From positions 310,001 through 374,000 of the forward strand of contig NZ_JANIDW010000003.1 of the NCBI RefSeq assembly GCF_026385475.1: 64,000 nucleotides of DNA, read 5' to 3'. The notes below the pieces were generated by a model. The model did not search any database, was not told where the DNA came from, and worked only from the letters and a program-made list of their open reading frames with translations. This document shows, piece after piece, positions 1 to 64,000 of the stretch. The stretch comes from Bombella saccharophila. Its GTDB lineage: Bacteria > Pseudomonadota > Alphaproteobacteria > Acetobacterales > Acetobacteraceae. How positions within the stretch are numbered: the first letter of the stretch is position 1; each line of letters opens with the position of its first letter. Both the position numbers and the translations under genes were made by a program.

Positions 1-418
1 GAACTAGCTTTAGAGACGCGGCTTTATAGGTTAACCATGTTATAAAGATAAAAAATGTTAATAAGATAAGGGGAGGAAAAACACCATATGATGCAAGCAT
101 AGAAAATGCTTCATGTTGGTTTGTCCCCGCAATAGCTCGCAGTATCGGGCGTGTAATTAGATCATATTTATTGGCTGTATAAGCTTCGAATAATGAAAAG
201 GATAATAGTAAAGGGGTACATAATAAAGCTATAAAACGACCTGAAGAAAGTAGTAATGGTGCTAGAAAAAAACCTCCTATTACACTTATGAATGAAAAAT
301 GTACATCATCACCTTCATGCAATAAAACATATATATTTAATAAGAAAAAGATTATGCATAAGGGGCACGCGTAAAAATTATATGAGAAGAGAGGCTTGGC
401 TTTTTGTGTGTTAATCAT
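1..418 (-). CDS. Phosphoethanolamine-transferase-like membrane protein, N-terminal part (runs off left edge)
   Basis: An open frame of 139 codons starts at the ATG at 418-416 (MINTQKAKPLF) and is still open at base 2, so only the N terminus is present. It shows several hydrophobic segments: CIIFFLLNIYVLL, a second over about residues 48-75 and a third ending in FIFITWLTY. Between the last two lies ILRAIAGTNQHEAFSML, which resembles the 'TN..Ea..fl' stretch before the final membrane helix in EptA/CptA-type lipid A phosphoethanolamine transferases. The sulfatase-like catalytic domain would lie outside the window. If the call is right, the enzyme decorates lipid A or core sugar at the inner membrane. 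Base composition is strikingly AT-rich (about one third G+C by eye) compared with its neighbours, which suggests transfer. No strong ribosome-binding site precedes the ATG. The reading frame is convincing; the family is less certain. Confidence 0.55.
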   Translation of the reverse strand, partial: MINTQKAKPLFSYNFYACPLCIIFFLLNIYVLLHEGDDVHFSFISVIGGFFLAPLLLSSGRFIALLCTPLLLSFSLFEAYTANKYDLITRPILRAIAGTNQHEAFSMLASYGVFPPLILLTFFIFITWLTYKAASLKLV

Positions 419-557
419 GCCATGTAGATATTTGTTTTTTGTTGAAATATCAATCTGTTCATGTAATACATTAAATGGTATACTTTACCCCAAAGGCACG
501 GTGTGTGCATATTTAGTGCCTGAACGCTCCTTTGGGATAGTTCGTGGAGAAAGGCAG

Positions 558-1778
558 TTAATCCCGCTCCACATGATAATGGCGGGAGAGTTCACGCTCA
601 ATCTCGAGAGCATGTTCTGTATCCCGGGCTTCAATCATCACAACGAGCTCCGCTGTCTGCACAGAAGGAGCAGCAAAGAGGCGATGGTGGGAGACCTCAA
701 TGATATTGCCGCCATAGCTGCCAATCTTCTCGGAGATAGCGGCAAGGAGGCCGGGACGGTCGGGGATTTGGAAGATAAGCCGCAGGATGCGCCCTTCCCG
801 CAGGAGGGAGCGGAGGATGACATGGGCAAGAATACGGGCATTGATGTTCCCACCAGAGATGGGGAAGCCGACCCGCTTGCCTTTAAAGAGGTCATGATGG
901 GCTAAAATCGCAGCGAGGGGAGCCGCGCCAGCCCCTTCGCCCACTTGGCGGGCTTTTTCGGCAAGGGTGGTGATAGCCCCTTCTACTTGGAGCTCATTAA
1001 CAACAAATACGCCATCAATATGTTTGCCGATGACATCCAAACAATGGTTGCCCGGCTGCACAACAGCGATCCCTTCTGCGATGGTCGGGCCACCGGGGAC
1101 AGAGCGCAGCGGGGCAGGGTAGGCCCCAAGGGGGGAATATCCCTCTACCTGTACGCCATAAAGCTTGGTGTTGGGGCTGAGTTGCTTGAGTACGGTGACA
1201 AAGCCTGCCATGAGGCCACCACCACCAATAGGCACGACAATAGCATCAAGCGGAGGGGCGTCCTCAATCATCTCCAAAGCGCAGGTGCCTTGCCCTGCGA
1301 TGACGGCGGGGTCATTGAAGGGATGGACGAGCGTTTGGCCTTCTTCGTGGCGAATTTTTTCTGCCGTTTGTACGGCTTCATCAAAATTATCACCGGCTAA
1401 TACAACGCGTGCGCCCCAACTTTTTGTGGCGGCGACTTTTGTGGCAGGGGTGAAGCGCGGCATCACAATGGTCGCTTGGATGCCAAGCAAGCTGGCTTGC
1501 CGCCCCACACCCTGAGCATGATTACCCGCCGAGACGGTGATAACCCCGTGCTTGCGCTCTTCCTTGGTGAGGAGGGCCATGCGGTTTGCGGCCCCGCGCT
1601 CTTTAAAGGAGCCAATGGCTTGGAGGTTCTCTAGCTTGATAATAATCTCTGCTTCCGTCAGCCGGGAGAGTGCTACATTGCTAATGGTGGGGGTACGAGC
1701 AATGGTGCTGGCAATGCGCTTTTGGGCGTCTTGGACGTCAGTAAAGCTGAGGCTGGGATGAGAAGCAGAGTCCGGCAT
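558..1778 (-). CDS. ilvA: Threonine ammonia-lyase (threonine deaminase) with ACT domain
   Basis: The 406-residue protein deaminates L-threonine to 2-oxobutyrate, the first step towards isoleucine, in the cytosol. The PLP-binding lysine sits in GSFKERGAANRM (K59), and a glycine loop (PIGGGGLMAG, near residue 185) holds the cofactor phosphate. The last 75 or so residues, beginning RLIFQIPDRPGLLAAI, form a single ACT domain, so this is the shorter TdcB-like architecture rather than the 500-residue IlvA with two regulatory repeats. The start codon shares its A with the greA stop (TAATG), so translation is probably coupled to greA. Single-ACT enzymes of this type can serve isoleucine synthesis or threonine catabolism; no other branched-chain gene lies nearby to decide. 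Confidence 0.9.
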   Translation of the reverse strand: MPDSASHPSLSFTDVQDAQKRIASTIARTPTISNVALSRLTEAEIIIKLENLQAIGSFKERGAANRMALLTKEERKHGVITVSAGNHAQGVGRQASLLGIQATIVMPRFTPATKVAATKSWGARVVLAGDNFDEAVQTAEKIRHEEGQTLVHPFNDPAVIAGQGTCALEMIEDAPPLDAIVVPIGGGGLMAGFVTVLKQLSPNTKLYGVQVEGYSPLGAYPAPLRSVPGGPTIAEGIAVVQPGNHCLDVIGKHIDGVFVVNELQVEGAITTLAEKARQVGEGAGAAPLAAILAHHDLFKGKRVGFPISGGNINARILAHVILRSLLREGRILRLIFQIPDRPGLLAAISEKIGSYGGNIIEVSHHRLFAAPSVQTAELVVMIEARDTEHALEIERELSRHYHVERD

Positions 1779-2251
1779 TATTTATACGTCACTTTCAAAA
1801 CTTCGTAAGTGCGGTCACCCCCCGGTGCGGGGACGGAGACGCTCTCCCCAACTTCCTTCCCAATGAGGGCTTTGGCAAGGGGGGAGGAGATAGAAATACG
1901 GTTCTGCTTAATGTCAGCTTCGTGCGCGCCGACAATTTGATAGGTTTTTTCTTGGTCGGTTTCCTCATCCACAAGCTCTACTGTGGCACCGAACTGGATG
2001 CGGTCACCAGAGAGGGTGGATGGGTCGATCACTTCTGCGGTGGAGATGAGGCTCTCTAGCTCCAACACCCGGCCTTCGATAAAGGATTGACGCTCGCGCG
2101 CGGCATGATACTCGGCATTTTCGGAGAGGTCGCCATGAGAGCGGGCCTCAGCAATGGCACGAATGACAGCGGGGCGTTCTTCAGATTTTAATTGGCGTAA
2201 TTCATCCTCAAGGCGTTTTAATCCTTGGGCGGTCATAGGGCTTTTCTGCAC
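1778..2251 (-). CDS. greA: Transcription elongation factor GreA (GTG start)
   Basis: GreA inserts its coiled coil into the secondary channel of RNA polymerase and stimulates cleavage of backtracked transcripts. The N-terminal coiled coil runs from [16 protein letters not shown] through about residue 75, with the acidic tip region [14 protein letters not shown]. The C-terminal FKBP-like domain ends in [10 protein letters not shown] chose the GTG at 2251 ([10 protein letters not shown]) because it gives 157 residues, the usual GreA length, and a GAGG lies 9 bases upstream; an upstream ATG at 2266 would add five residues. It overlaps ilvA by one base. Confidence 0.93.
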
Positions 2252-2292
2252 GGAGGGTATCCTCACATTAGGGTCAATTTACAATGAATGGC

Positions 2293-2332
2293 ACACCGCC
2301 CCTTCCATCACGCGGGAGGAAAGGGGCGGTGT
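2293..2332. terminator. Perfect 12-bp inverted repeat between carB and greA
   Basis: ACACCGCCCCTT (2293-2304) is exactly complementary to AAGGGGCGGTGT (2321-2332) with a 16-base loop. It lies after the carB stop and before greA on the same strand, so it probably ends the carAB message. It lacks a U-run on the minus strand, so it may depend on Rho or instead be a structured leader of greA. Confidence 0.45.
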
Positions 2333-2390
2333 ACGCTGTAAGAGGTAGGATAAACAGCAGGGCGGGCGTGCTGCAAGCCTTCTCTTGCGA

Positions 2391-5300
2391 TTAAAAGCTG
2401 CTATGGAAGTAAGATTGCAGCGGGGCTACATCAGCTTCCTTCTGTTTTAGGACGGAAATAGCATAGGTTGCTGCCCGCGCCCCCGCGATGGTGGTGTAGT
2501 GGGGGATGTTCATCGTCAAGGCCGAGCGGCGGATGTCGAAGCTATCGCGCACGGATTGCCCACCTTGTGCGGTATTGATGACCATTTGCACCTCGTTAGA
2601 GTGGATGGCATCCACACAATGAGGGCGGCCCTCCAACACTTTATTAACCTGTGTAACGGGGATGCCAGCTTCTTTTAAGCGGTCTGCCGTGCCGCGTGTG
2701 GCAAGGATGGTAAAGCCCATCTCCACCAATTTACGCGCAAGCGGCTGCACATGGGCTTTATCACTCTCCCGTACGGAGAGGAACACCGCCCCCTCCCGTG
2801 GGAGATTTACCCCAGCGGCAAGCTGTGCTTTAGCAAAGGCCATCTCGAAGTTAGCATCCAGCCCCATGACCTCCCCCGTAGAGCGCATCTCTGGCCCAAG
2901 GATGGTATCAACCCCAGAGAAGCGGCTGAAGGGGAACACAGCTTCTTTCACCGCAACATGCGGGGCGACGGAGCGGCCCTCAAGCGGGAAGTCGGCTAAT
3001 TTTGCCCCAGCCATGATGCGCGCACCAATCTTAGCGACAGGCACACCTGTGGCCTTAGCCACGAAGGGCACAGTACGGGAGGCGCGCGGATTGACCTCTA
3101 GCACAAAGACTTCATCATCCTTGATGGCGAATTGCACATTCATCAGCCCACGGATGCCGAGCTCACGCGCCATGGCTTCAGTTTGTTCCCGCAACTCGGT
3201 GACGAGAGCGGGGGAGAGGGTATAGGGCGGCAATGAGCAGGCAGAATCACCGGAATGAATCCCGGCTTCCTCAATATGCTCCATCACTCCGGCGACATAA
3301 ACATCTTGCCCATCGGCAATGCAGTCCACATCAGCTTCGATGGCGTCATTGAGGTAATGGTCTAACAGGACAGGCCCCGTAGCGACTTCCTCGCCCGCAG
3401 CGCGTAGCACGGTGTTGAGATAATGGGAGAGGCCTGCCTTGTCATAAACAATCTCCATCGCACGGCCACCTAATACATAAGATGGACGCGCCACGACGGG
3501 ATAGCCGACCTCCTCAGCAATCTTCAAAGCTTCATCAGGATTGCGGGCGATGCCGTTGCGCGGCTGGCGTAGGCCCAGCTTGCGGAGCATAGCTTGGAAG
3601 CGTTCCCGGTCCTCGGCCCGGTCAATCGCATCTGCGGGAGTACCGAGGAGGGTGATGCCGGCTTTCTCCAACGCGCGGGAGAGTTTAAGGGGGGTCTGCC
3701 CCCCATATTGCACGATGCAGCCCAGAACGGTGCCGTTCGTCATTTCCGTTTTTACAAGGCTGATGACATCTTCAGCCGTCAGCGGCTCGAAATAGAGGCG
3801 GTCGGACGTATCGTAATCGGTGGAGACGGTCTCCGGGTTGCAGTTGACCATGATGGTCTCAAAGCCAGCTTCCCGCAGGGCGTAAGCGGCATGGACGCAG
3901 CAATAGTCGAACTCAATACCCTGCCCAATACGGTTGGGGCCACCACCGAGGATGACAATCTTCTTTTTGTCAGTTGGGCGGCTTTCGCATTCCGGCGTGC
4001 CGAAGCCGCCTTCATAGGTGGAGTATAGATAGGGCGTGTCGGAGGAGAACTCCGCCGCGCAGGTGTCAATCCGCCGATAAACGGGCAACACGCCGAGCTT
4101 GCTGCGCAGGGCGGTAACATCCTCTACGCTTTTGCCGCTGAGGCGTGCAAGTTGCCGGTCGGAGAAGCCTTGCGCTTTGACCTGCCGTAGGGCGATGGTC
4201 TCTTGTGGCAAGCCGTTTGCTTCGATGTCACGTTCCGTTGCGATGATGGCTTCTAGCTGGCGGAGGAACCATGGCTCAAAATGGCACGCCTTTTGAATAT
4301 CCTCTAACGAAAGCCCAGCCCGGAAGGCCTGCGCTGCCATGAGGATGCGCTCCGGCCGTGGCTCGGAGAGAGCAGCGCGGTAAGCATCTGGGGAGCCATC
4401 ACCGGGGGCTTCCACAGGGTCGAGACCTGTTAGGCCTGTCTCCATAGAGCGCAGACCTTTTTGGAGGGATTCTGCAAAGCTACGCCCCACAGCCATGGCT
4501 TCCCCAACGGACTTCATAGAGGTGGAGAGTAGAGCTGGCGTGCTGGGGAACTTCTCGAAGGTGAAGCGTGGAATTTTTGTTACGACATAATCGATGGTCG
4601 GCTCGAAGCTGGCGGGGATGGTGCCGGTGATGTCGTTTGTTAACTCATCAAGCGTATAGCCAACGGCAAGTTTGGCTGCGATTTTAGCAATCGGGAAGCC
4701 GGTGGCTTTAGAAGCCAGAGCAGAGGAGCGCGATACACGGGGGTTCATCTCAATGACGACCATGCGGCCATCTTTCGGGTTCACGCCGAACTGCACATTA
4801 GAGCCACCCGTCTCCACCCCAATGGCCCGCAAGCAGGCGATGGAGACATCACGCATGCGTTGATATTCTTTATCCGTCAGCGTCATAGCTGGGGCAACGG
4901 TGATGGAATCCCCCGTATGGACGCCCATCGGGTCGATATTCTCGATGGAGCAGACGATGATGCAGTTATCGGCTACGTCACGGACGACCTCCATCTCATA
5001 TTCTTTCCACCCGATGACGGATTCTTCAATCAGCACCTCAGTGGTAGGGGAGGCGTCCAAACCGCTCGCGACAATTTGGGAGAATTCCTCACGATTATAG
5101 GCAATCCCGCCGCCAGAGCCGCCCATGGTGAAGGAGGGGCGAATGATGGCCGGTAAGCCGATATGCTCCAGAGCCGTACGAGCCTCATCCAGCGTGTGGG
5201 CAATGGCACTGCGGGGGCTTTCCACCCCGATAGCATCCATGGCCTCACGGAACTTTAGGCGGTCCTCAGCACGGTCAATCACATCAGCCCGCGCACCAAT

Positions 5301-5645
5301 CAGCTCCACCTTATGCTTGGTAAGGAAGCCGGATTTATCTAACGCCATCGCCGCATTGAGGGCCGTTTGGCCGCCCATAGTGGGGAGGATGGCATCGGGC
5401 TTTTCTTTGAGGATGATGCGCTCAACAAACTCTGGCGTGATAGGCTCGATGTAAGTCGCATCGGCCAAGCCGGGGTCGGTCATGATGGTGGCGGGGTTGG
5501 AGTTTAGCAGGATGACGCGATAGCCTTCCTCCTTGAGGGCCTTACAGGCCTGCGCGCCGGAATAGTCGAACTCACAAGCCTGCCCGATGACAATCGGACC
5601 AGCACCAATGATGAGGATGGAGCGGATATCTGTGCGTTTGGGCAT
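2391..5645 (-). CDS. carB: Carbamoyl-phosphate synthase large subunit
   Basis: CarB uses ammonia delivered by CarA, bicarbonate and two ATP to make carbamoyl phosphate for arginine and pyrimidines. At 1084 residues it has the normal length. The two homologous ATP-grasp halves begin at [20 protein letters not shown] (about residue 10) and [18 protein letters not shown] (about residue 567). The C-terminal MGS-like allosteric domain covers roughly the last 140 residues ([19 protein letters not shown] onward). It starts 3 bases after the carA stop, so the two form an operon with equal expression. argG, which consumes the citrulline branch product, is far away at 61 kb. Confidence 0.97.
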
Positions 5646-5648
5646 GGT

Positions 5649-7028
5649 TCAGGCTCCTGCCTTGCTGGTTGTGCGGGCTGCGGCGCGGCGGTCCATCACA
5701 GCGACAAACCGCTCAAAGAGGTAAAAACTATCAGTCGGGCCGGGGCTGGCCTCTGGGTGATATTGGACGGAGAAGGCTTCCTTCACAGTGGAGGCTAGCC
5801 CTTCATTAGAGCCATCAAACAAGCTGACATGCGTCACCTTCACTGTATCGGGTAGGGATTTCTCATCCACAGCGAAGCCGTGATTCTGGCTGGTGATTTC
5901 TACCCGGCCCGTTGTGAGGTCCTTAACTGGTTGATTAGCCCCACGATGGCCACGCTCTAGCTTATAAGTCGTCCCGCCCAAAGCACGGGCGAGGAGCTGA
6001 TGGCCTAAGCAAATCCCAAAGACAGGAATATCAGCTTCCATCACCGCTTGGATGGCCGGGACAGCATAAACAGCCGTAGCGGCGGGGTCTGCCGGACCAT
6101 TGGAGAGAAAGACGCCTTCAGGTTTTAAGGCCAGGATTTCCTCACCCGTGGCCGTGCCGGGGAGGACATGCACCTCACAGCCAGCGGCTACGAGGCTGCG
6201 GAGGATGTTATCCTTCGCGCCGTAATCCAGAGCCACGACACGGCGTTTTACGGCGCGTTCTGGCCGGGTATTGTGCCATGTGGTTTTCGTCCAGCTGCGT
6301 GCGGGTTGGGCGACTTCCTTTACAAGGTCCATCCCCTCCAAGCCGGGCCATTCTGCGGCTTTTTTGCGGAGAGAGGCGAGGTCAAATTGGCCATCTTTTG
6401 GGTAAAAGAGCAGGGCATTTTGTGGCCCTTTATCCCGCAATAGCCGTGTAATACCGCGTGTATCGACCCCACTAATGCCAGCGCGCTTATGGGTTTTTAA
6501 CCACTCTTGTAACGCTTGAGTGGACCGCCAATTTGCCGGAGCGGTAACATCTTCCTTTACCACAAGGCCGAGGGCTGCCATGGTAGGGGCTTCATCATCA
6601 TCCCCATTTGTGCCGACATTACCAATATGAGGGAAGGTGAAGGTGATGATTTGACCGGCAAAGGAGGGGTCCGTCAATGTTTCTTGGTACCCCGTCATCC
6701 CGGTGGAGAAGCAGAGTTCCCCTACGGCACCCTTATTAAAAGCCCCAAAGCCACGGCCCCAGAAATGGGAGCCATCTGCTAGTACGAGGACGGCTGTTGC
6801 CCCTTTTGGAGGTGTATCATCAGTCGGATGGGTCATGGCGGATGTCTCCTCGGAGGTCTCATTTAGGTCGGCTAGGGTGATCCCCGGCACATGGAGCAGG
6901 GCAGGCCAATGCTTGGTAGGTACCATACCAGCTTGCCGCCATTTGCGCACGGCCTCGGTCGTGACACCTGTAAGCTGGGCAATTTCAGCCGCACCGCCCG
7001 CTTTTGTGATGAGTGAATCGATGTTCAT
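5649..7028 (-). CDS. carA: Carbamoyl-phosphate synthase small subunit fused to an N-terminal helix-turn-helix domain
   Basis: The 459-residue frame from the ATG at 7028 (GGAG 9 bases upstream) encodes two parts. Residues 1 to about 60 (MNIDSLITKAGGAAEIAQLT, then GVTTEAVRKWRQAGMVP) look like a YdaS/Cro-type DNA-binding helix-turn-helix. From about residue 70 a complete CarA follows: the N-terminal domain (VLVLADGSHFWGRGFGAFN) and the class I glutamine amidotransferase domain with nucleophile Cys340 in PVFGICLGHQLLARALGG and the His/Glu pair in VQYHPEASPGP. CarA normally has about 380-400 residues and no such domain. No stop or frameshift separates the parts. An internal ATG at 6836 (MTHPTDD) is preceded by GAGGAG at 9 bases, so ordinary CarA could also be made. 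Two palindromes upstream make self-regulation by the HTH plausible; that is inference. Confidence 0.92.
   Translation of the reverse strand: MNIDSLITKAGGAAEIAQLTGVTTEAVRKWRQAGMVPTKHWPALLHVPGITLADLNETSEETSAMTHPTDDTPPKGATAVLVLADGSHFWGRGFGAFNKGAVGELCFSTGMTGYQETLTDPSFAGQIITFTFPHIGNVGTNGDDDEAPTMAALGLVVKEDVTAPANWRSTQALQEWLKTHKRAGISGVDTRGITRLLRDKGPQNALLFYPKDGQFDLASLRKKAAEWPGLEGMDLVKEVAQPARSWTKTTWHNTRPERAVKRRVVALDYGAKDNILRSLVAAGCEVHVLPGTATGEEILALKPEGVFLSNGPADPAATAVYAVPAIQAVMEADIPVFGICLGHQLLARALGGTTYKLERGHRGANQPVKDLTTGRVEITSQNHGFAVDEKSLPDTVKVTHVSLFDGSNEGLASTVKEAFSVQYHPEASPGPTDSFYLFERFVAVMDRRAAARTTSKAGA
6834..6851 (-). promoter_or_regulatory. Internal ribosome-binding site and start inside carA
   Basis: On the minus strand GAGGAG (6851-6846) lies 9 bases before an in-frame ATG (6836-6834). 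Initiation here would give a 389-residue CarA starting MTHPTDDTPPKG, without the HTH domain and matching the usual CarA length. Whether it is used cannot be told from sequence. Confidence 0.5.
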
Positions 7029-7068
7029 GCGTTGATACTCCGGCACATGCCTTGCGCGTTATGGGTAT

Positions 7069-7097
7069 ATGATAAGCGAGGTGGAGCGTAATGGGAA
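7069..7097 (-). promoter_or_regulatory. Candidate carA promoter
   Basis: On the minus strand TTCCCA (7097-7092) and TATCAT (7074-7069) are 17 bases apart, a plausible -35/-10 pair ahead of carA. The -35 element coincides with the inner arm of the proximal palindrome, so a protein bound there would block RNA polymerase. Confidence 0.4.
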
Positions 7098-7108
7098 GTT
7101 TTTTCCCA
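7092..7108. promoter_or_regulatory. Proximal 17-bp palindrome upstream of carA (candidate operator 1)
   Basis: TGGGAAGTTTTTTCCCA has perfect 6-bp arms TGGGAA/TTCCCA around a 5-base spacer. It overlaps the candidate carA -35 element and lies between the divergent genes carA and the GatB/YqeY gene. Confidence 0.6.
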
Positions 7109-7141
7109 TTATGAGGGCAATTGGTGGGGTTTATATCATTT

Positions 7142-7158
7142 TGGGAAGTTTTCTCCCA
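7142..7158. promoter_or_regulatory. Distal 17-bp palindrome upstream of carA (candidate operator 2)
   Basis: TGGGAAGTTTTCTCCCA differs from the proximal copy at one base, leaving arms TGGGA/TCCCA. It starts exactly 50 bp from the first copy, close to five helical turns, which would let two bound dimers contact each other on one DNA face. Confidence 0.6.
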
Positions 7159-7250
7159 TTTATCCTTCTTATCGACAGGAAGAGGCGGGGCTGTTACCAG
7201 TTAACACCCCCCTAGGGTGACTATAAACCCATAAGAGAAAGAGGACCATC

Positions 7251-7703
7251 ATGACACTTCGTACCCGTATCATGGATGATCTCAAAGCCGCGATGAAGGC
7301 TGGCCAGTCTGAGCGTGTGGCGCAGATTCGGGCCATTTCTGCCAAGATTAAGGACCTCGATGTCGCTGCTCGTGCCAAAAGCGGCGAGGTGAGCGAGGAT
7401 GATATTCTTCTGGCGTTGCGCTCTATGATTAAGACACGCACGGAGTCCGCAGCGATGTATCATCAAGGCAACCGCCCAGAACTTGCCGCAAAGGAGGAAG
7501 CCGAAATTGAGACGATTCGCTCTTACCTCCCTGCTGAATTGTCAGAAGATGCCCTCAAAGCTGCGATTGTTGAGGCCGTGAAGGCAACAGATGCTCAAAG
7601 CATGAAGGATATGGGCAAGGTTATGGGCGTGTTGAAAAGCCGTTTCGGCGCGGCTTTGGATGCGGGCCGGGCCAGCGGCCTTGTTAAGGCTCATTTAGGC
7701 TGA
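7251..7703 (+). CDS. GatB/YqeY domain-containing protein
   Basis: The 150-residue protein matches the stand-alone YqeY family, which shares the tail domain of the GatB subunit of Asp/Glu-tRNA amidotransferase. The N-terminal helical part (MDDLKAAMKAGQSERVAQIR) and the C-terminal GatB-like segment (MKDMGKVMGVLKSRFGAALD, then AGRASGLVKAHL) are both present. The family's own function is poorly defined; a role around tRNA is assumed from homology. AGAGGA lies just upstream of the ATG. It is divergent from carA, and a hairpin follows its stop. In alphaproteobacteria this family is often found beside carA and dnaG, as here. Confidence 0.88.
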   Translation: MTLRTRIMDDLKAAMKAGQSERVAQIRAISAKIKDLDVAARAKSGEVSEDDILLALRSMIKTRTESAAMYHQGNRPELAAKEEAEIETIRSYLPAELSEDALKAAIVEAVKATDAQSMKDMGKVMGVLKSRFGAALDAGRASGLVKAHLG

Positions 7704-7729
7704 GAACTTTGCCCTTTATAGGCGTTTTT

Positions 7730-7762
7730 ACATCCCCGTCCGTCCATAGCGGGCGGGGATGT
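7730..7762. terminator. Hairpin between convergent genes
   Basis: ACATCCCCG (7730-7738) pairs with CGGGGATGT (7754-7762), followed by GTTTATC on the plus strand. It lies between the stop of the YqeY gene and the stop of the converging EamA gene and probably serves the plus-strand message. Confidence 0.55.
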
Positions 7763-7767
7763 GTTTA

Positions 7768-8721
7768 TCAGTGGTAGGAGTGGGACGCTTCGTTGTTCTT
7801 ATGCGCTCGGACGCATGCCAGAACCCCGCTGACAGAGAGTAGGAAGGCCGCTGCTTCCCATAGGGTGGGCAGGCGTTGCTCCCATAAGAAGCCATAGATG
7901 AGCGAGAATAATGTCTCAAAAAGAATCATCTGGCCTACCATGGTGAGGGGGAGCAGATGGGTCATGCGGTTCCAGAACGCATTGGCAATGGTGGAGGAGA
8001 ACAACCCTACACCGCAGGAAATGAGGAAGAAGCGCACCCAACCTGTTGTCGGTAAATGAGCAGGCCAGAAGAAGGCCGCAGGCAGAAGGATGAGGAGCGA
8101 GAGTGCCCCAGCGACCACGCCGGTCAGTAAGTTCCATTCATCACTCGTAATATGCTCAAGTTTTTTCAGCCAGTCGGAATTAATGACATTAAACAGCGTC
8201 CAACCCAGCAGGGAGCCAATAGCCATGAGCAAGCCGACAGCTTGAAGGAGGGGGCCGGTATGATGCAAGGCGGAGCCGATGAAGAAGTTCTGCCATGAGA
8301 TGCAGAGGATGCCCGCCGTGCTGAGCAGGATGGAGGGGATAAGCTGGCGGAGTGTGACTACAGCATTATGGCGGCAGATACCGGCTAATGTTACCGTTAC
8401 AGGGATAAAGCCGATGATGAGAGAGGGCATTGCCACGCCACTAAGCTGAATGGCGACACCCATCATGCTGTAATAGCCCACGCTGCCGAGTATCGCGAGC
8501 AGCACAAGAGCCCGAAATGCCGCCCCGTTAATGTAAGGGAGCAGCTTACCCAGCCGTGGGAGCAGGATGAGCAAGGAGACGATCCCGAAGGTTAGATAAC
8601 GTAATGTTGCCAGTTGGAAGGGCGTGAAGGGAGCGACAAGCTCCGGGGCAAGGAAGGTAATACCCCAGAAGGCTCCTGCCATGGCACCATAGGCGGTGCC
8701 AATGAGAATGGACCGTGTCAT
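7768..8721 (-). CDS. EamA-family (DMT superfamily) permease, copy 1
   Basis: The 317-residue protein has about ten membrane helices in two EamA repeats, the standard drug/metabolite transporter build. Helix 1 is AYGAMAGAFWGITFLAPELV and the second repeat includes WTLFNVINSDWLKKLEHIT. The substrate cannot be read from sequence; relatives move amino acids, nucleotide-related compounds or dyes. It closely resembles the next gene over its whole length (shared MTRS start, PSLIIGFIPVTVT versus PSLIVGFIPVTVT, and LLPLTMVGQMILFETLFSL in both), so the two arose by tandem duplication. The pair sits between the YqeY gene and dnaG. Confidence 0.87.
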   Translation of the reverse strand: MTRSILIGTAYGAMAGAFWGITFLAPELVAPFTPFQLATLRYLTFGIVSLLILLPRLGKLLPYINGAAFRALVLLAILGSVGYYSMMGVAIQLSGVAMPSLIIGFIPVTVTLAGICRHNAVVTLRQLIPSILLSTAGILCISWQNFFIGSALHHTGPLLQAVGLLMAIGSLLGWTLFNVINSDWLKKLEHITSDEWNLLTGVVAGALSLLILLPAAFFWPAHLPTTGWVRFFLISCGVGLFSSTIANAFWNRMTHLLPLTMVGQMILFETLFSLIYGFLWEQRLPTLWEAAAFLLSVSGVLACVRAHKNNEASHSYH

Positions 8722-8805
8722 GCAGGCTCGTGGTTATGTTGTTAATATGTGAGTTGGGCTTGTGTTGTCGTAATGGGTATTCTGCGTCAAGAGGGGTGGT
8801 GTGAT

Positions 8806-9744
8806 TTACCCATGTTTAGCAGGGCCATGGGCACGCACGCAGGAGATGACCCCACTAATGGCCAGAATAATGGCACAGCTCTCCAACAAGGTGGGGAAAC
8901 GCTGCTCCCAAAGGAAGCCGTAAAAGAGGGAAAAGAGTGTCTCAAAAAGGATCATCTGCCCTACCATGGTGAGGGGCAGCAAGCGTGTCATATTGTTCCA
9001 AAACGCATTGGCGACGACGGAGGCCAATAAGCCCATCCCACACGCAATGAGGAAGAAACGCCCCCAGCCTTCCACTGGCAGATGATGGGGCAGAAGGAAG
9101 GCAAGTGGGAGCATCAGCAACGCTAGCCCGCCAGTGACGAGACCGGTGAGGAGGTTCCAATCATTATGGGAGAGCGGGGCAATGCGTTTGAGCCAATTAG
9201 CGTTTTTAACAACAAAGCCTGTCCAGCTTAGCAATGCCGCTGTTGCCATAAGCAACCCGCCAAGCTGAAGCCATAAACTACTATGATGCTGAGGAGAGGC
9301 GTTATGGAAGTTCTGCCACGCAATGCAGATAATCCCCCCCGCACTGAGCAGCATAGAGGGGATAAGCTGGCGAATATGCAAGGCGGAATCCGCTCGCAAG
9401 GCCCCTACGACTGTAACTGTTACAGGGATGAAGCCGACAATAAGGGACGGCATCGCCACCCCGCAAAGCTGCACGGCTGTGCTGAGCAGGCTATAATAAA
9501 TGATATTGCCCATCAGGCTAAGGCCCAGCAGCCCGAGCCACTCCACTTTGCCAAGATGGGGGAGGAGCGTCTTTAAGCGTGGGGCCAGCAAGAACAGGGC
9601 AATCACCCCATATGTGACAAACCGCACCGAGGCGAGTTGGAGCGGAGCAAAGGAGCCAATAAGTTCTGGCGCGAGGAGGGAGAGGCCCCATAAGGCCCCT
9701 GCTGCTGCACCGCATGCAATACCGCTGATTGTGGAACGTGTCAT
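8806..9744 (-). CDS. EamA-family (DMT superfamily) permease, copy 2
   Basis: The 312-residue paralogue of the downstream gene has the same ten-helix, two-EamA-repeat layout. It starts MTRSTISGIACGAAAGALWG and the last helix pair includes TMVGQMILFETLFSLFYGFL and WEQRFPTLLE. Only 84 bases separate it from copy 1, so both are probably on one transcript. Divergence between the copies is spread along the protein and seems greatest in the middle loops, as expected for an old duplication with possible change of substrate. Substrate unknown. Confidence 0.87.
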   Translation of the reverse strand: MTRSTISGIACGAAAGALWGLSLLAPELIGSFAPLQLASVRFVTYGVIALFLLAPRLKTLLPHLGKVEWLGLLGLSLMGNIIYYSLLSTAVQLCGVAMPSLIVGFIPVTVTVVGALRADSALHIRQLIPSMLLSAGGIICIAWQNFHNASPQHHSSLWLQLGGLLMATAALLSWTGFVVKNANWLKRIAPLSHNDWNLLTGLVTGGLALLMLPLAFLLPHHLPVEGWGRFFLIACGMGLLASVVANAFWNNMTRLLPLTMVGQMILFETLFSLFYGFLWEQRFPTLLESCAIILAISGVISCVRAHGPAKHG

Positions 9745-9872
9745 AAAAGGCCCGCTCTTTGCTTTGGAAGAACTGAAAAGATGCCTTTGTGTGTTGAGGC
9801 TCTGGCGGCTTTCGTCAAGGGGGAATCGGGAGGTATCTTCCCTTTTAAGGGGGGGGATGTCAGAGTAGTGCT

Positions 9873-11729
9873 ATGGCTTTAGATACTGCATTTTTGGATG
9901 AGCTGCGCCAGCGTACATCCCTTACGTCACTTTTTAGCCGGCGGAATAAGCTTGTCCGCTCTGGGCGGAATTGGAAGGCATGCTGCCCTTTTCATGGTGA
10001 GAAAACGCCATCCCTATATATTTATGACGACCATTATCATTGCTTTGGCTGTGGCGCACATGGCGATGCGATAACTTATGTCATGCAAAGTGAGGGGGCT
10101 AATTTTCGTGAGGCGGTAGAACGTCTCGCAGGGGAGGCGGGGATGGACATCCCCGCTGATGACCCCCAACAGGTGGAAAAAGCCCGCGTCAGGCAAACGC
10201 TTTATGATGTGATGGAAGCTGTACAAGCCATTTATCGCCGCAGGCTCTACCAGCCAGAAGGGCGGGCTGGGCTCGATTATCTACAAAAACGCGGGTTGAG
10301 CGCGGAGACGCTGGAGCGTTTTGGCCTTGGCTGGTCTGGTGATGGGCGGTCTCTTCTCAATGCGTTAGCCGCGCAGAGTATCACAGCAGAGACGCTGGTG
10401 CAGGTCGGGCTTATGCGGGTGGATGAGGCAGGGCGTCCTAAGGGAGAATTGTTCTTTAACCGTGTGATGTTCCCCATTCGGGACCGGAAGGGGCGCATCA
10501 TCTCCTTTGGGGGGCGTGTGCTGGGGGATGGGCAACCCAAATATCTGAATGGGCCGGAGACGGATATTTTCTCCAAAAGGCGGACGCTTTTTAACATCGA
10601 CCAAGCCCGCCAAGCCATTCATAAAGGGGCTAAGGCCGTTGTGGTGGAAGGCTATATGGATGTCATCGCGATGGCACAGGCTGGCTTTGGGGGGGCCGTA
10701 GCTCCCTTAGGCACAGCCTTGGGAGAGGAGCAGATGGAACTCCTCTGGCGGATGACCGATGGGCCTATCATCTGTTTTGATGGTGATGGTGCAGGCCAAC
10801 GTGCCGCCTTGCGTTCTTGCGAGGTGGCCTTACCTTTGCTCAAAATAGGGCGAACAGTGCGCTTTTGCCGCTTAGATGGGGGGGATGACCCGGACTCCCT
10901 CATCCAGCGCGAGGGCGCAAAGGGGATGGAAGCGCGTCTCGCTCAAGCCCGCCCTATGGAGGAGGAATTGTTCAGCCTGCTTACGGCGCAGGAGAGCAAC
11001 CCCACGCCAGAACGCCGCGCCGCTTTGCGGGAGAAGCTATATGCTCTCGCGCGGATGATCCCTGATAAATTGCTCGCTGGTGAATATCGTAGCACCTTTA
11101 GCGAGATGTTTTTTGCACGCTATCGCCGCGTTAGAGGCGGGCGTGGCGGGTATGGGCAACGTAGTACGGAGTATACATCTGTCGTCCCCATAGCGGGGGA
11201 GCGGCAGGTAGAGGCGGGCAGCAAAGAGCGGCTTAATTTATTAACCGCCCTCCTTTTGCAATATCCAGAGATTCTCCCAGGGGTGGATAGGGATTATAAT
11301 GCGCTCTTGCTTCCGCCTGCTTTGGCGAAGATTCGGACAGCCTTGCTTAGTTGGATGGATGAATGGACAGGCCCTCTTACAGCAGCGGCATGTCAGCAAT
11401 GGATGGATGAGCATGGTTTAACCGAGATGGTCACCCAGCTGCATGATAGTCCCATGCCCCGGCAGGTTAAGGTTGCGGAGGGGGAGGACCGCTTACAGAT
11501 GGCTATGAAGCTTTGGTGGCATTTTTACGCGTTGGAAAATTTAAAATCCCTACAAGAGAATGTAGAGGAGGAAGTCCGCAAAACAGTGGAGTTTTTGTTT
11601 AGCGCGCCTGCCGACTCGGATGAAGCAACACAGCGAGCCCGTCTTGCCGCTATGAAAGCACGGCAGGATGTGCTTTTTGCCTTACGCCAGGGAGAAAAGC
11701 CTATGCTAGAGGGAGATGTAGGTGAGTAG
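9873..11729 (+). CDS. dnaG: DNA primase
   Basis: DnaG makes RNA primers at the replication fork. The 618-residue protein has the N-terminal CHC2 zinc finger (Cys38, His41, Cys57 and Cys60, in CCPFHGEKTPS and HCFGCGAHGD), the RNA polymerase core, and a TOPRIM domain with the acidic motifs VVVEGYMDVIAMAQAG (about 260) and CFDGDGAGQRAA (about 305). The C-terminal part, which contacts the DnaB helicase, is poorly conserved as usual. It is followed by rpoD, the classic macromolecular synthesis pair, but without rpsU in front. Confidence 0.96.
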   Translation: MALDTAFLDELRQRTSLTSLFSRRNKLVRSGRNWKACCPFHGEKTPSLYIYDDHYHCFGCGAHGDAITYVMQSEGANFREAVERLAGEAGMDIPADDPQQVEKARVRQTLYDVMEAVQAIYRRRLYQPEGRAGLDYLQKRGLSAETLERFGLGWSGDGRSLLNALAAQSITAETLVQVGLMRVDEAGRPKGELFFNRVMFPIRDRKGRIISFGGRVLGDGQPKYLNGPETDIFSKRRTLFNIDQARQAIHKGAKAVVVEGYMDVIAMAQAGFGGAVAPLGTALGEEQMELLWRMTDGPIICFDGDGAGQRAALRSCEVALPLLKIGRTVRFCRLDGGDDPDSLIQREGAKGMEARLAQARPMEEELFSLLTAQESNPTPERRAALREKLYALARMIPDKLLAGEYRSTFSEMFFARYRRVRGGRGGYGQRSTEYTSVVPIAGERQVEAGSKERLNLLTALLLQYPEILPGVDRDYNALLLPPALAKIRTALLSWMDEWTGPLTAAACQQWMDEHGLTEMVTQLHDSPMPRQVKVAEGEDRLQMAMKLWWHFYALENLKSLQENVEEEVRKTVEFLFSAPADSDEATQRARLAAMKARQDVLFALRQGEKPMLEGDVGE

Positions 11730-11872
11730 GGCCTAAAGATAGTGCTATTCCTATAACTAAAACAAGGGAATCGTAAGTTTCTCACATATCAGTCCTTGAC
11801 TTGGGGGGCAGGATTAACCAATTCCATGCTGCCCCTAGTAGTGGCTTTTGAGCAAAGTTAACGGAGAGACGC

Positions 11873-13819
11873 ATGGCCATCAAATCAGCCTCTGGATCAG
11901 ACCGGAATGCACCAGAGCCGGATAGCTCTCCGCTTGATGTGCAGTCTGCTGCTGTTAAGAAGCTGATCGCCAAAGGACGTGCTGGCGGGCATATTACATT
12001 TGATGAGCTTAACGCTGTCCTCCCTCAAGATAAGATGTCCTCCGAGCAGATTGAGGATATTATGGCCGCCTTCTCCGAGATGGGGATTCAGGTTGTGGAG
12101 AGTGCGGATAAGGATGAAGATGGTAGCGGGGAGGAGGAAGAGCAGTCCGCTAATGAAGATTCATCAGAAGATGAAAATGCAGGCGGTAATATTGATGCCG
12201 TAGCAGCAAGCCGTACCGATGACCCCGTGCGGATGTATCTGCGCGAGATGGGGGCTGTGGAGCTGCTCTCTCGCGAGGGGGAGATCGCCATTGCCAAGCG
12301 CATTGAGGCTGGGCGTGGGGAGATGATCGGTGGGTTATGTCGTAGCCCGCTGACCTTCCAATCTATTTTGGGATGGTACGAGCAGCTTAAAAATGAAACC
12401 CTGCTGCTACGTGAAGTGATTGATCTTGAGGCGAGTCAAAGTGACCCTGAATCTCCTGAAGAGATGGAGGATTTAGCATCAGAGGAAGAGGATGAGTCCG
12501 ATGATGATGCTGAGGATAATGAGGGGGAAGGAAGTGGTAATGAGGGGAGTGGCTTGTCCCTTTCCGCATTAGAGGAAAAGCTTCGCCCCGATATTATGCT
12601 GATGTTTGAAGCATTTGAGCCTCTCTACCAAAAACTTATTAAGATGCAGAGCCAACGTCTTGCTGCTTTGATGGAAGGGCGTGAAGCATCCGATACAGAT
12701 GAGAAAAAATATAATGCATTGCGGACAGAGCTTGTCGCCCTTGTGGAGCGGATGCATCTGCATAACAATCGCATTGAGGAGCTCGTCCAATCTCTTAAAG
12801 CGCATGTGCAGCGGCTGAACACCGTTGAGGGGCGGATGCTGCGTTTGGCGGAGACTTGTAAAATTCCGCGTGAAGATTTTATGAATCAATACCGTCATCA
12901 GGAGTTAGCTCCAGATTGGATTGAAGGGATTTGCCAGCTTACCGGTAAGGGATGGAAAACCCTGACAGGCAAGCATCTCCCCGCGTTGGAGAAAATGCGT
13001 GAGGAAGTCGCTGCTCTCTCAAAGGAGGCAGGATTACCTGTTGATGAGTTCCGCCTCGTTTATCAAACCATTTCGCGTGGGGAGCGTGATTCCACCCGTG
13101 CGAAGAAGGAGATGATTGAGGCTAACCTGCGTTTGGTGATTTCGATTGCCAAGAAATATACAAATCGTGGGTTGCAGTTCTTGGATTTGATTCAGGAAGG
13201 CAATATCGGGCTGATGAAGGCGGTTGATAAGTTTGAATATCGCCGTGGTTATAAGTTCTCCACCTATGCAACATGGTGGATTCGGCAGGCGATTACACGC
13301 TCTATTGCTGACCAAGCCAAGACCATCCGCATCCCCGTTCATATGATTGAGACGATCAACAAATTGGTGCGGACATCACGGCAGATGCTCCATGAGATTG
13401 GCCGTGAGCCTGCCCCGGAGGAATTAGCCGAGAAGCTCGGTATGCCGCTGGAGAAGGTGCGGAAGGTCCTCAAGATCGCTAAAGAGCCGATTTCTCTTGA
13501 GACCCCCATTGGGGATGAGGAAGATAGCCATCTCGGTGATTTTATTGAGGATAAAACAGCCGTTATCCCGCTAGATGCCGCGATTCAAACAAACTTGCGG
13601 GAGGCCACAACGCGCGTTCTGGCATCTTTGACCCCGCGTGAGGAACGTGTGCTGCGTATGCGCTTCGGTATTGGTATGAACACCGATCATACGTTGGAAG
13701 AAGTCGGCCAGCAGTTCAACGTGACGCGCGAGCGTATCCGTCAAATTGAGGCGAAAGCTCTGCGTAAGCTCAAACATCCAAGCCGTAGCCGTAAACTCCG
13801 TTCCTTCTTGGATGATTAA
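11873..13819 (+). CDS. rpoD: RNA polymerase primary sigma factor (sigma-70)
   Basis: The 648-residue housekeeping sigma factor has region 1.1 at the N terminus and a very acidic linker (about residues 78-100, rich in Glu/Asp/Ser). Region 1.2 starts at [12 protein letters not shown] and is followed by a non-conserved block with a second acidic run. Region 2 carries [20 protein letters not shown] and [14 protein letters not shown], which bind and melt the -10 element. Region 4.2 ([20 protein letters not shown]) binds the -35 element. The start follows GGAGAGACGC. The 143-base gap after dnaG probably holds its own promoter, but I could not fix one. Confidence 0.97.
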
Positions 13820-13835
13820 GTGACGTCTTGCTTTT

Positions 13836-13863
13836 AAGCGGTTTTTATGATCTAAGGCCGCTT
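13836..13863 (+). terminator. Weak hairpin after rpoD
   Basis: AAGCGG (13836-13841) can pair with CCGCTT (13858-13863) over a 16-base loop shortly after the rpoD stop. The U-run is poor, so termination here is uncertain. Confidence 0.3.
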
Positions 13864-13977
13864 TCCCTGCCGTGCGCTATGGCGGCGCAACGGCTATACC
13901 CGGCATTGCCTATGGGGGTGATGTGTTCAGGCCAGCACTGGGTTGGTCCGGGTTGACCTTATCCGAAGGGAGTTTTC

Positions 13978-14427
13978 ATGCCACTTTATGAGACCGTGCT
14001 GATTGCACGTAATGATGTCTCTCAGGCTCAGGTTGAAGCCTTGGTCGAGACCATCTCCACACTTCTTGGCGAGCATGGCGGCACTATCCGCAAGCGTGAG
14101 TTCTGGGGCCTGCGGACCCTGGCTTATCGTATCAAGAAGAACCGTAAGGGCCATTACGTCCTGCTGGGGATTGAAGCCCCGGTTGAGGCGATGAATGAGC
14201 TGACACGCCAAATGGGCCTGAATGAGGATGTTCTCCGCCTGATGACGCTGCGTGTGGATGAGATTGACGAGACACCGTCTCCGATTTTGTCCCGCAAGGA
14301 TGATCGCGGTGGTGAGCGTGGGTCCCGTGGGGGTTCCCGCAGTGGTGGCCGTTATGAGAGTGGCCGTGGCGGCCGTCGTCAGAACGAGTCTTCCGAGACG
14401 CGTGATCACGTGGATGAAGCGGAGTAA
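13978..14427 (+). CDS. rpsF: 30S ribosomal protein bS6
   Basis: The 149-residue protein binds bS18 on the 30S platform. The conserved core spans residues 1-100 (MPLYETVLIARNDVSQAQVE at the start, FWGLRTLAYRIKKNRKGHY in the middle). The C-terminal tail of about 45 residues is rich in Gly, Arg and Ser, an extension common in alphaproteobacteria. GGGAG precedes the ATG. It heads the rpsF-rpsR-rplI operon, with 6 bases to rpsR. Confidence 0.97.
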   Translation: MPLYETVLIARNDVSQAQVEALVETISTLLGEHGGTIRKREFWGLRTLAYRIKKNRKGHYVLLGIEAPVEAMNELTRQMGLNEDVLRLMTLRVDEIDETPSPILSRKDDRGGERGSRGGSRSGGRYESGRGGRRQNESSETRDHVDEAE

Positions 14428-14433
14428 GAGAGC

Positions 14434-14718
14434 ATGTCAGAGACAAACACGACACAATCTGTCAATCCCGCTACACGTCGTCTGGCTGTAGGGGCACGTC
14501 GTCCTTTTTACCGTCGTCGCAAATCCTGCCCATTCTCCGGGGCGAATGCACCGAAGATCGATTATAAGGATGTGCGCTTGCTCAGCCGCTTCCTTTCCGA
14601 GCGTGGCAAGATTGTCCCCAGCCGCATCACGGCAGTGTCGGCTAAAAAGCAGCGTGAACTGGCGCAGGCGATTAAGCGCGCCCGCTTCCTCGCTCTGCTC
14701 CCCTATGTTGTAAACTGA
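14434..14718 (+). CDS. rpsR: 30S ribosomal protein bS18
   Basis: The 94-residue protein is slightly longer than the usual 75-85 because of an N-terminal extension ([20 protein letters not shown]). The conserved core begins [13 protein letters not shown], then [20 protein letters not shown] and the basic end [19 protein letters not shown]. It partners bS6, encoded just upstream, in the 30S platform. GAGAGC upstream of the ATG acts as ribosome-binding site. Confidence 0.97.
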
Positions 14719-14728
14719 GGAGCGCGAC

Positions 14729-15358
14729 ATGTCCCAGACATCATTGATTCTGCTTCAACGTGTGGAAAATCTTGGCCAGATGGGCGATGTCGTCCATGTG
14801 AAGCCAGGTTATGCGCGTAACTTCCTTCTGCCTAAAGGCAAGGCTCTGCGTGCAACAGAGGCTAACCGTGCGCGTTTTGAGACAGAGCGCGCTCAGCTGG
14901 AAGCTCAGAACATCCGTAAGCGTGAGGAGGCCGAGCGTCTCTCCGAGCGTATGCACGGCTTGAGCGTGACGTTGATCCGTCAGGCAGGTGATAGTGGCAG
15001 CCTTTATGGCTCTGTCACCCCGCGTGATATTGCAGCAGCCGCTACAGCAGCTGGTTTGACGGTTTCTCGTCAGCAAGTTGTGTTGGATGAGCCCATTAAG
15101 GTGCTTGGCCTGGTAGAGGCACGCATTATCCTTCATCCAGAAGTGTCCATTCAGGTGACTGTTAATGTGGCACGCTCTGAGGAGGAAGCGGAGCGTCAGG
15201 CACGCGGTGAGGTTATCGGTCAGGAAGAGGAAGAGGATAATATCCTTGGTGAGCTTCATGCCGAGCAAGCCGCTGAAGAAGCTGCCGCTGAGGCCGCCGA
15301 AGCTGCTGCTAAAGCTGCTCAAGGCGAAGTGGCAGAGGGCACAGGTCACGAGGGCTAA
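14729..15358 (+). CDS. rplI: 50S ribosomal protein bL9 with acidic C-terminal extension
   Basis: bL9 binds 23S rRNA near the L1 stalk and restrains ribosome slippage. The N domain ([20 protein letters not shown], then [12 protein letters not shown]), connecting helix and C domain ([20 protein letters not shown]) fill residues 1-150. A further 50-60 residues are Glu/Ala-rich ([20 protein letters not shown] onward), an extension seen in other alphaproteobacteria. It is last in the rpsF operon and is followed by a strong terminator. Confidence 0.96.
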
Positions 15359-15390
15359 TGGGCTTTCGGCTCTTTTAAGAGACCTTATAG

Positions 15391-15424
15391 AAACCCGGCG
15401 GAGTATGCTCTGCCGGGTTTTTTA
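15391..15424 (+). terminator. Intrinsic terminator of the rpsF-rpsR-rplI operon
   Basis: AACCCGGC (15392-15399) pairs with GCCGGGTT (15412-15419), extended inward by GAG/CTC, and a run of T follows at 15418-15423. It lies 33 bases after the rplI stop. Confidence 0.9.
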
Positions 15425-15549
15425 GTGCGCGGGGATGATAAGGGGGGCTTGTTATCTCCCCATATTGTGCAAATATTAACATCTAGAGGTGGCCATTAGG
15501 TCCCTATAAAATAAAACTGTTTTGATCCGGATTGGGATGGAATAGCGCG

Positions 15550-16779
15550 ATGAAGTCGGTTCTTGATGCCTTGCTAAAGCGGTTCATCTATTTTGGGAGC
15601 TTGAGCGTCACTTATAGCGATGGAACGAGGCAGCATTATCAAGGGAAGCAGCCTGGACATGAATCCGCTATCCGTATTTTATCAGCCGCGGCAGAACGTG
15701 CTTTAGCCTTGAAGCCAGCTTTGGCTTTCGGGGAAGAATATATGAACGGGACGGTCGTCCCCGATGGATGTTCTCTTGAGGATGTGTTGTGGACACTTAT
15801 CCCTAATGTCGAGCGTGGCGGGCTATTAAGTGAGGATATTAGTGGTAAATTGCGGTATGTTAGCCGCGTTTTGCGCCCTCTTAATTCGCTAAAACGCTCC
15901 CGCACCAATGTAGCGCATCATTACGATCTTAATGGCAGCTTATATGAGCTGTTTTTGGATAAAGACCGGCAATATTCCTGCGCTTATTTCGAGCATGATG
16001 ACATGTCGCTGGATGACGCACAAATTGCTAAGAAGCGTCATATCGCCGCAAAATTGAAGCTCGATCATGCCGGGCTGGAGGTCTTAGATATTGGCTGCGG
16101 TTGGGGTGGGATGGCCCTTACGCTTGCGCGTGATTATGGTGTGAAGGTAACGGGCATTACCCTCTCAGTCGAGCAACTGCAAGTAGCGCGGCAACGGGCG
16201 AAAGATGAAGGGCTAGAGGGCTTGGTCTCTTTCGAGCTGCTGGATTATCGGACGCTGAATAGGCAGTTTGATCGTATCGTCTCCGTGGGGATGTTCGAGC
16301 ATGTGGGGGTACGGCAGTACGAGAGCTTCTTCAACCATATCAAGCGGTTATTACGACCAGAAGGTGTTGCGGTTATTCATTCCATCGGGCGGATGGATGG
16401 GCCGGGTATGACCAATCCGTGGATTACGAAATATATCTTCCCCGGTGGTTATTCTCCCGCTTTAAGCGAGACGCTTGCCGCGTTGGAGCAGACAGGCTTG
16501 TGGCTGACAGATTGTGAGGTCTGGCGGTTGCACTATGCGAAAACACTCGCTCATTGGCGTGTGCGCTTCGAGGCGAATAAGGATAAAGTGCGAGCCTTAT
16601 ATGATGAGCGTTTTGTGCGGATGTTCGAGCTTTATTTGCTCGCCAGTGAGCTTGCTTTCCGCATCCAAGGCCATATGAACTTTCAACTTCAAATCACACG
16701 GGATATTGAAGCCGTGCCTCTTACGCGGGATTATATGTTTGCAGCCGAGCAAGCCCAGCGAGCAAAGGACGAGGCTTAA
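15550..16779 (+). CDS. cfa: Cyclopropane-fatty-acyl-phospholipid synthase
   Basis: The enzyme adds a methylene from S-adenosylmethionine to double bonds of membrane phospholipid acyl chains, giving cyclopropane lipids that help acid and solvent tolerance. The SAM-binding motif is VLDIGCGWGGMALTLA, followed by VTGITLSVEQLQVARQRA. Family landmarks include FEHVGVRQYESFF and FPGGYSPALSE. The N-terminal region of about 130 residues (GKQPGHESAIRILSAAAERA) is the usual lipid-binding domain. I use the ATG at 15550 (MKSVLDALL, 409 residues); an upstream TTG at 15532 would add six residues. Cyclopropane lipids fit an acid-producing bacterium. Confidence 0.9.
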   Translation: MKSVLDALLKRFIYFGSLSVTYSDGTRQHYQGKQPGHESAIRILSAAAERALALKPALAFGEEYMNGTVVPDGCSLEDVLWTLIPNVERGGLLSEDISGKLRYVSRVLRPLNSLKRSRTNVAHHYDLNGSLYELFLDKDRQYSCAYFEHDDMSLDDAQIAKKRHIAAKLKLDHAGLEVLDIGCGWGGMALTLARDYGVKVTGITLSVEQLQVARQRAKDEGLEGLVSFELLDYRTLNRQFDRIVSVGMFEHVGVRQYESFFNHIKRLLRPEGVAVIHSIGRMDGPGMTNPWITKYIFPGGYSPALSETLAALEQTGLWLTDCEVWRLHYAKTLAHWRVRFEANKDKVRALYDERFVRMFELYLLASELAFRIQGHMNFQLQITRDIEAVPLTRDYMFAAEQAQRAKDEA

Positions 16780-16786
16780 GCGCGTA

Positions 16787-16803
16787 CCCTCCGTTTAGGA
16801 GGG
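16787..16803. terminator. Short hairpin between convergent cfa and rsmA
   Basis: CCCTCC (16787-16792) and GGAGGG (16798-16803) flank a 5-base loop that contains the rsmA stop codon. There is no clear U-run on either strand, so termination is uncertain. Confidence 0.3.
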
Positions 16804-17637
16804 GCCTTGTTGCTGGCGTAAATGGCAATGGGCGAGTGTGTCAAACTCAGCAATGGTGAGGGTTTCGGCCCGGCGTGTTGGGTCGATGCCTGCTTCTTCT
16901 AGCAAGATGCTCCCTTTGATGGGTTTAAGAGCCGCCCGTAGCATTTTGCGCCGTTGGCCGAAGGCGGCAGCCGTTACTTGCTCCATGGCTTTAAAAAGGG
17001 CGGGTGCGGGCTGCTCAGCATGGGGGATGATGAGGGCCACAGCAGAATGAACCTTTGGTGGGGGGGAGAAGGCCCCCGGCGGCAATGTCAGCGCGATGGA
17101 ACATTCTGCGCACCATTGGGCGAGTACGGCTAACCGCCCATAAGCGGCACTGCCCGGCGCGGCGCAAATGCGCTCTGCGACCTCTTTTTGGAACATCAAG
17201 ACCATGCGCGACCATTGCGCGGCTTGGCGTAGCCAATTTACTAAAAGGGGTGTGGCGACATTATAGGGTAAGTTAGCGATAATTTGCCGTGGTGCGGGGG
17301 TAAGCTGGGTAGCATCTAGCTTTAGGGCATCTTGCCGGACAATATGTAGCTGCTCAGGATAATGGGCCTGTAGCTCTTCAAGGAGAGGCCAAGCGCGGCG
17401 GTCAATCTCTACAGCATGAACACTCTGTGCGTTGGAGTCTAGCAATGCACGGGTCAGCCCGCCGGGGCCGGGGCCTACCTCTATAATATGCGTTTTGGCG
17501 AGATTACCCCCCAAAGCGGCAATACGCATACAAAGGGTTGGGTCGAGCAAAAAATGTTGCCCTAGCGCTTTAAGAGCATCCAACCCATGATGGCGGATGC
17601 TCTCGCGTAAGGAAGGGAGCGCGGTTGGTACTGCCAT
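16795..17637 (-). CDS. rsmA: 16S rRNA dimethyladenosine transferase
   Basis: RsmA (KsgA) dimethylates two adjacent adenines near the 3' end of 16S rRNA late in 30S assembly. The 280-residue protein carries the SAM motif IIEVGPGPGGLTRALL, the acidic turn VHAVEIDRRAWPLLEE, and the catalytic IANLPYNVATPLL. The C-terminal helical domain ends near the stop. I use the ATG at 17637 (MAVPTALPSLRES), whose A is the last base of the surA stop (TGATG), indicating coupling to surA. The surA-rsmA adjacency is classical; pdxA, which often lies between them, is absent here. Confidence 0.95.
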   Translation of the reverse strand: MAVPTALPSLRESIRHHGLDALKALGQHFLLDPTLCMRIAALGGNLAKTHIIEVGPGPGGLTRALLDSNAQSVHAVEIDRRAWPLLEELQAHYPEQLHIVRQDALKLDATQLTPAPRQIIANLPYNVATPLLVNWLRQAAQWSRMVLMFQKEVAERICAAPGSAAYGRLAVLAQWCAECSIALTLPPGAFSPPPKVHSAVALIIPHAEQPAPALFKAMEQVTAAAFGQRRKMLRAALKPIKGSILLEEAGIDPTRRAETLTIAEFDTLAHCHLRQQQGPS

Positions 17638-19001
17638 CAAGGGGTGAGAACAGTTTTAGCCGCCGGGCGGATTTTGATGATGGCTGTCCGGCGTAATGCG
17701 CGTTGGAGCTGCTGGGAGGCTTGTTCAACACGCTCATTCATCAACTGGTCCGCAATTTGACCAGGAGTTTGCTGGGCTAAGTTGCGTTGCTCGCGGGAGC
17801 AGACCATGAGCAAGGCAATGCCATCTGGGGCGATGAGGGGGCGGGATGTATGACCTGTGGCGATTTTATCGACAACGGCCTTCATCTGGGGGGCGAGACG
17901 CTCCTCAACTTGCAAACCTGGGTTACTGGGGCGGCTATTGCCCAGTGAGGTGTTGAGTGCCTCCATCTCCTCACATGTTTTGATGGTTTGTGATTCATGA
18001 ATCGCTTTTTGTAGAGCGAGTTTTTGCTGGTCGGTGGGGTTGGAAGGGTCCAGTTGGGTGCTGAAGGGGAAGAAAGCCTGCCTCATATTGAGGATTGTGC
18101 CCATCTGCTTACCAATTGTCCGGCGTGCAAGGACGGTGACAATCTCATAGCCCCCCGGTACCTTAATAGGGTTGGAGATAGCATTTTCCGGCATTTTCTG
18201 GACGATAGGGAGGACTTCTGGCTCGATATTATCTTCCTGCATCCAACCGCGAGAGCCACCTTGTAGGGCGGATTGGTCCTGGGAGAATTGCGCTGCTACA
18301 ATCGCAAATGGAGCCCCATTACGTAATTGGTTGATGATGGTTTGGGTAAAGGCCAGCTCTGTAGCGTCATGGCGAGGGTCATTTACAGGGACGAAGATCT
18401 CGCTGATGAGATATTGCGGGCGTCCGGCCTCGCGTTGTAGGGCTTCCTCACGCTGGGTGATTTGCAGTGGTGTAACGCGGCTGCGAGCCCCTAGCTCTTC
18501 ACGCAGCACTTGCATCCATCCAATTTGAACGCGGATTTGGTCGATTAAGGTCGTAAGCGATACGCCATCAGCTTTAAGCCGGTTGCGAAGGGCGTTTTCT
18601 GGCATGCCATTGCGTGTCTCAATGGTGCGGATGGCTTCAGCAATTTGTTCCGGCTCGACATTGATATGCCGGCGGAGGATTTCTTGCATTTTCAGCCGCT
18701 CGTTAATGAGCTGTTGGATGAGCTGCCCGCGTAAGCGTTCCATCACATCGGGGTTGGGAGCAAGGCCAGTGGAGATAACAAAAAGGCGTGCCCGGTCCTC
18801 AATATCGCGTTGGGTGAGGATTTCCCCATTCACGATAGCAATAATTTGGTCTTCCGTGGCGAGTGTGGGGGATACGGCGTCTTGATGCGAAGGTGCAGCT
18901 TGTATGTGCGACTTTGCACTGGCCTGACTACCAGTTAGAGCGGTTGCAGAGGTAAGAAGAGAGAGTAAAACAAAACGCGAAAAACGAGAGTAAAAAGCCA
19001 T
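17637..19001 (-). CDS. surA: Periplasmic chaperone / peptidyl-prolyl isomerase, SurA type
   Basis: SurA escorts unfolded outer-membrane proteins such as LptD across the periplasm. From the ATG at 19001 the protein has 454 residues and a clear signal peptide (MAFYSRFSRFVLLSLLTSAT, cleavage near SQASA-KSH). The SurA N domain follows (IIAIVNGEILTQRDIEDRAR, then LIQQLINERLKMQEILRRH). A parvulin-type region starts at about residue 190 (PQYLISEIFVPVNDPRHDA) and includes DQSALQGGSRGW. A second rotamase-like part is weak. It begins 7 bases after the lptD stop, so the main client and its chaperone are co-expressed. Confidence 0.88.
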   Translation of the reverse strand: MAFYSRFSRFVLLSLLTSATALTGSQASAKSHIQAAPSHQDAVSPTLATEDQIIAIVNGEILTQRDIEDRARLFVISTGLAPNPDVMERLRGQLIQQLINERLKMQEILRRHINVEPEQIAEAIRTIETRNGMPENALRNRLKADGVSLTTLIDQIRVQIGWMQVLREELGARSRVTPLQITQREEALQREAGRPQYLISEIFVPVNDPRHDATELAFTQTIINQLRNGAPFAIVAAQFSQDQSALQGGSRGWMQEDNIEPEVLPIVQKMPENAISNPIKVPGGYEIVTVLARRTIGKQMGTILNMRQAFFPFSTQLDPSNPTDQQKLALQKAIHESQTIKTCEEMEALNTSLGNSRPSNPGLQVEERLAPQMKAVVDKIATGHTSRPLIAPDGIALLMVCSREQRNLAQQTPGQIADQLMNERVEQASQQLQRALRRTAIIKIRPAAKTVLTP

Positions 19002-19008
19002 AACGAAG

Positions 19009-21471
19009 TTAGTTTCCGAAGGTACCAAGAGAATTGAACGTGACGCTGAAGCCAACGGTCACATTAGGACGCCGCCCGCCGATATAGGTGTTTTGACGTG
19101 ATGCGTAAATATTAAGGGTGAGACAGTCGTTAGAATAGCCGACTGTGCCCCCATTGGCCACAAATTGCTTACGGGCAATGCTGCGCCGGGTATAGTAGGC
19201 AAAGGAATATTCTCTCCACCGCCCGGTGACACCACCGCTAAGTTCGCTAACTTTGCCAAGGAAGGGGTTATTAACGCGAGAATGCTCCATGCGGCTCGTG
19301 CGCGGGGTGTAGTAATAGTAATAGGCTGTTCTGGGTTCATAAACATAGCCAGCCATAACGCGGAAGATGGGCAAGCCAGCAGAGACGAGCCCCTCACCAT
19401 AGTCAAAATGCTTGCTATAGGGATTAAAGCGCCCACGTGCCGTTACGTCAAAATAACGTGAAGGGGTCATTTGAATACGACCGACAGGGTCGGAGAAGGT
19501 GTGATTGACGCCAGAATACATCATATAAGCTGGCCCCCCACGGGTGGGATGCTGGATAAAGCTTTCCCCAATTAACATATCGATAGAGCGGCCATTCCAG
19601 CTCCAATTCTGATGTAAGCCAACATTGGCGCGTAAGCCACCATCAAGCCTGTCTGTTCCCATGTAACGGTTGAGGGAGAAAAGGGTCGCATCGGTAAATT
19701 CGTAAGCGAAGCTATCCTCATTAGGTAATTGCCGATGTAGGGCACTACCTGTATTGGGGGCGGCAATGAGCTGCACAATAGGCTCAAAAATTTGCGTAGC
19801 ATGGCCTTTAGCAAAGCTGCGGAGGAAAGGCCAGTTCATCTTTAATGCAAGGGTTGGTTGGACTTGCCCACTCACATGCGAGCCGGATTCCTCATAGAGA
19901 GGTTGTTCGTGCATACGTGTGGCATGATACACCATAGAATCAACACGGGCGGTTAGAACCCATTGCTGGCCCCAGTTATTGGTCCAAGGGCGGTCCCATT
20001 GGAGGGCGAGTTCCCCACGTTGGTCATTTGCACCGCGATCGCGTAGAATGACAAAATCGGTCGTATGGACTGTAAGACGCCCTCCAAGGGCATCTGGCTC
20101 TCCCTGGAAGTCGTACGTAAAGCGTGGAAGAGAATAAGGGAGTTCTTTATTATTAATAATACCTTGGTTAAGGCCTTGATAAATCTGCGTATCCAACCGC
20201 AGATAGGAGCCAACACCAAATCCTTCTAAATAGGCATTGGTATTGAGTGTGTCATTACCATAACCTGGGACGCTGTAATCGCGCATATAGTTAGCAGCTG
20301 TAGCGCGATTGGCATTAAACCCAACCCGCCAATGTGGCGAGAGGTTGAATTCCCCCTGGCTGGAAATATAGGCTTGGGCCCCATGTTCTTTCCCGCCATA
20401 GCTGCGCTCACCAAAGGCGTTATAGAATGGCTCGTTACGTAATGAATCGTAGGCTACACTACCGGTGAAATTTAAATAACCATTATTGAGTCGATTACGA
20501 TAATTGGCTGTTAATTGTGGCCCAGATTTTGTGCCTATGAGGGGTGTAAAGGTAGCGTCCTGATGGCCATCAATCACCCAGTAGTAAGGTACACTGAGTA
20601 CCGTACCAAGATAATGGTCATGAGGTCTAACATCAAAATTGAGCAACCCGCTATGGCGGTCCGAACTTGGATCGGTGATTGGTAAATATGGGAAATAAAA
20701 GACCGGGAAGCCTAGGATCCGTAACCATGCGTGGTTGAATTCAAGATTTTGGTTATCTTTATCCTGTGTAACATTGCGTGCAGTGAGGGACCAGATGGGT
20801 TGACGCTCAGGGTGCTGCGCACAAACAGGACAAGCTGTATAAACAGCGTTGGAAAAATCCGTTATTCGCCCATTACTACGTCGCATCCCACTGCTGGACA
20901 TTTTGACGTTGCCTTGCATACGTGCATAAGAGGCGGAGCTGACATCATCTTTCATCCCGTGGGAGAATTCTGCGCGGTCTGTATAGGCGATGGTGCCATC
21001 AGGTTGAGTAAGGGCGACGTGATGAAGTGCCGTGATCGTGCCAGCCGCACGGTCATAAATGACTTTATCGGCACGGAGGGCTTGGCCACCTTGCCAAATA
21101 CGGACATTGCCTTGCAGGACGAATAAACCGGTTTTATCGTAACTTTCATGGTCTGCTAGGTAGGTAACAGGCTCAGAGTTCGATACGCCCCCATTAGAGG
21201 AGAGGGCAGGTTGTTTCCCCGCAGGGAGGGGGTGGGCATTAGGTGGTGCCGTCCTCTTGCTAGGGGAGGCCGAGGCAGGAGATGTCCCTTCTTGAGAGGG
21301 CGGTTGTGTTGAATAAGGAGCTGGGGTTGCTAGAGCGGGAGCAACGTGGAGTATTGCCCCTAATGCACTCCCTGCAAGAGCTTGGCTAAGCAGTGACCGG
21401 GGCTTTCCAACACGTCGTGGCGCGGTACGCAACAGCCCAGCACGTAATGGAAAGTCAACAGACAGTGGCAT
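19009..21471 (-). CDS. lptD: LPS-assembly outer-membrane protein LptD
   Basis: LptD is the beta-barrel that, with LptE, inserts lipopolysaccharide into the outer leaflet. The 820-residue form starts at the ATG at 21471, which overlaps the lptG stop (TGATG). After an arginine-rich start and signal-like segment (SLLSQALAGSALGAILHVAP) comes a Pro/Ser-rich stretch, then the OstA jellyroll (about residues 130-260: VTYLADHESYDKTGLFVLQG, and YDRAAGTITALHHVALTQPD). The C-terminal barrel is rich in alternating aromatic strands and ends VGFSVTFNSLGTFGN. Cysteines in YTACPVCAQHPERQP could take part in disulfides. The neighbours lptG, lptF and surA serve the same pathway. Confidence 0.92.
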   Translation of the reverse strand: MPLSVDFPLRAGLLRTAPRRVGKPRSLLSQALAGSALGAILHVAPALATPAPYSTQPPSQEGTSPASASPSKRTAPPNAHPLPAGKQPALSSNGGVSNSEPVTYLADHESYDKTGLFVLQGNVRIWQGGQALRADKVIYDRAAGTITALHHVALTQPDGTIAYTDRAEFSHGMKDDVSSASYARMQGNVKMSSSGMRRSNGRITDFSNAVYTACPVCAQHPERQPIWSLTARNVTQDKDNQNLEFNHAWLRILGFPVFYFPYLPITDPSSDRHSGLLNFDVRPHDHYLGTVLSVPYYWVIDGHQDATFTPLIGTKSGPQLTANYRNRLNNGYLNFTGSVAYDSLRNEPFYNAFGERSYGGKEHGAQAYISSQGEFNLSPHWRVGFNANRATAANYMRDYSVPGYGNDTLNTNAYLEGFGVGSYLRLDTQIYQGLNQGIINNKELPYSLPRFTYDFQGEPDALGGRLTVHTTDFVILRDRGANDQRGELALQWDRPWTNNWGQQWVLTARVDSMVYHATRMHEQPLYEESGSHVSGQVQPTLALKMNWPFLRSFAKGHATQIFEPIVQLIAAPNTGSALHRQLPNEDSFAYEFTDATLFSLNRYMGTDRLDGGLRANVGLHQNWSWNGRSIDMLIGESFIQHPTRGGPAYMMYSGVNHTFSDPVGRIQMTPSRYFDVTARGRFNPYSKHFDYGEGLVSAGLPIFRVMAGYVYEPRTAYYYYYTPRTSRMEHSRVNNPFLGKVSELSGGVTGRWREYSFAYYTRRSIARKQFVANGGTVGYSNDCLTLNIYASRQNTYIGGRRPNVTVGFSVTFNSLGTFGN

Positions 21472-22592
21472 CAGCCATCCTCCAAATGCAACAACAAGGC
21501 CGCAGCGAGACACAATCCTATACCTGCTGGAGCCCAAGCAGCAGGTAACGGGGGTAATGCTCCAGACTTCCCCAATTGTTCGGCGATTTTAGAAACCGCA
21601 AACAAGGCAAAACCAGCTGTTACACCAATGCCGAGCATTCGCGCAATGCCACCACGCCCTGCCGGACGCATGGAAAAACCGGCCGCAACGAGCACCATAG
21701 TAACTGCAAGCATAGGAAGGGCTAAAAGCCCCTGGAAGTGGAGTTGATAGGGTATCGTAGAAAAACCGGAATGATGCAACAATTTAATGATATGAGGCAG
21801 GGCCCAAAGCGAGAGTGTATCGGCAGGGATAGCCCGCCGATTGAGGGTTTCTGGTGTAAAATCAGACGGTAAAGTAAGGTCATGCGGTGTATGAGGCATG
21901 CGCGTATTAGAGAGGGTAAGCGCGTTATGGACTCTCCAATACCCATGGGAGAGGGTGCCCTCTGGGGCTTCAATCCGCTCTAAAAGATTCATAGCGCGGT
22001 CTAGTCGGAAGATGGTTAACTGTTGCGCTATCAACACAGTATCTTGTTGGTGGAGTGTCCCGATATGGAAGATAATATCCCCCCCAAGGCCGGGAATATT
22101 ATCGCTACTGCGAAGCCATAAATCGGTAAAGAGCGTGCGTGGCTGGGGGTTAGGGCCTTGTAGCCACTGGGCCTCTAATGCGACAGCATGGCGGTAGCTT
22201 GCGGAGGATAGAGGCGACAAAGCAGCACTCATAAAGGCCCCCAAAAGGGCTGCACACAAGCTCGGGCTGAGGAGAAGTTGCCATACGGAGAGGCCAGCGG
22301 CACGGGTCACCACAAGCTCGGAGGAGCGCGCCAGGCGAGAGAAGCAGATCATCCCACCCAATAAAACGGCAAAGGGAAGGATGTAGAGGCTGTAATAAGG
22401 GATGTGAAGTGCGGCGATGTGTAGAACAGGTTGTATGCCTGCCTCGGGGTGGGCCGCGGCGCGGCGGAGGAGGTCGATAAAATCAAAGAGGGAAATGAGT
22501 CCGGTGAGGGCGCATAGGGTCAGTATTGTGGTGAGGGTAAATGCCCGCCCTACATAACGGGCTAATGTGGTGGAAAAACCAGTATGAACCAT
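21471..22592 (-). CDS. lptG: LPS export ABC transporter permease LptG
   Basis: LptG forms with LptF and LptB2 the inner-membrane pump that pulls LPS onto the Lpt bridge. The 373-residue protein has the family layout of six membrane helices around a periplasmic beta-jellyroll. The N-terminal helices are YVGRAFTLTTILTLCALTGL and the following LFDFIDLLRR, with the cytosolic coupling stretch ELVVTRAAGLSVWQLLLSP. The last helices carry MRPAGRGGIARMLGIGVTAG. It begins 8 bases after lptF and shares one base with lptD. Confidence 0.9.
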   Translation of the reverse strand: MVHTGFSTTLARYVGRAFTLTTILTLCALTGLISLFDFIDLLRRAAAHPEAGIQPVLHIAALHIPYYSLYILPFAVLLGGMICFSRLARSSELVVTRAAGLSVWQLLLSPSLCAALLGAFMSAALSPLSSASYRHAVALEAQWLQGPNPQPRTLFTDLWLRSSDNIPGLGGDIIFHIGTLHQQDTVLIAQQLTIFRLDRAMNLLERIEAPEGTLSHGYWRVHNALTLSNTRMPHTPHDLTLPSDFTPETLNRRAIPADTLSLWALPHIIKLLHHSGFSTIPYQLHFQGLLALPMLAVTMVLVAAGFSMRPAGRGGIARMLGIGVTAGFALFAVSKIAEQLGKSGALPPLPAAWAPAGIGLCLAAALLLHLEDG

Positions 22593-22600
22593 AAAATGCC

Positions 22601-23755
22601 CTACCTAGCCATGGAGGTGGATGGGGTTTTATGGCGTATACTCGCCCATAAGAGGCTTCCCCCGCCCATGAGGCTAGGGAGCAGAACCTCAGCCCATAAA
22701 AGAGGCACAAAAGCAGGATTTCCCTCTGCAAGATGTTTTAGGATGAGGGAGAGAATCATCAATAACACCACAATGAGGACAGCGAGCGTGGGGCGAAGGA
22801 ATGTCGCATGACGGCTGAAGCGGCTTTGTAAGACGCAGAGGAGGGCTATCATAGCATAAGAGAGGCAAGCGAGCGGGTTTGTCAGGCGCGTCCAACCCTC
22901 AATGAGCAATTTATTACGGTTATGGCGGGAGAGATTACCTTGTGGGGAAAAGAGAGCCGAGAGGGGAAGCTCTGCGACATCAGGGGCAAAGGTTTGATGA
23001 TGAGCAGACCCAATATCGACTGTTTCGAGCTGGAAATAAAGTGTGCTGATCTGGCCTGTATGGCGGTTTAGCGTATGGCGAGACCCATTATGAAGGACCA
23101 AGCGTAAAAGGTCGCCTTGTGGTGTGGTCAGGCCATCTTCAGCGAGAATAGTGACGGGATAAGCGGGGTTACGGTCATCCTCAATCATAATGCCGCCAAA
23201 GCTATCATCGCTGCGGCGTTCATGGATATATACGGTCATCCCCTTACTTACGGGGGTAAAGACGCCTTCCTCCAGCAAGAAAGCTGCTGCGCGATTGCGG
23301 ATTTCTAGCTCATAGCGGTGGAAGTGATGATAAGCGATCGGTGCGGCCCAAAGGCTAAGCCCGTACCCGGTGAGGCAGGCCAGCCCCGCCCCAATTAGTC
23401 CCGGCCGGGCGAGGCGGAGGGGGGAGAGGCCCATAGCCTGCAAGACGGTGAGTTCCCGGTCCCCTGCGAGCCGATGGTAGAACCATAAGGTGATAAGAAA
23501 TGTCGTGACGGGGAGAATGACACTGATGAAGGAAGGCACCATTAGGAGGGTGAGATGCAAAAAGGCGAGTAGGGAAAGCCCATGTTGCACCACCATACCG
23601 ATAAAATGGAGCGATTGTGTTAGCCAGATTAAAGCTGTGGCCCCGCCCGTGAGGGCAATAAGCCCCATGAGGAGATGATGGAGGATGTAGCGGTCCAACA
23701 ACGCTAAGGATGTAACATGGCGAAATAGGGGGGGTGGAGTGTGCTGTAGGGCCAT
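22601..23755 (-). CDS. lptF: LPS export ABC transporter permease LptF
   Basis: The 384-residue partner permease has the same topology as LptG: N-terminal helices (LLDRYILHHLLMGLIALTGG, then IPLPVTTFL-like VILPVTTFLITLWFYHRL), the coupling helix DRELTVLQAMGLSPLRLARP, a periplasmic jellyroll (residues 130-250) and three C-terminal helices. The order lptF-lptG-lptD-surA-rsmA on one strand suggests a single transcript for LPS transport and outer-membrane assembly. It starts 3 bases after the tsaC stop. Confidence 0.9.
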   Translation of the reverse strand: MALQHTPPPLFRHVTSLALLDRYILHHLLMGLIALTGGATALIWLTQSLHFIGMVVQHGLSLLAFLHLTLLMVPSFISVILPVTTFLITLWFYHRLAGDRELTVLQAMGLSPLRLARPGLIGAGLACLTGYGLSLWAAPIAYHHFHRYELEIRNRAAAFLLEEGVFTPVSKGMTVYIHERRSDDSFGGIMIEDDRNPAYPVTILAEDGLTTPQGDLLRLVLHNGSRHTLNRHTGQISTLYFQLETVDIGSAHHQTFAPDVAELPLSALFSPQGNLSRHNRNKLLIEGWTRLTNPLACLSYAMIALLCVLQSRFSRHATFLRPTLAVLIVVLLMILSLILKHLAEGNPAFVPLLWAEVLLPSLMGGGSLLWASIRHKTPSTSMAR

Positions 23756-23758
23756 GTT

Positions 23759-24781
23759 TTAGGCAGGGCGCGGGGCCGCAGCACGTTTAAGCCTATCCTG
23801 TAAAGCACGGCCTAACCCATCATGCGGCAGGGGGGCCACAGCGATGGCCGTGAGGTTATGGCGTGCAGCAGAACGATCTATCTGCCGTAAGGCTGCAAAG
23901 AGACGGTGAGCAGCTTCTTCCACATTACCTTCTAGGCTGAGATTGACGTTAAGAGCTGGGACGGCTCCCGTGGCTATACAGTTGCCAAAGGTAAGAAAGG
24001 CCTCACCCGGGAAGAGATGTGTCGCATTTAGGCGGACTGGTAAAGAGGGGGCATAATGGGACGCCGCTTGCCCCGGCGCGTTGGGCTGGCTGTGCGCGCT
24101 CATATGGTCCGCTACGTTAATTGGGCCACAAAGGCCCTCCAACGCTTCTAAGGTGATGCCACCGGGACGGCGGAGGATGGGTTGTGTGCCGGTAAGGTCC
24201 AACACGGTGCTTTCTACCCCTACAGCGCAAGGGCCAGTATCCAAAACAGCATCAATCTGGCCATCCAGCTCTTCCAAAACATGCGATGCTTGGGAAGGGC
24301 TCACTCTACCAGAGCGATTGGCAGAGGGTGCAGCGATGGGCTGCCCAACATGCTGGAGTAGCTCCTCCACCGCACGGCCTTTAGGAACACGAATGGCTAG
24401 AGTCTTTAATCCCGCTGTGGCAGCAGGGCAGATGCGGCTTTCTGCATGGCGGGGGAGGATGAGGGTTAGCGGGCCGGGCCAGAAGGCTTTGGCGAGTGAG
24501 CGAGCCATTTCATAAAGAGGGGCTGTCTCATCAATCTCTGCAAATGCGGCATCAGCAGTGGCAAAATGGCAGATAAGCGGGTTAGAGCTTGGCCTGCCCT
24601 TGGCTTGAAAGATGCGTTCCACCGTATGAGGGGAGGTCGCAAGCCCACCCAGCCCATAGACGGTCTCCGTCCCGAAGGCGACAAGCCCCCCTTGTTGTAA
24701 CAAGCGGGCAGCACGGCGGATGCCGTCATAATCATGGTCGAGCCGTTCTGTCGTGTGGGAGGGTGCGTGAGGCATAGGCAT
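23759..24781 (-). CDS. tsaC: Threonylcarbamoyl-AMP synthase (Sua5/YrdC family)
   Basis: The enzyme makes threonylcarbamoyl-AMP from threonine, bicarbonate and ATP for the t6A modification of ANN-decoding tRNAs. The YrdC domain (residues 20-210) has the hallmarks GGLVAFGTETVYGLGG, IFQAKGRPSSNPL, FWPGPLTLILP and APSANRSGRVSPS. A C-terminal Sua5 domain of about 120 residues follows (PGQAASHYAPSLPVRLNATH onward), so this is the long Sua5 type. I use the ATG at 24781 (MPMPHAPSHTT); the frame is open further upstream but there overlaps cysQ and lacks conserved sequence. Confidence 0.92.
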   Translation of the reverse strand: MPMPHAPSHTTERLDHDYDGIRRAARLLQQGGLVAFGTETVYGLGGLATSPHTVERIFQAKGRPSSNPLICHFATADAAFAEIDETAPLYEMARSLAKAFWPGPLTLILPRHAESRICPAATAGLKTLAIRVPKGRAVEELLQHVGQPIAAPSANRSGRVSPSQASHVLEELDGQIDAVLDTGPCAVGVESTVLDLTGTQPILRRPGGITLEALEGLCGPINVADHMSAHSQPNAPGQAASHYAPSLPVRLNATHLFPGEAFLTFGNCIATGAVPALNVNLSLEGNVEEAAHRLFAALRQIDRSAARHNLTAIAVAPLPHDGLGRALQDRLKRAAAPRPA

Positions 24782-24816
24782 AATATGTGGTACCAAGATG
24801 TAAGAAAGGGCGGGGA

Positions 24817-25608
24817 TTAATGTGGGGTATAGCCTGTACAGAAGAAGGGTGGGTTCAACCATCCTTTCTTCCCATAACGGAGGGGTTGGCCTGTTTCATC
24901 CAATAAATGACCGCCCGCAGCTTCTAAAATCGCGTGCGGGGCAGCGGTGTCCCATTCCATCGTAGGGCCAAACCGGGGGTAGAAATCCGCTTTCCCCTCG
25001 GCAATATGGATGATTTTTGCCGCAGAGCCTAACCGTGTGATGCAGTGAATGTGACGGCCATCCGACCATTTCCGCAATAGGTCTTCTGATGTGTGGTGGG
25101 AGGAGGCCATAACGCGTAAGCCTTCTTTCCCCACTGGGGCCGTCCTGATGGGGTGGCGTTGCTTTCCAATAAGTTGAAAAGCCCCTAAGCCTCTGCCCCC
25201 ACCGTAAATCCCATATTGAGCAGGCAGGGCAACCGCCCCAAGAATGGGCTGATGGTCGCGAATCAACCCGATATTGATGGTAAAATCATGGCCCCCAGCG
25301 GCAAATCCGCGCGTGCCATCTAGCGGGTCTATCAACCAATAGCTGTTGCCTGGTTGGATATGGATGCCTGCTGCATGTTCTTCTTCAGCAATAGCGGGGA
25401 TGGTGGGGCAGGCATCCCGCAATCGTTTGAGAATATGCGCCTCGGAGGCTTTATCAGCCTCTGTTACAGGGGAGGAATCCTCTTTTATGTCTGTCTGAAA
25501 GCCACGTGCGCGGACATCACGCACAATCGCGGCGGCTTCGCTAATCACTTCTAGGGCGAGGTTTAAAAGGTCACAATCTTGCGGGACAGGGGCGGAGGAA
25601 GCGTTCAT
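24817..25608 (-). CDS. cysQ: 3'(2'),5'-bisphosphate nucleotidase, CysQ family
   Basis: CysQ hydrolyses adenosine 3',5'-bisphosphate, a by-product of sulfate assimilation and carrier-protein synthesis. The 263-residue protein belongs to the inositol monophosphatase fold with metal-binding motifs EDSSPVTEADKASE, AIAEEEHA and WLIDPLDGTRGFAAGG; the C-terminal motif is FGPTMEWDTAAPHAILEAAG. It could also act on inositol phosphates, though the TRGF signature fits CysQ. It is the first gene of the minus-strand run leading through tsaC into the lpt genes. Confidence 0.88.
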   Translation of the reverse strand: MNASSAPVPQDCDLLNLALEVISEAAAIVRDVRARGFQTDIKEDSSPVTEADKASEAHILKRLRDACPTIPAIAEEEHAAGIHIQPGNSYWLIDPLDGTRGFAAGGHDFTINIGLIRDHQPILGAVALPAQYGIYGGGRGLGAFQLIGKQRHPIRTAPVGKEGLRVMASSHHTSEDLLRKWSDGRHIHCITRLGSAAKIIHIAEGKADFYPRFGPTMEWDTAAPHAILEAAGGHLLDETGQPLRYGKKGWLNPPFFCTGYTPH

Positions 25609-25740
25609 GTGGGTGATAGTAACGTATTATTGGTCATTCGTCACTTCTCCTCTTCTCTGATATAAGGGGGGAACAAAGGCCTTTCTCCTGATTTATGCAG
25701 GGCGTGGGGGGCTAGTTTTCAAAGATAATGATGTAGGGCC

Positions 25741-27255
25741 ATGATGTTTGATATTTCCTTCACTACAGAGCGCCAAGGGCAGGATAAAGCCGGTCTTTCT
25801 GCGTTGTTATTGTGCCATGGGGCAGAGTTTACCAAGGGCGCGTTATTTCAGCATTATGATAAGATGTTAGGCGGGGCTTTAGCGCGGGCGGCCTCTTTGC
25901 GGGCATTTGCGGGGAAGGTGGGGGAGAGTGTTAGCCTCATCGCCCCAGAAGACTCGATAGCGCAATTCCATCTCATCGGTTGTGCCCCGTGTGATGATGA
26001 GCCTCAAACAACAGCGCAGGCGATGCAGTTGGCAGGCGGCAATGCGCTGCGTCTTTTAGCCCATAGTAAAATTAAAGCGGATAAGGCCAGCTTGTTGGTC
26101 GAGGCGGAGCAAGCCCCTCTTGCTGCGGAGCTTGCTTTAGGAGCCCGTTTGGGGGGCTATCGGTTTGACCGTTACAAAACAGTGAGCCAAAAATCGCAAA
26201 GCCTTAAGGTACTTCACATCGTTGTGCCCTCCACAGGGGCGATAAAGGAGCTTGAGGCACGTTGGGCCGAGCTGGAAGGCTTAGGGGACAGTGTGTTCCT
26301 TACGCGTGACCTCGTTAATGAGCCTGCAAATCGTTTAACGCCGGCTGTGTTTAAGGACCGGATTCAGGAGCTCTCCGCCCTTGGTTTGGAGATTGAAGTG
26401 CTGGACCGCGCGCAGATGGAAGCCCTCGGCTTTGGGGCTTTGCTGGGTGTAGCACAAGGCAGTGAGCAACCGCCCTTTACGGTGATTATGCGCTATCAGG
26501 GGGCCGCTAAAGCAGAGACGGCACCGCTGGCTTTTATCGGTAAGGGCGTGACATTTGATTCTGGCGGTATTTCCATCAAGCCCGCAGCGGGGATGGATGA
26601 GATGAAGATGGATATGGGCGGGGCTGCTGCCGTTGTGGGTGTGATGAGCGCATTAGCCCGCCGTAAGGCCGCAGTGAATGCCATTGGGGTTGTTGGGCTG
26701 GTGGAGAATATGCTCTCCGGTGCGGCGCAACGTCCGGGTGATATTGTTAAAAGCCATAGTGGCCAGACCATTGAGGTGTTGAACACGGATGCAGAAGGCC
26801 GCCTTGTTTTAGCAGACCTCCTCTCTTATACGCGCCAAACTTATAAGCCTGCGCTGATGGTGAATCTCGCGACCCTAACCGGGGCCATCGTTGTAGCGTT
26901 GGGGAATGATATTGCCGGCTTATTTAGCAATAACGACCAGCTTGCTCAGGCTTTAACAAAAGCAGGGGATGAAACAGGAGAGGCTTTATGGCGTATGCCG
27001 ATGGGGCCTGCTTATAACCGGCGTATTGATTCCGACATTGCCGATATGAAGAATATCGGTGGCCGGCCGGGTAGCTCTAGCTTGGCAGCGGAGTTCCTCA
27101 AACGCTTTGTCGGTGAGACTCCTTGGGCGCATCTGGATATTGCCGGTACGGCATGGGCTGAAAAAGCAACAGCCTTAACCCCTAAGGGGGCGAGCGGCTT
27201 TGGGGTGCGTCTGTTGGACCGTTTTGTTCAGCTTTACAGCGATACAGCGTCATAA
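25741..27255 (+). CDS. pepA: Leucyl aminopeptidase (M17 family, PepA)
   Basis: PepA is a hexameric cytosolic metallo-aminopeptidase that trims N-terminal residues from peptides; in some bacteria it also binds DNA. The 504-residue protein has the variable N domain (residues 1-170) and the catalytic M17 domain. Metal and catalytic residues lie in IGKGVTFDSGGISIKP, MKMDMGGAAAVVG and the signature NTDAEGRLVLADLL. The order pepA-holC is common in proteobacteria. Fifteen bases separate it from holC, and the hydrogenase-like genes follow without a gap, so this may be the promoter-proximal gene of a long transcript. Confidence 0.95.
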   Translation: MMFDISFTTERQGQDKAGLSALLLCHGAEFTKGALFQHYDKMLGGALARAASLRAFAGKVGESVSLIAPEDSIAQFHLIGCAPCDDEPQTTAQAMQLAGGNALRLLAHSKIKADKASLLVEAEQAPLAAELALGARLGGYRFDRYKTVSQKSQSLKVLHIVVPSTGAIKELEARWAELEGLGDSVFLTRDLVNEPANRLTPAVFKDRIQELSALGLEIEVLDRAQMEALGFGALLGVAQGSEQPPFTVIMRYQGAAKAETAPLAFIGKGVTFDSGGISIKPAAGMDEMKMDMGGAAAVVGVMSALARRKAAVNAIGVVGLVENMLSGAAQRPGDIVKSHSGQTIEVLNTDAEGRLVLADLLSYTRQTYKPALMVNLATLTGAIVVALGNDIAGLFSNNDQLAQALTKAGDETGEALWRMPMGPAYNRRIDSDIADMKNIGGRPGSSSLAAEFLKRFVGETPWAHLDIAGTAWAEKATALTPKGASGFGVRLLDRFVQLYSDTAS

Positions 27256-27270
27256 GGTAAGGGACGCGTT

Positions 27271-27762
27271 ATGGAGCATCAGGCGGAGGGGATGGGTGAG
27301 AGCGCACCGTCAGAGCGTGCGATGGTCGGGTTCTACCACCTTACCCGCACCACTTTGGAGGAAGCCTTACCCGCTTTGTTGGAGCGCACCTTAGAGAGCG
27401 GGGCGCGGGCGGTTGTGCGCTGTGAGGATGCCGCTCAGGTTAAGGCCTTGGATGAAGTGTTATGGAAAGTCCCTCCCTTGATGTGGCTCCCGCATGGTTA
27501 TGCAAAAACAGGCCAGGCACATCGCCAACCCATCTGGCTTACAGAGTCTGACGAGCGACCGAATGAAGGGACGTTCCTTTTTCGGCTCAACGGGGCGTGG
27601 GATGGCGATTTGGTGGGTTTTCAACGTGTGTTCGACCTCTTTGATGGGCGTGATGAGCAAGCGGTTCAGCAAGCACGCCAGCGGTGGAAAAGCCTGAAAC
27701 AAGCCGGTTACGGCATGACCTATTGGCAGCAGCAGGCCAAAGGTTGGGCGAAGAAGGGGTAG
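27271..27762 (+). CDS. holC: DNA polymerase III chi subunit
   Basis: Chi links the clamp-loader complex to single-strand binding protein. The 163-residue protein contains the chi-family start MVGFYHLTRTTLEEALPAL, the central CEDAAQVKALDEVLW, and the tail FQRVFDLFDGRDEQAVQQAR followed by RWKSLKQAGYGMTYWQQ. The ATG at 27271 is preceded by AAGGTAAGGGA and gives a 17-residue extension; the conserved start would be the ATG at 27322, which lacks a good ribosome-binding site. It ends 8 bases before the membrane cluster. Confidence 0.88.
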   Translation: MEHQAEGMGESAPSERAMVGFYHLTRTTLEEALPALLERTLESGARAVVRCEDAAQVKALDEVLWKVPPLMWLPHGYAKTGQAHRQPIWLTESDERPNEGTFLFRLNGAWDGDLVGFQRVFDLFDGRDEQAVQQARQRWKSLKQAGYGMTYWQQQAKGWAKKG

Positions 27763-27770
27763 AATAGTCT

Positions 27771-29069
27771 ATGCCGTTTCATGATCCCTTTTTGCTCTGC
27801 TTGCTGGCATTATTAGCCCTATTGCTTTGTGGTGATGGGGCTGTGCGCGTGTTTGTCCGTGGGTTATGGCGGTCTGTTCCTGTTGTTACATGGCGGCAAG
27901 GGGGCTGCCATATGGCGGGGTTCCTCATGGCCTTTGCCGCTTTAGGGCTGGTTGGGCATGCGGGGGCTGCAGCGTGTTTGGTGGCTCTAGCCCTGCTCTT
28001 TTTTGGCGGCGGGGCGGCTTTTCGCCCTATATGGGGGGTACCTGCGTTATTAGGGTATGGCCTCTCTCCAACCGGGCTAGGCGGACTGGGGTTGATGGCC
28101 TTGTGCCTTTGGGCGGCAGGCCAAGCGCAGATGAGCCGGGTAGGGCAGGTTGTAGCGATAGTGCTGCTTATAGGGTTGGGTCATGGGGGGGCATCAGCCC
28201 ATCCATTATTATGGCTGGGTGGGAGCGTTGCCCTCGTAGCGATAGGCCTTTTAGTAGAGTTAGGGCGCGATTGGGAGGTTTTGTTACGCTCTTGTCGTTT
28301 GCTGCGGCCGTTAATGCTTTTAGGTCTTATGGAAATCTCCCGCCAGCAAGGCCTATCAATAGGGGTAGAAACAGCATTTTGCGCCTTACTATTGGATGTA
28401 ACTTGCCAAACTATCGCGGCTATTTGGCCATTTGCTGTGTGTTTGAGCATCCCCGCCCCACCCTTGCCGGGCTTTGTTGTTGGGTGGATGGGGTTGCATA
28501 CCGCATTGGGTTTGAGCGGAGGAACCGAAGGCTGGGCTGTGATAGGGTGTATTCTAGCCATTATGGTGATGGGCTTATCATTAGGGGATGGGATGGTTAG
28601 CCTCCGTGAGGCTGCCTCTATCCAACCATGTAAGCGGGTGGAATGGGGGATAGGCCTCATCATAGCGGCTCTTTTACCGTCCCTATGTGGGTTTGTGACG
28701 CAATGGATGCCCGGTGCAGCAGGTCATAGAGGGGCGTGGTTTTATCGCCTCCCCGGTGGAGATGGGAGCATGATAGCCCTCCCTCTTTTCTGGCTGGTAG
28801 TATTTGTGGTGTGGTGGGGCCTCTCACGCGGGCGTGTTAAGACGTGGCAGTCGCGTATTAGGATGGACGTGTTAGCAGTGGGTATGCAGGCTACCCCGCT
28901 GCGTTTACGGCCTATAAGACGATTATTAGTACGTGGGCAGCAACAGCTACGTCTGCTTCACAGCGGTGGTGCAGCGTTTTTATCCGCTTTGCCGTTGCGT
29001 GACCCTGGCGCGGCGTTCTGGCTGGTCTTTTTGGGAGGTGTGCTGGTTGTGTTGGGGTTAACCCAATGA
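27771..29069 (+). CDS. Polytopic membrane protein at the antiporter-subunit position of a hydrogenase-4-like cluster
   Basis: The 432-residue, extremely hydrophobic protein has roughly ten or more membrane helices. By position it corresponds to HyfB, the NuoL/M/N-like proton channel subunit, but similarity is thin: the best landmark is PPLPGFVVGWM (230-240), like the PPLxGFxxxW loop of these antiporters. I do not see the canonical lysine/glutamate motifs in the expected helices, and HyfB is normally about 670 residues. It may be a reduced, possibly non-pumping version. The stop overlaps the next start by 4 bases (ATGA), as in the following genes, which argues for one complex. Function unproven. 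Confidence 0.55.
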   Translation: MPFHDPFLLCLLALLALLLCGDGAVRVFVRGLWRSVPVVTWRQGGCHMAGFLMAFAALGLVGHAGAAACLVALALLFFGGGAAFRPIWGVPALLGYGLSPTGLGGLGLMALCLWAAGQAQMSRVGQVVAIVLLIGLGHGGASAHPLLWLGGSVALVAIGLLVELGRDWEVLLRSCRLLRPLMLLGLMEISRQQGLSIGVETAFCALLLDVTCQTIAAIWPFAVCLSIPAPPLPGFVVGWMGLHTALGLSGGTEGWAVIGCILAIMVMGLSLGDGMVSLREAASIQPCKRVEWGIGLIIAALLPSLCGFVTQWMPGAAGHRGAWFYRLPGGDGSMIALPLFWLVVFVVWWGLSRGRVKTWQSRIRMDVLAVGMQATPLRLRPIRRLLVRGQQQLRLLHSGGAAFLSALPLRDPGAAFWLVFLGGVLVVLGLTQ

Positions 29070-29944
29070 AGAATGCCATGATGCCATACCTCATAGAGGG
29101 CGTGCGCCTAGGGTTAGAGCTTGCGAGCCAAAGTGTGGTGTTGCTTGTTTTAATACCCTTTATGGTATGGGTGACGGAGGATCTACCTGCTCTTCTGATA
29201 GGGCGTGCAGTAGCCCCATTGGGTAGTCGTTATCGGCGTTTCGGGCATTTTGGGCGGGAGATTTTACGGCACGGTATTGATGTAGAAAGCGGGTTGATGC
29301 TGACGCTTGCCCTTTTAGCCCTGCTTATTTTAGCGGGGATGTCCTTTTTTACACCGTCCTGTTTAGGGCTGGTAGGGGCATGGCTTGCAGACCCGCTTTT
29401 GGTGGGGAGCCTCATTTTAACAGGGGCTTTATGGGCTGTGCCTGCTTATTTTGGGCAAGTAGTGCGGTGTTGGTTTGTTCTGTGTTTGATGGAATCTTTC
29501 CTCGTCCTTGCCGCACCGGGCGTGACGGGTTTTTTGGGGGTGCATCATCTCCTTATTGCCGCCCCCGGCTCTAGTTTGGCAGGGACAGCTTTATGCTGCG
29601 CTGTGGCATTGGCTCTCCTCACCCCTGTGCCGCGCCGTGAGGTTCTGGCTGCTGAGATGATAGAGCAGGCTTGGCCGCCTAGCCGTGCAGAGCGTGACCA
29701 AAAACAGAGGATTTTAGAGCTTTATCGCCTAGGCTGGGTGCTGCTTGTGGGGGATAGTCTTTTACCGGTGCTATTCGGGCTGGAAGGGCTGGGAAGTGTG
29801 GCTGGTTTTATAGGGCGGTTTATGGGCGGGGTGGTGCTCATCCTTATAGGACGCTTTACAAGGGTGGATCGTTACAGGCGTTTTGTTGCGTTGCTCCTAG
29901 GTTTAGCTGGATTGATGGCTTTGGCTGGGAGATTTGCCGTATGA
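29066..29944 (+). CDS. HyfC/NuoH-like membrane subunit
   Basis: This 292-residue protein has about eight membrane helices. In Complex I and group 4 hydrogenases, NuoH/HyfC anchors the hydrophilic arm to the membrane arm. Supporting features are the first helix with ASQSVVLLVLIPFMVWV, and a cytosolic loop PVPRREVLAAEMIEQAW (187-203) matching the 'KIPFDvAEAEqElqeG' loop of HyfC in position and pattern, followed by a long polar helix (ERDQKQRILELYRLG) before the last helices. The acidic loop residues are only partly kept. It overlaps both neighbours by 4 bases. Confidence 0.6.
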   Translation: MKNAMMPYLIEGVRLGLELASQSVVLLVLIPFMVWVTEDLPALLIGRAVAPLGSRYRRFGHFGREILRHGIDVESGLMLTLALLALLILAGMSFFTPSCLGLVGAWLADPLLVGSLILTGALWAVPAYFGQVVRCWFVLCLMESFLVLAAPGVTGFLGVHHLLIAAPGSSLAGTALCCAVALALLTPVPRREVLAAEMIEQAWPPSRAERDQKQRILELYRLGWVLLVGDSLLPVLFGLEGLGSVAGFIGRFMGGVVLILIGRFTRVDRYRRFVALLLGLAGLMALAGRFAV

Positions 29945-30474
29945 TGACGGGCTTTGCCTGCGCTTTAGTGCTGGTCCTGATGTCCTTAGGGCGGGATGGC
30001 CGCTGGTTACCGCTTTATGGCATTGTTTGTGCGGTACTTGCGGGGACATCAGGGACGAGTTGGGTGGCAGTCTTATGTGTTCTTGTTTTGCCTATTGCTA
30101 ATTTATTGCTGTGGGGGGTGGTACGGCATTTTACAGTTGGGCAAGGTCGTGTTGCTGCACGGGGGCGTGATGTGCTGCCGGTGGTCATGACGTTGTTATT
30201 ACAATTTGTACTGGCTTTTTTTGGGGCAGGGTTGGGCTTGGTCCCTACATTTGGCATCGGGTTGGTCCTAGCCGGGTTATGTGCGGCGGTATGTGGGGAG
30301 GCTCTGTCCCAATTTTGTGGATTAGTGATGGCCGTGGATGGGCTGTTGGTTCTAGCGAGTATTTTGCCATCTTGGGGTGTGTTTGTGATGGGTTTAGCCC
30401 TATGGGGTGTGTTGGTGTTTTTGGCTTTGGTTTTGTTGCCGCGTTTAGCGTGGTGGCGTGTGGAGGATGATTAA
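29941..30474 (+). CDS. HyfE/NuoK-like small membrane subunit
   Basis: A 177-residue protein with five or six membrane helices. Position (between the HyfC-like and the next antiporter-like gene) and a weak match of ALSQFCGLVMAVDGLLVLAS to the HyfE segment 'lrQifGyclmEnGshLvla' suggest the HyfE role. The membrane glutamate of that segment is replaced, leaving only an aspartate two positions on. HyfE is normally a little longer (about 215). It starts at ATGATG overlapping the previous stop and ends at TAATG, shared with the next gene. Confidence 0.5.
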   Translation: MMTGFACALVLVLMSLGRDGRWLPLYGIVCAVLAGTSGTSWVAVLCVLVLPIANLLLWGVVRHFTVGQGRVAARGRDVLPVVMTLLLQFVLAFFGAGLGLVPTFGIGLVLAGLCAAVCGEALSQFCGLVMAVDGLLVLASILPSWGVFVMGLALWGVLVFLALVLLPRLAWWRVEDD

Positions 30475-31727
30475 TGGCCCTTGTCGCTACAGCGTTTGCG
30501 CCGGGCTTATTCGCCTCGCCTATTTTACTGGGGCTATTTTGTTGGCCTTTTTTGGTAGTGTGGGTTCTCTGGGCTGCAAAACGACCAGAGGAAGCCGGGG
30601 CGATGGCGTGGCTTGGCGTGGGGTTGAGTATGCTGGCTTTGCTAGGGTGCTCCTCCCATATAAGTTGGGGGCAAGCGGTTTGTCTGGGGCTTGAATCCTG
30701 CATAGCTGTCATCATTTTGGCTGGGCGTAAGGGAGAGGCTCGCCTTCTTGATGAAAAGAATAAAACGTCTTTTCGTAATGCTAGAGAGTTCTACATCCCA
30801 TTTTTGGTGACGGGCTGTATTTTTATGGCTCTGCTGTTACGTCCGCCCTTAGCTGCGTTGTTTTTTGATGCTGCTGGGACGGTCTTATTGGCATGGTGGG
30901 ATGGGCGTGCCACAAGGCGTGCTATGCCTGCGTGGGAGGTTGTCCGCTTACGGTTAAGTGGTGTGGTGCTAGCCAGTGTAGGGTTAGTCGTTATGCGTGG
31001 GGGGAGTATATTCGCCACGACGGGAAGTGCCATGCAGGTTGGACAAGTCATGGCGCTAACGGGGCTGTGTATGATGGCTGGGCTAGGTACTATGGTCTCT
31101 AGCCGGGCAGAGTTGGCTTTGTTGGATGCTGGGTTACGCTTTATCCCGCTCTTTTTGCTGCCTTTAGTGGTGGTTACCCCACTGGCACGGTCTTTAATGG
31201 TTCTTGCTGGGCTTTTAGCCCTTGGGAGTGTGGCTGTAAGCAGGCGGGGGCGTGTCTCTTTATTATCATGGATGATCGGCTTTGGTGTGCTGGCTGTCGG
31301 GACAGGGCAGATGGTGGTGCTTTTATTGCTCTATAGTGCAGTCTTATTAGCGGCATCTTTGCGTGTGGCGTGCGAGAGGGTATCCGTTACCAGTGTAGGG
31401 GCAGGGCATAACAAGCTGCCTCCCGGAGGGTTAGCGGTCTTACCGATGCAAATGGCCTTGCCACTCCTTATGGTGGTGTTAGTGGTGCTGGCATCTTTGT
31501 TAAGGCCCTTTGCTTTAGGTGGGCTGTTTTTGTGCCTATTGGCAGGATTGTGGGGGTTGGAGCTGGAGACCTTGCCACGGACTTTAATAGTCGTATGGCG
31601 GTGGGGTGATATTCTTATAAAAGGGCTTTTATTGCTTTTAGGAGCGTTAGCATTATTGGGGGTTGTTTTATTAGCCACAGGTCTCATCCCAGAGCCTGTC
31701 CCCTTTACCATGAAAGGGCCCGTATGA
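30474..31727 (+). CDS. Polytopic membrane protein at the HyfF (antiporter-like) position
   Basis: This 417-residue protein has about eleven predicted membrane helices and one polar loop (GRKGEARLLDEKNKTSFRNA). By gene order it corresponds to HyfF, another NuoL/M/N-like subunit of about 525 residues, but no conserved antiporter motif can be pointed to, and charged residues inside the helices are few. It is either a strongly diverged antiporter-like subunit or an unrelated membrane protein recruited to the cluster. It overlaps the next gene by 4 bases, so it is very likely part of the same complex. Confidence 0.5.
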   Translation: MALVATAFAPGLFASPILLGLFCWPFLVVWVLWAAKRPEEAGAMAWLGVGLSMLALLGCSSHISWGQAVCLGLESCIAVIILAGRKGEARLLDEKNKTSFRNAREFYIPFLVTGCIFMALLLRPPLAALFFDAAGTVLLAWWDGRATRRAMPAWEVVRLRLSGVVLASVGLVVMRGGSIFATTGSAMQVGQVMALTGLCMMAGLGTMVSSRAELALLDAGLRFIPLFLLPLVVVTPLARSLMVLAGLLALGSVAVSRRGRVSLLSWMIGFGVLAVGTGQMVVLLLLYSAVLLAASLRVACERVSVTSVGAGHNKLPPGGLAVLPMQMALPLLMVVLVVLASLLRPFALGGLFLCLLAGLWGLELETLPRTLIVVWRWGDILIKGLLLLLGALALLGVVLLATGLIPEPVPFTMKGPV

Positions 31728-33163
31728 TGGTAGAAGCCCCCATCTTGGAGGGAGGGGAACGGGTAGGGCTGTTCCATTACTGTGTATCCGCGTCAGGCTG
31801 GTTACATTTCCTCCAACAAAATGAACGTAGAGTGGCTTTATTGGCCTTTTGGGCCGATGAGGCTTGGGCAACAGCTTTGTTCCTATGTGCGGGGGAGCAA
31901 CCTTTGCTGGTGAGTACGGCTATAGAGCAGGGGCATTATCAAGCTGTGTCGCCTTATTTTCCCGCAGCACAATGGGGCGAGCGCATGGCGCGGGATTTAT
32001 GGGGGGTGGAAGCATGGTCCGCTCGGGATGATAGCCCTGCCCTTGATGATGGTAGTTGGTTTTTGACAACACCATTAGCCACGCACCCATTGCCTGTAGC
32101 TGATGGGGGAGGGCAGCCGTTGCCTGCGTGTCGGATGGAGCCATCACAGACGCAAGTGCCGGGTTTGTTGGCGATTGATTATGCTCTCTCTGAAGGTGTG
32201 ATGCAGCAAATAGAGGTGCAGATTGCTGCTGGGCATCGCGGTGTGCTCTCCCGTTTGATAGGTTTGAGCCCTCAAGAAGCATTGCCGCTGATAAGCCGCA
32301 TCACTGCAAGTGGGTTTGTGTCACACCCTTTGGCCTTTGTAAGGGCGTTAGAGCAAGCAGAAGGCCGTCGCCCTAACCCGCAAGAGCGGGATAGACGTCT
32401 TATTCTGCTGGAGGTGGAGCGCATCGGGGCACATCTTTTTGACCTCCGGCAAATAGCGCATTCTGTTGGAGGTGGGTTGATCGCAAGCTTATGCGATCAT
32501 GCGCGGGAAGCTCTTGCTGCATTATGTGAGGAATATGGTCTGTCCCGACGTTTGACCGATAGTATCGTGCTAGAGCGAGCGTCTGAAGAGACAGGAATTT
32601 TACCTTTTGTACAGGCCTTATTATTGATGGTGCGCCCCCGCCTTATGCAGATCAAACAGGTCATGGGTGTATTGGATAACCGGCTGAAAAATAGTGCTAT
32701 CATCCCTACTGGGCTGGCATGGGAGTACGCTTTGGGCGGGGTGGTTGGCCGGGCTAGTGGGCGGTATGTGGATTTCCGCCTGATGGATGAAGGTATGCGC
32801 GTGCAGGCTTTAGGTGGTGCGAGGCGGCATGAAGGTGATGCCTGGGCACGGTATCGCCAGCGCATTGTAGAATGTGAGGAATCGCTTCGTATTATGGAGC
32901 AGATTGTCGCATCATTTGGGCAAGATAGTGGGGGGGAGGTTATCCCGCGCACAGATGAAGGGCTTGGCGTTGCGGAGGGTGCGTATGGGGACGTATGGTA
33001 CCATCTTCAGCTTGAAGCAGGGCGTATTACAAAGATACAGATACGCGACCCCGTTTTGCCCCTTCTGGCTGTTTTGGGAACAGTGCTGGAAGGACAACCG
33101 CCAGAAGAGGTGGAGGTGATGTTAACGTCTCTTGGTATTTCGCCCGCTGGTGCTGCGTTGTGA
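31724..33163 (+). CDS. HyfG/NuoCD-like large subunit lacking the nickel-site cysteines
   Basis: The 479-residue protein fuses a NuoC-like part (residues 1-130, with ERMARDLWGVEAW) to a NuoD/hydrogenase large-subunit part. HRG (171-173), the following helix and LLEVERIGAHLFDL (228-241) match the 'HRGmEk' and 'lLEvERlhsHLlnL' motifs of HycE/HyfG closely. Where group 4 hydrogenases carry the nickel ligands CGIC, this protein has ASGFVSH (195-201), and the C-terminal 'DPCxxC' reads RDPVLPLL (from 441). All four cysteines are thus missing, as in NuoD and in the Ehr (Ech-hydrogenase-related) complexes. It should not bind nickel. Its 3' end overlaps the converging lipid kinase by 42 bases. Confidence 0.8.
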   Translation: MMVEAPILEGGERVGLFHYCVSASGWLHFLQQNERRVALLAFWADEAWATALFLCAGEQPLLVSTAIEQGHYQAVSPYFPAAQWGERMARDLWGVEAWSARDDSPALDDGSWFLTTPLATHPLPVADGGGQPLPACRMEPSQTQVPGLLAIDYALSEGVMQQIEVQIAAGHRGVLSRLIGLSPQEALPLISRITASGFVSHPLAFVRALEQAEGRRPNPQERDRRLILLEVERIGAHLFDLRQIAHSVGGGLIASLCDHAREALAALCEEYGLSRRLTDSIVLERASEETGILPFVQALLLMVRPRLMQIKQVMGVLDNRLKNSAIIPTGLAWEYALGGVVGRASGRYVDFRLMDEGMRVQALGGARRHEGDAWARYRQRIVECEESLRIMEQIVASFGQDSGGEVIPRTDEGLGVAEGAYGDVWYHLQLEAGRITKIQIRDPVLPLLAVLGTVLEGQPPEEVEVMLTSLGISPAGAAL

Positions 33164-34093
33164 TGGGGTTGATGGGGCTACCGGTTGTGGGGGGGCAATA
33201 ATTTTTAAGAGGGTTGGTGCGCTTGTAATGCGCAGTGGCGTTACCCCGCGAAAATCTCCATCACTTTGGGCAGGGATGGGACTGGTGTGATCACAGATAA
33301 TTGTCTCTCCGGTAAGGATGGTAAAAGCGGGGTTGGAGGAAGGGCGTCGTTTAAGCCGCATCATGATCATCTGCCAGATGATAAGCAACGGGTTAAGCCG
33401 GTGGAGGAGCAAAACAGAAAATGCGGGTTGGTGATGGAGATTATGGTGGAAGAGCGCAAATGGTCCCCCATAAAGCCGCCCTTTGGAAATGATGCTTAAA
33501 ACAGTGCGATGAGAGATGCCATCGACACGTGTTTTAAAAGGCGGAAGGGGGCGGGAGAGGGCAAGCTGTAAGGCTGCAATAACATAAGCTACGCGCCCTG
33601 TGTGTTTTTTGAGCATCGGTGAGAGATTTTGGACAATCCACCCATCTAGCCCAACCCCTGCCATTTGGAGAAATAAGGTTGGGGTTGTTTGTTCAGCCGT
33701 TGTGATTTGACCAGGCCAAACAGTTCGTCTCGTGCCACGGGCGAGGAGGGCTGCATTTTCAGCATCATCAAAGGGAATATGAAGCTCCCGCGCTAAGACA
33801 TTAGCCGAGCCAATTGGCCAGAGCGCAAGAGCGCAAGGAGCCTTCATCATCGCTTGGGCAATTTCGGCAATGGTGCCATCGCCGCCGCCAGCAATGATGA
33901 TATCTGGTGTATTGCGGGCAAGATAGCTTCGGACAATCTCGGTACTATGTCCTTGGCGGCGGGTGAGTTCCACCTGCACGTCACATCCTATATGCTCAAG
34001 CTGTTGAACAAAATTGGTGAGTCTTTGTTCCGTATAATGACCAGCAGTTGGATTGACCACCAGTAGGAGATGACGGCCGGCTGATTGACTCAT
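33122..34093 (-). CDS. Diacylglycerol/sphingoid kinase family lipid kinase
   Basis: The 323-residue protein belongs to the DAGK catalytic (DagK/YegS/LCB5) family: phosphate-binding VNPTAGHYTEQR at the start, the nucleotide motif IIIAGGGDGTIAEIAQAM and ALWPIGSANVLARELHIP. These enzymes phosphorylate a lipid alcohol, often diacylglycerol, at the membrane surface. It lies antisense between the large-subunit gene and the HyfI-like gene of the hydrogenase-related cluster, overlaps the former by 42 bases, and is divergent from the latter. Its job may relate to pssA and psd next door rather than to the cluster. The lipid substrate cannot be read from sequence. Confidence 0.86.
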   Translation of the reverse strand: MSQSAGRHLLLVVNPTAGHYTEQRLTNFVQQLEHIGCDVQVELTRRQGHSTEIVRSYLARNTPDIIIAGGGDGTIAEIAQAMMKAPCALALWPIGSANVLARELHIPFDDAENAALLARGTRRTVWPGQITTAEQTTPTLFLQMAGVGLDGWIVQNLSPMLKKHTGRVAYVIAALQLALSRPLPPFKTRVDGISHRTVLSIISKGRLYGGPFALFHHNLHHQPAFSVLLLHRLNPLLIIWQMIMMRLKRRPSSNPAFTILTGETIICDHTSPIPAQSDGDFRGVTPLRITSAPTLLKIIAPPQPVAPSTPSQRSTSGRNTKRR

Positions 34094-34175
34094 GAGCGGG
34101 GACTTCCTTTGGGGACGAGATAATTGAGTGTATAAGGGGAGTCTACACGTTGTTTTGCAGGAGAGCGAATATAGA

Positions 34176-34694
34176 ATGGAATTGGCACCTTTGACGATGG
34201 TCCTCGCTTTCTTGGATGTACAAAAATGGCGGCCTCATGCCAAACAACGTAGTGGACGGTCTATCCGGCTCTTTACTTTGGAAACAGGCAGTTGTGAAGG
34301 CTGTGCAAGGGAGTTGATCACTCTGGGAGGCAGTGCCTATCCGCTGGAGGGGAGTGGCTTTGAGCGCGTACAACACCCTCAAGATGCTGATTGGTTGCTC
34401 GTAACAGGGGCAGTGACGCGCTCTAGCGCGGGGGGATTAGCCAGCGCGTGGGAGGCTATGCCCCCCGGGCGCAGCCTGATTGCTATAGGGGATTGCGCTT
34501 ATAATGGCGGGCTGTGGGGAAGTAACTATACAACGCTAGGTGGGATTGCTGCCCTTAGCCGTGTATATAGCACTATCCCCGGTTGCCCGCCTTCACCAGA
34601 GGCTATTCTTCACGCCTTGGTGGAATTAGCAGAGGGCGGGTCATCCTCTACAGTCTCCCATGAATCCTCTGCCTCGCGGCGTAGCCGCCAATAA
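34176..34694 (+). CDS. HyfI/NuoB-like iron-sulfur subunit of the hydrogenase-related complex
   Basis: The 172-residue protein is the NuoB-type small subunit that holds the N2 [4Fe-4S] cluster next to the large subunit. All four ligands are in place: Cys40 and Cys43 in LETGSCEGCARELITL, Cys107 in IAIGDCAYNGG and Cys137 in TIPGCPPSPEAIL. I chose the ATG at 34176 (MELAPLTMVL), which has GGAGAG about 9 bases before it; an upstream GTG at 34128 would add 16 residues. The last 85 bases overlap the converging pssA gene, and the Ser/Arg-rich tail encoded there looks unconserved. An antisense kinase gene separates it from its partners, so it must use its own promoter in 34094-34175. Confidence 0.82.
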   Translation: MELAPLTMVLAFLDVQKWRPHAKQRSGRSIRLFTLETGSCEGCARELITLGGSAYPLEGSGFERVQHPQDADWLLVTGAVTRSSAGGLASAWEAMPPGRSLIAIGDCAYNGGLWGSNYTTLGGIAALSRVYSTIPGCPPSPEAILHALVELAEGGSSSTVSHESSASRRSRQ

Positions 34695-35476
34695 GAACGG
34701 CGTGAGAGAGGGATCATAATAAGGTAAAGTATGCCCGCAGCGGCTAAGGCCCCCCAGGGCTCTGCGATCAGAATGGCTGCATAAGCGCCCGTGCCGACCA
34801 GCATAGGCAGAATATAGCGGGAGGGGACCTTGAAGTTCTTAAACGACCAAATAGGCAAGGTCGAGACAAGGAGGAACGCCGTTACAATCAAGCAGGTAGC
34901 GGCCAACCACGGGGAGTGAGCAAAACGAGCAACCCCCTCTAAGTGGTTGCGATGGGCTTCTAACCCCAAAAAGACGGGGAAAAGAGCAAGTCCCGCCCCG
35001 GCAGGGGCCGGCACACCGGAGAAGAAGTTAGCGGCATATTCCGGCGCGGTATCATCATCCAAAGCAGAATTAAACCGTGCAAGGCGTAAGGCCATGCATA
35101 CGGTGAATAAAATGAAAGGGATGAAGGAGAGCCGCTCTGTCGCAGGTAAGGCCCATAGCATGAGGATAAAGGGCGGGACGACACCAAAACACACAAAGTC
35201 CGAAAGGCTATCAAACTCCGCCCCAAAACGGGATGTCCCTTTTAAGAGGCGGGCAATGCGGCCATCTAGCCCATCCATACAAGCGGCGATGAGCAAAGCC
35301 GCTGCTGCGTGGGTGAAGTGCCCCGTCATGGAGAACTTAATCGCGCTTAGCCCCGCGCAGAGGCCGAGCATGGTAAGGATGTTCGGCACTAGGCGATTGA
35401 AGGAACGGCCATGAACACGGCGGCGTTTGCGCCGGTAACGGCGGACCATGATTTTACCAGATGTAGGTTTTTGCAT
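34610..35476 (-). CDS. pssA: CDP-diacylglycerol--serine O-phosphatidyltransferase
   Basis: PssA makes phosphatidylserine from CDP-diacylglycerol and serine. The 288-residue membrane protein has the CDP-alcohol phosphotransferase signature DGLDGRIARLL, then GAEFDSLSDFV, after a strongly basic N terminus (MVRRYRRKRRRVHGR). About eight helices follow, longer than the minimal family. I use the ATG at 35476 (MQKPTSGK), 10 bases after the psd stop; the frame is open upstream but overlaps psd. With psd it converts CDP-DAG to phosphatidylethanolamine. Confidence 0.92.
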   Translation of the reverse strand: MQKPTSGKIMVRRYRRKRRRVHGRSFNRLVPNILTMLGLCAGLSAIKFSMTGHFTHAAAALLIAACMDGLDGRIARLLKGTSRFGAEFDSLSDFVCFGVVPPFILMLWALPATERLSFIPFILFTVCMALRLARFNSALDDDTAPEYAANFFSGVPAPAGAGLALFPVFLGLEAHRNHLEGVARFAHSPWLAATCLIVTAFLLVSTLPIWSFKNFKVPSRYILPMLVGTGAYAAILIAEPWGALAAAGILYLIMIPLSRRSYWRLRREAEDSWETVEDDPPSANSTKA

Positions 35477-35486
35477 GGCGAACTCG

Positions 35487-36176
35487 TTAGAGCCGTGCGA
35501 TGATGGTTTCACCACCAATCATCGTCTGCCCTTCTAAGACTTCAGGGGTGATGCCGGGGGGAAGGTAGATATCCGTGCGGGAGCCAAAGCGGATGAGACC
35601 GAAAAGCTCGCCCGCTTTTACGCGCTCACCTTCTTGCACATTACAGAGGATACGCCGTGCGATGAGGCCAGCAATTTGGACAACGGCAAGCTGACGGCCA
35701 TCATCAAGTGTAATACGCAGCTCGTTCCGCTCATTATGCTCGGAGGCTTTATCTAAGCTGGCATTGAGGAACCGGCCTGCATGATAGGCAATTTTAGAGA
35801 CAGTCCCGCTAACGGGCATACGATTTACATGGACATCTAAGACAGAGAGGAAGGTAGAAACCCGCCATACGGGGGCATTGCCCATCTCCAAAGCAGCTGG
35901 AGGTGCAACAAGAGAAACGCCCGTTACGCGACCATCAGCACTAGAGAGGACGAGATTATCCCCCTGTGGGGATGTTCTGCGTGGGTTGCGGAAGAAATAG
36001 AGGCAGAAGCCCGTAAAGGCGAATCCGGCCGTGCCTACCGCACGGGTGAGACGCCACGGTGTCAGCCGCCCGAGAATGGCTGTCAGCAGGCCCGCTGTCA
36101 GGAATGGAGTAGCCGCACGGTGGGGCGGCGCAAGAACGAGTTTGAATGATTTGATGAGTGACATATCATTACTCAT
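35487..36176 (-). CDS. psd: Phosphatidylserine decarboxylase proenzyme
   Basis: Psd decarboxylates phosphatidylserine to phosphatidylethanolamine. The 229-residue protein is the short type found in alphaproteobacteria. A membrane-anchor stretch near residues 25-55 precedes VLSSADGRVTGVSLV; VFLSVLDVHVNRMPVSG-like sequence (STFLSVLDVHVNRMPVSG) follows. The self-cleavage site is in LIRFGSRTDIYLPPG, where the serine of GS becomes the pyruvoyl group (LGST in other enzymes). It is followed by pssA 10 bases later. Confidence 0.93.
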   Translation of the reverse strand: MSNDMSLIKSFKLVLAPPHRAATPFLTAGLLTAILGRLTPWRLTRAVGTAGFAFTGFCLYFFRNPRRTSPQGDNLVLSSADGRVTGVSLVAPPAALEMGNAPVWRVSTFLSVLDVHVNRMPVSGTVSKIAYHAGRFLNASLDKASEHNERNELRITLDDGRQLAVVQIAGLIARRILCNVQEGERVKAGELFGLIRFGSRTDIYLPPGITPEVLEGQTMIGGETIIARL

Positions 36177-36306
36177 ACGTCACCTATCGGGTGGGTCAAG
36201 TCTTTCTATGAGGTACGCTGCATAAAACAATGGTGGAGCGGGTGTTGTCACCTAGGGAGGCGACATCCATTTTAAGGGCTGATGGTTTTGGAGAGGTAAG
36301 GGCCTT

Positions 36307-37017
36307 ATGACGGTAGAGATTAAGCCGCTTTGCGCGTTTAAAGATAATTATGTGTGGTGTGTGCGTCAGAGTGCGACCATGCCTTGGGTGGTGATTGACC
36401 CTGGCGAGGCGGCCCCTGTGATGACCTTGTTGGGAGAGCAGCCTCCCGCTGCCATTTTACTAACGCATCATCATAATGATCATATCGGTGGGGTGGCGGT
36501 ATTGCGGGAGCGTTATCATGCGCCCATTTATGGCCCTGCTGATATTGCCGAGATTGATCATCCCTTAAAGGGTGGGGAGAAGCTCTCATTAGCGGGGCTG
36601 AGCTTCCATGTTTTTGCAACGCCGGGGCATACGCTGGATCATCTTTGTTATGAGCTAGAAGGGGAGCATCCTGCCCTTTTTAGTGGGGATACGCTCTTTA
36701 GCGGGGGGAGTGGTCGCCTCTTTGAGGGCACAGCCGAGCAGCTTTTTAAAAGCTTTCGGCAGTTTGATGCCCTCCCTGATGAGACCATGTTATGCCCCGG
36801 TCATGAATATACGCAGGGTAATTTAAAGTTCATCGCCTCTCTTGGGCAGGATAGCCCTGCCTTTCAGGCGCGTGTGGCGGAGGTTGCCCGTCTGCGCGAG
36901 GCTGGGCGGCCATCTGTCCCAGTAACGTTAGGGGTAGAGCGGCAGACAAACCCTTTCCTTACCGCTCCATCGGTAGAGGCCTTAGCGCAGTTACGACAGC
37001 AGAAGGACCAATTCTAA
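36307..37017 (+). CDS. gloB: Hydroxyacylglutathione hydrolase (glyoxalase II)
   Basis: GloB cleaves S-lactoylglutathione to lactate and glutathione, the second step of methylglyoxal removal. The 236-residue metallo-beta-lactamase-fold protein has the metal motif LTHHHNDHIGG, then ATPGHTLDHLCY and LFSGDTLFSGGSGRLFEG, and the C-terminal CPGHEYTQGNLKFI region that binds glutathione. It is slightly shorter than the usual 250. It converges on nadC with only 9 bases between stops and no visible terminator. Confidence 0.93.
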   Translation: MTVEIKPLCAFKDNYVWCVRQSATMPWVVIDPGEAAPVMTLLGEQPPAAILLTHHHNDHIGGVAVLRERYHAPIYGPADIAEIDHPLKGGEKLSLAGLSFHVFATPGHTLDHLCYELEGEHPALFSGDTLFSGGSGRLFEGTAEQLFKSFRQFDALPDETMLCPGHEYTQGNLKFIASLGQDSPAFQARVAEVARLREAGRPSVPVTLGVERQTNPFLTAPSVEALAQLRQQKDQF

Positions 37018-37026
37018 CAAAAGGGG

Positions 37027-37896
37027 TTAGGCGGTGGTGATGTCGAGCCCAATATCAAGGGCGGTGACGCTATGGGTCAACCAGCCGAGGGAGAGACAAT
37101 CCACCCCGCTTTCTGCCATGCTACGGGCTGTAGCTGGTGTAATCCCGCCGGAAGCCTCGGTAATAGCGCGGCCTTGGACCATACGCACAGCCTCGCGCAG
37201 CATGTCCGGTGTCATATTATCCAGCAAATACGCATCCGGCCCATAAGGGCATGCAAGGGCCTCGGCCAGTTGAGCGAGGGAGTCGACCTCTAATTCAATC
37301 TTCATGAGATGCCCAGCCCGTTGGCGTGCTGCTTTTAGGGCTGCGGGAATGGTGCTGCCAAAAAGGGCAAGGTGATTATCTTTGAGCATAATCGCATCAT
37401 CAAGCCTATGGCGGTGATTGCTCCCCCCACCAGCGCGGACGGCATATTTTTGCAAAGCGCGTAAGCCGGGGAGTGTTTTGCGTGTGCAGCATACCCGCAC
37501 GCCTGTACCCTCAACGGCTTCGACAATCTGCCCTGTCATGGTTGCAATGCCACTAAGGTGAGAGAGGAGGTTAAGGGCGACGCGCTCACCCCCTAGCACG
37601 GCACTAGCAGGGCCTTCTACCTCGGCAAGGACATCGCCTTTTGCAATGTGGTCACCGTCTTGCTTGAGCGGGGTGAAGCGTGTGTCCTTATCTAGCAAGG
37701 AGAAGGCCAAGCGGGCACCGGGGAGACCGGCTAATCGTCCTGCTTGCCGAGCAACAAAGCTGGCCCGTAAGGATGGTTGTCCGGCAAGGAGTGATTGGGT
37801 CGTTACATCGCCTCCCGTGCCGAAATCCTCCCGTAGGGCGGTGGTGATGACAGGTTCCCAAAGGAGGTCGGGCAGAAAGAGAGTTTCAAGAGCCAT
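37027..37896 (-). CDS. nadC: Nicotinate-nucleotide diphosphorylase (quinolinate phosphoribosyltransferase)
   Basis: NadC turns quinolinate and PRPP into nicotinate mononucleotide, the last step of the de novo NAD branch before the shared pathway. The 289-residue protein has the active-site stretches VCCTRKTLPGLRALQKYAV, GGGSNHRHRLDDAIMLKDNH and EVDSLAQLAEAL. I use the ATG at 37896 (MALETLFLPD); its codon region overlaps nadB by none, while a longer open frame would run into nadB. It is last in nadA-nadB-nadC. Confidence 0.95.
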   Translation of the reverse strand: MALETLFLPDLLWEPVITTALREDFGTGGDVTTQSLLAGQPSLRASFVARQAGRLAGLPGARLAFSLLDKDTRFTPLKQDGDHIAKGDVLAEVEGPASAVLGGERVALNLLSHLSGIATMTGQIVEAVEGTGVRVCCTRKTLPGLRALQKYAVRAGGGSNHRHRLDDAIMLKDNHLALFGSTIPAALKAARQRAGHLMKIELEVDSLAQLAEALACPYGPDAYLLDNMTPDMLREAVRMVQGRAITEASGGITPATARSMAESGVDCLSLGWLTHSVTALDIGLDITTA

Positions 37897-37909
37897 GAGG
37901 AAATCCGTT

Positions 37910-39388
37910 TTATAAGGGGAGGTCGTGTAAGTGCCAGTCATAATGGCGGGCAGGTTGGAGGCCGGGGGCATCATCACGCCAATGCGCGCCGCGTTGCTCT
38001 AGGCGGTGCAAAGCCCCCCACGCGATGAAAGAGGCTGTAAGGGCACATAGATTATGCCGTGCAAGAGGGAGGGTCCGCTCTAAGAGCTGCTCTATCCCCG
38101 TACGGGTGCGGAGGATACCAAGATGGTGCTGCATCTCCACCCGCAAAGGCCAATCCGTTGAGGCGGTAGGGCAGGGTGGTGCGGCCATGATGGTAGGGGA
38201 CGCATCCGCTACACACGCATTGACATCCTGCCCTGCCCATTGCCCGCATAAGAGAGCCTCGAGCAATGAATTGCTGGCGAGCCTATTGGCCCCATGTAGC
38301 CCCGTGCAGGCCACTTCCCCACAGGCCCAGAGGCCGGGAAGCGTGGTCCGGCCTTTATGATCCACCTTTAGCCCGCCCATGTGATAATGCATGGCTGGTT
38401 GAACAGGCAGCATTTGGTTATCAGGGTCGTATCCTGCGGCGTGACATGCCTGCGTAATAGCGGGGAAGTGCGCACTAAAGGCCCCGCCCGGTAGGGTGCG
38501 GCCATCCAAAAACACGCGGTGGCCTTGCTGGAGCTGTGCAGCGATAGCACGGCTAACAACATCGCGCGGGGCGAGTTCTTCTGTAAAGCGGGAACCATCC
38601 TCCAAACGCAGTACGGCTCCCGCCCCGCGTGCGGCTTCGCTAATGAGGGCGAGGCGGTGCGTGGGTTCTGCTGCGATAAGAGCGGTGGGGTGGAATTGCG
38701 TAAACTCCATATCCCGTAATGTGGCCCCTGCCTGAGCGGCAAGAGCGAGTGTAATGCCACGATTTGCTAATGGGCTGGTGGTATGTTGATACAACCCACC
38801 GCAACCACCGCTGGCTAAAATACACCGGCCTGTTGGGATAAACCCGGCGGAACTCCATACCCCTTGGAGGCTGCCATCAGGTGCGTAAAACCCTTCTAGC
38901 GTGCCTTCAAGCCAATGGATGGTCTCTTTTTTGCGGGCGGCTTGGAGTGTGTGATGCAACATCACGTGCCCGCTACGGTCGCCCCCAGCAAAGACAATTC
39001 GCTTACGGCTATGGGCGGCCTCTAAATGCAGGGCGAGTTGACCTGCCTCATCACGTGCGAGGGGGACATCAAGGCGGAGCAGCGTTTCAACAGCGTGCGG
39101 CCCGGCCTCGGTGATGCGCTGGACCATGGCGGGGTCACATAAGCCCGCCCCGGCTTTGAGTGTATCTGCGGCATGGAGGGCGGGGCTATCCTCTGGGCCA
39201 ATAGCGGCGGCCATGCCTCCTTGGGCAAGGGTGCTGGCTGTGCCTTCCCCTGTGAAGCTGGGGGCGAGGATGAGGCATGGCTCCTCAAGCTCCAACGCGG
39301 CCATAAGCCCCGCCAGACCGGCCCCGATGATGATGGGCCAGTCAGCATAGCGGGAGAGGCTATCTCCCTGCATGGGACGTGCCCTCAC
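37910..39388 (-). CDS. nadB: L-aspartate oxidase
   Basis: NadB oxidises L-aspartate to iminoaspartate, which NadA condenses into quinolinate. The 492-residue flavoprotein starts with the FAD motif PIIIGAGLAGLMAALEL; further landmarks are STLAQGGMAAAIG, EFTQFHPTALI and the ASNSLLEALLCGQWAG stretch. The GTG at 39388 overlaps the nadA stop (GTGA), and an ATG at 39373 (MQGDSLSRY) is an alternative start. Coupled translation with nadA fits channelling of the unstable iminoaspartate. Confidence 0.95.
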   Translation of the reverse strand: MRARPMQGDSLSRYADWPIIIGAGLAGLMAALELEEPCLILAPSFTGEGTASTLAQGGMAAAIGPEDSPALHAADTLKAGAGLCDPAMVQRITEAGPHAVETLLRLDVPLARDEAGQLALHLEAAHSRKRIVFAGGDRSGHVMLHHTLQAARKKETIHWLEGTLEGFYAPDGSLQGVWSSAGFIPTGRCILASGGCGGLYQHTTSPLANRGITLALAAQAGATLRDMEFTQFHPTALIAAEPTHRLALISEAARGAGAVLRLEDGSRFTEELAPRDVVSRAIAAQLQQGHRVFLDGRTLPGGAFSAHFPAITQACHAAGYDPDNQMLPVQPAMHYHMGGLKVDHKGRTTLPGLWACGEVACTGLHGANRLASNSLLEALLCGQWAGQDVNACVADASPTIMAAPPCPTASTDWPLRVEMQHHLGILRTRTGIEQLLERTLPLARHNLCALTASFIAWGALHRLEQRGAHWRDDAPGLQPARHYDWHLHDLPL

Positions 39389-40374
39389 TTAATGGCCAAC
39401 ATGCGCTCGACTGAACGGCGCGCCGGGGCTTGGAGGTCGGCTGGGATGGTGACTTCTGTGCTCATGGTCTCTAGGGCCTGACGAATATTTTTGAGCGTGA
39501 TGCGCTTCATATGCGGGCAGAGATTACAGGGGCGGATGAAGTTGGTTTGTGGGTGCATCGCAGCGAGATTATCGCTCATCGAACATTCGGTGATGAGCAT
39601 GACCTTTTCGGGCTTATGTTGGGCGATATAGTCCATCATGCTGGCAGTGGAGCCTGCATGATCGGCCTCAGCCACAACATCGGGGGAACATTCTGGATGG
39701 GCGATGATATGGAGCGGGCCATGCATACGCCGATATTGGCGGATTTCCTGCGGGGTGAAACGCTCATGCACCTCACAACGGGCGGACCATGTATGCATCT
39801 TAATGCCCGTCTCCCGCTCGATGTTCCGTGCGAGGAACTCATCGGGAATCATGATGACTTCTGGCACGCCGAGGCTCTCCACAACACGCCGCGCATTGCC
39901 AGAGGTACAGCAAACATCCGTCTCAGCCTTTACTGCGGCGGAGCTATTTACATAGGTTACAACGGGCACACCGGGGTGACGCTCCCGCAAGGTGCGGACA
40001 TTTTCTGCCGTGATGCCTTCAGCTAAGGAGCACCCCGCCAAAGCATCGGGGATGAGGACGGTTTTTGTAGGGTTCAACAGCTTGACCGTCTCAGCCATGA
40101 AGTGAACACCAGCCATGATGATGACATCTTGCTCCAGATTTTGGGCTTCACGAGCAAGGGCTAAGCTATCCCCACGAATATCGGACACGCAGTGAAAGAT
40201 TTCCGGCGTTTGATAATTATGAGCGAGAATGACCGCATTATGTTTGCGTTTGAGCTCTAAGATCGCCTCAATATCCTCGGCAAAGAGCCGTTCCCAGTCC
40301 TGCCGCGCCATAAGAGAGGCCACAGGGCTGTATAACGCCGCACGAGAGGGAGACGTAGCAACGGCCTGCATCAT
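39385..40374 (-). CDS. nadA: Quinolinate synthase
   Basis: NadA condenses iminoaspartate with dihydroxyacetone phosphate, using a [4Fe-4S] cluster. From the ATG at 40374 (MMQAVATSPSR; AGGA upstream) the protein has 329 residues. Three internally repeated domains carry the cluster cysteines in DALAGCSLAEGI, DVCCTSGNARRV and RPCNLCPHMKRITL. Other landmarks are ILAHNYQTPEIFHCVSDIRG and HPECSPDVVAEADHAGSTA. It is first in nadA-nadB-nadC, and an inverted repeat overlaps its promoter. Confidence 0.96.
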   Translation of the reverse strand: MMQAVATSPSRAALYSPVASLMARQDWERLFAEDIEAILELKRKHNAVILAHNYQTPEIFHCVSDIRGDSLALAREAQNLEQDVIIMAGVHFMAETVKLLNPTKTVLIPDALAGCSLAEGITAENVRTLRERHPGVPVVTYVNSSAAVKAETDVCCTSGNARRVVESLGVPEVIMIPDEFLARNIERETGIKMHTWSARCEVHERFTPQEIRQYRRMHGPLHIIAHPECSPDVVAEADHAGSTASMMDYIAQHKPEKVMLITECSMSDNLAAMHPQTNFIRPCNLCPHMKRITLKNIRQALETMSTEVTIPADLQAPARRSVERMLAIK

Positions 40375-40393
40375 GGAGAGGTCCTTATATGAT

Positions 40394-40414
40394 TTATACT
40401 CACTATGAGCATAA
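40394..40414. promoter_or_regulatory. Inverted repeat at the nadA promoter (candidate NadQ operator)
   Basis: Arms TTATACTCA (40394-40402) and TGAGCATAA (40406-40414) are complementary except at one pair, around a 3-base centre. The repeat overlaps the candidate -10 element and transcription start of nadA. A NadQ-type repressor gene lies directly upstream, which makes this its natural target. Confidence 0.7.
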
Positions 40415-40440
40415 TAGGGGGCGCAATAGCTTCCTTGCAA
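40411..40440 (-). promoter_or_regulatory. Candidate nadA promoter
   Basis: On the minus strand TTGCAA (40440-40435) and TATTAT (40416-40411) lie 18 bases apart, about 37 bases before the nadA start. The -10 element falls in the left arm of the inverted repeat. Confidence 0.55.
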
Positions 40441-40466
40441 GTGTTTTATAGGATTTTATGGTGTGA

Positions 40467-41327
40467 TTAATGCGCTGCCTCTATGGGGAGGAAGGCCGAC
40501 CCCAGGTAACAAGAGGCCATTGCCGCAGGGCGAAACTGGTAGAGCTTGGCGGGCCGTCCGGCAGTAAAACGCTCATAAGCTCCGGTTTCTTCCACGAGGT
40601 TTTGATGCAGCACAAGGCGGCGGAAGTTTGGCTTATGCATAAACCGGCCAGAGAGTGTTTCTATCGCTTGTTGGAGTTGTAAGAGTGTGAAGGCCTTAGG
40701 GAGGAGCTCAAACACTGCAGGGCTATAGCGGATGCGGGCGCGCAAGCGGGAAAGAGCCGTAGCGAGGAGGCGGCGATCATCCCCATGCGGTGTGGTGTGT
40801 GCTGTAGGGAGTGTGCGTGGCACAAGGCCGGATTCCCACAGCAGTTCGTAGCGTTCTAGGACGCGTGTATCATCCCAGGGCAGGTCATATAGACCAAAGG
40901 CGGGGGCGATGCGGCTTTGGCGGTCTGGGTGGTGTGTGGCCCATTGCTCAATAGCGGTGATGAATTGCGCAAGTTGAGCATTGCCCGTTTCACTCCGGCG
41001 GTCCTCCCACGGGAAATGTTGATAGAGGGAGCCGTGGCAGGCGTGGGGATGGCTGGGGCTGAGGGCGAGATAAGTAATGTGAATATGCGGTATCGCCCCC
41101 TGCATGGGAAAGGAGCTGAAGGTATAAAGCTGCTCCATATAGCCAATCGGGCAGTGTGTTAGGGTTTCTGCCCAATGGCATAGGCTTTGTTGGAGGGAGT
41201 GATGGCTTTCTTCAAAAGTGGGGGTGTTTTGGTCATGCCGTAATAATGCGACATGAGGGGCTTCATGGCCGAGGGTCATTAAAACGGTGATGAGATCAGT
41301 CGGGCAGAGGGTTTGGTATGTCATCAA
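40467..41327 (-). CDS. nadQ: NadQ/NrtR-type repressor of NAD synthesis
   Basis: The 286-residue protein couples an N-terminal Nudix-like domain (residues 1-170) to a C-terminal winged helix. The latter has the NrtR/NadQ signature FELLPKAFTLLQLQQAIETL, then HKPNFRRLVLHQNLVEETGA and GRPAKLYQFRP. In alphaproteobacteria NadQ represses nadABC and senses NAD-related metabolites; catalytic Nudix residues are generally lost, and I do not see a complete Nudix box here. It lies immediately upstream of nadA on the same strand, with a promoter-overlapping inverted repeat in the 92-base gap. The symbol rests on context plus the C-terminal motif. Confidence 0.8.
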   Translation of the reverse strand: MMTYQTLCPTDLITVLMTLGHEAPHVALLRHDQNTPTFEESHHSLQQSLCHWAETLTHCPIGYMEQLYTFSSFPMQGAIPHIHITYLALSPSHPHACHGSLYQHFPWEDRRSETGNAQLAQFITAIEQWATHHPDRQSRIAPAFGLYDLPWDDTRVLERYELLWESGLVPRTLPTAHTTPHGDDRRLLATALSRLRARIRYSPAVFELLPKAFTLLQLQQAIETLSGRFMHKPNFRRLVLHQNLVEETGAYERFTAGRPAKLYQFRPAAMASCYLGSAFLPIEAAH

Positions 41328-42544
41328 GGGGTCGGGTCTAATTTGCGTAAATGCTCTGCGAGGGAATGTAGCCTCGTAGAGGAGGATGATAAACCAGGGG
41401 GTACGCCATGGTCGAGCGGGATACTCACAGTGAGCGGGCGGGTGGCTAAGGTTTCCATCCGCGGGCTGATCATGAGATTGTTACATAAAGAGCGTAAGCT
41501 CATCGGCACATTTTGTTGGAACCATTGGCTTTGCATCAATAAATGCAGCGGACTTTGCCAATTGGTCAGGCTGACAGATATGACCCCAGAGAATGAAGGA
41601 ACATAGAGTGTCCCCCCAAGGGAGAGATGCGGGGGTGGGGTGTTTTGTTCACTAGCAGCGAGGGGGCGGAATGTCGCGCTGAGTTCATGCAAGCGTAAGC
41701 GGAGGAGCAAATTGGGCTGGGCTGTTGGGGAGGATGCGTGTGACGCAGCAGAATATAGGTTGGGTAAAAGGGCAAATTGAGTGCGTAAATGCGTGATGTC
41801 GAACTCTTTGAGCATAGTATCGGGGTAGGATAAATGCTCTGCTGTGATAGAGGCGGAGAGCAGGGCTCTATCTTGTAAAGCAGGGTCTGGCCTTACGAGG
41901 GATTGCGGGGCGAAGCGAATACTGCCTGTAGGGCGCGATAGGGTTACGGTATAAGGAAGATGCGAGGCGGCGATCTCTAATTGCGCTATATGAAAATAAG
42001 CGCGGTAGAGGGGCATTGTGTGGTTGTGGCAGCGCGCCGTTAAAGCAGGGCATGGCATCATGCTTTTACTGATGAGCAAGCGTGTTTTGTTAAGCCGTAA
42101 CGTCAGGCTATTTCCATTACGTACGAGGCGTAGAATGGTGCTTTGTGGCATACGGAGGGGGAGTTTGGTTTGCGTGGTGATGGTCCGCGCCCAGTCTAGC
42201 CAATTGCCTCCGAGGATGAGGGTCGGGGTCGCCCCTACAACATCCGCCCCATTAAGATGAGTATGGAAGGAAACGCCAGAGAGCTCCCGCCACGCGCCAA
42301 AAGGCCAGCCCTTAGCACGGGAGAGGCGTATGTTTAGCGTAGGGTCTGGCCCGTCAGAGGGTAGGGATTGCACGGCAAGTTGGTCAAGCTGACGAGTCAG
42401 GACAGCCTGTGTGTGATGATATAACCCCCAAGACGCTGCAAGACCTAAGACAATGGCGCCGCATAAAAAACGGATAACACGATAAGGCGGCCATTTACGG
42501 CCTATTACTTTAAAATAAGAATACAAAGAAGGGGAGATACTCAT
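41324..42544 (-). CDS. DUF2125-like membrane-anchored protein
   Basis: The 406-residue protein has a cytoplasmic N terminus, a single membrane helix (VIRFLCGAIVLGLAASWGLY) and a long exported part. The pattern RLSRAKGWPFGAWRELSGVS resembles the alphaproteobacterial DUF2125 family, found in inner-membrane anchored proteins of unknown function with beta-rich domains. No catalytic motif is visible. It overlaps nadQ by 4 bases (ATGA), so the two are probably translated from one message, though a link in function is not evident. Confidence 0.6.
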   Translation of the reverse strand: MSISPSLYSYFKVIGRKWPPYRVIRFLCGAIVLGLAASWGLYHHTQAVLTRQLDQLAVQSLPSDGPDPTLNIRLSRAKGWPFGAWRELSGVSFHTHLNGADVVGATPTLILGGNWLDWARTITTQTKLPLRMPQSTILRLVRNGNSLTLRLNKTRLLISKSMMPCPALTARCHNHTMPLYRAYFHIAQLEIAASHLPYTVTLSRPTGSIRFAPQSLVRPDPALQDRALLSASITAEHLSYPDTMLKEFDITHLRTQFALLPNLYSAASHASSPTAQPNLLLRLRLHELSATFRPLAASEQNTPPPHLSLGGTLYVPSFSGVISVSLTNWQSPLHLLMQSQWFQQNVPMSLRSLCNNLMISPRMETLATRPLTVSIPLDHGVPPGLSSSSTRLHSLAEHLRKLDPTP

Positions 42545-42714
42545 TTGTCCCCAGCCTGTTTTCTAGCATCTATACAGTAATGCACCTGTTGTGGATGGCT
42601 GTGGGAAAAGAGGGAAAGAACCATAAATCCTGCAAAAAACGTTATATTTCATGGTGTTATGGTGGGTATCAGAGGCTCGTTTTTAAAGGAGCATTACTTT
42701 ATTAAAGGAGATGA

Positions 42715-43473
42715 TTACAGAGGGGCGTTTTTTACATCCACAGAGTTTTCCACAGGGCTTAGGGGAAGGTTATGCTCTTGGGAAAGGTGCGTCCATGCGT
42801 CTGTTATAGCTGGTATTAAAGCGCGCCCTGCCATTGTGGGGGAAAGAGGCGGGCCAATGATGACCTCCAACGTGCCGGGATATTTCCGCCATGGGGAGCG
42901 AGGCCAAAATAGGCCCGAATTCGTAACAACAGGGATGATAGGAGCTGTTGCTTGGCGGGCAAGAGCGACCACACCATTTTGGAGGGGGGCTGTCTGGCCG
43001 GGTTGGGTGCGTGTACCTTGGGGGAAGATGATAATCTGCCGCCCTGCTGTTTGGGCTTTGGCAACAGTCTCCATCATCCCACGCAGAGCTTTGGAGCCAC
43101 CTGCGCGATTAACGGGGATCATCCCGCTCAACACAAGCATAGGGCCAACAAGGGGGATGGAGGTGAGCTCTTTTTTGATGACATAAGCAGGTAAGGGGAC
43201 GAGATTCATCCACACAAATCCATCAAAGAAGGATTGATGCTGGGAGGCAATCAAAGCCGGGCCATCAGGCAGATTCTCTTGCCCTGTAATGACAATGCGG
43301 ATGGAGCAAAGCCGCTCTAACCCCCATAGGACGGCACGCGACCATAGTTTTGCATAAGCAAGGGCCGCATCGCGCCGGTTGAGCAGGCGGATAGGGAAGG
43401 CCACAACCCCCATAAGGAGGGTGAGGACCAACAAATAGAGATTAAACAAAAAGCCGCGTAAGAAACTCATCAT
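42715..43473 (-). CDS. plsC: 1-acyl-sn-glycerol-3-phosphate acyltransferase
   Basis: PlsC adds the second acyl chain to lysophosphatidic acid to make phosphatidic acid at the inner membrane. The 252-residue protein starts with a membrane helix (LYLLVLTLLMGVVAFPIRLL) and carries the acyltransferase blocks ASQHQSFFDGFVW (HxxxxD), GMIPVNRAGGSKALRGM and IIIFPQGTRTQPGQ. It joins pssA, psd and the lipid kinase as another phospholipid gene in this 10-kb stretch. The 170-base gap downstream of its stop, before the DUF2125 gene, shows no clear terminator. Confidence 0.9.
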   Translation of the reverse strand: MMSFLRGFLFNLYLLVLTLLMGVVAFPIRLLNRRDAALAYAKLWSRAVLWGLERLCSIRIVITGQENLPDGPALIASQHQSFFDGFVWMNLVPLPAYVIKKELTSIPLVGPMLVLSGMIPVNRAGGSKALRGMMETVAKAQTAGRQIIIFPQGTRTQPGQTAPLQNGVVALARQATAPIIPVVTNSGLFWPRSPWRKYPGTLEVIIGPPLSPTMAGRALIPAITDAWTHLSQEHNLPLSPVENSVDVKNAPL

Positions 43474-43546
43474 GAGTCCTGTTCATGACGTAGAATCTCC
43501 CTTTAGAGCAAGGGAAATATGCATCCCTCATCACGTAAGGAGCAGA

Positions 43547-44194
43547 TTATGAAGGTGGGGGCGGGCGGAATCCTTCTTGGGCGTAGTCTGTTTGGCGTAA
43601 AATTATAACGCGGAGCAACGCCCCAATTAATTTGCCATATTGGTTCATCATGAGGAGAACCGTATGGAAATGCAATGGCGGACTCATTGCGGGGGGCTGC
43701 ACCCAGTAAGGGGTTAAGCGTAATTGTGGGGCAATATCGTGGAACTCCAACAAAGAGCGGCGCATATGATAGCCCGCTGTGACGATGATGAGATGATGGA
43801 GATGCTTTTGTGCAGCCCATTGCGCTGTCTCCCACGCATTGCCAATGGTGGTTACCGCTTGGTGGCCTAGGCTGATATGCTGGGCTAAAGCAGGTGGGAG
43901 TGGCCCTGTCCCTGTGGCAGAGAGGATATGGCCTAGCTCCGTATGCGGTGAGACGCCTGAGATAAGCAGTAAGCGTTGTGGTTGTTGTTTAAGCAGCGCA
44001 ATCCCGGCTTCAATACGGTTCTTTCCTCCCGTAAGGGCGACAATCCCGTCACAATCCGCAGGGATGTTTTGGAGGTCCGGCGGGGGGCGGAGTGCATCGG
44101 CACAAAAATAGACAAACCCGCCAATCAACACCCAGCTTACGATAGTGGCCACGGCAAAACAGCCGCGCCCTATTATGGCGAGGGCTTGCTTCAT
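43547..44194 (-). CDS. YdcF-like (DUF218) membrane-anchored protein
   Basis: From the ATG at 44194 (MKQALAIIGRG) the protein has 215 residues: one N-terminal membrane helix (VATIVSWVLIGGFVYFCADA) and a DUF218 domain. The latter includes DGIVALTGGKNRIEAGIALL, then LLISGVSPHTELGHILSA and VTAGYHMRRSLLEFHDIAP. Relatives such as SanA and ElyC affect envelope integrity and peptidoglycan or antigen synthesis, but biochemical activity is not settled. Its start overlaps the ftsX stop (ATGA), placing it in the ftsE-ftsX operon. Confidence 0.82.
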   Translation of the reverse strand: MKQALAIIGRGCFAVATIVSWVLIGGFVYFCADALRPPPDLQNIPADCDGIVALTGGKNRIEAGIALLKQQPQRLLLISGVSPHTELGHILSATGTGPLPPALAQHISLGHQAVTTIGNAWETAQWAAQKHLHHLIIVTAGYHMRRSLLEFHDIAPQLRLTPYWVQPPAMSPPLHFHTVLLMMNQYGKLIGALLRVIILRQTDYAQEGFRPPPPS

Positions 44195-45054
44195 GATGTT
44201 GTGCGGTCCTGCATGCGGCAAAGCAGGTAAACGAGGCCCCCGCTAAGGCACATTATAAGGACCGGCAAAAGGGCTAGACTTCCCCATAATATAGGGGGAA
44301 GCAGGGTTGTAAAATGGAGTGGGTCTGTAAGGGGGGGCAGACGCAGGAGAGGGCGTAATGCCCTAGTGAGGGCTATGAAGGTCGGCAGGAGCAGGGCTAT
44401 GCCTATGAGGCTCCCAAGACCGGAGATGAGGGCAAGACGCCGCGCAAATATATGATGCAGCGTGGTAGGATTACCGCCTAATGAGAGCAGCAAGAGGCGT
44501 TGTTGAGTATTAGCGAGAGCGGTCGTGCGTGCCATGAGGTATAATAAGGCTGGGGCGATTGTAAGGGCAATAGCGCCGCCCATAGCGAGCGCAATATGGC
44601 AAGCTGCTTGGCGGATATTTGCTAAAAATGGCGCGAGCTTTTCAAGTTGATGTGGTGGTGGGATGACCATCGCATCAGGCTCATAACGCTGCGCTAGTGT
44701 GGTGAGCGTGGCGATGTCCCCCCGATAATGGAGGGTGATGAGGGTAGGGAGCGGGCCGGGCCATGGTGTGGACCAATGAGCAAGTGTTTGTGCAACCTCT
44801 TGGTCTGAAAGACGTGTTACCTCTGTGCCGGGGAATGTGGCAGACACGGCATGTTGTAGCGCATCAATTTTGTCATTTTGTTGCGGTAAGGCGATGACGA
44901 CATAAGATGTAGCTTGCTCTTCCCATTGGTGCGTTGCGCGGCTTGTTCCGTAAGGTAGAGCAAGGCTTAGGCCCAAAAGCCATGTAAGAAGGCATACACC
45001 AATCAGGAGCGACCAACTGCTTGGCCATGAGAGGGCACGGGCAAGACGTGTCAT
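44191..45054 (-). CDS. ftsX: Cell division protein FtsX (permease-like)
   Basis: FtsX is the membrane partner of FtsE; together they activate peptidoglycan hydrolases at the septum. The 287-residue protein has the expected four helices: one near the N terminus (SLLIGVCLLTWLLGLSLAL), a periplasmic domain (about residues 40-160) and three C-terminal helices (IALAMGGAIALTIAPALLYL, then LALISGLGSLIGIALLLPTF and LLPPILWGSLALLPVLIMCL). It overlaps ftsE by 4 bases and the DUF218 gene by 4 bases. Confidence 0.82.
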   Translation of the reverse strand: MTRLARALSWPSSWSLLIGVCLLTWLLGLSLALPYGTSRATHQWEEQATSYVVIALPQQNDKIDALQHAVSATFPGTEVTRLSDQEVAQTLAHWSTPWPGPLPTLITLHYRGDIATLTTLAQRYEPDAMVIPPPHQLEKLAPFLANIRQAACHIALAMGGAIALTIAPALLYLMARTTALANTQQRLLLLSLGGNPTTLHHIFARRLALISGLGSLIGIALLLPTFIALTRALRPLLRLPPLTDPLHFTTLLPPILWGSLALLPVLIMCLSGGLVYLLCRMQDRTTS

Positions 45055-45794
45055 GAAAAGCGTCCTTCATAGGTAGGAGCCATGGGGGTAAGCGGGGCAA
45101 AGAGAGAGGGAGGTATTTCCTCTTTTTCGCCTTCTGTGGGGGCAGGGGGATTATAAGGCAAGGTGAGGGTAGCCTCTGGGAAGGAGACTTCTGGCGGGCG
45201 CGTGCGGATTGCAAAGAGGGCCGTTGCCCCGTTTTGGACGAGGTCTTTTATGGTGGATAAAAGATGTTCTCGTAGCTCTGGGCATAGGGTGAGCGCTGGT
45301 TCATCGACTAAAATCAAGGAAGGATGGGTAATTAAGGCACGCGCACATGCAGCGCGGAGGCGGGTTGTGTGGCTCAGTGTGGTTGGGAGGGCCTGTGCAT
45401 GGTCTTGTATGCCGAACCATTGCAGAATTGCCTCCGTCTCGCGTTGGATTTCAGCATGTCGAAAATGGGCTAATTCTAGGGGGAGGGCGACATTATCGGC
45501 AAGGCTGAGGCGGTCCATAAAGAGGGGATTTGCATCAATATAGCCAATGCGCTGGCGTAAGCGTTGGCGCGTGCGGGCAGGAAAGCGCGGGCTTAGTGGC
45601 TCATTTAAAATAGTTGCAGAACCAGCAACAGGGCGGCGCAGGGCTAAGGTATCAAGCAAGGCTGTCTTGCCTGATTCAGCTGGCCCAACGACCCATAAAG
45701 CCTCCCCCCGTTGGAGCTGAAGGGAGAGGGATTGCATTCCCCCTTGTATGAGGGCCGGGCTTGCGGGGAGGGAGAGGTTATGGAGTGTAATCAT
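45051..45794 (-). CDS. ftsE: FtsE-like ABC ATP-binding protein with degenerate ATPase motifs
   Basis: The gene sits in the standard ftsE-ftsX order, and the 247-residue product keeps the ABC frame: Walker A GPAESGKTALLD and Walker B LILVDEPA with the catalytic glutamate. Other motifs are altered. The signature LSGGQ reads LSHTTRLR; the Q-loop 'viFQd' reads YIDANPLF; the D-loop after Walker B is TLCPEL; and the switch histidine is replaced in ALFAIRT. A proline-rich tail (NPPAPTEGEKEEIPP) replaces the usual end. It may bind but hardly hydrolyse ATP in the usual way. Identity rests on context and length. Confidence 0.75.
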   Translation of the reverse strand: MITLHNLSLPASPALIQGGMQSLSLQLQRGEALWVVGPAESGKTALLDTLALRRPVAGSATILNEPLSPRFPARTRQRLRQRIGYIDANPLFMDRLSLADNVALPLELAHFRHAEIQRETEAILQWFGIQDHAQALPTTLSHTTRLRAACARALITHPSLILVDEPALTLCPELREHLLSTIKDLVQNGATALFAIRTRPPEVSFPEATLTLPYNPPAPTEGEKEEIPPSLFAPLTPMAPTYEGRFS

Positions 45795-45852
45795 ACCTCA
45801 TCCCACCCATGAAGCGAGGGCGATTGTATAACCCGCATGACAATGTAAAGCC

Positions 45853-46281
45853 TTAGAGACGCCGTGCTAACCATGCTGTTGCTGTGGAGGAGGCCGCTGC
45901 AAGGGCCATAAGCAATAGGCCATCCATAATCAGGCTATGTGGTGTGAAGAGATGCCCAGCAATGACGAGTTGGTTGGGAAGCGTGTGAGAAATATGGCTG
46001 ACGATATCATGGGTTTGCGGGTCCTCGGTTAGGGAGCCGAGATTAGCACTGGCGAGAGCAATGAGATGCGGGATGAGCGACCAGCCCACACCAATGATGA
46101 GGAGGATAGGGGCAAAAAGTTCTGTCAATTGAATGAGGAAACTGAAGACGAAATGGAAGATTGCCCAGATCACGGTCAGTACAACACGGCCGAGGATAGG
46201 AAGGCCCCGCTGAGGGGTACGCGCATTAGCAGCAAGGCGGTCATGGCGTGGGGGGTGTAGTGGTGAGGGTGATGTATTCAT
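45853..46281 (-). CDS. Small membrane protein of unknown function
   Basis: The 142-residue protein has a polar, proline- and arginine-containing N terminus (MNTSPSPLHPPRHDRLAANA), two strong membrane helices (VVLTVIWAIFHFVFSFLIQL, then LFAPILLIIGVGWSLIPHLI) and a third at the C terminus (LLLMALAAASSTATAWLARR). I do not recognise a family. It lies upstream of ftsE on the same strand, 58 bases away, and is divergent from the histidine kinase gene. Confidence 0.6.
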   Translation of the reverse strand: MNTSPSPLHPPRHDRLAANARTPQRGLPILGRVVLTVIWAIFHFVFSFLIQLTELFAPILLIIGVGWSLIPHLIALASANLGSLTEDPQTHDIVSHISHTLPNQLVIAGHLFTPHSLIMDGLLLMALAAASSTATAWLARRL

Positions 46282-46408
46282 GAATGTTTTGGACCTTCCA
46301 TTAGGATAACCATGTGGATCATGACATAAAAGGGATGAGGCAGGACAGGTGCGTTATAATTGCCTCATTCTATCTTCTATGTCTGCACCTAGCTTCTAGA
46401 GAGGCGCA

Positions 46409-48301
46409 ATGCAAATCTTACCCACTATGGATGAGAAAAATATCCGTATCCTTCTATTAGACCCGGCAGGGTCAGAGCAGAGTCGCGTTTATAATGTGTT
46501 GCGTGACAAGGGGATGGAGGTTGTCTGTCGTCAGGGGGCGGAAGCCATGCTGGAGGTTGTACAGCGCGTGGGGCGAGAGAAACGGATCGATATGGTTATC
46601 TGTTGTACATTGCAGCGTGGGATGAGTGCAGGCCAGTTTGTTCGTCGCGTAAAAGAGATTCCAGCGATGGAGGATGTCCCTGTTTTGATGCTGACAGATG
46701 ATGCATCGCCTCGTGTGGAGTTGGATGGTTTTGAGAGTGGGGCTGATGCGTACCTCTCCAGTACGGCGCATGCTGATCTATTGGTCTTGCGGGTGCGTAC
46801 ACTTTTACATCTTGCTGAGGAGAAGCGGCACCTACACCCGCAATGGCAGGCAAAGCGGGCGCGTGTGGTCATTGTTCGTAAAGCGGATGATGAATTCTTG
46901 CAGAATTTTTGGAATGATCCTTCCATTCCTGAATTTAAGCATGAATGTGATGGTTCTGCGGAGGCAGAGACCCCGGAGTTGGGCGAGTTGTTGTGGCGTG
47001 ATGGACATACAGTGACAACGGTTTTGCGCTCCAGCGAGCTTTTGGAAGGGGAATGGCTAACCGCACCTGATGGGCCAGATTGTATCGTTTTAGAGGATAT
47101 GCGGGATAATGAGGAGGATATCGCTTTTTGTCACCTGCTAGAGCAGCGACGGCAAACATTACGTACGCAAGGGAATGTCCCATTTCGCATGTTAGGGATT
47201 ATCCAAGCAAAACGCTTTCGTGGGGAATCGTGCGTGGCGTTTTTAGAGGCTGGATTAGAGGACCTCGTCCCAAGTGATATGCCGCCTGTTGTTTTAGCAT
47301 TACGTATTCGCGCGATGGTGCGGCGGCGGCGGGAAAATGAAGCCTTTCGCCAGCGCGAGATGGAGCGTCAGCAATCAGCTTTGGCATTACGGGCTGCCCA
47401 AGCGCAAGCGTCTTTAGCGGAGGCTCTCGCTCAGGCGAATAGTGAATTAGCACAAATGAATGATGAGCTCGTACAAACACAAGCGCGTCTTGTTCAAACT
47501 GCTAAGATGGCATCTTTAGGGGAGTTGGTAGCGGGTATTGCTCATGAAATTAATAACCCGCTCGCTTTTACGCTTGCTCATGCTGAGACGGTGGAGCGGT
47601 GCCTTAAGCATTTGGAAGGGACCGAACAAAGTGACGGGCAATCTAACATTCAACGGATCCTCCATCGTTTAGAAGCTATGAAGACGGGTTTGGGGCGTAT
47701 TCGTGACCTTGTGGTGCGGTTACGCCGTTTTTCTCGTTTAGAGGAGGGGCATTGGTGTCGGGTGGATGCTGAAGAGGCGATAGAGACAGGGCTTGCCTTA
47801 GTAAGACACAGGCTGGGTAAAACCATTACAGTGGATTGTCAGCTTGAGGCCCCTTTACAGCTAAATTGCCAAGAAACCTTATTTCATCAAGCGGTTATGA
47901 ATCTGATTGCGAATGCGGCTGATGCGTTAAATGCACTAGATCGTAAAGGTTATCTAAATGGGCAGGGCTTAATTCGGATTAGAACAAGTCTGCATGATAA
48001 TATTTATGAAATCATGGTGAGCGATAATGGTCCAGGAATCGAGGAGAGCGTTCGACCGTGGATTTTTGATCCGTTCTTTACCACAAAGGCACAAGGAGAG
48101 GGAACGGGGCTAGGATTATCCATTGTACACGGCATTGTGCAAGCCCATGGGGGGACAATTGATGTTATGGATACATATACAGTGGAGGAAAGTCAGCAGC
48201 GAGGCAAGGGAGGGCGTGGTGCCTGTTTTGTCATACGCTTGCCTGTGGAAGAAACGCCAGAGGGTTGGGCAGTACGAGAGCCGAAGAGCTGTAAGGTGTA
48301 G
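46409..48301 (+). CDS. Histidine kinase with two degenerate receiver-like domains
   Basis: The 630-residue protein has two N-terminal receiver-like domains (about residues 10-130 and 155-310), a coiled coil (about 315-365, QQSALALRAAQAQASLAEAL), a HisKA domain with the phospho-accepting histidine in GIAHEINNPLAFTL, and an HATPase domain (NLIANAADALNAL, SDNGPGIEES, GTGLGLSIVHGI). In the first receiver the position of the phosphorylated aspartate reads DMVICCTLQRG and the conserved lysine is gone; in the second it reads CIVLEDM, with glutamate. There is no membrane helix, so it is cytosolic. A TATAAT at 46355-46360 may be the -10 element. Eighteen bases separate it from the next kinase. Confidence 0.85.
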   Translation: MQILPTMDEKNIRILLLDPAGSEQSRVYNVLRDKGMEVVCRQGAEAMLEVVQRVGREKRIDMVICCTLQRGMSAGQFVRRVKEIPAMEDVPVLMLTDDASPRVELDGFESGADAYLSSTAHADLLVLRVRTLLHLAEEKRHLHPQWQAKRARVVIVRKADDEFLQNFWNDPSIPEFKHECDGSAEAETPELGELLWRDGHTVTTVLRSSELLEGEWLTAPDGPDCIVLEDMRDNEEDIAFCHLLEQRRQTLRTQGNVPFRMLGIIQAKRFRGESCVAFLEAGLEDLVPSDMPPVVLALRIRAMVRRRRENEAFRQREMERQQSALALRAAQAQASLAEALAQANSELAQMNDELVQTQARLVQTAKMASLGELVAGIAHEINNPLAFTLAHAETVERCLKHLEGTEQSDGQSNIQRILHRLEAMKTGLGRIRDLVVRLRRFSRLEEGHWCRVDAEEAIETGLALVRHRLGKTITVDCQLEAPLQLNCQETLFHQAVMNLIANAADALNALDRKGYLNGQGLIRIRTSLHDNIYEIMVSDNGPGIEESVRPWIFDPFFTTKAQGEGTGLGLSIVHGIVQAHGGTIDVMDTYTVEESQQRGKGGRGACFVIRLPVEETPEGWAVREPKSCKV

Positions 48302-48318
48302 GGAAGCGAAGGAAAAGC

Positions 48319-49818
48319 ATGACCAAGCTTCGTGATGTCGAAGAGCGGCCCCATGTTCTTCTAGTGGATGATGAGGAGGAGATTCTCGTCGCATTAGGAG
48401 ATTTGTTGGAGGATAGCTGCACGTTATTGACGGTTACGAATCCCCGTGATGCTCTTGTGTTATTAGAGACGCATACGGAGATTTCCGTCATCATCTCCGA
48501 CCAACGGATGCCGGGGATGACGGGTGATCAGTTTCTCCAGCGTGCGCGCGAGCTTTCCGATGCTCGGGCGATTTTGCTCACAGGCTATGCGGATTTAGAT
48601 GCTGTAGTGGCGGCGCTCAATCACGGGCAGATTGTAGCGTATGTGCATAAACCGTGGGAGGCAGACCATGTATTAAGCTTGGTCCATGAGGCCCATAGGA
48701 CGTGGCAGGCGCAACGCGCGTTAAAAACAGAACAAGCATTGCTACGAGGCTTGATGGATAGCCTGCCCTTTGGATTGGTGTTTTCGGATGCTGAAGGCCG
48801 CTGTATTCGGAGTAATCGTGAGTGCAGAAGTGATCAGGAGGTGGATCATTATCTGCCAGCACTACAGGCGGTTATTGCGCGTATGCGCGAGGCGGTGCAG
48901 CAAGAAGGTCAAGCTGAAGAGTTGTTGGAGGTCACAACTGAGGAGGGACAAACAGTTTGGCATGAGATTGCACGCATCGCTTTAAAATGGCCGGAAGGAG
49001 CCACAATGGCCGAAGCGTGGCAAGTGAGTATGGACCGCGACGTTACCCGTCGTGTTTTGATGGAGGCACGGCTTAATCAAGGGGAGCGTTTAGAGGCCCT
49101 AGGCCGTTTAGCGGGTGGGATGGCGCATGATTTTAATAATCTTCTCACCATTTTAACAAGTTGCTTGGATATGTTGGCAACACTCAAGCCAGCAGAGGAA
49201 ATAGAGCAGACAGCACAACAAACTTGGTTAGAGCAAGCTCATGAGACCATAAAACGCGGGGAGAGTCTGACGCGGCGATTGCTTCAATTTGGTCGTGCGG
49301 GCAAGAGTGAGCGCGCGGTAAGGCCGTTTGATTGCGCGGCTTTTTTAAAAGAGCGGGCTAGTTTGTTCCGGCAGAGTTTTTATGGCACGAACCCAGCGAT
49401 TCGCTTTGTGTTAGAACTCCCCAGCGACCCTCTACCGCCTGTCGTGACATGCCCAGAGCAGCTTGAGATGGCCTTGTTGAATTTATGCGTCAATGCACGG
49501 GATGCGATGCCCGCAGGGGGGATAGTGACTTTAGTTGCTCATAGAGTGGCTTATTCTTTGCCCGCGGCACCAGCGGATTGCGAGGCAGATCATGCTTTGG
49601 CATTAGAGATTCGTGATGAGGGAATAGGCATGAGCGAGGAGGTCCAACGCCATATTTTTGAGCCGTTTTTTACGACAAAACAGGCGGAAAAGGGGACTGG
49701 TCTTGGGCTGGCAGGGATTTATAGCTTCGTTTTAGCTCATCATGGTGATGTGAAAGTGGAAAGTGCGCCTGGGAAAGGGACGGTCATGCGTCTTTTGCTG
49801 CCTCTGTTGCAGGATTAA
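48319..49818 (+). CDS. Receiver-PAS-histidine kinase hybrid protein
   Basis: The 499-residue cytosolic protein begins with an intact receiver (HVLLVDDEEEILVALGDLL, phosphorylated aspartate in IISDQRMPGMTG, lysine in YVHKPWEADHVL). A PAS-like region follows (about 145-245, LMDSLPFGLVFSDAEG), then HisKA with MAHDFNNLLTILTSCL and HATPase with LCVNARDAMPAGG, IRDEGIGMSEE and GTGLGLAGIYSF. The receiver is N-terminal, so the flow may run from another kinase into this one. It directly follows the kinase with dead receivers, hence the two may act together. No DNA-binding output protein is encoded next to them. Confidence 0.87.
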   Translation: MTKLRDVEERPHVLLVDDEEEILVALGDLLEDSCTLLTVTNPRDALVLLETHTEISVIISDQRMPGMTGDQFLQRARELSDARAILLTGYADLDAVVAALNHGQIVAYVHKPWEADHVLSLVHEAHRTWQAQRALKTEQALLRGLMDSLPFGLVFSDAEGRCIRSNRECRSDQEVDHYLPALQAVIARMREAVQQEGQAEELLEVTTEEGQTVWHEIARIALKWPEGATMAEAWQVSMDRDVTRRVLMEARLNQGERLEALGRLAGGMAHDFNNLLTILTSCLDMLATLKPAEEIEQTAQQTWLEQAHETIKRGESLTRRLLQFGRAGKSERAVRPFDCAAFLKERASLFRQSFYGTNPAIRFVLELPSDPLPPVVTCPEQLEMALLNLCVNARDAMPAGGIVTLVAHRVAYSLPAAPADCEADHALALEIRDEGIGMSEEVQRHIFEPFFTTKQAEKGTGLGLAGIYSFVLAHHGDVKVESAPGKGTVMRLLLPLLQD

Positions 49819-49907
49819 AGACATCCTACCAGCGGGGAAGAGGTTTCTATTTTACGAGAGCTGGGTATGATGTGCTTACTCATGACGCATTAGAGGGAAT
49901 GAGAGGC

Positions 49908-50351
49908 ATGGCCGATCAAACATCCTGTTTCGTCCAAGCGCAGGAAGATACTGCCACAGACGCTATTACAGCGATTGGGGATGAGTTAGCCCTTTTTGAT
50001 GATTGGATGGAGCGCTATCAATATATTATTGAGTTGGGACGCAAAATTCCCCCGCTACCAGAAGAATGGCAAGATGAAGCGCATCGTATCCCAGGGTGTC
50101 AAAGTCAGGTTTGGTTAGAGGCGGAAGAACGAGAGGGGCTTTTGTTTTTTGCAGGGGCCTCTGATGCAGCGATTGTACAAGGTTTAGTAGCTTTATTATT
50201 GCGTGTTTATTCTGGCCGTACACGGGAGGAGATTTTAGCCACGTCTCCCACTTTTCTACATGATTTAGGCTTGGTGAAAGCTCTATCAGCCAATCGCGGT
50301 AATGGGGTAGAGGCCATGGCACAGGCTATTCGGCAGAGAGCGTCTGTGTGA
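49908..50351 (+). CDS. sufE: SufE-family sulfur acceptor protein
   Basis: SufE takes sulfur from the SufS cysteine desulfurase and passes it to the Suf scaffold for Fe-S cluster assembly. The 147-residue protein has the acceptor cysteine in HRIPGCQSQVWLEAE and the C-terminal ATSPTFLHDLGLVKALSANR. The ATG at 49908 (MADQTSCF) has GAGGGA 9 bases upstream; an in-frame GTG at 49872 would add 12 residues. It stands alone here without other suf genes, and a bidirectional terminator follows. Confidence 0.9.
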   Translation: MADQTSCFVQAQEDTATDAITAIGDELALFDDWMERYQYIIELGRKIPPLPEEWQDEAHRIPGCQSQVWLEAEEREGLLFFAGASDAAIVQGLVALLLRVYSGRTREEILATSPTFLHDLGLVKALSANRGNGVEAMAQAIRQRASV

Positions 50352-50373
50352 GTTAGACGCGGTATATCCCGTA

Positions 50374-50412
50374 AAAAAAGCCCTTTGGAAAAGTCTTCCA
50401 AAGGGCTTTTTT
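50374..50412. terminator. Bidirectional intrinsic terminator after sufE
   Basis: AAAAAAGCCCTTTGGAA (50374-50390) pairs with TTCCAAAGGGCTTTTTT (50396-50412) around a 5-base loop. The A- and T-runs on both sides make it work for sufE and for the converging small gene. Confidence 0.93.
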
Positions 50413-50435
50413 ATAAAGAGATAAAGTAAGAAAAT

Positions 50436-50744
50436 TTACTGTGCTGTAGAATGCGCTGGCGCCATTGGCTCTGCTGCATTTGGGGCCGGCATATCGGACT
50501 TCATGGGATTAGCACTGTCTTTTGCAGCGTCGGCTGTGGCAGCGTTAGCTTTTTTATTTGCACATTTAGCGAACTGCCCTTTTTCGTTACGGCAAGGCTT
50601 TGCTTTGGGCTTCTCGCATTTAGCAAACTGGCCTTTTTCATTACGGCAGGGATGTGCCTTCCCGTGTGGGGCAGCAGCAAAAGCGGCTTGGCTTGTTAGG
50701 GCACTGGCGATAAGGGCGAAAGTAGCCATACGGCGGAAGGTCAT
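50436..50744 (-). CDS. Small secreted protein with two identical cysteine-containing repeats
   Basis: From the ATG at 50744 the protein has 102 residues: a signal peptide (MTFRRMATFALIASALTSQA, cleavage near AFA-AAP), then two identical 12-residue repeats PCRNEKGQFAKC (residues 32-43 and 50-61), and an Ala/Pro/Met-rich tail (ANPMKSDMPAPNAAEPMAPA). The four cysteines could pair or bind a metal in the periplasm. The repeat recalls the 'CRdakGkF.kC' motif of small alphaproteobacterial exported proteins of unknown function. I do not assign a role. It ends at the shared terminator after sufE. Confidence 0.7.
   Translation of the reverse strand: MTFRRMATFALIASALTSQAAFAAAPHGKAHPCRNEKGQFAKCEKPKAKPCRNEKGQFAKCANKKANAATADAAKDSANPMKSDMPAPNAAEPMAPAHSTAQ
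50562..50651 (-). repeat. Two 36-bp coding repeats, 18 codons apart
   Basis: Units at 50616-50651 and 50562-50597 encode the same 12 residues (PCRNEKGQFAKC). They differ at several third codon positions, so the duplication is old and the protein sequence has been kept by selection. Confidence 0.75.
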
Positions 50745-50900
50745 GAGAGCATTTCCTTTAATAAAGGGGGTGGGAATGTTTGTTCGTACTTTATACAAAA
50801 CTGCAAAAAGGTGATAGTGACGTCTATGTTATTTTTCAATAATTAAGATGGTTTATTACTGTCTGTTAGTCTTTTCTTTAAAATCTTGTTCTTCCTATAA

Positions 50901-50936
50901 AAGAAGGGAGGCTCCAGGTAAGGAACCTCCCTTCTT
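50901..50936 (-). terminator. Intrinsic terminator of gcd
   Basis: On the minus strand AAGAAGGGAGG pairs with CCTCCCTTCTT (50901-50911 and 50926-50936), with T residues after the stem. It lies 29 bases past the gcd stop. Confidence 0.85.
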
Positions 50937-50964
50937 TTGTGTAATAACAATCTATATCAGATCA

Positions 50965-53412
50965 TTATTTTTTAATGTCTTTCTCTGGCAGAGCATAGGC
51001 GATGAGGTAATCGCCCATTTTGCTGAGGAAAGACCCATGCCCACCAGCATAAGTGACGATATATTGCCGCCCATTAATACTGTAGGTCATTGGGGAGGAT
51101 TGTGCCCCAGCAGGGAGGCGATCCTTCCAAATGACATGGCCTGTCGTCATGTCATACGCACGGATGTAGTAATCCTGCGAGGAGGTTAAGAAGGCCAGAT
51201 TCCCCGCTGTAGCGAGTGGCCCACCTAAGCTTGGGACACCAATTTTGATAGGTGGCAGTGGCATGGGCAGAGCGGAGCCATGTAAGGAATCTCGCAATGT
51301 CCCGTTACGATGCTGCCAGACAACCTTGTTTGTCCGTAGGTCGATACCAGCAACTTCACCCCACGGTGGCGTGCGGCAAGGAATGGGCAGACCAAGCTTC
51401 AGCAAAAGCGGATCCAAGAAGGGGTGGAGGTTAATAGCGTAGGGGATGCCATAATTGGGCTGAACACCCGTCTCACCACCGCTGCCACCTTTTTGATTCG
51501 GCTCTGGCCAACGGGGATTCCCCGGCCCACGAGGCACCAAGGTGGAGACAAATGGAATAGAGATGGGGTTTGTGAAAGCCACCTCACGCCGTGGGTCCAC
51601 AGCTAAGCCGCCCCATTCAAACATCCCTAAGTCGCCAGGGAAAACCAGCGTACCTTGGGTGGATGGTGGTGTGTATGGTCCTTCATAGCGGAGGCTATGG
51701 AAGTAAATACTACATACCATTTGGTCAAGGATCGTAGCCCCCCAAATATCTCGGTCAGAGAGAGGGTTTTTAGGCCGTAAGCTTAGCTCAGAATGAGGCT
51801 GTGTTGGGCTTGTATAATCGCCCGTTGCAGCGCCACCTGGGGCTGGTTTTTCAGGCGCAGGGACAATAGGTGTGCCGGTACGACGGTCTAGGACAAAAAT
51901 ATCACCACTTTTGGTAGGGACATAGATGGCCGGGACGAGGGTACCGTCTTTTTGTGTGACATCCACCAGGTTGGGTTGGGCAGAGACGTCCATATCCCAA
52001 AGGTCATGATGAACGGTTTGATAGGACCAAACCAACTTCCCTGTATCTGCATTAAGAGCAATGATGCCCGGCGGATAACGCTCAGCATCTTTATCGCGAT
52101 ACCCACCCCATTGGTCAGGTGTGCCAACCCCCATGGGGATGTACACCATGTTCAACGCCTTGTCGTAAGAAGATACGGACCAAGAGTTAGGGGAGTTGGG
52201 ATGAAAATGCGGATGCTCTTCACTAGGCATTTCGTTCGGGTCAGGATTGGCGGCATCAAATACCCACACCAATTTTCCTGTATAAACATCGTACGCGCGC
52301 GTTGCCCCAGAGGGTTGATGGACAGAGCCATTATCCCGCACGGCACTGTTGACGATGATCAGCTTATCCGTAACGACTGGCGGAGAGGTCGGAGCGTATT
52401 CCCCAACAGTTGTGTAGGGTTGGTGGGAGAAGCGGAGATCCACTTGCCCATCTTGCCCAAAACCCTGGCAGACCTGCCCAGTCTGAGCGTCAATTTCGAT
52501 AATGCGACCATCATTAACCATAGCGATAATGCGTTTTGCACAATCGGTTGTTGTGACGGGCTGACCATCGCTATTGAGGGCATTGGCGGGTGTTGTATGC
52601 GCACTCACCCCACGGCATGTTAGATGCTGGAAGGTCGGGTTGACGTTAATTTTGGGATCGAACACCCATTTCGTTTTCCCTGTTACAGCATCAACAGCAA
52701 AGACCTTTTGATGCAGGGAGCAAAAATAGAGCGTGTTGTCGAACTCAAGCGGCGTGGCTTCATTGGTTGCCTCGCCCGGATCGCGGGATTTATCAAGGAG
52801 ATCGCCCGTGCGCATGACCCATGCGACTTTGAGCTTATTAACATTATGGATGTTAATTTGATCCAGCGGTGACCAATGATTGCCATCTTGCGTACGTGCG
52901 TAAGCGGGCCAGTCATTATCAGGAATATTTTCCGGATTGGCCGGGTTAGCATTAACCTGCTCGGTAGGGAGGGAGCCGCTGATATTGTGCGGGTCCATAA
53001 AGGCGGAGACAATCAATGCTAAGGCTGCAAGGACAACACCGAGGCCAAGCGGGCCTGTTGCGAAGTGATTAGCCGCTAATGGACGCCGAACGAAGGGCAG
53101 TAGCAGCACAATACCGATGATGAGAACAACATCAAGGCGGGGTACTAAGCTCCAGAAGTCGAGCCCAACAACGCACAGCGCCCAGATAATGCTACCGAGT
53201 AGTACGACGGCATAAATAGCAAGGGCAATGGGATGTCGTTTGAAGAGATAGATTGCGCTAAGCAGAATGCCTAGCCCACTGAGAAGATAGTAAAGGGGAC
53301 CACCTATGCAGAGAGAATAAATTCCCCCAGCAATCAGCAGTAGGCCGACGATTGCCATCGCAATGGCAACCAGACGGGACCAGATTCCCCCCGCGTGGGA
53401 CATGGAGGACAT
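50965..53412 (-). CDS. gcd: Membrane-bound PQQ-dependent glucose dehydrogenase
   Basis: Gcd oxidises glucose to gluconolactone in the periplasm and passes electrons to ubiquinone, the hallmark of oxidative fermentation in acetic acid bacteria. The 815-residue protein has five N-terminal membrane helices (residues 10-140, e.g. LVAIAMAIVGLLLIAGGIYS) and an eight-bladed propeller with the PQQ signature beginning NDWPAYARTQDGNHWSPLDQ. Other landmarks include TFQHLTCRGVSAH, DLWDMDVSAQPNLV and the C-terminal QSSPMTYSINGRQYIVTYAG. Length fits the family (about 800). GAGG precedes the ATG. No pqq genes are in the window. It has its own terminator and is a single-gene unit. Confidence 0.95.
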   Translation of the reverse strand: MSSMSHAGGIWSRLVAIAMAIVGLLLIAGGIYSLCIGGPLYYLLSGLGILLSAIYLFKRHPIALAIYAVVLLGSIIWALCVVGLDFWSLVPRLDVVLIIGIVLLLPFVRRPLAANHFATGPLGLGVVLAALALIVSAFMDPHNISGSLPTEQVNANPANPENIPDNDWPAYARTQDGNHWSPLDQINIHNVNKLKVAWVMRTGDLLDKSRDPGEATNEATPLEFDNTLYFCSLHQKVFAVDAVTGKTKWVFDPKINVNPTFQHLTCRGVSAHTTPANALNSDGQPVTTTDCAKRIIAMVNDGRIIEIDAQTGQVCQGFGQDGQVDLRFSHQPYTTVGEYAPTSPPVVTDKLIIVNSAVRDNGSVHQPSGATRAYDVYTGKLVWVFDAANPDPNEMPSEEHPHFHPNSPNSWSVSSYDKALNMVYIPMGVGTPDQWGGYRDKDAERYPPGIIALNADTGKLVWSYQTVHHDLWDMDVSAQPNLVDVTQKDGTLVPAIYVPTKSGDIFVLDRRTGTPIVPAPEKPAPGGAATGDYTSPTQPHSELSLRPKNPLSDRDIWGATILDQMVCSIYFHSLRYEGPYTPPSTQGTLVFPGDLGMFEWGGLAVDPRREVAFTNPISIPFVSTLVPRGPGNPRWPEPNQKGGSGGETGVQPNYGIPYAINLHPFLDPLLLKLGLPIPCRTPPWGEVAGIDLRTNKVVWQHRNGTLRDSLHGSALPMPLPPIKIGVPSLGGPLATAGNLAFLTSSQDYYIRAYDMTTGHVIWKDRLPAGAQSSPMTYSINGRQYIVTYAGGHGSFLSKMGDYLIAYALPEKDIKK

Positions 53413-53794
53413 GCAGAAGCCTCAGTAATTGTTAATGGTTGTTTGACCGTGTAGCATGGTCCTTGTTGCTTTGTCTGCATCGGACCATTGTTCAATCGTC
53501 TTTAAGCACAGGGAAAGGGCCAGGGGTCAAGCACCTGAGTGTAATAAATTTGGGGATTAGAGGTAGCTTTGTCATACTATTCACAATTATCTGATCTTTT
53601 GTGTACTATATTAGCAATCGAGAAAAAAACATGGTGTTCTTGCGCGCTTTTCTCTTGAGGAGGGGCGCAGTTGCCCCTATAAGCGCGGGAGGTTGTACAC
53701 GCGTCCGGGCCGATGATGAGGCATGCCTGGCCGTGTAAGTTCTCTTTGACCATGCAAATGACAGAGAGAGCGGCTGAATTGTAAGGAGATAAAA
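53413..53794. other. Intergenic region between divergent gcd and rpmI
   Basis: These 382 bases contain no convincing gene. They hold the gcd promoter region, a candidate promoter for rpmI at 53580-53609, a GC hairpin GGGGC/GCCCC (53662-53666 with 53673-53677) and, further on, a perfect palindrome AGGCATGCCT. The last 100 bases are likely the untranslated leader of rpmI-rplT; no known leader motif was recognised. Confidence 0.5.
53580..53609 (+). promoter_or_regulatory. Candidate promoter for rpmI-rplT
   Basis: TTCACA (53580-53585) and TACTAT (53604-53609) are 18 bases apart, in an AT-rich stretch about 190 bases before rpmI. Confidence 0.35.
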
Positions 53795-53998
53795 ATGCCC
53801 AAGATGAAGACGAAGTCTTCGGTCAAAAAGCGGTTCAAGATCACCGCGACCGGTAAGGTAACGTGTGGTCCGGGTAACAAACGCCATGGCCTGATTAACC
53901 GTCCGCAGAAGATGAAACGTAGCAACCGTGGTCCGCAGGTTATGACGGATATGGATGCACGCACCATCAAACAGTGGGCACCCTACGGGCTGTCATAA
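53795..53998 (+). CDS. rpmI: 50S ribosomal protein bL35
   Basis: The 67-residue basic protein has the typical sequence [20 protein letters not shown] and the tail [23 protein letters not shown] stands 8 bases before the ATG. It is followed by rplT after 14 bases. infC, which precedes this pair in many bacteria, is not in front of it. Confidence 0.97.
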
Positions 53999-54012
53999 GG
54001 AGATAAACGACC

Positions 54013-54366
54013 ATGGCACGTGTTAAACGGGGTACGACCACCCACGCCCGTCATAAAAAGGTTCTGGACCTCGCTAAAGGCTATCGCGGGCGTTCTTCCA
54101 CCAATTACCGCATCGCGTTGGAGCGGGTCGAGAAGGCCCTGCGTTACGCTTATCGTGACCGCCGCAATAAAAAGCGTGAGTTCCGTTCTTTGTGGATTCA
54201 GCGCATCAGCGCAGCCGTGCGTGAGCATGGGTTGACCTATAGCCGCTTCATCAATGGCCTTAATAAGGCTGGGATTGAGATTGACCGTAAGGTCCTTGCA
54301 GCAATCGCCTATGATGATGCAGCTGCTTTTGCTGAGATTGTGCGCAAAGCTCAGGCGGCTCTCTAA
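54013..54366 (+). CDS. rplT: 50S ribosomal protein bL20
   Basis: The 117-residue protein binds 23S rRNA early in 50S assembly. It carries [20 protein letters not shown], the basic helix [20 protein letters not shown] and the C-terminal globular domain ([20 protein letters not shown]). In other bacteria L20 represses its own operon. AAGGAG lies before the ATG. Confidence 0.97.
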
Positions 54367-54377
54367 TTAAGAGCCGT

Positions 54378-54411
54378 CCCGCTAGTCCCTTACATGCGAG
54401 GGAGAGGCGGG
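54378..54411 (+). promoter_or_regulatory. Leader hairpin upstream of pheS
   Basis: CCCGC (54378-54382) pairs with GCGGG (54407-54411), and inside it CCCT (54387-54390) with AGGG (54399-54402). It is followed after 14 bases by an intrinsic terminator, giving two hairpins in series before pheS. Confidence 0.45.
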
Positions 54412-54425
54412 AACGTAATGATTAG

Positions 54426-54461
54426 CGGGCTGCTCTGATTAAGTCGGGGCAGCCCGTTTTT
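54426..54461 (+). terminator. Intrinsic terminator between rplT and pheS
   Basis: CGGGCTGC (54426-54433) pairs with GCAGCCCG (54449-54456), followed by TTTTT. It ends the rpmI-rplT message, or works as an attenuator if transcripts continue into pheST. A six-codon frame ATG...TGA (54418-54438) overlaps the first arm but contains no phenylalanine codon. Confidence 0.8.
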
Positions 54462-54545
54462 CTTACAAGCTGCTTCAGAGATTTTTTGCCCCAACGGGGA
54501 TAGGAAAACTCTTTGAAACAGCTCGTAGAGGGTGAAGGACAGGCT

Positions 54546-55616
54546 ATGGCCAACGACCTTGAAAATCTAAAGAATGACACAATCGCGGCCTTGCAGCGTG
54601 CCAGCACACATAGTGAGTGGGATGCTGTGCGGGTGGGCACATTGGGGCGGTCTGGGACGCTAACTGGTCTGTTGCGTCAGCTTGGTTCCTTCTCGCATGA
54701 GGAGCGTAAAGAGCGCGGGCAGGCTCTTAACCGTCTGCGGGATGAGCTAACATATCTTATTGAGCAACGCGGACGAGAGATTGAGGCTTTGGCTCTCCAG
54801 CAGCGTTTAGCTGAGGAGACGGTGGATATTACGCAACCTACCCCTACGGCCCCGGTAGGGTTGATTCATCCCATCAGCCGTACGATTGAGGAAATTACAA
54901 CCATTTTTGGGGCTATGGGCTTTCATCTAGCAGAAGGGCCGGATGTTGAGAGCCAGTGGCATAATTTCTCAGCCCTGAATACGCCAAAGCATCACCCCGC
55001 GCGGACGGAGCAAGATACATTCTACCTTCCTGCCCTAGAGGGTGAGGAGGAGCTGCGTGTTTTAAGGACGCAGACCTCTGGCGTGCAGGTGCGTACCATG
55101 TTGCAGGAAAAACCACCTATTCGCATCATTGCCCCGGGGCGGACTTACCGTGCCGACCATGATGCCACCCATTCCCCGATGTTCCATCAATGTGAAGGTT
55201 TGGTGATTGAGAAGGGCATTACCCTTGGCCATTTAAAAGGATGCCTGACCGAGTTTTTGCGGGCCTTTTTTAATCAGCCTGATTTGCCAGTGCGCTTCCG
55301 GGCCTCGTATTTCCCCTTTACCGAGCCTTCTATGGAGATTGATATTGGCTGGTCGCGCGAGACTGGGGCTATTGGTGCAGGCGCGGATTGGCTGGAAGTC
55401 TTGGGGGCGGGGATGGTCCATGCCCGTGTGCTGAGCAATTGCGGGCTGGACCCGGCAGAATGGCAAGGCTTTGCCTTTGGTATGGGCATTGAGCGGCTCG
55501 CTATGTTGAAGAACGGCATTGCTGACCTACGCTCTTTTTATGAGAGCGATTTACGCTGGTTGCGTCATTATGGCTTCTCAGCTTTATCCCCAGCGACTTT
55601 GACGGAGGGCTTGTAA
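54546..55616 (+). CDS. pheS: Phenylalanyl-tRNA synthetase alpha subunit
   Basis: PheS contains the class II catalytic core that charges tRNA-Phe in the PheS2PheT2 enzyme. From the ATG at 54546 (MANDLENLKN) it has 356 residues: an N-terminal coiled coil, then motif regions with HPISRTIEEITTIFGAMGFH, HPARTEQDTFYLP, and motif 3 near AFGMGIERLAMLKNGIADLR. An upstream TTG at 54513 is less likely as start. One base separates it from pheT. Confidence 0.95.
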   Translation: MANDLENLKNDTIAALQRASTHSEWDAVRVGTLGRSGTLTGLLRQLGSFSHEERKERGQALNRLRDELTYLIEQRGREIEALALQQRLAEETVDITQPTPTAPVGLIHPISRTIEEITTIFGAMGFHLAEGPDVESQWHNFSALNTPKHHPARTEQDTFYLPALEGEEELRVLRTQTSGVQVRTMLQEKPPIRIIAPGRTYRADHDATHSPMFHQCEGLVIEKGITLGHLKGCLTEFLRAFFNQPDLPVRFRASYFPFTEPSMEIDIGWSRETGAIGAGADWLEVLGAGMVHARVLSNCGLDPAEWQGFAFGMGIERLAMLKNGIADLRSFYESDLRWLRHYGFSALSPATLTEGL

Positions 55617-55617
55617 C

Positions 55618-58086
55618 ATGAAGTTTTCACTCTCATGGTTGCGGGAGCATCTCGATTTTACAGCCTCTTTGGAGGAGATTTGCGCAACATTAAACCGTAT
55701 CGGCCTTGAGGTTGAATCGGTTGATGACCCGACAGAGCGTTTATCAGGCTTCCGCACGGCAAAGATTGTGGAGGCCACGCGCCATCCTGATGCTGACCGC
55801 CTCCAGCTATGCCGTGTGACAGCAGGCGAGGGGTATGAGGAGGTTCAGGTCGTTTGTGGTGCGCCAAATGCGCGCACGGGGCTGCATGTTATTTTTGCTC
55901 CACCGGGCACTTATATTCCCGGTAGTGATATCACGATTAAACCCGGCAAGATTCGGGGGCAGCTCAGCAATGGGATGCTCTGCTCCTTACGAGAGCTTGG
56001 CATTGGTGAGGACTCTGATGGCATTGCCGAATTGCCAGAGGGTACGCCTCTTGGGGTGGATTATGTCCGTCATGCCAAGCTGGACGACCCGGTAATAGAG
56101 ATTGGCATTACCCCCAACCGGGGGGATGCGTTGAGTGTACGCGGTATCGCGCGGGACCTCGCAGCGGCGGGGCTAGGGCATTTTAAGCCATGGCTTGTCC
56201 CTACGGTGGAGAGCGAGGGGGCGAGCCCTATCCAGTGGGTGTTGGACCATCCCGCTTGCCCATATGTTACAGGGCGTTTGATTCGCGGTGTGAAGAATGG
56301 CCCAAGTCCGGCTTGGCTCAAGCAGCGGTTAGAGAGCGTCGGGCTACGCTCCCAATCAGCGTTAGTTGATATTACAAATTATTTGATGATGCATGTGGGC
56401 CGCCCGCTGCATGTCTTTGATGCGAACCGTTTAAAAGGGAACAGATTACTGCTCACCTCTGCCACGCGGGAGCAATTTCGTGCGCTAGATGGGCAGGATT
56501 ATGTCCTTGGTACGCATGACCTTGTGATTGCTGATGAAGCCGGGGTGCAGTCCCTTGCCGGTATTATTGGCGGTGAGACCAGCGCGGTTACGGATGACAC
56601 AACGGATGTTTTTGTTGAATCCGCTTTGTTCGACCCCGTACGCATTGCCCTGACAGGCCGCCGTCTTGGGGTGCAGACTGATGCTCGCTATCGTTTTGAG
56701 CGTGGGGTGGACCCCGCTTTGGTGCGCACAGGGCTAGAGGCTGCAACTTCGTTAATTGTCGAGCTATGCGGTGGCATACCGAGTGAGGTGACCGAAGCCG
56801 GAGCGGAGCCAGACTGGCAACGTACAGCCACTCTACGCTTTGCACGGCTTGCGACGCTTGGCGGGTTGGAGATTGATGCGGATAAGGCCGTGACGATTCT
56901 TGAGGCTTTAGGCTTTGAGGTGAAAGAGCGGGGGGAGGGCCAGGCTATCTTTTCCGTTCCATCATGGCGCAATGATGTGGCCTCTGGTCGGGTCCTTGCA
57001 CAGGCGCATAGTCTGGATAAAAGCGTTGCAGAACGTGCGGCTGCCCATGTTACGCAGATGGAAGCGGAAGCTGACCTTGTTGAGGAAGTCTTGCGCATCA
57101 GAGGGTTGGATGAGGTACCCGCTCAGCCCCTGCCACAACCTCATATGGTCCCCCCCGCTGCGGTGACGGCAGAGCAAAGCCGCGCTGCACTCTTACGCCG
57201 CCTTTGTGCAGGCCGGGGCTTGATGGAGACTGTTGGCTTCTCCTTTGTGTCAGACCAAGATGCCGCTTTGTTTGAGGAGGGGCGGGAGCAAGACCGCTTG
57301 CTAAACCCGATTGCAACGGACCTTAACCAGCTTCGTCCCACGCCGGTTATTAATCTGCTGCGGGCGTTAGGGCGTAATATTGCTCATGGGCAGGGCTTTG
57401 CGGGCGATGCTGCCTTCTTCGAGCTTGGGCCGTGCTTCGGGCAGGAGGGGGACCGCCTTATCCTTGCTGGTGTGCGTGGTGGGGTGAGCGCACGCGCCCC
57501 CGGCCATGTGGCTGAGGAGCCCTCATGGATGGAGGCCAAGGCTGATTTATGGTCGGCTCTACTCACTCTTGGCATGGCAGAGGCGTCTTTAAGCTGCACA
57601 GCCGATGCACCAGACTATTATCATCCGGGACGCTCCGGTGTGGTGCGGCAGGGGCCGAAGCTTGTTCTTGGTCGTTTTGGGGAGCTGCATCCCCGTGTGG
57701 CACGTCATTTCGGCCTGAGTGGGACAGTGGCTCTGTTTGAGCTAAATGTCGCAGCGGTGCCCCAGCCGAAGATGAAGCGCAAAGCCGCGCCAGCCTTATC
57801 GGCTTTGCAGCCTGTGCGGCGGGATTTTGCTTTCCTTGCTGATAAGGCGGTGCAGATTCAAGATGTGCTTAAAGCCGTACGTATGGCGGATCGTAAATTG
57901 ATTACTGATGTTCGGCTTTTTGATATTTTTGAAGGTGGAACCGTGCCTAAAGGTCAACGCTCTTTAGGGGTGGAGGTTGTTCTTCAACCACAAAAAGAGA
58001 GCCTGACAGACGCACAGCTTGAGGGTGTTATGGCTGCGGTGGAGGCGGCCGTCCATAAAGCGACTGGCGCGACATTGCGCCGCTAA
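55618..58086 (+). CDS. pheT: Phenylalanyl-tRNA synthetase beta subunit
   Basis: PheT binds tRNA and edits mischarged Tyr-tRNA. The 822-residue protein has the N-terminal B1 domain, the EMAP-like tRNA-binding domain (about 40-150, FRTAKIVEATRHPDADRLQL), the B3/B4 editing domain (about 210-385), the B5 domain, a catalytic-like fold and the C-terminal anticodon-binding domain (about 730-822, QPVRRDFAFLADKAVQIQDV). Between SWRNDVASG and EADLVEEVLRIRG, normally almost adjacent, about 25 extra residues are inserted (RVLAQAHSLDKSVAERAAAH). This seems to be a lineage feature. Confidence 0.95.
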   Translation: MKFSLSWLREHLDFTASLEEICATLNRIGLEVESVDDPTERLSGFRTAKIVEATRHPDADRLQLCRVTAGEGYEEVQVVCGAPNARTGLHVIFAPPGTYIPGSDITIKPGKIRGQLSNGMLCSLRELGIGEDSDGIAELPEGTPLGVDYVRHAKLDDPVIEIGITPNRGDALSVRGIARDLAAAGLGHFKPWLVPTVESEGASPIQWVLDHPACPYVTGRLIRGVKNGPSPAWLKQRLESVGLRSQSALVDITNYLMMHVGRPLHVFDANRLKGNRLLLTSATREQFRALDGQDYVLGTHDLVIADEAGVQSLAGIIGGETSAVTDDTTDVFVESALFDPVRIALTGRRLGVQTDARYRFERGVDPALVRTGLEAATSLIVELCGGIPSEVTEAGAEPDWQRTATLRFARLATLGGLEIDADKAVTILEALGFEVKERGEGQAIFSVPSWRNDVASGRVLAQAHSLDKSVAERAAAHVTQMEAEADLVEEVLRIRGLDEVPAQPLPQPHMVPPAAVTAEQSRAALLRRLCAGRGLMETVGFSFVSDQDAALFEEGREQDRLLNPIATDLNQLRPTPVINLLRALGRNIAHGQGFAGDAAFFELGPCFGQEGDRLILAGVRGGVSARAPGHVAEEPSWMEAKADLWSALLTLGMAEASLSCTADAPDYYHPGRSGVVRQGPKLVLGRFGELHPRVARHFGLSGTVALFELNVAAVPQPKMKRKAAPALSALQPVRRDFAFLADKAVQIQDVLKAVRMADRKLITDVRLFDIFEGGTVPKGQRSLGVEVVLQPQKESLTDAQLEGVMAAVEAAVHKATGATLRR

Positions 58087-58122
58087 GCCACAGCGTCACA
58101 CGAGACGAAGGGAGCGGAAATT

Positions 58123-59346
58123 ATGGTAGATGCGGGCCCTCCTGTAGAAGGTGATGTCCCCCTTTACCAGCATGGCCGTGTCATCTGGATTCTCGCGGGG
58201 GAGCCGAGTGGCGATAGCATCGGGGCACGTTTGATGCAGGCTCTGCATCGGATAGACCCGATGTTGGTTTTCGCAGGCGTAGGGGGAGGGCGGATGGAGG
58301 CGCGCGGCCTCCGCAGCCTTTTCCCGATGGAAGACCTCACAGTGATGGGGTTTATGGAGGTCCTCCCGCGGTTGCGTTTGCTTTCGCAACGCTTGGTGGA
58401 GGCAGAGCAGGATATTGAACTCCGCCGCCCTGATATTGTCATTACGATTGATAGTCCCGGTTTTGCGTTCCGTCTCCTACGGCGCGTGAGGCGGCTGAAG
58501 GTGCGGCGATTGCATTACGTTGCCCCTCAAGTCTGGGCATGGCGGGAAAAGCGGGTGAAGCATTATCGTGGGCTATGGGATAGTTTGCTTTGCCTCTTCC
58601 CCTTTGAGCCAACATGGTTTGCTGAGCGGGGCTTTCATGCTCATTTTGTAGGGCATCCCATTTTGCAATCGGGCGTGCCACATGGTCGGCCAGAGCGTTT
58701 TTATAAACGCCATGACCTTAGGCCAGAAAGCCCGGTTTTGCTGCTTATGCCGGGTAGTCGTAACTCCGAGGTGCCGAAATTACTGCCTGTTTTTGAAAAG
58801 ACGTTAGAGCTTTTATATAAGCAATTCCCGGACCTCCAGCCGGTTATCCCAGCGACATCAGGCATGGCCCCCCTCGTGCGGAAGATGGTGCGGCATTGGG
58901 CTGTTCATCCCTCTATTGTGACGGATACGGAGGATAAGCATGACGCCTTCCGCGCGGCAGATTGCGCTTTAACAAAATCCGGCACCTCGACTTTGGAGCT
59001 CGCCATTGGAGGCGTGCCGATGGCGGTGACGTATAAGGTCAATCCACTCTCTGCCGTGTTGGGGCGGTTTTTGCTCAAAGTGCCATATATCTCGATTGTG
59101 AATATTCTTGCCGGGCGGGAGATCGTGCCGGAGTTAGTGCAACATAATTGCACACCGCAGAAATTAGCCGAGGAAGTAACAGCCCTGCTCACAGACGAGG
59201 CCAAGCGTAAGGCTCAGCAAGAGGCCTTTGGTACCGTGCTGGCTATGTTACAGGCCCCCGAAGGGGATCTCCCCGCTATGGCAGCGGCAAAGCAGGTTCT
59301 AGCTTTGATGGAGACCCCATTAGATGAGCTACGTGCTCATGAGTAA
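58123..59346 (+). CDS. lpxB: Lipid-A-disaccharide synthase
   Basis: LpxB joins UDP-diacylglucosamine and lipid X to form the disaccharide of lipid A at the inner membrane. The 407-residue protein has the family motifs ILAGEPSGDSIGARLMQAL, VFAGVGGGRMEARGL, MGFMEVLPRLRLL, YVAPQVWAWREKRVKHY and LLLMPGSRNSEVPKLLPVF, plus KSGTSTLELAIGGVPMAVTY. GAAGGGAG lies before the ATG. It follows pheT by 36 bases and converges on trpS. Confidence 0.95.
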   Translation: MVDAGPPVEGDVPLYQHGRVIWILAGEPSGDSIGARLMQALHRIDPMLVFAGVGGGRMEARGLRSLFPMEDLTVMGFMEVLPRLRLLSQRLVEAEQDIELRRPDIVITIDSPGFAFRLLRRVRRLKVRRLHYVAPQVWAWREKRVKHYRGLWDSLLCLFPFEPTWFAERGFHAHFVGHPILQSGVPHGRPERFYKRHDLRPESPVLLLMPGSRNSEVPKLLPVFEKTLELLYKQFPDLQPVIPATSGMAPLVRKMVRHWAVHPSIVTDTEDKHDAFRAADCALTKSGTSTLELAIGGVPMAVTYKVNPLSAVLGRFLLKVPYISIVNILAGREIVPELVQHNCTPQKLAEEVTALLTDEAKRKAQQEAFGTVLAMLQAPEGDLPAMAAAKQVLALMETPLDELRAHE

Positions 59347-59355
59347 GCGGCGGTC

Positions 59356-60345
59356 TTAACGTAGGAAGCCTACGAGTTTTTCCGCCTCACTGACAATCGG
59401 TTCAGACACGGCGCGGGCCCGGTCTGCCCCTTGGCGCAATACATTGAGAAGATGGCCTTTATCATCCATCAGGCGGCGCGTTTCCTCCGCAACGGGGGCT
59501 AGTGTCTCTACCAACAGGTCCGCTAAGGCTTGCTTAAAGGTCCCAAAGCCTTGGCCTGCAAATTGGTTTAGGACATCCGCTAAGGATGTGTTGGACATAG
59601 CAGCATAGATGGTCAGCAAATTACGGGCTTCTGAGCGGCCCTCTAGCCCCGCTTCCTCGCTTGGCAAAGGCTCTGCATCGGTACGGGCTTTGCGGATTTT
59701 CTGCGCAATTTCGTCCGCTGTGTCATTCAGCACAATGCGGCTTTGGGCCGATGGGTCGGACTTGGACATCTTCTTACTGCCATCGCGTAAGCTCATCACA
59801 CGGGCAGCATGGGGGGGGATGAGAGGCTCAATTTGTGGGAAGAACTCAACGCCCATGTCATGATTAAACTTTTGGCCAATATCGTTAGCTAATTCCAGAT
59901 GTTGGCGTTGGTCGTCCCCTACAGGCACGCGCGTAGCATGGAAGGCGAGAATATCGGCCGCCATAAGGTTGGGATAGACATAAAGCCCTGCGGAGTGATT
60001 CTCGCGATTCTTTCCCGCTTTATCCTTAAATTGCGTCATGCGGTTTAGCCAACCAAGGCGGGAGACGCAGTTAAAAATCCAGCCTAGCCGTGCATGGGCA
60101 CTAACGGCAGATTGATTGTAAAGGCGGGTTGGGTCGATGCCAGAGGCGAGTAAGCAGGCGGTGGAGGCTAAGGTCTGCTCCCGCAAAGCTTCTGGTGACC
60201 ATGGCATGGTGAGGGAGTGCATATCCACGAGGCAAAAGAGGCAATCATGGTCCTTTTGCAAGGTAACCCAGTTACGAATGGCCCCAAGATAATTACCAAG
60301 ATGGGGGATACCTGTCGGCTGAATCCCTGAGAAAACGCGCTGCAT
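59356..60345 (-). CDS. trpS: Tryptophanyl-tRNA synthetase
   Basis: TrpS charges tRNA-Trp. The 329-residue class I enzyme has the HIGH-like motif [17 protein letters not shown] and the KMSKS loop in [15 protein letters not shown], with [14 protein letters not shown] between them. I use the ATG at 60345 (MQRVFSG), which has AGGA 8 bases upstream; an ATG at 60351 adds two residues. It is preceded by a terminator-like hairpin that separates it from the FKBP gene. Confidence 0.95.
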
Positions 60346-60383
60346 GAGCATGGTCCTGAATTAAAAAAGGGGGAGGAGACGAT

Positions 60384-60417
60384 AAAAGCCGCCCCGCTTG
60401 GTATGGAAGGGGGCGGC
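60384..60417 (-). terminator. Intrinsic terminator of the FKBP gene
   Basis: On the minus strand GCCGCCCC (60417-60410) pairs with GGGGCGGC (60395-60388), followed by TTTT (60387-60384). It lies 40 bases past the FKBP stop and just before trpS. Confidence 0.8.
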
Positions 60418-60456
60418 AAGAGCTCTCATTATGGTGCTGATAAAGGATAGGCTTTA

Positions 60457-60960
60457 TTATTGTAAGCCTGCATCATCCTCAACACCGAGAAGCTGGATTT
60501 TGAAGATGAGCGGGCTATTGGGGGGGATAACCCCCATGGAGCGTTTACCATAGCCTAATTTAGGCGGTACATAGAGCTCCCACACATCGCCAACACGCAT
60601 AAGGGGGAGGCCCTCCATCCATCCCTCAATCACACCATCAAGGGGCATTTCCATATAAGCGGCCCCTGTGTGCATCTCTGAGGAATCGAAAATGCCACCG
60701 TCAGGTAAGCGGCCTTCATAGATGATCATCATCGTGCCCCCCTTTTGGGGATGAGGGGAATCTTTAGGGCCAGATTTTAGGATTTTATAGGCCAGACCAT
60801 CAGGCTGCTTATGCACACCGGGTTGTTTATAGACCTGATCCATAAACTGCTGAGGGCTTAATTCCTGTTTTGGTTTGCCTGCACAGCCCGCCAGCCCAAT
60901 AAGGCCCGCGAGGATACATATTGGCAAATAACGGAAGAAAGAACGCAGGGAATGGGACAT
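60457..60960 (-). CDS. FKBP-type peptidyl-prolyl isomerase, predicted lipoprotein
   Basis: The 167-residue protein starts MSHSLRSFFRYLPICILAGL and has a lipobox IGLAGC with lipid-bearing Cys26, so it should be membrane-tethered in the periplasm. The FKBP domain (about residues 60-160) keeps GGTMMIIYEGRLPDGGIFDS, VIEGWMEGLPLMRVGDVWEL and YVPPKLGYGKR. The tyrosine, phenylalanine and tryptophan residues of the binding pocket are mostly present. It could help fold exported proteins alongside SurA. Confidence 0.85.
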   Translation of the reverse strand: MSHSLRSFFRYLPICILAGLIGLAGCAGKPKQELSPQQFMDQVYKQPGVHKQPDGLAYKILKSGPKDSPHPQKGGTMMIIYEGRLPDGGIFDSSEMHTGAAYMEMPLDGVIEGWMEGLPLMRVGDVWELYVPPKLGYGKRSMGVIPPNSPLIFKIQLLGVEDDAGLQ

Positions 60961-60999
60961 AAAATGCCTCTCTATGAAGACGACCAACAAGGACATGGC

Positions 61000-62232
61000 T
61001 TAGGGGGTGCCGCCGCGCCGCCCTTTATTCGCACCCAAGCGCAAGCGTAGCGCATTGAGGCGGATAAAGCCTTGTGCATCGACCTGATTATAGGCGCCTT
61101 CATCATCCTCAAAGGTAACAACACGGGCATCATAAAGGCTATCGGGGCTTTCCCGACCCACGCAGATGACATTCCCTTTATAAAGCTTCAGCCGGACGCG
61201 CCCATTAACGGATTTTTGGCTGCTATCAATCAGGGCTTGGAGCATGTGACGCTCTGGGGAGAACCACAGGCCGTTATAAATCAGCTCTGCATAGCGCGGC
61301 ATGATGCTATCTTTAAGATGCGCAGCTTCACGATCCAACGTGATGGATTCCATAGAGCGATGAGCTTGGAGCAGAATCGTCCCACCGGGTGTCTCGTAAA
61401 TCCCACGGGACTTCATGCCGACAAAGCGGTTTTCCACAATATCAAGGCGACCAATACCGTTAGCTTTGCCAAGCTCATTAAGGCGGGCCAGCAAGTTAGC
61501 CGGGGAGAGGGCCTCACCATTAATAGCGACTGGGTCACCATGTTTGAAGTCGATGGTGATTTCTGTTGCTTTATCCGGTGCAGCCTCTGGAGAGATTGTG
61601 CGTTGGAAGACAATCTCATCAGGCGGGAGGGAGGGGTCCTCTAGAATCTTCCCTTCAGAGGAGGAGTGCAGCAGGTTCGCATCGACAGAGAAGGGAGCTT
61701 CACCGCGCTTATCTTTTGTGACGGGGATTTGATTCTTCTCGGCGAAGTCGAGCAGCTTTGTGCGGGAGGTTAGGTCCCATTCCCGCCAAGGGGCGATGAC
61801 TTTTACATCAGGTTTAAGAGCGTAATAAGCTAGTTCGAAGCGGACTTGGTCATTCCCCTTGCCGGTGGCCCCATGGGCTACGGCATCAGCCCCCACAGCC
61901 TCGGCAATCTCAATCTGCCGTTTAGAGATGAGGGGACGGGCAATGGAGGTGCCGAGCAAATATTGCCCCTCATACACCGTATTAGCGCGGAACATGGGGA
62001 AGACGTAATCCTTAACGAAGGTCTCCCGCAAATCCTCAACAAAAATCTCTTTTACGCCGAGGGATTCAGCCTTACGGCGGGCGGGTTCTAGCTCTTCACC
62101 TTGGCCAAGGTCCGCTGTGAAGGTGACGACCTCGCAGCCATAATGCTCTTGCAGCCAGCGGAGGATAACTGATGTATCCAACCCGCCAGAATAAGCCAGA
62201 ACAACTTTCTTAATGCCTGAGGCTTTGCCCAT
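61000..62232 (-). CDS. argG: Argininosuccinate synthase
   Basis: ArgG joins citrulline and aspartate with ATP to give argininosuccinate, the penultimate arginine step. The 410-residue protein has the ATP-PPi motif [20 protein letters not shown], then [33 protein letters not shown] and [13 protein letters not shown]. The other arginine genes are elsewhere; carbamoyl phosphate for its citrulline comes from carAB at the left of the window. Confidence 0.96.
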
Positions 62233-62333
62233 GATTGCTCTATATCCTCTGCTAAAAAAACAGAAATCAACTGTCGTTACGCGATAACGCTCTTGTAACA
62301 GGTGTCAGGCCGTTGGGCCAGAGGCCTAGCCTT

Positions 62334-63545
62334 TTAAGGCGTGGCCCGGGCCTGTCTTTGCCGCTCACTTTGGGTTTTAAGTTGCCCACAAGCGGCGAGA
62401 ATATCCTTCCCGCGCGGCATACGGATGGGGGCTGCATAGCCTGCATCCATCACAATTTGGGCAAAACTAGCCAGACGCTCCCTCGTAGAGGGGCGGAACT
62501 CCGACCCCGGCCAAGGGTTAAAGGGGATGAGATTCACCTTGGCGGGCAACCCACGGATGAGCCGTACTAACTCCCGCGCTTCGGCATCGCTATCATTGAC
62601 ATCGCGGATCATGATATATTCAAAGGTGATGCGGCGGGAGTTTGAGGCTGCAGGATAACGATGGCATGCCGCGATAAGCTCTTCAATCGGGTATTTCCGG
62701 TTCAACGGGACAAGTTGATCGCGGAGGTCATTGCGGACAGCATGAAGGGAGATGGCAAGGTTAATCCCCAGCTCATCCCCACAGCGATCCATCATCGGCA
62801 CCACGCCGGAGGTTGAGAGCGTAATGCGCCGGCGGGAGAGGGCGATGCCTTCCCCATCCATGATGATTTTCATCGCTTTGGCAACATTCTCATAATTATA
62901 AAGCGGCTCGCCCATACCCATCAGCACAATGGTGGAGAGCAGACGCGGCGTGTCACCTTTGGGGCTGGGCCATTCCCCATAACTATCCCGTGCGGCCATA
63001 AATTGCCCGACAATTTCCGCCGCTCCCAAATTACGGACGAGCTTTTGCGTCCCCGTATGGCAAAAGCTGCAAGAGAGCGTGCATCCCACTTGGGAGGAAA
63101 TACACACCGCACCACGGTCCTCGCGCCGGTCGGGGATGTAAACCGTCTCGGCCTCTTGTCCATCACGGAAGCGAAAGAGAAACTTACGCGTATCGTCCTT
63201 GGAGGTCTGCTGAGTTGTCACGCTGGGGCGACCGACGATGAAATGCTGCTCCAACTTTGCTTGCAGGGGCTTGGCAATGGTGGACATGCGGGAGAAATCC
63301 GTCACACCTTGATGATATATCCAATGCCAAAGCTGTTTAGCGCGGAAGGGTTTCTCCCCAATCTCGACCAGCATGTCTGCCAGCTCCTCCCGCGAGAGGC
63401 CAACAAGCTCGCGGCGGCCATCTTCTGTGATGGGGGTAGGCGGGGCAAAGAGAGCGGATTTGGCCTCGATGCGTTTGCGCTCACTCTCATTGAGGGCAGC
63501 GACAGCATCAGAGGCAAGCGGGGAGGAGGGGGCCGGGTGAGTCAT
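62334..63545 (-). CDS. rlmN: 23S rRNA/tRNA (adenine-C2)-methyltransferase
   Basis: RlmN is a radical-SAM enzyme that methylates C2 of A2503 in 23S rRNA and A37 of some tRNAs. The 403-residue protein binds a [4Fe-4S] cluster through CxxxCxxC in GCTLSCSFCHTGTQK. It has the N-terminal helical domain (ADMLVEIGEKPFRAKQLWHW), IVLMGMGEPLYNYENVAKAM and the C-terminal loop IRMPRGKDILAACGQLKT with the resolving cysteine. It is followed by argG after 101 bases. Confidence 0.95.
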   Translation of the reverse strand: MTHPAPSSPLASDAVAALNESERKRIEAKSALFAPPTPITEDGRRELVGLSREELADMLVEIGEKPFRAKQLWHWIYHQGVTDFSRMSTIAKPLQAKLEQHFIVGRPSVTTQQTSKDDTRKFLFRFRDGQEAETVYIPDRREDRGAVCISSQVGCTLSCSFCHTGTQKLVRNLGAAEIVGQFMAARDSYGEWPSPKGDTPRLLSTIVLMGMGEPLYNYENVAKAMKIIMDGEGIALSRRRITLSTSGVVPMMDRCGDELGINLAISLHAVRNDLRDQLVPLNRKYPIEELIAACHRYPAASNSRRITFEYIMIRDVNDSDAEARELVRLIRGLPAKVNLIPFNPWPGSEFRPSTRERLASFAQIVMDAGYAAPIRMPRGKDILAACGQLKTQSERQRQARATP

Positions 63546-63621
63546 GGTGGTGGCTCATAACATGGAGGGGCCGGAAAGGGCCAGATAATTGACAGGGAGT
63601 AAGAGGCTAAGAGCGGGCGGT

Positions 63622-64000
63622 TTAGCTGGCCTCTTTACGGGCAGCGATGAGGAATTCTTTATTCCCCTCCGGCCCAGTGATGGGGCTTGGGACAAGGCCT
63701 AGAATCGTCCAACCGGGGAGGGCAGCAAACCAAGTGTGAATCTCTTGGCACACGCGCTCATGCACCGCCGGGTCTCGCACAACCCCTTTAGGGCCAACAT
63801 CCGCACGCCCGGCCTCAAATTGCGGTTTGATGAGCGCAACAGCCCACGCGCCGGGTTTGGCCATCTCTAAGGCTGGGGCAAGCACGGTTTTGAGGCTAAT
63901 AAAGCTGGCATCGCAAACGATAATATCCGGGGCCTCTGGGATATGCTCTTTGCTGAGATGACGAGCATTGGTTTTCTCCAACACTACAACACGCTCATCA
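63622..64000 (-). CDS. tlyA: TlyA-family rRNA methyltransferase, C-terminal part (runs off right edge)
   Basis: The frame is open to the right edge and shows 125 C-terminal residues of the RrmJ-like methyltransferase domain: RVVVLEKTNARHLS, PDIIVCDASFISLKTVLAPA, LIKPQFEAGRADVGPKGVVR and TGPEGNKEFLI. TlyA enzymes 2'-O-methylate rRNA; some homologues were called hemolysins. The S4 domain and SAM motif I lie outside the window. Confidence 0.88.
   Translation of the reverse strand, partial: DERVVVLEKTNARHLSKEHIPEAPDIIVCDASFISLKTVLAPALEMAKPGAWAVALIKPQFEAGRADVGPKGVVRDPAVHERVCQEIHTWFAALPGWTILGLVPSPITGPEGNKEFLIAARKEAS

Follow-up and report, generated by a model that had tools for sequence, protein, structure and literature searches.

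A nickel-free, Ehr-like membrane gene cluster in Bombella saccharophila belongs to a derived form kept across acetic acid bacteria

Description of the Ehr complexes reportedly goes back to Marreiros et al. 2013. Passages of PMC6349859 present them as resembling group 4 hydrogenases while lacking the Ni- and Fe-binding residues and carrying antiporter-like subunits, and suspect them of coupling redox chemistry to charge translocation. Within the Acetobacteraceae, the available sections of PMC10715153 propose a structural role for a "deranged" bc1 complex, which they tie to the stabilization of Complex I. That complex is from the same bacterial family as the locus analyzed here and, though of a different protein family, is likewise a respiratory complex that is kept after the loss of cofactor-binding residues. 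In the main text of that article, as far as available, "hyf" does not occur and "hydrogenase" occurs once (type 1). For Bombella intestini, the available main text of PMC5112900 gives a respiratory chain of NDH-2, ETF-quinone oxidoreductase, bc1, and bo3 without using the word hydrogenase. In searches of the open-licence PMC literature, we recognized no description of the derived form treated below.

The window, a stretch of 64,000 nucleotides from Bombella saccharophila, carries on its forward strand six genes that make up a hydrogenase-4/Complex-I-type assembly. These are B (27771..29069), which encodes a HyfB/HycC-like antiporter-type subunit of 432 aa; C (29066..29944), a HyfC/NuoH-like membrane anchor of 292 aa; E (29941..30474), a HyfE-like membrane subunit of 177 aa; F (30474..31727), a HyfF-like antiporter-type subunit of 417 aa; G (31724..33163), a HyfG/NuoCD-like large subunit of 479 aa; and I (34128..34694, GTG start), a HyfI/NuoB-like small subunit. 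The genes from B to G overlap by 4, 4, 1, and 4 bases in order, and the coordinates and frames of all six agree with those of the preliminary description. The homologue of I in L023 has 172 aa versus 188 aa in the window and begins 16 codons later, so the true start of I is probably the ATG at 34176. Reduced membrane subunits had also been proposed, and this applies best to B (432 aa versus 672 in HyfB) and F (417 versus 526), and more weakly to C (292 versus 315) and E (177 versus 216).

Profile searches identify the two soluble subunits directly. G matches PF00346 (E 6e-11; its PF00329 match, E 0.0015, falls under the cut-off of that family) and was read in alignment A2, which includes E. 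coli NuoCD and HyfG, and I matches PF01058 (E 1e-19) and was read in alignment A1, as expected for the HyfG/NuoCD and HyfI/NuoB likenesses noticed earlier. No supported match in Pfam or NCBIfam was found for B, C, E, or F, and PF00361 has no match anywhere in the window's genome. The identity of these four was established by an hhalign chain via intermediate rows, for E together with synteny and for F and B also by predicted fold. In hhalign, B gives 96.8% to intermediate B rows, which give 100% to canonical HyfB rows; C gives 98.2% to canonical C rows and 99.4% to intermediates; E gives 97.1% to intermediate E rows, which give 75.7% to canonical HyfE; and F gives 99.3% to intermediates, which give 97.5% to canonical HyfF. 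Compared straight with the canonical rows, the acetous B, E, and F profiles are weak (48.9%, 2.1%, and 4.4%), and the homology of these three therefore rests on the intermediate chain.

Folds were predicted for B and F only, from AlphaFold alignments (A5 and A6) that hold four canonical rows each and may thus favor the canonical fold. The F model (pLDDT 87.3) aligns with E. coli NuoL over 372 residues at Z 28.8 and with chain D of the Mrp complex 7qru at Z 27.0. For the B model (pLDDT 81.5), the best PDB match is E. coli HycC (7z0t_C, Z 20.4, 328 residues), with model residues 1–414 aligned onto chain residues 61–592, so that the model begins at HycC residue 61. Foldseek with B alone returned nothing at E <= 0.001, the best match being 7z0s_C (E 0.039, prob 1.00). 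The likeness of F to NuoL and of B to HycC speaks against a membrane subunit from an unrelated transporter family.

None of the hallmarks of a group 4 [NiFe]-hydrogenase that we looked for, namely the CxxC nickel motifs, HypD, and HyfA/HyfH, was found. The columns of HycE C241/C244/C531 read T/G/S in the window's G, and the nickel Cys set is kept in none of the 40 Acetobacteraceae loci compared, L054 having a single Cys, at 244. HypD (PF01924) has no match in the whole genome (G000), while the E. coli control was positive, and searches for HyfA, HyfH, and NuoI gave no matching frame of at least 90 aa in the window or the loci. Fer4_10 (PF13237) has two matches in the whole genome, an FdxA-like ferredoxin and a 474-codon frame. 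The absence of nickel cysteines, of a ferredoxin-like subunit, of maturation genes, and of an obvious electron donor, all noted previously, is thus upheld within these searches. PF00346 matches nothing in the genome except G, which scores 49.9 bits against TIGR01962 (cut-off 459) and so lies below the curated NuoD threshold. The DRIEY motif of NuoCD aligns to SRITA in G and its GPNH loop to EPSQ; the Tyr and His of the NuoD quinone site are both missing.

The cluster shares features with several known systems. With the E. coli formate hydrogenlyase and hydrogenase-4 (Hyc/Hyf) it has in common the subunit order, the HycC-like fold of B, and the CxxC...C...C pattern of I, but the [NiFe] ligands, the ferredoxin-like cluster subunits, HypD, the E-channel, and the HycC residues are absent. 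G resembles NuoCD, I resembles NuoB, and the F fold resembles NuoL of Complex I, but the cluster has no NADH module, no NuoI, and neither the quinone Tyr nor the His. The Ehr complexes come closest in composition, as the preliminary description had supposed: the large and small subunits are group-4-like with the Ni/Fe ligands missing, and F and B are antiporter-like (Mrp-type) by predicted fold. The cluster differs from Ehr in lacking the known ion-path residues, which bears on charge translocation, a suspected rather than a defining Ehr function.

In the small subunit, the sequence provides one [4Fe-4S] site with ligands C56, C59, C123, and C153, in which CxxC takes the place of the CC of NuoB. 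Of 42 small subunits, a set that includes L022 and L029, 40 have all four Cys; the exceptions are L055 and L085. In nine loci I does not adjoin G, and loss of the small subunit was rejected for eight of them on finding eight relocated I genes, the ninth (L059) being a second G copy in G062. A search of whole genomes with A1 gave small-subunit-like matches in 21 of 22, in a list that mixes I with NuoB; the genome without a match is G066. With no recognized substrate site beside it, the cluster may be structural and not redox-active.

Comparison across the family reveals two forms of the operon. Among the 40 loci, which leave out the near copies L022 and L029, L047 with its broken G, and L064 with a 10-base placeholder from both the residue and the tree counts, seven (L052, L057, L058, L060–L063) have a canonical nickel-free Ehr-type form and 33, including the window, a derived one. 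The canonical operons match the window's cluster in all six subunits and in their order, and like it they are without the nickel Cys, have no HyfA/HyfH that we could find, and keep the [4Fe-4S] Cys. They also keep the E-channel, the antiporter Glu/Lys, and the His/Glu of the beta1–beta2 loop, whereas the window's form has lost all of these. B and F of L058 score above the NCBIfam cut-offs for "hydrogenase 4 subunit B" and "F", and L063, the one canonical locus tested with PF00361 and PF00146, keeps both matches, which the window's form has lost.

The residue counts are sharply divided between the two forms. His188 and Glu193 of the HycE beta1–beta2 loop are both present in 7/7 canonical and 1/33 derived loci (L055); the E-channel set HycD E130+E138+E206 occurs together in 7/7 and 0/33; and HycC E135, K239, and E391 are all present in 7/7 canonical loci and none of them in the 31 derived loci with B found. 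In F, read in alignment A3 for part of the loci only, 4/4 canonical and 0/15 derived rows carry the lysines of the GTK and HxxxHxxxK motifs, and the counterpart of HycC Glu135 is present in 4/4 and 1/15 (L054); the window's F has none of the three. Most of the ND1-type loop forming the quinone/E-channel entrance has been deleted from C, which also lacks the E-channel columns. Identity of the membrane subunits to the canonical rows is only 14–19%, so that single columns can be misaligned.

Much of G is retained. Positions conserved at 90% or above in the derived core rows number 73 for G (18 rows) and 43 for I (12 rows), but 11–21 for each membrane subunit (18 rows), at most three of these being D/E/K/R/H. 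Counterparts of HycE His284, Arg395, and Glu437, a putative proton path, are kept in 30/33, 32/33, and 32/33 derived loci, and the canopy Arg in 21/33, the window having Tyr. Going by these sequence patterns, the persistence of the three residues and of the canopy Arg could mean that chemistry occurs at a remodeled site. In a tree of the large subunit, built from Acetobacteraceae sequences and E. coli HyfG only, the derived loci form one side of one branch (support 96/99, 98% of 200 bootstrap trees), and the loss of the ion-path residue sets would be a single change on that tree followed by wide retention. This widely kept derived form, and the normal membrane subunits of other Acetobacteraceae relatives, had escaped the preliminary description.

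The six genes are under purifying selection, with dN/dS of 0.04–0.22 in all of them over five informative Bombella pairs. For L024–L028 the values are 0.094 (B), 0.070 (C), 0.045 (E), 0.121 (F), 0.076 (G), and 0.044 (I), beside 0.062, 0.081, and 0.041 for the neighboring pepA, holC, and nadC. Left out of this range are the pairs of the window with L028, L025, and L026, where dS is saturated, and the nearly identical window–L022 pair, too alike to be informative, where very few changes bring dN/dS up to 0.46 (C) and 0.68 (I). Apart from L047, every fetched locus with a G match has G as a single open frame. Selection and gene order had been proposed as a check in relatives; selection is purifying, without neutral values or frequent stops, and the order is conserved in many derived loci.

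The derived form is widespread in the acetic-acid clade of Acetobacteraceae and its relatives, including small bee symbionts, and is kept in genomes of 1.9–2.6 Mb without Complex I. Nine of the ten near-complete genomes (>= 98%) without NuoD over the cut-off keep G. Counted by eye, a HyfF-family match at E <= 1e-50 occurs in 82 of 150 genomes, 45 of them over the cut-off, and 43 of the other 68 have a G match at E <= 1e-10. Loci were read for 30 of these 43, counting the window's genome, but not for the remaining 13. Since G is broken in L047 and the complex is absent in G066, it is dispensable somewhere. A search with the acetous F alignment over 289 genomes of the class matched the window's genome alone. 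It failed to pick up G040 and G122, in which iterated profiles did find F, so it is too insensitive to show absence outside the family.

Taken together, the subunit identities, the absence of nickel ligands, the losses at the quinone site and ion paths, the retention of the Fe–S Cys and much of G, the purifying selection, and the persistence of the genes after Complex I has gone are observed. The reading we lean toward, at slightly less than an even chance as a whole, is that they describe a real, selected six-subunit membrane complex of a derived, nickel-free Ehr-type branch that works through one cluster and does not pump. As for mechanism, a membrane-anchored one-cluster electron-transfer or redox-sensing module without ion pumping would be the most likely. 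I and G would bind a single N2-type [4Fe-4S] cluster on the cytoplasmic side of the membrane, with which a soluble low-potential carrier, for example an FdxA-like ferredoxin, or another protein might exchange electrons. B, C, E, and F would then act as anchor and platform that no longer move ions. Either a membrane acceptor or partner would receive the electrons, or the redox state of the cluster would itself be the signal.

More broadly, we tentatively propose a Complex-I-superfamily machine, without hydrogen or quinone chemistry at the known sites and without pumping, that was repurposed to sense redox state at the membrane or to serve as a platform for electron transfer. It is a similarly tentative suggestion that this happened once, in the ancestor of the acetic acid bacteria and relatives, and that the machine was kept where Complex I was lost. 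Such a locus amounts to a natural experiment on the superfamily, in which the fold, the subunit set, and the Fe–S site are selected while the quinone/nickel site and the recognized ion paths are gone, and it would distinguish the purpose of the architecture from the requirements of pumping. It also draws attention to a membrane complex conserved by acetic acid bacteria and bee symbionts. The earlier interpretation stands as to an Ehr-like, nickel-free complex with no obvious donor; its relic option is not supported, and an ion-linked module has become less likely because the known ion-path residues are lost.

A scaffold or assembly role is a less likely account, in which the Fe–S cluster only joins G to I without electron transfer and the membrane arm stabilizes or organizes other respiratory enzymes, such as the bo3 oxidase or PQQ/flavin dehydrogenases. 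The loss of catalytic and ion-path residues under a kept fold and purifying selection agrees with it, as do the few conserved polar residues of the membrane arm and the structural role that the available sections of PMC10715153 propose for the deranged bc1. However, that proposal concerns the stabilization of Complex I, which was not found in the window's genome, and the retention of all four Cys in nearly every small subunit goes beyond the apparent needs of a scaffold. Somewhat less likely again is a redox enzyme that is still ion- or quinone-coupled via a remodeled pathway, unrecognizable from the Complex I/FHL residues. The antiporter-type folds, the persisting HycE His284/Arg395/Glu437 counterparts, and an average charged-residue content in B, C, and F close to that of the canonical rows (lower in E) are consistent with this. 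A shared pathway should have left some trace, however, and across 24–27 derived rows per membrane subunit (acetous and intermediate) there is no D/E/K/R/H residue conserved at 90% or above in B, C, or F and only one, an Arg, in E, which argues against it together with the mostly deleted loop at the quinone/E-channel entrance.

An ordinary, functional Ehr complex that merely evolves fast, sharing the donor and acceptor of other Ehr complexes, would explain the shared six-gene composition and order and the nickel-free canonical rows, but it is very improbable given losses at the same sites in nearly all derived loci, sites that every canonical relative keeps. A decaying hydrogenase-4-like operon with intact frames, suggested by membrane subunits that are shortened and no longer recognized by Pfam and by the broken G of one genome, is equally hard to credit and was rejected on dN/dS and frame retention, the more so as the complex is kept in small genomes without Complex I and widely retained after a single inferred change.

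In the neighborhood of the cluster, I was termed a displaced sixth gene, and it does lie apart from G, but the term misleads: I still adjoins pssA, and the displacement results from a diacylglycerol-kinase-like gene (33122..34093, reverse strand, PF00781 E 1e-23) that entered between G and I in Bombella and is not part of the complex. In Saccharibacter (L026), I directly follows G with no kinase gene between them. By eye, 19 loci, including one canonical locus, have an aldo/keto reductase gene upstream of the operon, with PF00248 confirmed in both that were tested; as a partner it is not required, because the Bombella and Saccharibacter loci are without it. In several genomes I is located upstream of an NtrR/NUDIX-like gene and nadA-nadB-nadC, and nadCBA is also near the window's cluster. 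A functional link to NAD synthesis was considered and this was taken as neighborhood, not proof of function, because the whole wider region, tsaC-cysQ-pepA-holC-B..I-pssA-psd-gloB-nadCBA, is syntenic. The upstream pepA-holC pair (25741..27762, forward strand; PF00883, PF04364) marks the orthologous locus, and its order recurs in many derived loci.

Five forward-strand frames at 27771-33163, with successive overlaps of 4, 4, 1 and 4 bases, encode the HyfB-, HyfC-, HyfE-, HyfF- and HyfG-like subunits (B, C, E, F and the large subunit, G), and the HyfI-like small subunit (I) is encoded by a sixth frame downstream of them at 34128-34694. Only G (PF00346) and I (PF01058) rise above cut-off in Pfam; for the other four subunits, neither Pfam nor NCBIfam gives a supported family match. 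The genome that carries the window comprises 17 contigs and 1.9 Mb; an essentially identical large subunit occurs in Parasaccharibacter apium AS1 (locus L022), after which the closest named matches are Bombella. Related loci (L022-L026 and L027-L063) were fetched, and iterated profiles recover the window's gene order in most of them. Seven, here called canonical (L052, L057, L058, L060, L061, L062 and L063), hold six ordinary genes that E. coli HyfB, HyfC, HyfE, HyfF, HyfG and HyfI match directly (against L058, 1e-105 for HyfB and 3e-90 for HyfF); HyfA and HyfH queries have no match in these seven. B and F of L058 exceed the NCBIfam cut-offs for 'hydrogenase 4 subunit B' and 'F', respectively, and in L063 PF00361 is matched by B and F, and PF00146 by C.

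In profile-profile comparison, intermediate loci connect the window's group with the canonical ones, the two steps scoring 96.8% and 100% for B, 99.4% and 99.9% for C, 97.1% and 75.7% for E, and 99.3% and 97.5% for F. Among the sets compared, the top match of every subunit is its own counterpart. Compared directly with the canonical profiles, the window's group gives a strong match for C only (98.2%), those for B (48.9%), E (2.1%) and F (4.4%) being weak. The AlphaFold model of F (pLDDT 87.3) matches E. coli NuoL with Z 28.8 over 372 residues at 3.7 A, and that of B (pLDDT 81.5) matches HycC of E. coli formate hydrogenlyase with Z 20.4 over 328 residues at 3.7 A, although each model rests on an alignment with four canonical rows, and these may bias it towards the known fold. 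Since the B model starts at HycC residue 61, the first helices of B are gone.

Residue roles were taken from the formate hydrogenlyase structure paper (PMC9474812) and tabulated for 40 loci, the seven canonical ones and 33 derived ones that include the window (L022, L029 and L047 were excluded). The nickel cysteine set is absent from all 40, canonical loci included, and so its loss is older than the other losses, which divide the loci into these two groups. Each of the seven canonical loci retains counterparts of HycE His188 and Glu193, of HycD Glu130, Glu138 and Glu206, and of HycC Glu135, Lys239 and Glu391. Among the derived loci the His188/Glu193 pair is found in one of 33 (L055), the three HycD glutamates occur together in none of 33, and counterparts of the three HycC residues are missing altogether from the 31 with B found. 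For F, aligned over four canonical and 15 derived rows, the lysines of the GTK and HxxxHxxxK motifs are present in 4/4 and 0/15, and the Glu135 counterpart in 4/4 and 1/15 (L054). Canonical and derived rows alike lack the quinone tyrosine of Complex I, and the NuoH-type loop from 'P.D.P' to 'EYSG' is mostly deleted in the aligned derived rows. Ionisable residues conserved at 90% or more number one in B, three in C, one in E and two in F across 17-18 core derived rows; across 24-27 derived rows there is one in E and none in the other three subunits. In the canonical sets the count is 5 to 15, a contrast that is only indicative because their rows are more alike (45-49% against 26-41% identity). 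Conservation within the derived group suggests that the losses do not stem from misalignment alone.

Other residues are kept. All four small-subunit cysteines are present in 40 of the 42 small subunits examined (the exceptions are L055 and L085). In the derived core the large subunit has 73 conserved positions, 36 of them D, E, K, R, H, C or Y; one is Arg192, the aligned counterpart of the arginine in the NuoD DRxxY motif, a residue beside cluster N2. Counterparts of HycE His284, Arg395 and Glu437 occur in 30, 32 and 32 of the 33 derived rows, respectively, and that of the canopy residue Arg478 in 21. At this last position (EGAYGDVW) the window's G has Tyr, and the other five Bombella rows that were compared (L023, L024, L025, L027 and L028) have Arg.

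Selection was measured as dN/dS on the six genes (NG86, custom script), leaving out the dS-saturated pairs of the window with L025, L026 and L028. The values are 0.044-0.121 for L024 and L028, 0.067-0.157 for L024 and L027, 0.049-0.173 for L025 and L028, within 0.067-0.181, at 0.088-0.181, for L027 and L028, and 0.111-0.223 for the window and L023; neighbouring genes in the same pairs give 0 to 0.17, apart from a diacylglycerol kinase (DAGK) gene at 0.13-0.29. The nearly identical window and L022 give 0.46 for C and 0.68 for I, from very few changes. Against L023 (Bombella ESL0385), dS over about 29000-34700 is a mosaic (pepA 0.05, B 0.14, C 0.28, E 0.69, F 0.72, G 0.61, DAGK 1.0, I 0.25, pssA 0.06), which looks like a recombination tract replacing most of the operon. 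In the maximum-likelihood G tree (41 rows) the derived rows lie on one side of a single branch (96/99; 98% of 200 bootstrap trees). A single origin of the derived form fits this tree, in which HyfG groups with the canonical rows, its very long branch leaving the root insecure. L047 (genome G126) has B, C, E, F and, at a distance, the small subunit, and its large subunit gene is split into separate frames, which looks like a recent loss in a single lineage. In addition to the canonical operon L058, genome G062 has a second copy of G-B-C, L059, with derived-type residues, beside which a small subunit was not found.

Composition, residue losses, retained cluster ligands and selection are established computationally. 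As the most likely mechanism, we propose that I and G would hold one [4Fe-4S] cluster at the membrane surface, which would exchange electrons with a soluble carrier or sense redox state, and that B, C, E and F would anchor it without moving ions. An FdxA-like ferredoxin encoded elsewhere in the genome is a candidate carrier. The main rival is that the complex is purely a scaffold, as an analogy with the family's deranged bc1 complex would suggest (PMC10715153). There may instead be an ion path of an unrecognised kind. Stabilising Complex I cannot be its structural role in these symbionts, where Complex I is not recognised (the window's genome has no recognised NuoD and no PF00361) and G is kept.

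G has a match in 130 of 150 Acetobacteraceae genomes, some of these matches being weak and probably due to NuoD, and NuoD is above its cut-off in 125. Among the 25 without it, we used the ten at least 98% complete (G000, the window's, and G032, G118, G054, G131, G061, G136, G070, G101 and G066), leaving out 15 less complete; nine of the ten keep G, and G066 is without both. Neither PF00361 nor HypD has a match in the window's whole genome. For B. intestini, the genome report lists type II NADH dehydrogenase, ETF-quinone oxidoreductase, bc1 and bo3 (PMC5112900). The window's complex fails to qualify either as a [NiFe] hydrogenase or as Complex I. In composition it corresponds to an energy-converting hydrogenase-related (Ehr) complex, nickel-free with antiporter-like subunits (PMC6349859), and it is also without recognised ion-path and quinone-site residues and selected across a clade, a form of Ehr of which we found no description in the open PMC literature.

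Many of the derived loci share the order pepA-holC-[aldo/keto reductase]-B..G-I-pssA-psd-gloB, and pepA, holC and pssA were seen in none of the seven canonical loci within the stretch fetched. Upstream of the operon, the aldo/keto reductase gene (PF00248 in each of two copies tested) is present in L033-L044, L047-L049, L051, L053, L056 and canonical L063; Bombella and Saccharibacter lack it. In Saccharibacter L026, G and I overlap by 4 bases and pssA follows I. In Bombella a DAGK-like gene separates G from I; B. favorum additionally has, between G and this gene, a 956-aa frame read from its sequence as TonB-dependent-receptor-like (L024, 9530-12400), and in both cases I still adjoins pssA. The DAGK-like gene of the Bombella relative L027 is broken into two frames (4633-5614). 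I and pssA are convergent in the window, as in L023, and share 85 bases at their 3' ends (34610-34694 in the window). In other genera I is relocated away from the operon, yet it was found in all eight genomes where it was read. In L080, L081, L082, L084 and L086 it lies upstream of an NtrR/NUDIX-like regulator gene and nadA-nadB-nadC; in L082 and L084 it shares 4 bases with the regulator gene.
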